Positions 1-23,904 of a DNA stretch of 23,904 bases are shown piece by piece (within the stretch, counting starts at the first letter, position 1; every line of letters starts with the position of its first letter). The position numbers and the translations under genes are program-made. The notes under the pieces are model-generated. The model made no database searches, was not told the origin of the DNA, and worked only from the letters and a program-made list of their open reading frames with translations. The stretch is from a virus, in IMG/VR virus record IMGVR_UViG_3300021378_000163, positions 1 through 23,904 of that record; one strand, 5' to 3'.

Positions 1-336
1 TGTTAGATTCCTAACAATTAGTTAGTTATGATTAATTAAAATACAAATAAGTATATTTCTTTGTCTTAATCAGCTACAAAGTAGCCATATTAAGCAATTT
101 AAGCACCTTTTTAGCTAGTTTCACACCCTTTCTGGTAGTTACCCCTCAATTTAATTTAATAAGCCCTTAAAACGCCTCTAATTTAATATTTAGTTGTATA
201 TAGGTTATAAATACACCTAGTCTGGGGGATTCGCACACCCTCAGCTATATTACCCAACTCTCTCTACACTTCATACTTTCCATCTGACACTTGTATGTTC
301 TTTATGAATTCAATACCTTTATGAATCTAATAGGTT
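1..336. other. Gene-free control region at left edge
   Basis: No credible gene is seen in this 336-base stretch on either strand. It begins with a perfect hairpin (TGTTAG, loop attc, CTAACA at 1-16), which has no T-run after it and may end a gene to the left. A second hairpin on the + strand lies at 223-243 (6 bp with one G-U, loop of 9). The segment TAGTTACCCCT (136-146) is the exact reverse complement of AGGGGTAACTA at 21399-21409 in the other control region. The right end (306-335) carries two copies of the family A repeat. I see no exact TAnnTTTG promoter box here; TTTCTTTG at 56-63 has one mismatch. Confidence 0.6.
306..335 (+). repeat. Family A repeat pair, candidate operator
   Basis: Two tandem copies, GAATTCAATACC (306-317) and GAATCTAATAGG (323-334), sit directly before the start codon at 337. 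The same pair with almost the same spacing is present at 21306-21333 (AATTCAATACC followed by TATGAATTTAATAGGT). The position next to a start codon suggests a repressor or activator site. This is an inference from position and duplication only. Confidence 0.6.
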
Positions 337-570
337 ATGGCTAGAAAAAAAATGTATGATAAAAATTATCTTAAGGCAATTTCCTATTGTATGGATAATG
401 GCATAAAGATATATCCTGTGCCTAAGAGCCGTAAAGAGTATTATCTTGAAGTTAACGACAATGGTAAAATAATACGTTCACCAGAGGCTTATGGATTAAA
501 GCAGTGGAGTGATAAGATAGTTGAATTATACACATTCTACTATTACAAACATAACCCAACCGACAAATAG
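337..570 (+). CDS. Small hypothetical phage protein (77 aa)
   Basis: I do not recognise a named domain. The protein is basic and Tyr-rich, with a pattern (YLKAISYCMDNGIKIYPVP, then KEYYLEV, then a C-terminal WSDKIVELYTFYYYK) that resembles small proteins of unknown function I remember from Bacteroidota phages. The N-terminal half reads as a helix followed by short strands, and the end as an aromatic helix. It has no signal peptide or membrane segment. It stands alone between the family A repeat pair (306-335), which abuts its start, and the AT-rich palindrome block (571-757), which begins right after its TAG stop. The ATG at 337 is the first in frame. Its isolated position between two repeat families would suit a regulatory gene, but nothing in the protein itself proves that. 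Confidence 0.7.
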   Translation: MARKKMYDKNYLKAISYCMDNGIKIYPVPKSRKEYYLEVNDNGKIIRSPEAYGLKQWSDKIVELYTFYYYKHNPTDK

Positions 571-757
571 TCAGATTATATATGTTATATATATATACAT
601 AGTGTATATATAGCATAGTGTAATATATAACATAAAGTATTATATTGCATAGTGTATATCATGTATAACATATACATACATAATATCATATATAACTGAC
701 ATATATTCAGTTGGAATAAAGTAAAGTACAAAAACAAATTAAATTATTATTTATAAT
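571..757. promoter_or_regulatory. AT-rich palindrome block with CATAGTGTA (family B) repeats
   Basis: This intergenic stretch holds three copies of CATAGTGTA (598-606, 614-622, 648-656), all in one orientation. The first is the core of a perfect palindrome with 10-bp arms around TAG (590-612). A separate perfect 7-3-7 palindrome lies at 661-677 (ATGTATA, aca, TATACAT) and an inverted repeat AACTGA/TCAGTT at 694-712. The same CATAGTGTA core recurs three times at 22671-22723. The block separates the small gene at 337 from the structural operon that begins at 758, so it may be an operator array or a replication element. Confidence 0.65.
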
Positions 758-1474
758 ATGGCACTAAAACAAATTGAATTAGAAGTACCAACAACTCTAT
801 CTGACATTAAACTTTGGCAATATCAAAAATATATGAAAGTCATAGAGCAAAACAAAACAGAGAATGCCGAAGACGATGAAAAGATAAATGATTTCTTAAA
901 TATGAAACTTGTAGAAATATTCTGTAATGTTTCACTAAGAGACGTTAGTAAGATTCCTTTGAAAGAGTTTAATAAAATACTAGAAATATTAAATAAGGCA
1001 TTTATAGAAAAACCTAAATTAATACAAAGATTTAAACTGTTAGATGTAGATATGGGGTTCATACCTAAGCTTGATGATATAACTCTTGGTGAATATGTAG
1101 ATATAGAAACTAATATTTCAGATTGGCAAAAAATACATAAAGCTATGGCTGTATTGTACAGACCAGTTAATTTTAAGGCAGAAGATAAATATACTATTGC
1201 TCCTTACAAGGTAAAAGAAGAAATACAAGAGTTAATGAAAGAGATGCCATTAGATGTAGCAATTAGTTCAATGGTTTTTTTTTACGATTTAGGGAAGGAA
1301 TTACTGGTAGCTATACCGAAATATTTGGAGCAAAAACTGAAGAAAGAGGATATGCAACAGCTAGAGATGCATTTGCAAAAAAATGGGGTTGGTATCAATC
1401 AATTTATGCACTCGCTAAAGGTGATGTCAGAAACTTCGATGCAGTTACCGAGCTTCCACTCTACCAGTGTTTAA
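758..1474 (+). CDS. Tail-assembly-chaperone-like protein, short (0-frame) form
   Basis: This 238-aa product is the normal reading of the first gene of the structural operon. It is mostly helical and acidic/basic, with no signal peptide or membrane span. It resembles the short (gpG-like) partner of tail assembly chaperone pairs mainly through its gene structure: near residues 173-175 the coding sequence crosses a T9 tract at 1275-1283, where a -1 slip opens a second frame that ends exactly at the next gene. After the slip point the 0 frame still reads as a plausible helix (LGKELLVAIPKYLEQKLKK) for about 63 residues before TAA. The ATG at 758 is preceded by an A/T-rich leader and no Shine-Dalgarno site, as usual in Bacteroidota. 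In lambda-like phages the chaperone genes lie just before the tape measure; here five genes intervene, so the role is inferred, not proven. Confidence 0.6.
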   Translation: MALKQIELEVPTTLSDIKLWQYQKYMKVIEQNKTENAEDDEKINDFLNMKLVEIFCNVSLRDVSKIPLKEFNKILEILNKAFIEKPKLIQRFKLLDVDMGFIPKLDDITLGEYVDIETNISDWQKIHKAMAVLYRPVNFKAEDKYTIAPYKVKEEIQELMKEMPLDVAISSMVFFYDLGKELLVAIPKYLEQKLKKEDMQQLEMHLQKNGVGINQFMHSLKVMSETSMQLPSFHSTSV

Positions 1475-1545
1475 ATTATTTAGCATTTGAAAAAGAAAAA
1501 GTAGACATAGAACAACAAGAATTAAAAAAAGCATATAGACAATGA
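758..1545 (+). CDS. Tail-assembly-chaperone-like protein, long form made by -1 frameshift
   Basis: A -1 slip on T TTT TTT (1276-1282) gives a 262-aa product: 175 residues from the 0 frame, then 87 from the -1 frame, starting with TTA at 1282 and stopping at TGA 1543-1545. The extension reads like a genuine protein (ARDAFAKKWGWYQSIYALAK, then VTELPLYQCLNYLAFEKEK) and matches a pattern I remember from Bacteroidota phage proteins. Its stop overlaps the next start as ATGA at 1542, the same coupling used by other genes in this operon, which is strong support that this frame is used. In phages with lambda gpG/gpGT-type chaperones the long form helps to load tail tube subunits onto the tape measure. 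The alternative explanation is an indel error in the homopolymer. Confidence 0.65.
1276..1282 (+). other. Slippery heptamer T TTT TTT for -1 frameshift
   Basis: The heptamer fits X XXY YYZ in the 0 frame of the gene (codons GTT TTT TTT TAC) inside a run of nine T. The +1 frame stops within three codons (TAG at 1290), whereas the -1 frame is open for 87 codons. A weak downstream hairpin (GGTA, loop GCTA, TACC at 1306-1317) could act as a stimulator, but it is small. Confidence 0.6.
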
Positions 1546-2033
1546 CAAGTTTTTACGACATATTAGATAAACTTAAAACATACCTTCAAGGCAACACAAA
1601 TGTTAATTCAGTAACGTTTGGAGATATATTTGAGGTTGACCTAGCTAAACAAACTATATTTCCTTTATCACACATAATTGTAAATGGATGTACATTTCAA
1701 GACCATGTAGTGCAATTTAACCTACAAATTATCTGTATGGATATTGTAAATGAAACTAAAGAAGATAAGAAAGATTTAAACAACTACTTTCACGACATAA
1801 ACAACAAACAAGATGTGTTGAATACTCAGTTTGCCGTAGTCAATGGTTTACAATCGGCACTAAGAAGAGGAGAATTGTTTTCTGACTTATATCAAATAGA
1901 TACAGATTATACTGCTAATATGTTTGAAGACAGGTTTGAGAATCTTCTTGCTGGTTGGAGCTTAGACATATCAATCACAGTGGCAAACAATCAAATATCA
2001 GATATTAATGCTAACGGTCAATCTCCTTGCTAA
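1542..2033 (+). CDS. Probable tail terminator/completion protein (163 aa)
   Basis: The protein has a short helical start (FYDILDKLKTYL), then alternating strands, and a C-terminal pattern (FEDRFENLLAGWSLDISITV) that fits small tail terminator or completion proteins capping the head-proximal end of the tail tube. The length is typical of that group. I recall close relatives in Flavobacteria phages, usually annotated as hypothetical, so the role rests on size, fold pattern and position beside the neck protein. Its ATG overlaps the TGA of the frameshifted product (ATGA) and its TAA overlaps the next ATG (TAATG), so translation is probably coupled on both sides. It has no signal peptide or membrane span. 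Confidence 0.5.
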   Translation: MTSFYDILDKLKTYLQGNTNVNSVTFGDIFEVDLAKQTIFPLSHIIVNGCTFQDHVVQFNLQIICMDIVNETKEDKKDLNNYFHDINNKQDVLNTQFAVVNGLQSALRRGELFSDLYQIDTDYTANMFEDRFENLLAGWSLDISITVANNQISDINANGQSPC

Positions 2034-2611
2034 TGAGTTTTAGATTAGAAAATACTGAAAAATATTTAAGACAATACGCTAAATCTTTATTAGATAGTGC
2101 TATTTCAGAAATACAAAGAAAAGATAGGGTTAGAGAATATTCTACAGGTAACGTTACTTCTCCAATTGAAGCATCAGGACAATTACAAGAAAGTTTGAAG
2201 TTAATAGAAAAAGACACTAAATCTGTATTAGAATTGAATATTGAAGGAAACGCTTACGGAGAACAAATAGATGAAGGAACAAGAAGCACAAGTGTATCAA
2301 AAGATAAATTAATTCAGTGGATACAAAATAAAAATGGATTTAAAGACTTAAATGGAAAACCTGTAAATTTAAGTAATTTAAAAGAGGTAGGTAGAATAGC
2401 TGGGCTCATAAGTAAATCATTAAAGTTTAACGGAATTAAACAAACAAACTTTTTAACTAACATAGTTGAATCTAAATTTAAAGAACTGAATAACATAGAA
2501 GCACCAATATTAAAAGATGCTAATGATGATTTAGACAACATATTAAAAAGAGCAGGATATAAAAAAGGTGCTAATGAAACCTTTTCAATACAAACAAAAA
2601 TAATACAATAA
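2033..2611 (+). CDS. HK97 gp10-like neck/head-tail joining protein (192 aa)
   Basis: The central pattern, ASGQLQESLKLIEKD followed by LNIEGNAYGEQIDEGT, is the hallmark arrangement of HK97 gp10-like minor tail/neck proteins: a conserved S/A-G-x-L motif, strands, then Y-G-x-x-(I/L)-(D/N)-x-G. The remaining C-terminal half is helical and Lys-rich. Such proteins sit at the head-tail junction or at the tail terminus. I set the start at ATG 2033, which overlaps the previous TAA as TAATG; the in-frame TTG at 2027 would add only two residues (ML). The stop TAA overlaps the next ATG at 2611 in the same way. No odd features are seen. Confidence 0.6.
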   Translation: MSFRLENTEKYLRQYAKSLLDSAISEIQRKDRVREYSTGNVTSPIEASGQLQESLKLIEKDTKSVLELNIEGNAYGEQIDEGTRSTSVSKDKLIQWIQNKNGFKDLNGKPVNLSNLKEVGRIAGLISKSLKFNGIKQTNFLTNIVESKFKELNNIEAPILKDANDDLDNILKRAGYKKGANETFSIQTKIIQ

Positions 2612-3978
2612 TGTCAACAGTAATAAACACAAGAAGTCCATTCTACTTCAAAGTATCTAACGCAGACTTAAGCTCTGTTAAGTTAGAATTATACATATGG
2701 ACTGGAACAACAGCACAAAGAAACGCATCTTATAAAAGATACACTTTAACTAAAGAACAGTTGTTAGATGAATTAGACAGGGGGACAACCACTTCTACTA
2801 CAGCTAATAAATTAGTTGATAGTACACAAAACTTTAATACTACAGCTCAAGTAGGTAGCTTTATAAAGAATACAACAGATTCAACAACAGCAAGTGTTAC
2901 TGCTATTGATAGCGACACAACTTTATCTATAAGCTCCGACATTATGGCTTCAGGTGAAAACTATATACTATTTGCTAAACCTTATGTTGTATTTGAATTA
3001 AGTGAGCTTGCAAGAGATTTTATGGAAACAGAGTATAATAACTACGCAACTGACACTTTATGGATAGATGCAGACATTACTATTTATGATTCATCAGGAA
3101 CTATAGTTCAAGTAAACTCTCAAGATACAAACACATCTAGTTTCTTAGGCATAGATGGTTATGGTTACTTTGAAGATGGCACCAATCCTAGAAGTGTTCA
3201 ATACACAACACCTATGGTGCTTCAACACAATACTACGGTTTATTATAATGATGGTGCTGATATAAAGATTCCTATATATGCAGAAGCCGAGACAGTAACA
3301 GCTACACTAACAAGCACAGCAGGTGCAGATATAAACTGGGATAATGCTGATGATTTTTGGGACACTTATGATGTGACTTGGGGTTCAGGACAAACTCCTG
3401 TAGTTATAACTGATAACGGAAACACTAATCAAAAAATACAATACTTAATTATAACAGATAGTGAGGATTTAATTGATGGAGACTATGTAACTATATCTAG
3501 TAACAATGCCTCTTATTCGGATGTAGTTATAACACTTAGAAAAGTATGTGAGCCTAAATATACCCCACTAAATGTAATATTCTATAATAAATTTGGAGCA
3601 CTACAAAACCTATGGTTCTTTAAGAAATCTATGACTAATATAAATATTACCTCTGAGCAATTTAAAAATAATATTTTAGATATAGAAAACTCTGGCAGTA
3701 CGCCATCATATGCTTTAAGTAAACATCAAGAAAAGAAGTTTATGGCAAACGGAAAAGAATCAATAACTGTTAATTCAGGATTTTATAGCGAAGACCATAA
3801 TGAAGTTGTAAGAGAGATGTTGCTTGCAGAACAAGTATGGATTTTTGATGGCACAAATACTTTGCCGATAAATCTTAAATCTAATACGCTTCAATTCAAA
3901 AAGTCAGTTAATGATAAACTTATTAGTTATACTTTATCTTTTGACTATGCTTACGATAAAATAAATAATATTTTATAA
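2611..3978 (+). CDS. Large tail structural protein with inserted Thr/Ser-rich module (455 aa)
   Basis: This is a beta-rich virion protein without a family I can name. Residues 1-57 and 121-455 read as strands and loops rich in Thr, Asn and Asp. Residues 58-120 form a discrete insert that starts GTTTSTTANKLVDST and ends MASGENYIL. An insert with the same pattern occurs in the next gene (residues 555-617 there), so it is an exchangeable module rather than part of the core fold. The C-terminal part (about 310-455) contains FYNKFGALQNLWFFKKS and ends with an alternating hydrophobic pattern. It overlaps both neighbours as TAATG. Its position between the neck genes and the tape measure points to a tail tip, distal tail or baseplate component. 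Confidence 0.6.
   Translation: MSTVINTRSPFYFKVSNADLSSVKLELYIWTGTTAQRNASYKRYTLTKEQLLDELDRGTTTSTTANKLVDSTQNFNTTAQVGSFIKNTTDSTTASVTAIDSDTTLSISSDIMASGENYILFAKPYVVFELSELARDFMETEYNNYATDTLWIDADITIYDSSGTIVQVNSQDTNTSSFLGIDGYGYFEDGTNPRSVQYTTPMVLQHNTTVYYNDGADIKIPIYAEAETVTATLTSTAGADINWDNADDFWDTYDVTWGSGQTPVVITDNGNTNQKIQYLIITDSEDLIDGDYVTISSNNASYSDVVITLRKVCEPKYTPLNVIFYNKFGALQNLWFFKKSMTNINITSEQFKNNILDIENSGSTPSYALSKHQEKKFMANGKESITVNSGFYSEDHNEVVREMLLAEQVWIFDGTNTLPINLKSNTLQFKKSVNDKLISYTLSFDYAYDKINNIL
2782..2970 (+). repeat. Protein module copy 1 (about 63 codons)
   Basis: This segment encodes GTTTSTTANKLVDST through SGENYIL inside the 455-aa tail protein. It aligns without gaps with the module at 5640-5828. 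The two protein copies are clearly alike (GTTTSTT.NKL.DST, then NTTD.TTA, then DIM.SGENY), but the DNA has drifted at many codon third positions, so the duplication is not recent. Confidence 0.7.
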
Positions 3979-6404
3979 TGCAAAAAATAGTATTATACAT
4001 AAAAAATAATGATGACGTCTATAAGAGAGTAGATATGTTTAATGATGAAACTATTTCGTTAACATCTAAAATACAAGATGTAAGAGACATACAAAAAGTA
4101 TTTACTGACTTTAGTCAAACATTTACATTACCTGCCTCTAAAACTAACAACAGGTTATTTCAACATTGGTATAATTATAATATTGATAATGGTTTTGATG
4201 CAAGAAGTAGAAAAGATGCTATAATGGAATTAGATTTTTCTCCATTTAGAAGAGGTAAGATTTCTCTTAATAATGTTAAGATGAAGGATAATAAACCTTT
4301 TTCTTATGAAGTTATTTTTTATGGCAATACTATAAACTTAAAAGATTTACTTGGGGAAGACGAACTAAGTCAATTAGAAGATTTAGACGATTATACTCAC
4401 AATTATACAAATACAAATGTCAAAACAGGACTTCAAAGTGGATTGTCTTCTGGTAAAATAATATACCCTTTAATATCTCACACTAAAAGATTTTACTACG
4501 ATTCTATTCAATCTAGCCCTAATTATAGCGGCAATTTATATTACAACACATCACAAAACGGTGTTGGATTAGCTTTTGAAGATTTAAAACCAGCTATAAA
4601 GTGTATGGCTATTATTGAAGCTATAGAAAGTAAATATAATATATCTTTTACAAGAGATTTCTTCAACACAACATCTGGTACTCCATTTAGTAATTTATTT
4701 CTTTGGTTAAGTAGAAATAAAGGAGCTATAGGTGGAGATGTAAATCAAAAAGAAATATTAAGTCGTATATGTGGTGCTTGGGGTTATTCTTCTGGTGACT
4801 TAGGCTTTAATATAACTGGAGACACTTGGACTGTATCAACATCGGGACATACAAGACGTTATGACGCAGAATTAACAATAACTACAATAGGAGCAAATCA
4901 AAACATACCTTATAGCGTTAAAGCTGTTGATTATGTTACTGGAAATACACTTGCTCAATTAGCATCAGCAGCATCAGCATCAAGAAGCATGACTGTTCAA
5001 TTAATATCAACATTTGAATTGGTAAATTATAAAATTAAATGGATTGTTGAATCTAACGATACTTTATCTTTTACACCCAGTTTGGATATGACAGAGTATA
5101 TACTTGACCCTATAACACAAACTCCTACAGGAACAAACACTGCTGTATTTAACATAGGAGGAACTGGAGCAAGTATAGCCACAACGAGTGAAATAATAAT
5201 AACAGATAATGTACCTAAAATTAAAACTATTGATTTTCTTACAGGATTATTCAAGATGTTTAATTTAACAGCATACTATATTGATGATGTCGCTGATACG
5301 GACTTTGGAAAAATATATGTAGATACTTTAGATAACTTTTATTTAGACGCAGTAAACAATCCTTCTGAAGGTAGTTATGATATAACAAAACATATAGACA
5401 CAAAACAATTAACTATAGATAGAGCTTTTGAGTATAATCAAATTAATTTTGAGTATGAAAAGCCATCTACTTTATTATCTATAAATCATTTAGAACAATT
5501 TAATGAGACCTTTGGCAACGAAGAAGTAAAACCTACGTTTGTAGATAGAGGAACTAAATATGAAGTTAAAGTCCCTTTTGAACACATGAAGTTTGAAAGA
5601 ATTATTGATGAAAATAAATCAAACGACTCAAAAGTTTCTGGAACTACAACTTCAACTACAACAAACAAACTTATTGATAGTACAAAAACCTTTACAACTA
5701 CCGTTGCGATAGGAGATGTTGTTAATAATACAACAGACAATACTACTGCTATTATTTTATCTATAGATAGTAACACTACTATTTCTTTAAGTGCAGATAT
5801 TATGCAAAGTGGAGAAAATTACAATATTGGAGAAATTAGTCCTTATGGAGATATAACTTCTCCCGCTCCATACATAACTGATATATTGTGGGGTTATTCA
5901 GCAGATGGAGATTTTGAATCAAAAACTGATGTAACTCCAGCTACAGGCGACTATTCTCCAGTACTAACTAAACCACTTGTATTTTATGCAATACAAGAAA
6001 GTATAAATACTGGGAAAGGAATTAAATGGATTTCAGATGGCACTCCTATAGAAATAACACAATATTATAGACCTTCTAACACTAATGAAGACGGCACAAC
6101 ATCAACTGCTGCTGATTTTACAATTAACTTTGATGATGAAATAGATGAATGGAATTTAACAAACTATAGTACAAGTGGATATACTAATTCATTATTTAAG
6201 AAATTTTATACTAATTATATTAATGGAATCTTTGAGGAAAAGAAAAGAATATACAAGTTAAAAGGATATTTGCCAACAGATATATTAGTTAACTATAGAT
6301 TAAATGATGAGCTTGTGATACAAGATAGAACATTTACGATTAATTCTATAAGCACAAACTTTAAAACTGAAGTAAGTGAATTAGAATTATTAAACAAATT
6401 ATAA
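3978..6404 (+). CDS. Large tail/baseplate structural protein (808 aa)
   Basis: The N-terminal region (about 1-150) has a conserved look: VFTDFSQTFTLPASKTNNRL, then HWYNYNIDNGFDAR, then SYEVIFYGNTINLKDLLGED. I recall this pattern in large tail proteins of many Flavobacteria phages, where it probably forms a distal tail or hub domain, though the exact role is not assigned. The middle is beta-rich with many Thr and Ser. Residues 555-617 hold the same inserted module as residues 58-120 of the preceding protein. The C-terminal 90 residues (FKKFYTNYINGIFEEKKRIY to ELELLNKL) read like a conserved tail-protein ending. It has no signal peptide or membrane span. The TAATG overlap at 3978 couples it to the upstream gene, and the tape measure follows closely. 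A baseplate/tail tip role is the best inference. Confidence 0.6.
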   Translation: MQKIVLYIKNNDDVYKRVDMFNDETISLTSKIQDVRDIQKVFTDFSQTFTLPASKTNNRLFQHWYNYNIDNGFDARSRKDAIMELDFSPFRRGKISLNNVKMKDNKPFSYEVIFYGNTINLKDLLGEDELSQLEDLDDYTHNYTNTNVKTGLQSGLSSGKIIYPLISHTKRFYYDSIQSSPNYSGNLYYNTSQNGVGLAFEDLKPAIKCMAIIEAIESKYNISFTRDFFNTTSGTPFSNLFLWLSRNKGAIGGDVNQKEILSRICGAWGYSSGDLGFNITGDTWTVSTSGHTRRYDAELTITTIGANQNIPYSVKAVDYVTGNTLAQLASAASASRSMTVQLISTFELVNYKIKWIVESNDTLSFTPSLDMTEYILDPITQTPTGTNTAVFNIGGTGASIATTSEIIITDNVPKIKTIDFLTGLFKMFNLTAYYIDDVADTDFGKIYVDTLDNFYLDAVNNPSEGSYDITKHIDTKQLTIDRAFEYNQINFEYEKPSTLLSINHLEQFNETFGNEEVKPTFVDRGTKYEVKVPFEHMKFERIIDENKSNDSKVSGTTTSTTTNKLIDSTKTFTTTVAIGDVVNNTTDNTTAIILSIDSNTTISLSADIMQSGENYNIGEISPYGDITSPAPYITDILWGYSADGDFESKTDVTPATGDYSPVLTKPLVFYAIQESINTGKGIKWISDGTPIEITQYYRPSNTNEDGTTSTAADFTINFDDEIDEWNLTNYSTSGYTNSLFKKFYTNYINGIFEEKKRIYKLKGYLPTDILVNYRLNDELVIQDRTFTINSISTNFKTEVSELELLNKL
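5640..5828 (+). repeat. Protein module copy 2 (about 63 codons)
   Basis: This is the second copy of the inserted module, residues 555-617 of the 808-aa tail protein, from GTTTSTTTNKLIDST to MQSGENYNI. It lies between an acidic/Lys stretch (DENKSNDSKVS) and a return to the host protein fold (SPYGDITSP). Confidence 0.7.
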
Positions 6405-6406
6405 TT

Positions 6407-6553
6407 ATGATAAAAAACGTGCTTGACTTATTGAACGCTTCTGATTGGTATGGAGCAGGAAAAAATATAGAAATTGCAAAAGGTAAATATTTAGCTGTAA
6501 AAGACTTTAAACAAATGAAAGAACAACTTAAAAGATTAAGATATGGCAAGTAA
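6407..6553 (+). CDS. Tiny hypothetical protein before the tape measure (48 aa)
   Basis: An ATG at 6407, three bases after the previous stop, opens a 48-codon frame ending in TAA at 6551-6553, which overlaps the tape measure start by 11 bases. The product (MIKNVLDLLNASDWYGAGKN, then IEIAKGKYLAVKDF) ends in a basic helix, KQMKEQLKRLRYGK. I recall very similar tiny proteins next to tape measure genes in Bacteroidota phages, but no function. The tight fit between stop, start and overlap argues that it is real. It could help tail assembly, by position only. Confidence 0.6.
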   Translation: MIKNVLDLLNASDWYGAGKNIEIAKGKYLAVKDFKQMKEQLKRLRYGK

Positions 6554-8375
6554 AAAAATACTTATTCAAGTAATACTTGATGATAAAAATGTAGCAGCAA
6601 AGTCAAATCAAATATCTAAATCTGTTGATGGTGTTACTAGAGCACAACAAAAATATTTTCAGGCATTACAACCTACTAATGTAGAGATTGAAAAATATAA
6701 ACTATTAACTAAACAAGCACAAGCTGCAACGGAAGCGAAAGCAAGAGCAGAATTAAACGCAGCAGAAGTTACAAAACAAGGCAGGGCTCAATCTGGATTA
6801 AATAATGCAATATTATTAGAAACAGGTCGTTTAGCTTCAGATGCATCTTATGGATTTACTGCTATTGCAAACAACTTGTCTCAGGTTGTTACTTTGTTCT
6901 CTAGTTTTGCAGAAACTAATGGAGGTGTAGTTGCATCATTAAAAGAGCTAGGAAGGTCATTGTGGGGAATGGGAGGATTTTTAATTGGAATACAATTATT
7001 AATTTCATTTGGTCCAAAAATATTAGATTTCTTTACAGGAATGACTAAAGAAATGAAAGAGGCTAAAAAAGCACAAGAAGAATTAAACAACTCACTTGAC
7101 GAGTTAGGTACAAAAATATTTCAAGCACAAAAATATGCCGATGCAATAGAAAATGTAAATACTAGCGAAGAGGTTAGAATAAATTTAACAAATGAATTAA
7201 TTAATTTGATTCCAGAATTAACTCAAGAAGATTTTAAGTATGGAGAAAATCTAGATGATGTAAGGGGTAAAATTACAGAATATGCTTTATCACAAGCGTC
7301 TAGACTAGAAATTGATAGATTAGTAGAGGAAAATAGCGAAATATTATCAAAAGCAGCATCTGCAAGAAGAATATCAGAAATAAAGAATGAAAAAGAAAAA
7401 ACAGAAGCGATGAAAAAATTCCTTGAGCAACAAGGAATGGATGTTCAAGCAAGAATTGATGAAAGAAAATATGGCGCTTTAGAATTTATTGGTACAGATG
7501 CTGAAACAATAGCAGCAGAATTTAATATGATGACTGCTGAAGCTTTGTTCGCATCTCAAGCAATAGAAAAACAATTAGAAGAACTTTATAAAAACCTTAA
7601 AAGACAGGGTGATATAGGAAAAAGAGATGCTGTAGAATTGTTAGAGTTATTTAGATTTGGATTAGAAACTAACGAATTCTATTTACAAGGTTTTACAGGT
7701 CAACAAATAATGGCTATGGAAGCTTTATCAGAAGGTGTAAAAGAGAGAAAAGATGAGTTGAATGATTTTGGTGATGCTTATATAGATAAGGCAAAACAAA
7801 TAACAGAAGCAGAAAAAGCTGAAACAAAAGCTAGAGTTGCAATAAGAGAAGGTTATTTTGATGCTGCAAAATCCATTAGTCAAGGATTTAAAGCTTTAGG
7901 AGATTTAGATGACGGTTTTAAAATAGCAGCAATTATAACAGAAAAAGCTGAAGCTATAGCTAAAGTAATTGTTAAAACTAAAGAAAGTAATCAGATAATT
8001 TCAGCAGCAGGTAAAGCAAGAGCTATGTTAGGAGACCCTACAGCTATTCCAAAAAGTAGAGCAAGAAGGTTATCAAATAACATTAGTGCAGGAATAAATA
8101 TTGCTGGTATAGTTGCAGCAGCAGCAGGAGGTATAAACGCAATTAAAAGTAAATCATCTGTAGGAACATCTTTAGGTGGTGGCGGTGAAGCAGGAGAAGC
8201 AGGAGAAGTGCAAGCTCCTGACTTTAATGTAGTAGGTGCTGGTGGTGTAAGTCAATTAGCAACCACATTAGCAGGTGTAACAGGGCAACCTTTAAAAGCG
8301 TTTGTTGTTAGCAAAGAAATAACATCAGCTCAAGAATTAGAAAGAAATATTACAAACACGGCATCAGTCGGTTAA
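6543..8375 (+). CDS. Tape measure protein (610 aa)
   Basis: The protein shows the usual tape measure features. It has a long, helical, Ala/Lys/Glu/Gln-rich sequence, few Cys or Pro, and a strongly hydrophobic segment at about 141-164 (WGMGGFLIGIQLLISFGPKI) followed by a charged coiled-coil region. A second Gly/Ala-rich hydrophobic stretch lies near 515-535 (AGINIAGIVAAAAGGINAI). A Gly-rich linker (SLGGGGEAGEAGE) precedes the last 60 residues. Tape measures run through the tail tube and set its length; at the rule-of-thumb 1.5 angstrom per residue this would mean a tail near 90 nm. No contractile sheath gene is seen in the window, which favours a siphovirus, but other genes are missing. The ATG at 6543 overlaps the tiny gene before it. 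Confidence 0.85.
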   Translation: MASKKILIQVILDDKNVAAKSNQISKSVDGVTRAQQKYFQALQPTNVEIEKYKLLTKQAQAATEAKARAELNAAEVTKQGRAQSGLNNAILLETGRLASDASYGFTAIANNLSQVVTLFSSFAETNGGVVASLKELGRSLWGMGGFLIGIQLLISFGPKILDFFTGMTKEMKEAKKAQEELNNSLDELGTKIFQAQKYADAIENVNTSEEVRINLTNELINLIPELTQEDFKYGENLDDVRGKITEYALSQASRLEIDRLVEENSEILSKAASARRISEIKNEKEKTEAMKKFLEQQGMDVQARIDERKYGALEFIGTDAETIAAEFNMMTAEALFASQAIEKQLEELYKNLKRQGDIGKRDAVELLELFRFGLETNEFYLQGFTGQQIMAMEALSEGVKERKDELNDFGDAYIDKAKQITEAEKAETKARVAIREGYFDAAKSISQGFKALGDLDDGFKIAAIITEKAEAIAKVIVKTKESNQIISAAGKARAMLGDPTAIPKSRARRLSNNISAGINIAGIVAAAAGGINAIKSKSSVGTSLGGGGEAGEAGEVQAPDFNVVGAGGVSQLATTLAGVTGQPLKAFVVSKEITSAQELERNITNTASVG

Positions 8376-8394
8376 TTATTAAAATAAATTCAAT

Positions 8395-9402
8395 ATGAAA
8401 ATAGTAGAACTACTTATAGACGAAGAACAAGAACTATCTGGGATAGAAGCTATATCTATTGTAGATGAGCCAGCAATAGAAGAAAACTTTATTGCATTAT
8501 CTAAACAGCATGAAATAAAATTAGCTGAAGTAGATAAGGAAAAGAAAATATTAATGGGTGCTGCTTTGGTTCCTAACAAGAATATTTATAGACGTAACGG
8601 AGAAGATGAATATTATATATTTTTTAGTCAGGACACCGTTAGAAAAGCATCTGAATTATTCTTAATGAGAGGCAATCAAAACAAATCTACATTAGAACAT
8701 CAAGCTGAATTGTATGGACTATCTGTAGTTGAATCTTGGATTATAGAAGACGATGTACACGATAAATCAAGAAAGTACAACATGGATTTACCAGTAGGTA
8801 CTTGGATGGTTTCTATGAAAGTAAATAACGATGAGGTTTGGAATAACTATGTTAAAACAGGTTTAGTAAAAGGATTTTCTATAGAAGGATATTTTACTGA
8901 TAAAATTGCTATGAGTAAGATAAATGAAATAGACAATGAAGAGGAAGCTAGAGAAATACTATTAGAAATTGCCAATTCAATACTAGATAACAAATATGAA
9001 TTTGCTACATATAGCGATTACGGAAGTGGAGTTAGAAACAATGCTAAAAGAGGTATTGAGCTTAACAAGAAAGTAAATAATAAATGTGCCACAAGCGTAG
9101 GAAAAATAAGAGCTCAGCAGTTGTCAAGAGGTGAGAAATTGAGTGTGTCGACGATTAAGAGAATGTACAGTTATTTAAGTAGAGCAGAAACCTATTATGA
9201 TGAATCTGATACTAAAGCTTGTGGAACTATATCATATTTATTATGGGGTGGTAAAGCAGGATTAAACTGGTCAAGAGGCAAACTAAGAGAACTTGGTGAA
9301 CTAGATTTAAACGATGATAATCCTTGTCAAGCAGGATATGAGCAAGTAGGAATGAAAGATAAAGATGGTAGAAAAGTGCCTAATTGTGTACCAAAACAAT
9401 AA
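8395..9402 (+). CDS. XkdF-type prohead serine protease with C-terminal extra domains (335 aa)
   Basis: Residues 1-170 match the XkdF putative phage serine protease family: GIEAISIVDEPAIEENFIAL at the start, KILMGAALVPNKNIYR, then TLEHQ with candidate catalytic His102, and GLVKGFSIEGYF with candidate nucleophile Ser162. Such proteases cut the scaffold and capsid precursors during head maturation. Two parts are added. Residues about 206-300 form a domain with GSGVRNNAKRGIELN, CATSVGKIRAQQL and ACGTISYLLWGGKAGL, which I know as an accessory domain in Bacteroidota phages. Residues 309-335 form a Cys/Gly tail (NPCQAGYEQVGM, then RKVPNCVP). Scaffold and capsid genes follow, which fits the role. The start ATG is preceded by a short gap of 19 bases after the tape measure. 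Confidence 0.8.
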   Translation: MKIVELLIDEEQELSGIEAISIVDEPAIEENFIALSKQHEIKLAEVDKEKKILMGAALVPNKNIYRRNGEDEYYIFFSQDTVRKASELFLMRGNQNKSTLEHQAELYGLSVVESWIIEDDVHDKSRKYNMDLPVGTWMVSMKVNNDEVWNNYVKTGLVKGFSIEGYFTDKIAMSKINEIDNEEEAREILLEIANSILDNKYEFATYSDYGSGVRNNAKRGIELNKKVNNKCATSVGKIRAQQLSRGEKLSVSTIKRMYSYLSRAETYYDESDTKACGTISYLLWGGKAGLNWSRGKLRELGELDLNDDNPCQAGYEQVGMKDKDGRKVPNCVPKQ

Positions 9403-9404
9403 CT

Positions 9405-9611
9405 ATGAGAAAAACAAATGAAACTGTAGGAAACGCTGTTCCAAGTGGTAGCAGAAGAGGTTGTATGTGTAAAGATGGTACATACTCAAGAAAATGTTGT
9501 GATGGAACTTTAAGAAGTCAAGGTGTAGGTAGAATATCAGGAGTAGGTGTTTTATTATTAGAATCAGGAGGAAACATACTACAAGAAAACGGTAATAATA
9601 TAAAATTATAA
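9405..9611 (+). CDS. Small Cys-rich hypothetical protein (68 aa)
   Basis: The protein has a basic N-terminus and a compact Cys-containing motif, RRGCMCKDGTYSRKCCDGTL (four Cys), followed by a Gly-rich stretch with repeated hydrophobics (GVGVLLLESGGNILQENGNN). I recall such small CxC..CC proteins beside protease genes in Bacteroidota phages, but no function is known to me. The ATG at 9405 lies two bases after the protease stop. A longer reading from 9384 would run inside the protease gene and is less likely. The Cys pattern could bind a metal, but it does not match a standard zinc ribbon. Confidence 0.6.
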   Translation: MRKTNETVGNAVPSGSRRGCMCKDGTYSRKCCDGTLRSQGVGRISGVGVLLLESGGNILQENGNNIKL

Positions 9612-9614
9612 ATA

Positions 9615-10067
9615 ATGTCAAAAAAAATATCACAATTAAATGCAGCTACAGAATTACAAGGAACAGAAAGTTTTGCATTAGTTCAAAGTAGCGAAACTAA
9701 AAAAGCAACTATAAGTCAAGTTATAAATTATATTCATAACACAGATATTACTGCTTCTGATGGTGTTAATCTTGATTTAGACGATTCTCTTTATGATGAC
9801 TCAAGAATGATTAAATTAAGCTGGTCAGGTGGTTCTGGAAATATGGTTTTAAGTTTACCAGATGCTACAACTTCTAAAAACACAAACAGAATTATGAGAA
9901 TAGTAACAAATGGAAGTTTTAACACAAATACAAGAGTGAGACTAACTCCTATAGCTGGTCAAACATTAGATGGTTCATCTGATTATTATGAGTTAAATGT
10001 TACTTATGAAGGATTAATGATTTGGTCAGATGGCGTTGAATGGTTTATAATACAGAAAAAAGCATAA
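9615..10067 (+). CDS. Small virion-associated protein, possible capsid/tail fibre-like (150 aa)
   Basis: The N-terminal motif KKISQLNAATELQGTESFAL, then VQSSETKKATISQV, is a common opening in phage structural proteins, where a short anchor is followed by a beta-rich domain. The C-terminal part (TLDGSSDYYELNVTYEGLMI, then WSDGVEWFII) resembles the final strands of small fibre or decoration domains. It lies between the protease and the scaffold, three bases after the Cys-rich gene. A head fibre, decoration or small tail protein are all possible; I cannot choose among them from sequence alone. No signal peptide or membrane span. Confidence 0.55.
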   Translation: MSKKISQLNAATELQGTESFALVQSSETKKATISQVINYIHNTDITASDGVNLDLDDSLYDDSRMIKLSWSGGSGNMVLSLPDATTSKNTNRIMRIVTNGSFNTNTRVRLTPIAGQTLDGSSDYYELNVTYEGLMIWSDGVEWFIIQKKA

Positions 10068-10132
10068 AAATCTAACAACCTTTTTATATACAGTTAATTA
10101 GTTAAGATAAATTAATTTATAAATCGAAATTT

Positions 10133-10663
10133 ATGGAAAACACTAAAGCTACATCAATTTTGAACGACATCATGGAAAAACTATCCTTAGTTAAGAAAGA
10201 TGAAGTAAAAGAAGTTGAGGTGAATCAAGAAGTAAATCTTTCGGAGCAAATTAAAGAAGAAGAAAAACTATCTCAAGAACTTACTGAACTTGCTTGTCAA
10301 GAAGAAGTAAAAGAGGAGTTATCTTCTGAAGAAGTTGTATCTGAAGATTTACAAGAGGAAGTTCCTGTAATAGAGGAAGCCTCTGAAGAAATTGAGATGG
10401 ATGAAATGAAATACGTAAGTAAAGACGAATTTGAATCTAAAATCTCTGAATTAAAAGGTATGATTGAAGAAATGAAATTAGGTTACGGTGAAGAAAAACT
10501 ATCTATGCAAAAAGAAATAGAAAAGTTATCTGCTGAACCAGCTTCAGAACCAATCTCACACAACCCTGAAGGGGAAGTAAAACAAAACTTTAAATCTTTT
10601 GGTCAAAACAAGATAATGAGCACTAGAGATAGAGTAATGAACAGAATTGCTAATTTAAAATAA
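10133..10663 (+). CDS. Putative capsid scaffolding protein (176 aa)
   Basis: This is a strongly acidic, Glu-rich protein with a predicted coiled coil at about 97-135 (FESKISELKGMIEEMKL and on) and a basic C-terminus (STRDRVMNRIANLK). That composition, and the place directly before the major capsid gene and after the protease, is typical of phage scaffolds that fill the prohead and are degraded on maturation. Six Leu-Ser pairs, mostly within (K/N/E)LS, recur along the chain and could be protease sites, though this is speculative. The major capsid protein has no long N-terminal delta domain, which fits a separate scaffold. A 65-base AT-rich spacer precedes the ATG at 10133; I see no consensus promoter in it. 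Confidence 0.6.
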   Translation: MENTKATSILNDIMEKLSLVKKDEVKEVEVNQEVNLSEQIKEEEKLSQELTELACQEEVKEELSSEEVVSEDLQEEVPVIEEASEEIEMDEMKYVSKDEFESKISELKGMIEEMKLGYGEEKLSMQKEIEKLSAEPASEPISHNPEGEVKQNFKSFGQNKIMSTRDRVMNRIANLK

Positions 10664-10688
10664 ACTAAAAACTAAAATTAATTAAAAA

Positions 10689-11648
10689 ATGGCTACTACT
10701 ACATCAATTACAAGTACTTACGCTGGCGAATTTGCAGGCAAGTACATTTCTGCTGCTTTATTATCAGGTGTTACACTTGACAGAGGTGGTATTGAAATCA
10801 AACCAAATGTAAAGTTCAAAGAAGTAATCAAGAAAATTGCTACTGATGCTAACGTAATCAAAGATGCAACTTGTGATTTCACTGATACTGCAACTATTAC
10901 ATTAACTGAAAGAATCCTTCAACCAGAAGAATTCCAAGTAAACCTAGAGCTTTGTAAAAAAGACTTTAGAAGTGACTGGGAAGCTGTATCTATGGGATAC
11001 TCTGCTTTTGACAATCTACCTCCTAAATTCAGTGACTACTTAATCGGTCACGTTTCTGGATTAGTTGCTGAAAAAACAGAAAACAACATCTGGTCAGGTG
11101 TTAACGCTAATGCTGGTGAATTCGATGGATTTGCTACTTTATTAGGTGCTGACGGTGACGTTATTGACGTTGCTGCTGGAACTGTAACTTCTGCTAACGT
11201 AATCGCAGAGCTAGGAAAAATAGTTGACGCTATTCCTTCTGCTTTATACGGAAAAGAAGATTTATACATCTATGTATCTCAAAACATTGCTAGAGCTTAT
11301 GTAAGAGCTTTAGGAGGATTTGGAATCTTAGAAAATGCTGCTGGAACTGAAAACGTATCTAGCATCGGTGCTAACGGTGTATCTAATCAAGGTACTATGT
11401 GGTGGCAAAATGGAGCATTATCTTTTGATGGTGTAAAATTATTTGTTGCTAACGGACTTGGAGATAACAAAGCTGTTGCTGCTGAAAAATCTAACTTATT
11501 CTTCGGAACAGGTCTTTTATCTGACCACAACGAAGTTAAGTTAATCGACATGGCTGACCTAGATGGTTCTCAAAACGTAAGAGTTGTTATGAGATTTACT
11601 GCTGGTGTTCAGTACGGAATTGGTTCAGACATTGTACTATATTCTTAA
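10689..11648 (+). CDS. Major capsid protein (319 aa, HK97-type inferred)
   Basis: The protein has the size and composition of an HK97-fold major capsid protein and resembles capsid proteins I remember from Bacteroidota phages. It has an Ala/Gly/Thr-rich N-terminus (TTSITSTYAGEFAGKYISAA), then RGGIEIKPNVKFKEVIKK and RILQPEEFQVNLELCKKDFR, which read like the N-arm/E-loop region. A long helix follows (FSDYLIGHVSGLVAEKTENN), and a final beta region ends RVVMRFTAGVQYGIGSDIVL. Codon use differs from its neighbours: C-ending codons (AAC, ATC, TTC, GAC, TAC) are more frequent, as expected for the most expressed gene. The gene is flanked by scaffold and a strong terminator at 11671. No cleaved delta domain is evident. 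Confidence 0.85.
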   Translation: MATTTSITSTYAGEFAGKYISAALLSGVTLDRGGIEIKPNVKFKEVIKKIATDANVIKDATCDFTDTATITLTERILQPEEFQVNLELCKKDFRSDWEAVSMGYSAFDNLPPKFSDYLIGHVSGLVAEKTENNIWSGVNANAGEFDGFATLLGADGDVIDVAAGTVTSANVIAELGKIVDAIPSALYGKEDLYIYVSQNIARAYVRALGGFGILENAAGTENVSSIGANGVSNQGTMWWQNGALSFDGVKLFVANGLGDNKAVAAEKSNLFFGTGLLSDHNEVKLIDMADLDGSQNVRVVMRFTAGVQYGIGSDIVLYS

Positions 11649-11670
11649 TAAATTAAATTAACCAAAAATT

Positions 11671-11707
11671 AGGGTAGGTGGGTAAATGCCTACTTACCCT
11701 TTTTTTA
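11671..11707 (+). terminator. Intrinsic terminator after the major capsid gene
   Basis: AGGGTAGGTGGG (11671-11682) pairs with CCTACTTACCCT (11689-11700) to give a 12-bp stem with two G-U pairs and a six-base loop, and is followed by seven T. It probably fixes high dosage of the capsid message relative to the genes downstream. Confidence 0.9.
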
Positions 11708-11723
11708 TAAAAAATAATAAACT

Positions 11724-12272
11724 ATGGCTTGCGATTTATAATTAGGTAGAAAAGAACCTTGTAAAGATGTTGTTGGTGGCATAAGAGCTGTTTATTTTAC
11801 TGATTTTGGAGATTTAGGTACAGTTACAGAAACTGACGATGAAATAACGGATTTGTCTGGAACTTTCACCGCCTTCAAATATGAAGTAAAAGGAAACTCA
11901 TCTTTTGAACAAAACATTACGTCTTCAAGAGAGAATGGAACTACATTCTTTGAACAAACATTAAATTTAACACTACATAAACTGTCTAAAGAAGATAATA
12001 AAGAATTAAAATTATTAGCTTACGGAAGACCTCATGTTGCTGTTGAAGATTATAACGGTAATGTGTTTGTAATGGGATTACAACATGGAGCTGATGTATC
12101 TGGAGGTACTATAGTTACTGGAGCTGCTATGGGAGATTTAAGTGGTTACACACTTACTTTATCTGCTATGGAAGTAAAACCAGCTAACTTTGTAGCATCA
12201 CCTACATCTTCTGACCCATACGCTGGAATGTCTAGTGCAACTGTAACTGTAACAGTAGGTACTAATTCATAA
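11724..12272 (+). CDS. Probable major tail tube protein, reading frame broken by a TAA at codon 6
   Basis: The frame opens with ATG GCT TGC GAT TTA, then TAA (11739-11741), and continues in the same frame for 176 codons: LGRKEPCKDVVGGIRAVYFT, then FEQNITSSRENGTTFFEQTL and GGTIVTGAAMGDLSGYTLTL. I recall homologues that begin MACDL, one residue, LGRKEPCKD, so the conserved N-terminus spans the stop. No early in-frame ATG follows; a TTG at 11853 would cut 43 codons. The beta-rich pattern, size (about 182 aa) and place after the capsid gene fit a tail tube protein. The stop may be a sequencing error, a recent nonsense mutation (one base from CAA, AAA, TCA or TTA), or a recoded site. Other genes here end in TAA, so a general code change is excluded. 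Confidence 0.65.
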
Positions 12273-12297
12273 TAACTAAATTTAATTAGGTTAAATT

Positions 12298-12326
12298 AAG
12301 GGATGCTTCGGTGTCCCTTTTTTTAT
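12298..12326 (+). terminator. Intrinsic terminator with UUCG tetraloop
   Basis: AGGGATGC (12299-12306) pairs with GTGTCCCT (12311-12318) around a TTCG loop closed by C-G, the very stable cUUCGg tetraloop, followed by a run of T. It ends the tail tube transcript. Confidence 0.9.
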
Positions 12327-12360
12327 TAAAACAAATTACAGATTATTTGTTACTTATAAT

Positions 12361-12696
12361 ATGGTAATATTAACAACATCAACAGACGCTCAGAGTTTTA
12401 AAGTAATTCCTAGAAGTGCAGAAAGCTCAGTTACGTTTGAACTAACTGATAAATCTAAAAGGACTACAAGTGCCATTTCTGTTTCTGTATCTAATTCAAA
12501 CGGATATATGACTGTTACAGGTAGTTTTTCTTTAGTTGAAGGCAGATTTTATTCATTTGCCATCAAAAATGGCTCTGTAATTATATATAGAGGCTCTATT
12601 TTTTGCACAGACCAAACTAATTTTAATACCTTTGATGTACATTCTGGAGAATATACAACAGAAAACACATACGATAACGATTTTGTAATAATATGA
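12361..12696 (+). CDS. Small beta-rich virion protein of unknown function (111 aa)
   Basis: The sequence alternates strands and turns, rich in Ser and Thr (LTTSTDAQSFKVIPRSAESS, then YMTVTGSFSLVEGRFYSFAI), and ends with IFCTDQTNFNTFDVHSGEY and DNDFVII. I remember very similar small proteins next to portal or capsid genes in Bacteroidota phages; they are annotated only as hypothetical. An immunoglobulin-like or decoration fold is plausible. The stop TGA overlaps the portal start as ATGA (12693), so the two are coupled. An 88-base gap with a terminator lies before it; no consensus promoter box is seen there. Confidence 0.6.
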   Translation: MVILTTSTDAQSFKVIPRSAESSVTFELTDKSKRTTSAISVSVSNSNGYMTVTGSFSLVEGRFYSFAIKNGSVIIYRGSIFCTDQTNFNTFDVHSGEYTTENTYDNDFVII

Positions 12697-13943
12697 AAAA
12701 AGTAAATAAAATGGCAAGAAAAAGATATAATAGTAAACCTTTGCCAAAAGCTGAAAAAGGAAAGATACATATAGTCAATATGTCATCTTATACAAGACCT
12801 GAAATAAAAGAGCAATACAATAGAGATTGGGTAGAATATGGTGATGATAATAATTATTTTAGTTATTTAATAGACAGATATAATGGCAGTCCTACAAATA
12901 ATGCTGCTATTAATGGTATAGCTGAAATGATATACGGTAAAGGAATAGATGCTGTTGATAGTAAAGAAAAAGAAGCTGACTATATAGAAATGAAAGAACT
13001 CTTTACTAAGTCTTGTATGAAAAAAGTATGCTACGACTATAAAATGATGGGTCAAGCTGCAATTCAAATAATCTATTCTAAGGATAGGAAAAAGATTGTG
13101 CAAGTAGAACATATACCCGTAGAGACGTTAAGGGCAGAGAAGGCAAATAACAAGGGTGAAATACAAGGTTATTACTATGCTAAAGACTGGTCAGAGGTTA
13201 CTTTTAAAAGTCAACCTAAAAGAATACCTGCATTTGGAACAAGTAATTCAGGATTAGAGATATTATATATCAAACCTTATAGAGCTGGATTTTATTATTA
13301 CTCTCCTGTAGATTATCAAGGAGGATTACAGTATGCAGAATTAGAAGAAGAGATAGCGAATTATCATATAAATAACATACAGAATGGTCTTGCTCCAAGT
13401 ATGCTTATTAACTTCAATAATGGTGTTCCTACAGAAGAACAAAGGTCTCTTATAGAACAAAACATTCAAGAAAAGTTTAGTGGTTCTTCTAATGCTGGTA
13501 GATTTATATTGGCATTTAACGATAGCAAAGAGCTGTCTGCAAGTATTGAGCCAGTCATACTAAGTGATGCACATGAGCAGTATAAATTTCTTAGTGATGA
13601 ATCTATGAGAAAAGTTATGGTATCTCACAGAATTGTATCACCAATGCTTGTTGGTATAAAAGACAATACTGGACTAGGTAATAATGCTGAAGAATTACAA
13701 ACAGCATCTTTACTTATGGATAATACAGTTATAAGACCAATGCAAGTTACCATATTAGACGAATTAGAAAAAGTATTAATGTATAACGGAATCGAATTAG
13801 ATATATACTTTAAAACACTACAACCTTTAGAGTTTACTGACCTAACTAATGCTATAACAGATGCAGAAATAGAAAAGGAAACAGGAATAAAAAAAGATGA
13901 TAGTGAAGTAATAGAAGAAGAATCCATAAATATAGAAGAATAA
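12693..13943 (+). CDS. Portal protein (416 aa)
   Basis: The protein matches the overall plan of phage portals, the dodecameric ring through which DNA enters the capsid. It has an N-terminal segment with WVEYGDDNNYFSYLIDRYNG, then SPTNNAAINGIAEMIYGKGI, a clip region with YYSPVDYQGGLQYAELEEEI, and the long stem helices from about 290 to 370 including LSDESMRKVMVSHRIVSPML. The acidic tail (SEVIEEESINIEE) is usual for such portals. The length is typical of Bacteroidota phage portals. The ATG at 12693 overlaps the previous TGA; a second ATG at 12711 (MARKRYNS) would also work. The gene lies downstream of capsid and tail tube genes, an unusual order. Confidence 0.8.
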   Translation: MKKVNKMARKRYNSKPLPKAEKGKIHIVNMSSYTRPEIKEQYNRDWVEYGDDNNYFSYLIDRYNGSPTNNAAINGIAEMIYGKGIDAVDSKEKEADYIEMKELFTKSCMKKVCYDYKMMGQAAIQIIYSKDRKKIVQVEHIPVETLRAEKANNKGEIQGYYYAKDWSEVTFKSQPKRIPAFGTSNSGLEILYIKPYRAGFYYYSPVDYQGGLQYAELEEEIANYHINNIQNGLAPSMLINFNNGVPTEEQRSLIEQNIQEKFSGSSNAGRFILAFNDSKELSASIEPVILSDAHEQYKFLSDESMRKVMVSHRIVSPMLVGIKDNTGLGNNAEELQTASLLMDNTVIRPMQVTILDELEKVLMYNGIELDIYFKTLQPLEFTDLTNAITDAEIEKETGIKKDDSEVIEEESINIEE

Positions 13944-14446
13944 TGGCAACAGCACTATTTATAAAAAGGTCAGATTTAGTTAAAAACACTGCGTTAAATT
14001 CAAATGTAGATACAGATAAGTTTATACAGTTTATTAGTTTGGCACAAGAAATTCATGTACAAAATTATTTAGGCACAGATTTATACGATAAAATTAGTGC
14101 CGATATAATAGCAGGAACATTAACTGGTGATTATTTAGCTTTAGTAAATGATTATATACAGCCTATGCTTATACACTTTGCTATGGTAGAATACTTGCCA
14201 TTTGCTGCTTATTCTATATCAAATGGAGGTGTATATAAACATAACTCTGAAAACAGTCAGATAGCTAATAAAGAAGAAATAGATTTCTTAATTCAAAAGG
14301 AAAGAGATTTTGCTGAGTATTATGCTCAAAGATTTATAGATTACATGACCTATAATGCACCATCAAAGTTTGATGAGTACTATAGCAATTCTAATCAAGA
14401 TATTTACCCAGATAAAGATACAGGATTTCACGGATGGGTATTATAA
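13943..14446 (+). CDS. Head-tail connector-like protein, DUF6712-like (167 aa)
   Basis: The protein is helical. A sequence near 24-60 (DKFIQFISLAQEIHVQNYLG, then TDLYDKI) is followed by YIQPMLIHFAMVEYLPFAAY, SNGGVYKH and a helix with RDFAEYYAQRFIDYM. This layout is like gp6-type head-tail connectors and the Bacteroidota group I know as DUF6712; the family name is from memory. These proteins bind under the portal and complete the head. Translation is coupled to the portal gene by the TAATG overlap at 13943. The C-terminal end GFHGWVL overlaps the next tiny gene. Confidence 0.65.
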   Translation: MATALFIKRSDLVKNTALNSNVDTDKFIQFISLAQEIHVQNYLGTDLYDKISADIIAGTLTGDYLALVNDYIQPMLIHFAMVEYLPFAAYSISNGGVYKHNSENSQIANKEEIDFLIQKERDFAEYYAQRFIDYMTYNAPSKFDEYYSNSNQDIYPDKDTGFHGWVL

Positions 14447-14550
14447 AAAGGAATTACAAACCTAAAGAGGTTAACGTAAAAAAATTATTAACTTATTTAA
14501 AAAAGAAAGATAATGGCAAACACAATAAATTGGGCAGAGATGTATTGTAG
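14434..14550 (+). CDS. Tiny basic hypothetical protein (38 aa)
   Basis: An ATG at 14434, inside the end of the connector gene, opens 38 codons ending in TAG at 14548. The product is very basic (MGIIKRNYKPKEVNVKKLLT, then YLKKKDNGKHNKLG) and fills a gap that otherwise has no gene. It overlaps the next tiny gene by 38 bases. I recall similar Lys-rich tiny proteins at this place in related phages, but the evidence is only the open frame and its fit. Confidence 0.45.
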   Translation: MGIIKRNYKPKEVNVKKLLTYLKKKDNGKHNKLGRDVL

Positions 14551-14620
14551 CACTAATTTTGGTGATACAGCAAACGAGAGTACTTTACATATTGATTCAC
14601 AACCAACTTGTTTTGAATAA
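14513..14620 (+). CDS. Tiny hypothetical protein before the tail fibre (35 aa)
   Basis: ATG 14513 to TAA 14618-14620 encodes 35 residues (MANTINWAEMYCSTNFGD, then STLHIDSQPTCF). The stop overlaps the fibre start as TAATG, the same coupling used by many genes in the operon, which is the main support. Two Cys could form a disulphide or bind metal. The pattern NWAEMYC..NFG..I.SQPTCF recalls short proteins next to fibre genes in Bacteroidota phages. Confidence 0.5.
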   Translation: MANTINWAEMYCSTNFGDTANESTLHIDSQPTCFE

Positions 14621-17600
14621 TGGCTACACTTTCAGGAAATAAAATAAAAGATACTTATCAGTCGCTTGTAAAGTTCTCTGATAATGGAAACATAACAACT
14701 TCAGCTAAACAATTAACTGATGGTTTTGGTAATAACTCACCTATGTTTGTATCTACAACACAAGTAGGAATAGGAGTAACACCAGAATCAGGATTGAATC
14801 TTCACGTCTTTGGAGATGCTAAAATAGGTAGCAATCTAACAGTTATTGGAAATTTAGTAGTTGAAGGAAGCACTACAACAGTAGGGACAGATACATTAAC
14901 GGTAAAAGACCCTTTAATTGTATTAGCAAACAACAACACCTCCACAGACGCAGTTGACATAGGTTTTTATGGCAAATATACTCCTTCAGGTACTACACTA
15001 TACTCAGGACTGTTTAGAGAAGCTCTAACAGGCAAATATAGATTGTTTAAAGGATTAGAAGACGAACCTACTACAACAGTAAACACAAGTGGAACAGGAT
15101 ATGCTGTAGCTACGTTAGTTTCTAATTTAGAAGGTAATGTTACAGGAAATATTACAGGTAATATAACTGGAGATGTTACTGGAGACGTTACAGGAGATGT
15201 TACTGGTGACTTAACAGGTAACGTAACAGGAGGTACTATTTCAGGTACTACAGGAACATTTAGTGGAAATGTAGATATTGACGGAACATTAGATGTAGAC
15301 GATGTAATAAGTGTTGAAGGTTCTGCTTTTGGTAGAATAGAAATAGGTGGAGCTTCAGGTGGTTATGTAGATTTAAAAGCACCTAATTCAGATGACTATG
15401 ATTTAAGATTAATCACAAGTGTTGGAGGTGCTGAATTATTATCTATAGATACATTAAAGTTTTATACAGGTGCAACTACAGATTTAGCATTTACTATTGA
15501 TGCAAGTCAGAACGCTACTTTTGAAAATAATGTTACTATCCCAGAAACTCCTACAGCAGATACTCACGCAGCTTCTAAAGGATATGTAGATGCAGCAGTA
15601 GAAGGACAAGATACATTAGCTGAAATACTTGCTAATGGTAATACTTCAGGTGCTAATGACATTATAATGGCAGATGACCAAAGAATAAATTTTGGAACTT
15701 CTAATGCCTTAAATTTAAGATGGAGTACAACTGCTGCCTCAGGACAAGGTGCTTCAATAATAGATTCAAATAGAATATTTATTGAAACTAACTTTTTTCA
15801 ATTAAATTCAAGAACTGGAGAAAGTATGATAAGAGCTACAGGTAATTCGGATGTAGAGCTTTATTATGATAATTCAAAAAAACTTGAAACAACAAGTACA
15901 GGTGTAACGGTTACAGGAAATATAAACATAGGAGACAATAATAAAATTTTATTAGGAGATAGCGACGATGTTGAAATGTATTTTGATGGTGCTACTCAGT
16001 TTGGTATAATAAACGATACTGCTGGAGGAAGTATATTTTTAAGGTCTGATAGTTTTTTGTTTAGAAATGATACTGACCAATTTTATTCATTAAGTTCTAC
16101 TACTCACACATTTAAAAGTTCAGGTACTACAAGATTAACTGTAAACTCAGCTGGAATTGATGTAAATGGAAATATAAATGTTTCTAGTGATTTAACAGTA
16201 GATACAGACACTTTATTCGTAGATGCTTCAGAAGATTCTGTTGGTATTGGTTTGACTAATCCTGCTGATTATTCTGCTGATGAATTAGTTATAAGTGTAC
16301 CTGACGATAGTGGAATGACTTTAGTTAGTGGAACTACAGATACAGCTTATATTACATTTGCAGATGGTACAGCAGCAGCAGACCAAGCAAACTTTATTTC
16401 ACACGACCATAATACAAATACTTTAACTGTTTTTTCACAAGCTAAAGTTTCTATAGGAATACTAGAAGCTGAGGTTGCATACTTTACAGACACAGCTTTT
16501 TATGTAGATAAATCTACAACTATTGATGATACTTTAACTGTTAATGGAAACTCAACTTTTGCAGGAAATATATTATTTGATGGAAGTGGTGTAATTTCTA
16601 CAAATACTTCTGATGGTTCAGATAATGCACAATTAAGTTTAGCAGGTGGTGGTGCTGATAGTGATGGAAGGGGTGCAAGAATGAGATTATATGGAAATGA
16701 ACACGCATCATTAGCAGGTGTTGTAGATTTATCAACAGGAAATATTGCAGGTGCAGATATGTATTTAGGTGCAACAGACTCAATGATATTAAATACAGGT
16801 GGTTCAGAATCTATGCGTATAGATAGTTCAGGAAACGTAGGAATTAATGATACTATTGGATATGGTAAACTTGCAATTAAAACAAGCGGTACGTTTACAA
16901 CAGATTCTAATGACCTTGATTTTTCAGGAGTTAATATATTAATGAAAACTACTAACACGGCAACAAATGCAGTTGGTAGTGGTATAGTCTGGTTGAAGGG
17001 TGGAAATAACACCAGAAAAGTAGCAGCTATTACAAATTATACTTATGCAGATACTGACCAATCAGGATTAAACTTTTATGTGCAAGAAACTTCAAGTGGT
17101 TCAAGTGCCACTTTAACTGAGGCAATGCGTATAGACAGTTCAGGCAACGTCGGAATTGGGACTACATCAATTGATTCATCAGACGGAAGATTAAAATTGT
17201 CAGCACCAAGCGGAGCAAGTAATGTAGCAGGTATTGCTTTATATGGTAATAATAGCGGAGGTTTTGGCGGAAGTAATGTAGTAAGGTCAAAAATTGAAAG
17301 TCAAACAGACGGAACTGCTTTTGGTGCTATAATGAAATTTTATACAAATGACACTTCAAATGTTTACCAAGAAAGAATGCGTATAGATAGTTCTGGTAAT
17401 GTAAATATTGGTACACAATCAGCCGCAACTGGTAATCATAAACTTGTAGTAGAAAGTGCAAGTACAACTGGAACTGTAAATTCACATATTGCTTTGATAG
17501 GTGATAGTGCAACAAATGGACAAGGACCACAAATACTATTTTCTGAATCAGGTGATGGTCAAGCATATGCAGGTGGAACTATTGGTTTTGTTAGAACAGG

Positions 17601-18870
17601 TAGTAACAGTCAAGGCGATTTAGTTTTTGGAACAAGGGGAAGTGCAGGAGATGCTACTACGACTACAACAGAAAGAATGCGTATAGATAGTTCGGGTGTT
17701 GTACAAGTAAGAAATACTGAACCTACTATTCAGTTATATAATACCGATACAAGTTTAGTGGCTAACCAGTTAATAGGAACTGTAGATTTTTATAAATCTG
17801 ATGGAAGTGGTGCAGGTGCAGGAGTGTCGGCTTCAATACAAGTACGTTCTGATAGTTCTATTGGTGCAAAATCATATATGGCATTTCACACAGACAATGG
17901 TACAGGTTCACAAAATGCAGAAAGAATGCGTATTGACAGTTCAGGTAGCGTAGGAATTGGACAAACAAGCATACCAAGTACAGTTTTATTAGATTTAAAA
18001 GAACCAGATGCTGGTAGTGATTTAATTATAGGGTTAACGGCTGGTACTGGAGCAAGAGCGCAAATACGTTCAGAAGCACAATCTGATAATACAACTGCTG
18101 AATTATCTTTTCATACAGTAACAGGTAGCTCAACTTCAGAAAGAATGCGTATTGATAGCAATGGTGCTTTAGGTTTAGGCACTACACCACCAACAACAAA
18201 TGTGCATCCTCAACTTTTTATTGGCTCTGAATCATTTATTTTAGGAAGTACTTCAGGTGCTTTGGATATAGGTAACAATCTTTATTACAATAGTGGCTGG
18301 AAACATAGAACAACAGCAGCTGGTTCTTTACTTGATTTTGATGCTTCAGGAAATTTTATATTTTATACTGCTGCTTCAGCAGCTTCAGATAGTGCTGCTA
18401 CTTTAAGTGAAAGAATGCGTATAACATCTGGGGGGTTAATTAATATGGGTCCTCAAGCAGGTTCTGGTGCAGGAAGATTAAACATATCTGCTAACCCTTC
18501 TAATAATTATCAAATAGAGTTTTTTACTTCAGCAGGAACTTCTGTTGGTACTATTACAACTTCTGGAGGTACAACTACTAATTATAACACAACTTCAGAT
18601 TATAGATTGAAAGAAGATTTACAAGACTTTAACGGACTTGATAAAGTTTCTAAAATACCTGTATATGACTTTAAATGGAAAACAGATGAAAGAAGAAGTT
18701 ATGGAGTTATGGCTCACGAATTGCAAGAAGTTTTACCTCAAGCAGTTTCAGGAGAAAAAGATGCAGAAGAAATGCAAAGTGTTGATTATTCTAAAATTGT
18801 ACCATTATTAGTTAAGTCAATACAAGAACTAAAAGCAGAAATAGAACTATTAAAAACTCAAATAAATTAA
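14620..18870 (+). CDS. Tail fibre/spike with C-terminal S74 self-cleaving chaperone (1416 aa)
   Basis: This is the longest gene and the likely host-recognition fibre. The N-terminus (MATLSGNKIKDTYQSLVKF) is probably the virion anchor. Residues 172-203 hold eight tetrapeptides G-(N/D)-(V/I/L)-T. From about 720 onward the motif MRIDSSGNVGIG recurs about seven times (near 16815, 17128, 17380, 17680, 17929, 18148 and 18416, the last degenerate), marking repeated beta-structured fibre units. The C-terminus (from about 1324) is a peptidase S74 intramolecular chaperone: TSDYRLKED with Ser1326 and Lys1331, the five-residue spacing of the known Ser-Lys dyad, then YGVMAHELQEVLP and VDYSKIVPLLVKSIQELKAE. 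The chaperone helps the trimer fold and then cuts itself off at the Ser. Confidence 0.85.
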   Translation: MATLSGNKIKDTYQSLVKFSDNGNITTSAKQLTDGFGNNSPMFVSTTQVGIGVTPESGLNLHVFGDAKIGSNLTVIGNLVVEGSTTTVGTDTLTVKDPLIVLANNNTSTDAVDIGFYGKYTPSGTTLYSGLFREALTGKYRLFKGLEDEPTTTVNTSGTGYAVATLVSNLEGNVTGNITGNITGDVTGDVTGDVTGDLTGNVTGGTISGTTGTFSGNVDIDGTLDVDDVISVEGSAFGRIEIGGASGGYVDLKAPNSDDYDLRLITSVGGAELLSIDTLKFYTGATTDLAFTIDASQNATFENNVTIPETPTADTHAASKGYVDAAVEGQDTLAEILANGNTSGANDIIMADDQRINFGTSNALNLRWSTTAASGQGASIIDSNRIFIETNFFQLNSRTGESMIRATGNSDVELYYDNSKKLETTSTGVTVTGNINIGDNNKILLGDSDDVEMYFDGATQFGIINDTAGGSIFLRSDSFLFRNDTDQFYSLSSTTHTFKSSGTTRLTVNSAGIDVNGNINVSSDLTVDTDTLFVDASEDSVGIGLTNPADYSADELVISVPDDSGMTLVSGTTDTAYITFADGTAAADQANFISHDHNTNTLTVFSQAKVSIGILEAEVAYFTDTAFYVDKSTTIDDTLTVNGNSTFAGNILFDGSGVISTNTSDGSDNAQLSLAGGGADSDGRGARMRLYGNEHASLAGVVDLSTGNIAGADMYLGATDSMILNTGGSESMRIDSSGNVGINDTIGYGKLAIKTSGTFTTDSNDLDFSGVNILMKTTNTATNAVGSGIVWLKGGNNTRKVAAITNYTYADTDQSGLNFYVQETSSGSSATLTEAMRIDSSGNVGIGTTSIDSSDGRLKLSAPSGASNVAGIALYGNNSGGFGGSNVVRSKIESQTDGTAFGAIMKFYTNDTSNVYQERMRIDSSGNVNIGTQSAATGNHKLVVESASTTGTVNSHIALIGDSATNGQGPQILFSESGDGQAYAGGTIGFVRTGSNSQGDLVFGTRGSAGDATTTTTERMRIDSSGVVQVRNTEPTIQLYNTDTSLVANQLIGTVDFYKSDGSGAGAGVSASIQVRSDSSIGAKSYMAFHTDNGTGSQNAERMRIDSSGSVGIGQTSIPSTVLLDLKEPDAGSDLIIGLTAGTGARAQIRSEAQSDNTTAELSFHTVTGSSTSERMRIDSNGALGLGTTPPTTNVHPQLFIGSESFILGSTSGALDIGNNLYYNSGWKHRTTAAGSLLDFDASGNFIFYTAASAASDSAATLSERMRITSGGLINMGPQAGSGAGRLNISANPSNNYQIEFFTSAGTSVGTITTSGGTTTNYNTTSDYRLKEDLQDFNGLDKVSKIPVYDFKWKTDERRSYGVMAHELQEVLPQAVSGEKDAEEMQSVDYSKIVPLLVKSIQELKAEIELLKTQIN
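15133..15228 (+). repeat. Eight tetrapeptide repeats G-(N/D)-(V/I/L)-T in the fibre
   Basis: Eight consecutive 12-base units code for GNVT, GNIT, GDVT or GDLT (residues 172-203). Synonymous codons vary among units (ACA/ACT, GGA/GGT), so the repeat is kept at the protein level and is not a fresh slippage product. Confidence 0.8.
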
Positions 18871-18871
18871 A

Positions 18872-19198
18872 ATGGCAAATACTTACAATTGGAGAATAAA
18901 CGCATTAGATGCTAAGATTCACGAAAACGACTTAGACAATGTAATCTATACGGTGCATTGGTCTTTTATAGGTCAAGACGATTCAGAAGAACCTGTATCA
19001 GCAAGTTCAATAGGTACTTTAAGTGTACAATACAATCCTGAAGAACCTTTTATAGAATATGATGACTTAACTAAAGAAGATGTAGTTGGATGGTTAGAAG
19101 CTGGGCTTGATGTAGAAGCAATGAAACAAAACATAGACAATCAAATAGAACTAAAAAAGAATCCTGTAGACGAAACATTACGTCCTAACTGGGATTAA
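18872..19198 (+). CDS. Small fibre-associated protein, DUF7936-like (108 aa)
   Basis: The protein starts NTYNWRINALDAKIHENDLD, then VIYTVHWSFIGQDD, and has a C-terminal helix (DLTKEDVVGWLEAGLDVEAM). This order (NTY-W..N-LD, V-YTVHW, then a VxGWxE helix) matches a small family I recall as DUF7936, found downstream of tail fibre genes; the accession is from memory. A fibre assembly chaperone or a fibre-tip subunit are the likely roles, inferred from position one base after the S74 fibre stop. No signal peptide, membrane span or catalytic motif is visible. Confidence 0.6.
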   Translation: MANTYNWRINALDAKIHENDLDNVIYTVHWSFIGQDDSEEPVSASSIGTLSVQYNPEEPFIEYDDLTKEDVVGWLEAGLDVEAMKQNIDNQIELKKNPVDETLRPNWD

Positions 19199-19203
19199 TT
19201 TAA

Positions 19204-19211
19204 TATATTTG
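19204..19211 (+). promoter_or_regulatory. Bacteroidota -7 promoter box TATATTTG
   Basis: TATATTTG fits TAnnTTTG and lies 25 bases before the ATG at 19236, in a 37-base gap between the fibre and lysis genes. A clear -33 TTTG box at the usual 19-21 bases upstream is not visible. It may give the lysis cassette its own promoter. Confidence 0.5.
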
Positions 19212-19235
19212 TAATATAACTATAAATTTAATAAA

Positions 19236-19472
19236 ATGTCAAAAATTAGTAAAGAAGAATTAGAATCATTATTAGAGTCAGAAAAGAAAGTTTCTGCTAT
19301 TAAGCACGACTTAGGTACATTAGATGAGCAAAAGCATAATCTACTACACGCTTTAGGTCAAGTTAGAGAAGAATCTAACAAAGTAAAAAAAGAACTTGAA
19401 GACAAGTATGGTAAAATAAATATCAACTTGCAAGATGGTTCTTACGAGGAAATAAAAGAAGATAAAGAATAA
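19236..19472 (+). CDS. Small coiled-coil protein (78 aa)
   Basis: Residues 1-58 form a charged heptad-like coiled coil (LESLLESEKKVSAIKHDLGT, then LDEQKHNLLHALGQVREESN). The C-terminus is KYGKININLQDGSYEEI. I recall the same layout (LG.LE.QKH.LLH, then YG.ININLEDGSY) in Bacteroidota phages, with no assigned role. It is the first gene after a promoter box and leads the lysis cassette. No membrane span or signal peptide. A structural or regulatory partner of the membrane proteins downstream is possible, but this is only context. Confidence 0.7.
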   Translation: MSKISKEELESLLESEKKVSAIKHDLGTLDEQKHNLLHALGQVREESNKVKKELEDKYGKININLQDGSYEEIKEDKE

Positions 19473-19476
19473 CGCT

Positions 19477-19620
19477 ATGGATTTTGCAGATATGAAGATA
19501 TACCTTATAAACTCAATAGCTTTTGTAGTATCATTAACTGAGGTTGAGGTATGGCTTAAAATAATACTTCTAATCTGCACGATAGTATATACTATTCAAA
19601 AAACTAAGAAATTAAAATGA
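19477..19620 (+). CDS. Small membrane protein, holin-like candidate (47 aa)
   Basis: ATG 19477 to TGA 19618 encodes 47 residues. A hydrophobic segment at about 8-20 (IYLINSIAFVVSL) is followed by a charged turn (TEVEVW), a strong membrane segment at 27-40 (LKIILLICTIVYTI) and a basic tail (QKTKKLK). The hairpin layout with a positive C-terminus is common in small holins. The stop overlaps the next start as ATGA. It lies in a 144-base gap that no other gene explains. Confidence 0.6.
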   Translation: MDFADMKIYLINSIAFVVSLTEVEVWLKIILLICTIVYTIQKTKKLK

Positions 19621-19895
19621 GTGAGTTAAGCGAAGACAGTAAATTTGAGATTAGTATAAAAACACTTATTGCTATAGGGGTAGGATTATCCACCCTTATA
19701 GGAATGTGGTTTGCCTTACAGGCAGATATAGAGGAAGCTAAAAAGTTGCCTGAACCAGAAATTAGTAGAACAGAGTATGATTTAAAAGACAAGCTCGTTA
19801 GAGAAACTATTATGAATACTGGTAAAAAGGTAGAAGAAAACTCTGATGCCTTAAAGAAAATAGATGATAAGCTATTTGAAATAATAAGTAAATGA
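19617..19895 (+). CDS. Membrane-anchored coiled-coil protein in lysis cassette (92 aa)
   Basis: The N-terminal 14 residues are polar. A transmembrane segment follows at about 14-34 (ISIKTLIAIGVGLSTLIGMW), and then a long charged helix/coiled coil to the end (RTEYDLKDKLVRETI, then KKVEENSDALKKIDDKL). The domain order suggests a membrane anchor with a long soluble helix, as in spanin- or holin-accessory-like proteins. Both ends overlap neighbours as ATGA (19617 and 19892). I recall near relatives in Flavobacteria phages without a proven function. Confidence 0.6.
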   Translation: MSELSEDSKFEISIKTLIAIGVGLSTLIGMWFALQADIEEAKKLPEPEISRTEYDLKDKLVRETIMNTGKKVEENSDALKKIDDKLFEIISK

Positions 19896-20233
19896 AAAAA
19901 TTAATATTATGTGCGATATGTGTATTGGTTGCGGGCTTTGTATATAGTCAAGATGTAACAGTTCTGCAAATAAATGCAGAATGGAATAAAAAGAATAACT
20001 ATGATTTAAGTGACATTACAGGAGCTACTGTAAAGTTTAGTTACTTAAAAGACCAACCTAAAGATATTCAGAATAAGATTATGGCTGTACCTGTAATTGT
20101 TATAATGGATAAATCAGGTAGAGTAAGAATGCAATATGTAGCTGATATATCTCTACAGATTAAAGCTACTAGGTTAGAAATACAGAATACTATAAATAGA
20201 ATTAATAGACCTAGAAGGGCAAGTACTAACTAA
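19892..20233 (+). CDS. Exported thioredoxin-fold protein lacking the redox cysteines (113 aa)
   Basis: Residues 1-20 form a signal peptide (MKKLILCAICVLVAGFVYSQ, with a typical Bacteroidota S/Q end). The mature part reads like a short thioredoxin fold: VTVLQINAEW, a helix, VKFSYLKDQPKDIQNKI, then AVPVIVIMDKSGRVRMQYV, where V66-P67 is the cis-Pro loop. The place of the WCxxC motif holds W31-N-K-K-N35, so both redox Cys are replaced by Asn. The protein therefore cannot act as a normal thiol-disulphide enzyme and may be a binding or chaperone protein in the periplasm. It lies between the membrane proteins and the endolysin and overlaps both, so a role in lysis or its timing is plausible. Confidence 0.6.
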   Translation: MKKLILCAICVLVAGFVYSQDVTVLQINAEWNKKNNYDLSDITGATVKFSYLKDQPKDIQNKIMAVPVIVIMDKSGRVRMQYVADISLQIKATRLEIQNTINRINRPRRASTN

Positions 20234-20703
20234 TGGTAAGAATAAGTAAACATATAAGCTATAAAGAAGCTACAAGAAGTGCAACAGCTTTAAGATTAGG
20301 CATAGAAAACATTCCTAATGAGTATCAGCTACAAAATATGGAGATGATAGCTAAGAAAGTATTTGAACCATTAAGAGAAGCTGTAGATGCTCCTATTAAA
20401 ATAAACTCATTTTTTAGATGTGAAGAACTTAATAAAGCTATTGGAGGCAGCAGTAAAAGCCAACATTGTCAAGGACGTGCTATTGATATTGACGATATTT
20501 ACGGTCACGTTAGTAATGCTTTTATGTATTATTATATTAAAGATAATCTCGACTTTGACCAACTTATTTGGGAGTTTGGTACAGATGATAGTCCTGATTG
20601 GGTTCACGTTAGTTATGTAGATGAGGACTCTAACAGAAAGAGATGTTTAAAAGCATATAGAGAAAATGGTAAAACTAAATATATAGATATAACAAATGCC
20701 TGA
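20233..20703 (+). CDS. Peptidase M15-type endolysin (156 aa)
   Basis: The protein matches the peptidase M15A family, zinc peptidases that cut the cross-bridges of peptidoglycan. The zinc-binding signature is seen at SQHCQGRAIDID (His78, Asp85) and WVHVSY (His125). The N-terminal motif HISYKEATRSATALRLGIEN, then PIKINSFFRCEELNKAIGGS, is the usual start. It has no signal peptide, so it needs holin help to reach the wall. Its ATG overlaps the previous stop as TAATG, and its end overlaps the next start (20696). It sits with the holin-like genes as a lysis cassette. The family assignment is strong; the exact bond cut is not known. Confidence 0.85.
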   Translation: MVRISKHISYKEATRSATALRLGIENIPNEYQLQNMEMIAKKVFEPLREAVDAPIKINSFFRCEELNKAIGGSSKSQHCQGRAIDIDDIYGHVSNAFMYYYIKDNLDFDQLIWEFGTDDSPDWVHVSYVDEDSNRKRCLKAYRENGKTKYIDITNA

Positions 20704-21154
20704 TAAAAAGAAATTTAAAGATACTACAGTTGGTAAATTATTATTTGGAGCTGCTTCGATGATTAATCCAACACTTGGAAACGTATTAAGTGGAGTAAGC
20801 TCTCCACAAGAAGCATTATCTGAAATAGGTAAATCTAAAATATCTAATGAAGATAAAATAAAACTACAACAACTTATTTACGAACAACAAAACAAAGAAA
20901 TAGAATCTATAACAAGTAGATGGAAAGCAGACGCTGCATCAGATTCTTGGCTTTCTAAAAATGTACGTCCCTTAGTTTTAGTATGGTGTATTGTTGTTTT
21001 TAGTTTAGCTGGTATATTAGACAGTATAGAAAGTGTTCCATTTCATATAGGTGCAACATGGAACGATACATTTGAAAAAGTAATGATGGCAGTAGTGTTA
21101 GCTTACTTTGGTGGTCGTACAACAGAAAAAGCCACAAGTATATTTAAAAAGTAA
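20696..21154 (+). CDS. Holin of the GTA 3-TM type (152 aa)
   Basis: The core motif, SRWKADAASDSWLSKNVRPL followed by a hydrophobic segment (VLVWCIVVFSLAGIL, about residues 100-116), and then FEKVMMAVVLAYFGGRTTEK with a second hydrophobic helix, matches the holins named for gene transfer agent release. The N-terminal half is soluble with a Gly-rich start. Holins make pores that let the endolysin reach the wall. The start overlaps the endolysin gene by eight bases, and the stop overlaps the next ATG as TAATG. With two other small membrane proteins upstream, this phage seems to have more than one candidate for pore formation or anchoring. Confidence 0.75.
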   Translation: MPDKKKFKDTTVGKLLFGAASMINPTLGNVLSGVSSPQEALSEIGKSKISNEDKIKLQQLIYEQQNKEIESITSRWKADAASDSWLSKNVRPLVLVWCIVVFSLAGILDSIESVPFHIGATWNDTFEKVMMAVVLAYFGGRTTEKATSIFKK

Positions 21155-21285
21155 TGGCTAAAGCAATTATAAACACATATAAGAGCAGTTCTAAGAAACG
21201 TAAGGGTATACACGCAAAAAGTAAAATGAGCGCTTTAAAAAGCTCTAAGAACTATTATAAAAAATACAAAGGTCAGGGTCGCTAA
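21154..21285 (+). CDS. Tiny basic protein with conserved K-G-x-H-A-K-S-K motif (43 aa)
   Basis: ATG 21154 (TAATG overlap) to TAA 21283 encodes 43 residues, 15 of them Lys or Arg (SSKKRKGIHAKSKMSALKSS, then KNYYKKYKGQGR). I recall the same pattern, RKG(I/V)HAKSK and KNYKK.YRGQGR, in tiny proteins of many Bacteroidota phages. A nucleic-acid- or ribosome-binding role is suggested by charge, but nothing more. It is the last gene of the lysis cassette, and its stop codon overlaps the first family A repeat (21284). Confidence 0.65.
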   Translation: MAKAIINTYKSSSKKRKGIHAKSKMSALKSSKNYYKKYKGQGR

Positions 21286-21362
21286 ATTCAATAGGTTAAT
21301 AAATAAATTCAATACCCTATGAATTTAATAGGTATTTTTATATCTTTGTGAATTCAATAGGG
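21284..21362 (+). repeat. Four family A repeats, candidate operator array
   Basis: Copies are AAATTCAATAGG (21284-21295), AAATTCAATACC (21305-21316), GAATTTAATAGG (21321-21332) and GAATTCAATAGG (21350-21361). The last begins two bases after the -7 box at 21341-21348, so a bound protein would cover the start site. Copies 2 and 3 repeat, with near identical spacing, the pair found at 306-335. Confidence 0.65.
21318..21348 (+). promoter_or_regulatory. Promoter 1 (TATG - 19 - TATCTTTG)
   Basis: TATCTTTG at 21341-21348 is an exact TAnnTTTG box. Nineteen bases upstream lies TATG (21318-21321), one mismatch from the -33 TTTG. Transcription would start near 21354, inside the fourth family A repeat. 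Confidence 0.6.
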
Positions 21363-21395
21363 TGCGAATATCTGTTGATTTCTTTGTTTTCAATG

Positions 21396-21424
21396 AAAAG
21401 GGGTAACTAGATGTTGCCTCTTTT
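21396..21424 (+). terminator. Leader hairpin with T-run, possible attenuator
   Basis: AAAAGGGG (21396-21403) pairs with CCTCTTTT (21417-21424) as an 8-bp stem with one G-U and a 13-base loop, followed by more T. It lies about 40 bases after the start expected from promoter 1 and before promoter 2, so it could stop transcripts from promoter 1 early. Confidence 0.45.
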
Positions 21425-21438
21425 TTTTGTCTTTTGTC

Positions 21439-21469
21439 TTGCACATGACATATTTTATGTTTAGGTTTG
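21439..21469 (+). promoter_or_regulatory. Promoter 2 (TTG - 20 - TAGGTTTG)
   Basis: TAGGTTTG (21462-21469) fits TAnnTTTG, with TTG at 21439-21441 twenty bases upstream. It ends only four bases before the ATG at 21474, so a transcript from here would have almost no leader. Confidence 0.5.
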
Positions 21470-21473
21470 TTGT

Positions 21474-22037
21474 ATGGAAAACTTAACAAAGAAGTTGGTG
21501 CGTATTCAAGGGAGTTTGAAAGCGCCTAAAAATCAAAGGAACAATTTTGGTAATTACAATTACAGAAGTTGTGAAGACATTTTAGAGGCAGTTAAACCTT
21601 TACTTGCAAAAGAAGGGTTGTTGCTTACAATATCTGATTCTATTGCTCCAGAACCATTATTTGTCAATGCCGTTGCTGAAATTACAGACGGAAAAGACAA
21701 ATTATCCGTAAGAGCACAGGCAGGAATTAACCTAAATAGAAAAGGTATGGATGTAGCTCAATGTTATGGAGCTTCAAGTAGTTATGCTAGAAAGTACGCT
21801 TTAAACGGCTTATTTTTAATTGATGATACCAAAGATGCAGATGCTACTAATAATCACCCTAAGGCATCTCAAAATGCGTCTACAAGCGTGTTAGAGCCAA
21901 ATAAAGATTGGCTAGAAGACAAGGGTGATAAGTTTAATAAAGCTAAACAGGCTATTAAAGAGAAAGGTTTTACTATCACCGATATTAGAAAAAAATATAA
22001 AGTAAGTAAGAAAGTAGAAAAATTATTATTAACCTAA
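21474..22037 (+). CDS. erf: ERF family single-strand annealing protein (187 aa)
   Basis: The protein shows the ERF signature: NNFGNYNYRSCEDILEAVKP, then AKEGLLLTISD, KGMDVAQCYGASSSYARKYA (residues 90-109) and NGLFLIDDTKDADA. ERF proteins bind single-stranded ends and promote strand annealing in phage recombination and genome circularisation or concatemer formation. The C-terminal 50 residues (DWLEDKGDKFNKAKQAIKEK, then YKVSKKVEKLLL) are helical and basic and probably less conserved. It is the first gene of the early/replication block, with promoters and operator-like repeats upstream. The length is normal for short ERF proteins. Confidence 0.85.
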   Translation: MENLTKKLVRIQGSLKAPKNQRNNFGNYNYRSCEDILEAVKPLLAKEGLLLTISDSIAPEPLFVNAVAEITDGKDKLSVRAQAGINLNRKGMDVAQCYGASSSYARKYALNGLFLIDDTKDADATNNHPKASQNASTSVLEPNKDWLEDKGDKFNKAKQAIKEKGFTITDIRKKYKVSKKVEKLLLT

Positions 22038-22051
22038 ATTAAATTAAAATT

Positions 22052-22312
22052 ATGAATGAAAGAAAATTTGTAGGAAGTGGTAAAAAAGTTGGAAGCTACG
22101 ACCTAATTAACTTTACCATTAACGAAGAAATGACTAAAGATGCATGGTTTGAATATAACGGTAAGCGTTATTTAAAACTAACTATTGGTAACAAAAAAGA
22201 AGTTGACCAATATGGTAAAACTCACTCAGTATGGCTAGATGAATTTAAGCCAGACGACAAAAAGGCTGAACAACCTGCTAAAGCATTGCCTACTCCAGAT
22301 TTACCATTTTAA
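22052..22312 (+). CDS. Minimal SSB-like protein with DLPF tail (86 aa)
   Basis: The protein reads as a short beta barrel (GKKVGSYDLINFTINEEM, then AWFEYNGKRYLKLTIGNKKE, then GKTHSVWLDEFKPD) followed by a disordered acidic/Pro-rich tail ending PTPDLPF. The last residues resemble the SSB C-terminal tip (D-D-I-P-F), which recruits replication and repair partners. It is shorter than a normal SSB (about 110 residues for the OB fold alone), so the fold may be a reduced OB or something else. Its place between the ERF annealing protein and the replication genes supports single-strand DNA binding. I recall similar proteins in Flavobacteria phages without proven function. Confidence 0.55.
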   Translation: MNERKFVGSGKKVGSYDLINFTINEEMTKDAWFEYNGKRYLKLTIGNKKEVDQYGKTHSVWLDEFKPDDKKAEQPAKALPTPDLPF

Positions 22313-22319
22313 TTAACAT

Positions 22320-22347
22320 TCCCCCATTGCTTAATTGTTTTGGGGGA
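22320..22347 (+). other. Hairpin between the SSB-like and winged-helix genes
   Basis: TCCCCCA (22320-22326) pairs with TGGGGGA (22341-22347) around a 14-base loop. It is followed by TTATTATC rather than a full T-run, so it may be a weak terminator, an RNA stability element or a control on the next start (ATG 22363). Confidence 0.5.
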
Positions 22348-22362
22348 TTATTATCTCACATT

Positions 22363-22668
22363 ATGACACAAAGAAAAAACACAAAATACGTTAACATTAA
22401 TTTAGCATTTATGAACACAAACTTATCAATATCAGAAGCTACGGTATTATCTTATATAGATTCATTATCAATACAAAGAGGTTATTGTTATGCCTCAAAT
22501 GAAAGTATTTGTATGGCATTAAACTTAAACGATAGAACTCTTTATAGAATACTTAAAAGCTTAGAAAACAAGAAATACATAAACAGGATAACAAAAAGCT
22601 TAGGAAATGATGGCAAAGAGCGTAAGATTTACGTTAGTCCAGATGCCAAGAATGTCAGTTGTATGTAA
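22363..22668 (+). CDS. Winged-helix DNA-binding protein, HTH_36-like (101 aa)
   Basis: The central region (residues about 20-75) fits the helix-turn-helix family found in replication initiators and phage regulators: LSISEATVLSYIDSLS, YCYASNESICMALNLNDRTL (the Ser/Asn-rich turn before the recognition helix) and YRILKSLENKKYINRI, followed by a wing-like KERKIYVSP. I chose ATG 22363; an in-frame TTG at 22327 falls in the hairpin and would add an unlikely N-terminus. The family B array begins in its stop codon (22666), so the protein may bind there and control the primase-helicase gene or start replication. This link is inference. A replication-initiator-like role is the main alternative. Confidence 0.7.
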   Translation: MTQRKNTKYVNINLAFMNTNLSISEATVLSYIDSLSIQRGYCYASNESICMALNLNDRTLYRILKSLENKKYINRITKSLGNDGKERKIYVSPDAKNVSCM

Positions 22669-22726
22669 TACATAGTGTAATATATAAATAAATATTACAT
22701 AGTGTAATATATTACATAGTGTAATA
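22666..22726 (+). repeat. Family B palindrome array (three sites)
   Basis: Two perfect 7-3-7 palindromes, TATTACATAGTGTAATA, sit head to tail at 22693-22709 and 22710-22726. A third with one mismatch (TAATACA, TAG, TGTAATA) lies at 22666-22682 and overlaps the stop codon of the winged-helix gene. The core CATAGTGTA also occurs three times at 598-656. Sites of this kind are typical for dimeric regulators or origin-binding proteins. The array ends 25 bases before the primase-helicase start. Confidence 0.75.
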
Positions 22727-22751
22727 TAAAATATACACAAAAAAAATTACT

Positions 22752-23904
22752 ATGCAAGAAAACTTTAGAAAAATTGGAATCGTACCTAAAGGCAAATACT
22801 CTCAACAGAAGGTAAAATGCCCAAAATGTAGTCATACTAGGAAAAATAAAAGTGACACATCACTGTCTATTAACCTAGATGATGGCTTATATCACTGCCA
22901 CCATTGTGGTTGGAACGGTTCTGTAAACCCTAACAACAATATGATAGAACAAAAAATATATACTAAACCCACTACAAACAACTTAAAGAAAATAAATTCA
23001 AGTGCCATTAAGTTTCTTAATAGTAGAGGCATAACAAATGAGGTTATTGAAAACAATAAGATTACTACTACTAAAGATGGCAAAAGTGTTGTATTTCCCT
23101 ATCTTAAAAACAACGAGCTTGTTAATTACAAAACTAGAGGCATAGATAATAAAACATTTACACAATCAAGAAATGGTCAACCTATAATATTTAACTATGA
23201 TAGGGTAGTAAATCAAGACTTTGTGATATTATGTGAAGGTGAATTTGATTCGCTTAGTTGGGAGGTGGCAGGTTTTACTTGGCATACCTCTGTAAATATG
23301 GGTGCACCTAATGCCAGAGATAAAAACTTAGATAAGAAATTAGAATGTATTACAAATTCTTATGAAGTATTTGATAATGCAAAAGTAGTTTACTTGTGTA
23401 CTGATAATGATGAAAACGGAAGGTATTTAGAAGAGGAACTGATAAGACGTATAGGTGCTGAAAAGATTAGAATTATTGATACTAATCCGTATAAAGATGC
23501 TAACGAAGTATTATTAAAAGAAGGCATAGAATCGTTACAGCATAGATTTAAATATGCTAGAGTGCCTAAGGTAGAAGGTATATTTGATATTAGCGACATA
23601 TACGATAGTATGTTAGATGGTTATAAGAACGGACAAGAGCGAGGTTCTACAACACATATAGAAGCTATTGATAGGGCATGGACATGGAGAAACGGTGAAG
23701 TAAATATTTGGACAGGTTATCAAAATGAAGGAAAAAGTATGTTTTTAAATCAACTGTCAGTATTAAAAGCGTTTCACGATGGATGGAAGTTTGCAGTGTT
23801 TTCACCAGAAAATATGCCAATAAATGATTTTTTCCATGACTTAATAGAATGTTACATTGGCAAAAGTTCAGACCCTTTTTATGAGAATAATTATATGAGT
23901 GAAG
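22752..23904 (+). CDS. T7 gp4-like primase-helicase, 3' end outside the window
   Basis: The first 384 codons are seen and the frame is still open at the window edge. An N-terminal zinc ribbon has Cys23, Cys26, Cys49 and Cys52 (CPKC and CHHC). A TOPRIM primase core follows, with CEGEFDSLS (Glu162, Glu164) and TDNDENG (Asp218, Asp220). After a linker, the RecA-like helicase begins with Walker A GYQNEGKS (residues 322-329). This order is that of T7 gp4 and Twinkle-type enzymes, which unwind the fork and make primers. Its ATG (22752) lies just after the family B palindromes and an A-run, with no Shine-Dalgarno site. Codon use matches the neighbours. Confidence 0.88.
   Translation, partial: MQENFRKIGIVPKGKYSQQKVKCPKCSHTRKNKSDTSLSINLDDGLYHCHHCGWNGSVNPNNNMIEQKIYTKPTTNNLKKINSSAIKFLNSRGITNEVIENNKITTTKDGKSVVFPYLKNNELVNYKTRGIDNKTFTQSRNGQPIIFNYDRVVNQDFVILCEGEFDSLSWEVAGFTWHTSVNMGAPNARDKNLDKKLECITNSYEVFDNAKVVYLCTDNDENGRYLEEELIRRIGAEKIRIIDTNPYKDANEVLLKEGIESLQHRFKYARVPKVEGIFDISDIYDSMLDGYKNGQERGSTTHIEAIDRAWTWRNGEVNIWTGYQNEGKSMFLNQLSVLKAFHDGWKFAVFSPENMPINDFFHDLIECYIGKSSDPFYENNYMSE

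Follow-up and report, generated by a model that had tools for sequence, protein, structure and literature searches.

A single gene of a Bacteroidota virus is decoded as a short and a long protein, which diverge where reading moves one base back at a run of nine T. The split is real, far beyond chance, because the T columns are unchanged in an alignment of 51 sequences and the heptamer T_TTT_TTT is kept in 268 of 269 homologues. Programmed -1 frameshifting, leading to the short and long forms of a protein akin to tail assembly chaperones, is the preferred reading (probability about 0.7). The window, meaning the whole stretch of DNA analysed, is a complete, linear IMG/VR record of 23,904 bases. 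It contains the following features.

758 to 1474, + strand: 0-frame open reading frame, short form, 238 aa, stop at 1472-1474; residues 1-175 are the N-terminal domain common to both forms.
1275 to 1283, + strand: T9 run, unchanged on the 51-sequence tree.
1276 to 1282, + strand: slippery heptamer T_TTT_TTT, in frame, within the V-F-F codons GTT TTT TTT.
1282 to 1545, + strand: -1 frame extension, 87 codons (1282-1542) followed by TGA (1543-1545); helical C-terminal domain with the motif KWGWYQS.
1283 to 1474, + strand: overlap of the two frames, about 190 bases, assessed by the codon-position substitution pattern and the AlphaFold model of the 0-frame product.
1542 to 2033, + strand: next gene, 163 aa; its ATG at 1542 overlaps the TGA of the -1 frame as ATGA.
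6543 to 8375, + strand: gene for a 610-aa protein, probably the tape measure, located 5 kb past the frameshift gene.

The codons at the slip site read GTT TTT TTT TAC. The 0 frame extends 63 codons beyond the site, and a slip of one base back gives a product of 175 + 87 = 262 aa. The T9 tract is the only A or T homopolymer of at least nine residues in the whole window, and T_TTT_TTT occurs in frame only once among the window's genes. The positions of the 0 frame, the T9 run, the -1 extension, its stop and the ATGA overlap, first given in an earlier note on this DNA, were all exact on recheck.

The earlier note had named conservation of the run in relatives as a check. After pooling and deduplication, 268 of 269 distinct homologues carry T_TTT_TTT in frame, within runs of 7 to 10 T. 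In the sole exception (L364) a stop precedes the site, and the sequence is probably a decaying prophage copy. One homologue set had been retrieved with a pattern containing FFL, from the -1 frame, and another with FFYHLGND, the remaining sets avoiding the site; T9 counts from the FFYHLGND-based survey are biased, and were kept out of the 268/269 figure. A search independent of the slip region yielded 50 viral-contig loci, 53-100% identical, and T9 was found in the same phase in all 49 loci that cover the site. Relatives with T8 or T10 and one continuous frame are absent from all DNA examined, and relatives with T7, T8, T9 or T10 keep the slip in frame. Alignments are part of the evidence for the -1 extension.

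Homologues fall into two very divergent clans, one made of marine and flavobacterial phages, including the Nonlabens phages P12024, the other of sphingobacterial prophages. The run measures 9 or 10 T in all 210 distinct homologues of the flavobacterial clan. In the sphingobacterial clan it is mostly exactly T7, at times 8 or 9, typically in the context AAA CA[T TTT TTT] A (58 rows; in two of them the scored run was an upstream T7 and not the KHFF site, the latter being T7 as well in L236). Counting the Ts before, within and after the two TTT codons, the arrangements 2+3+3+1, 1+3+3+2, 3+3+3+0, 3+3+3+1 and 2+3+3+2 were found, and sphingobacterial prophages mostly feature 1+3+3+0. Since the flanks vary and most sphingobacterial prophages have the exact heptamer, the heptamer, not a longer run, is the common denominator. 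In the 587-column, 51-sequence alignment the longest block free of change is the one formed by the nine T columns. The three wobble positions of the run show 0 changes, compared with 0-10 at other conserved Phe columns and 6-11 at conserved Val columns.

Wider alignment-based searches reached Bacteroidota prophages of very weak similarity. A three-row profile identified a homologue in 54 of the 250 genomes that were sampled in a single order (loci L236-L240 and L356-L385); the best 30 of its prophage matches were taken as loci. In the sampled order the gene homologue is a common, apparently unnamed prophage or phage-tail element. On contig IMGVR_UViG_3300046167_000393 the gene is present at either end (L029, L030), and the displayed -1 products differ in the last residue only; the pair could be either end redundancy or two copies.

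Selection on the two frames was followed on the 51-sequence tree by parsimony-based substitution counts, to be taken as strong indications and not as formal tests because the sequences are related. Before the slip, substitutions at the three codon positions are 2.9, 1.5 and 8.4, a single-frame pattern; in the overlap they are 2.3, 4.5 and 3.8 for the 0 frame. Both frames have few synonymous changes across the first 31 codons of the overlap, 4.9 and 3.4 per site, where the values are 13.1 ahead of the slip and 8.2 beyond the 0-frame stop. Both frames are thus conserved at codon level in relatives, as the earlier note had proposed to check. In the last 31 overlap codons the -1 frame dominates (dN/dS about 0.25, versus 1.06 for the 0 frame), and beyond the 0-frame stop it behaves as a normal single frame (0.24). 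The notion that both frames code over about 190 bases hence holds for the first half of the overlap, and gives way in the second half to dominance of the -1 frame. When the -1 protein was randomised synonymously, a 0 frame as long as that observed arose in 0 to 3.7% of trials in 10 of 11 sequences, and in 16% of trials in P12024, where the 0 frame is short. Conservation of the 0-frame stop was discarded as evidence, since the -1 residues C-L-N/T largely force that stop.

A homopolymer error in sequencing or assembly, or decay of the gene, would also split a reading frame, and long T runs are error-prone. The same run and phase recur in assemblies made independently from many metagenomes, isolates and prophages, and both frames are under selection; sequencing error and pseudogene status are refuted on these grounds, and the probability left to them is negligible. 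It is very improbable, too, that the -1 frame has a start of its own and forms a gene apart, as annotated in P12024L (P12024L_41), which does have an internal ATG in the -1 frame. The -1 frame of the window contains no ATG, GTG or TTG, and can therefore be expressed by recoding only, which excludes independent initiation there. In flavobacterial-clan relatives, up to about the WGWY motif, ATG is absent in 202 of 207, and all three of ATG, GTG and TTG are absent in 158 of 207. The sequences strongly support recoding into the -1 frame, and the view that a -1 slip opens 87 codons of convincing protein is borne out by the conserved heptamer, by selection and by the missing start codon.

Two agents may be responsible for the slip. 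The site fits the X_XXY_YYZ heptamer of -1 programmed ribosomal frameshifting, is read in the 0 frame and is conserved. Stimulatory RNA structures are common, but not universal, in -1 ribosomal frameshifting. No downstream stimulatory structure was detected in the window, L216, L054 or L338 (z about 0); around the slip site, no covarying helix was found, and an Rfam search gave no match. Alternatively, RNA polymerase would slip on the T9 template and produce a mixture of U8, U9 and U10 mRNAs, the last encoding the same 262-aa protein. Pure transcriptional slippage was the first reading, suggested by a constant T9 length in different codon phases. All 210 flavobacterial-clan homologues have 9 or 10 T, though 7 suffice for the heptamer, and in this clan a T-initial codon invariably specifies the residue following FF (Y 178, W 19, L 6, C 5, F 2). 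Between L452/L453 and L454 the phase has moved (GGT TTT TTT TTG versus GTT TTT TTT TGG) and the run is still nine. Nine is also the length from which coding regions in many bacterial genomes avoid A/T runs (PMC1088944). Against the polymerase stand the sphingobacterial clan, where T7 prevails and is phased exactly as the heptamer, and an amino acid need, hydrophobic before and aromatic after the site, which the flanking T may reflect. Slippage by the polymerase instead of the ribosome is rather unlikely. Given the existence of the T7 clan, ribosomal slippage is placed first as mechanism, and the polymerase may contribute in the flavobacterial clan, where A/T runs of about nine or more are present. 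In that clan a ribosomal slip and a polymerase slip (+1 U) give identical proteins, each with VFFLRF, so mass spectrometry for the 262-aa form, proposed in the earlier note, is blind to the difference.

A more speculative and doubtful extension is that the run of nine is itself selected in the flavobacterial clan, where slippage of the RNA polymerase would determine all or part of the ratio between the two chaperone forms, and that at the same site slippage in distant T7 relatives is ribosomal. If so, one decoding switch would have changed mechanism in evolution with its protein product unchanged. The T7 and T9 clans lend themselves to comparing slippage by the ribosome with slippage in transcription, as a natural experiment.

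Under programmed ribosomal frameshifting, the reading preferred here, the gene would specify two proteins having the 175-aa N-terminal domain in common. Most translation would stay in the 0 frame and give the 238-aa form. A fraction of ribosomes would slip one base back at U_UUU_UUU, reading VFF and then L instead of Y, and give the 262-aa form, in which the helical C-terminal domain would take the place of a mostly disordered 0-frame tail. On the model of lambda gpG and gpGT, the pair would serve as tail assembly chaperones, with the common domain coating the tape measure protein and the -1 domain recruiting the tail tube protein, for which the 2611-3978 product is a first candidate. The ribosome as slipping agent, the ratio of the two forms and their chaperone role are what we infer; the chaperone role is likely.

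AlphaFold models the 0-frame product with a confident fold between residues 10 and 195, approximately, and with disorder beyond about residue 207; the -1 domain is predicted to be helical (mean pLDDT 78.6). The N-terminal domain belongs to PHROG 32199 (E 1.5e-20), a family of unknown function which covers the 0-frame part only and lacks the -1 domain. The products of the gene matched nothing in Pfam, NCBIfam, the named PHROGs or the PDB, no meaningful match to solved structures was obtained by sequence or fold searches, and named chaperone families showed no similarity to them at the level of sequence or profile. Numerous unnamed phage proteins in the viral structure library BFVD match the N-terminal domain; the named matches, at ranks 41-50, are mostly tail assembly proteins or chaperones, and weak (E 0.18-2.2). 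Several unnamed proteins of 234-267 aa (A0A516L611, A0A516L5A8, A0A6J5N0W0, A0A6J7WJY4, A0A6J7XA66, A0A6J5SVK3, A0A6J5MY57, A0A6J5N3F3) match both models, that of the N-terminal domain and that of the -1 domain; judging from the models, they may be natural fusions that encode the long form in a single frame, a point against the preferred reading. Among the fold matches, Flavobacterium phage 6H was set aside, as its candidate gene lacks a long -1 extension. Searches by tblastn of distant versions against isolated phages returned P12024 or nothing.

Where the sequence of relatives extends further upstream, the frameshift gene is preceded by a gene for the large terminase, and a gene of about 150 aa follows it in most relatives of both clans; the latter is PHROG 30964 in the flavobacterial clan, its equivalent in the other clan being recognized by position alone. 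The product of 6543-8375 itself matches only PHROG 30292, of unknown function. Its relative in L089 matches both PHROG 30292 and a tape-measure family, and the syntenic gene in L216 matches tape-measure families; by this homology and synteny the window gene probably encodes the tape measure, and a long tail with a tape measure protein is indicated through relatives, the frameshift gene being part of the late operon. The window, L089 and L216 all have a tape measure-like gene further along, downstream of the frameshift gene. It is not directly adjacent in the window, where the distance agrees with the earlier description of the frameshift as far from the tape measure. A 719-aa tape measure gene in prophage record L340 stops about 30 bases short of the frameshift gene, on its upstream side. 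A link between the two genes is plausible, though not by fixed position.

A recoded two-form protein could also act elsewhere than in tail chaperoning, at another late step between packaging and tail joining. The order terL, frameshift gene, gene of about 150 aa, is kept in both clans, the position between terminase and tail genes might suggest such a role, and no sequence family ties the protein to tail chaperones. Set against this are the weak fold matches, which favour chaperones, and the adjoining tape measure in L340; moreover, the best known frameshifted two-form late proteins of long-tailed phages are tail chaperones (reviewed in PMC5009743). A role outside tail assembly is accordingly considered unlikely. 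The gpG/gpGT logic proposed at the outset fits the tailed phage, the downstream tape measure, the short and long forms and the weak chaperone fold matches; a family match to sustain it was not found.

With the lambda gpG/gpGT tail assembly chaperones, the source of the analogy (PMC5009743), the gene shares a pair of overlapping frames that meet at a conserved slippery site. In both tailed phages a late gene undergoes a -1 slip and so produces a short and a C-terminally extended form, with a tape measure gene downstream. In contrast to lambda, the slip heptamer here is T_TTT_TTT, the 0 frame continues 63 codons past the slip with dual coding, the gene lies behind the terminase, 5 kb from the tape measure, and a sequence relation is undetectable. 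By this comparison the two proteins of the window are probably an unannotated counterpart of the tail-building helpers of lambda. The tail chaperone frameshifts of HK97 type, reportedly treated by Xu, Hendrix and Duda in 2004, likewise combine a conserved frameshift with low sequence similarity, but no sequence link to the window proteins was found, and gene order and overlap differ. Two fs-genes of a GeneTack cluster measured 6-7% in experiments (PMC3711429). Direct homologues, about 30% identical to the window gene, reside in the Nonlabens phages P12024L (genes 40/41) and P12024S (genes 38/39). They have T9 in the same phase and the same -1 domain, but are annotated as two hypothetical proteins, and their 0 frame stops 25 codons after the slip, not 63. 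Current annotation (P12024, PHROG) thus splits or misses the long form. The present reading gives a testable identity to a widespread gene of Bacteroidota phages and prophages annotated without function, and implies that two-form decoding has been kept across sequences diverged almost beyond recognition.

Other features of the window were observed in passing. The AT-rich intergenic sequence at 603-672, which precedes the frameshift gene, has a 74% identical copy near the other contig end (22660-22718); the copies could be regulatory or an end repeat. Positions 14620-18870 encode a 1416-aa fibre-like protein, the C-terminus of which (YRLKEDLQDFNGLDKVSKIPVYDFKWK...) we take to resemble the self-cleaving intramolecular chaperone domain of tail fibres. 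An XkdF-type phage protease (Pfam Peptidase_S78_2) is encoded at 8395-9402, and its extra C-terminal region, past residue 183, matches other phage families.
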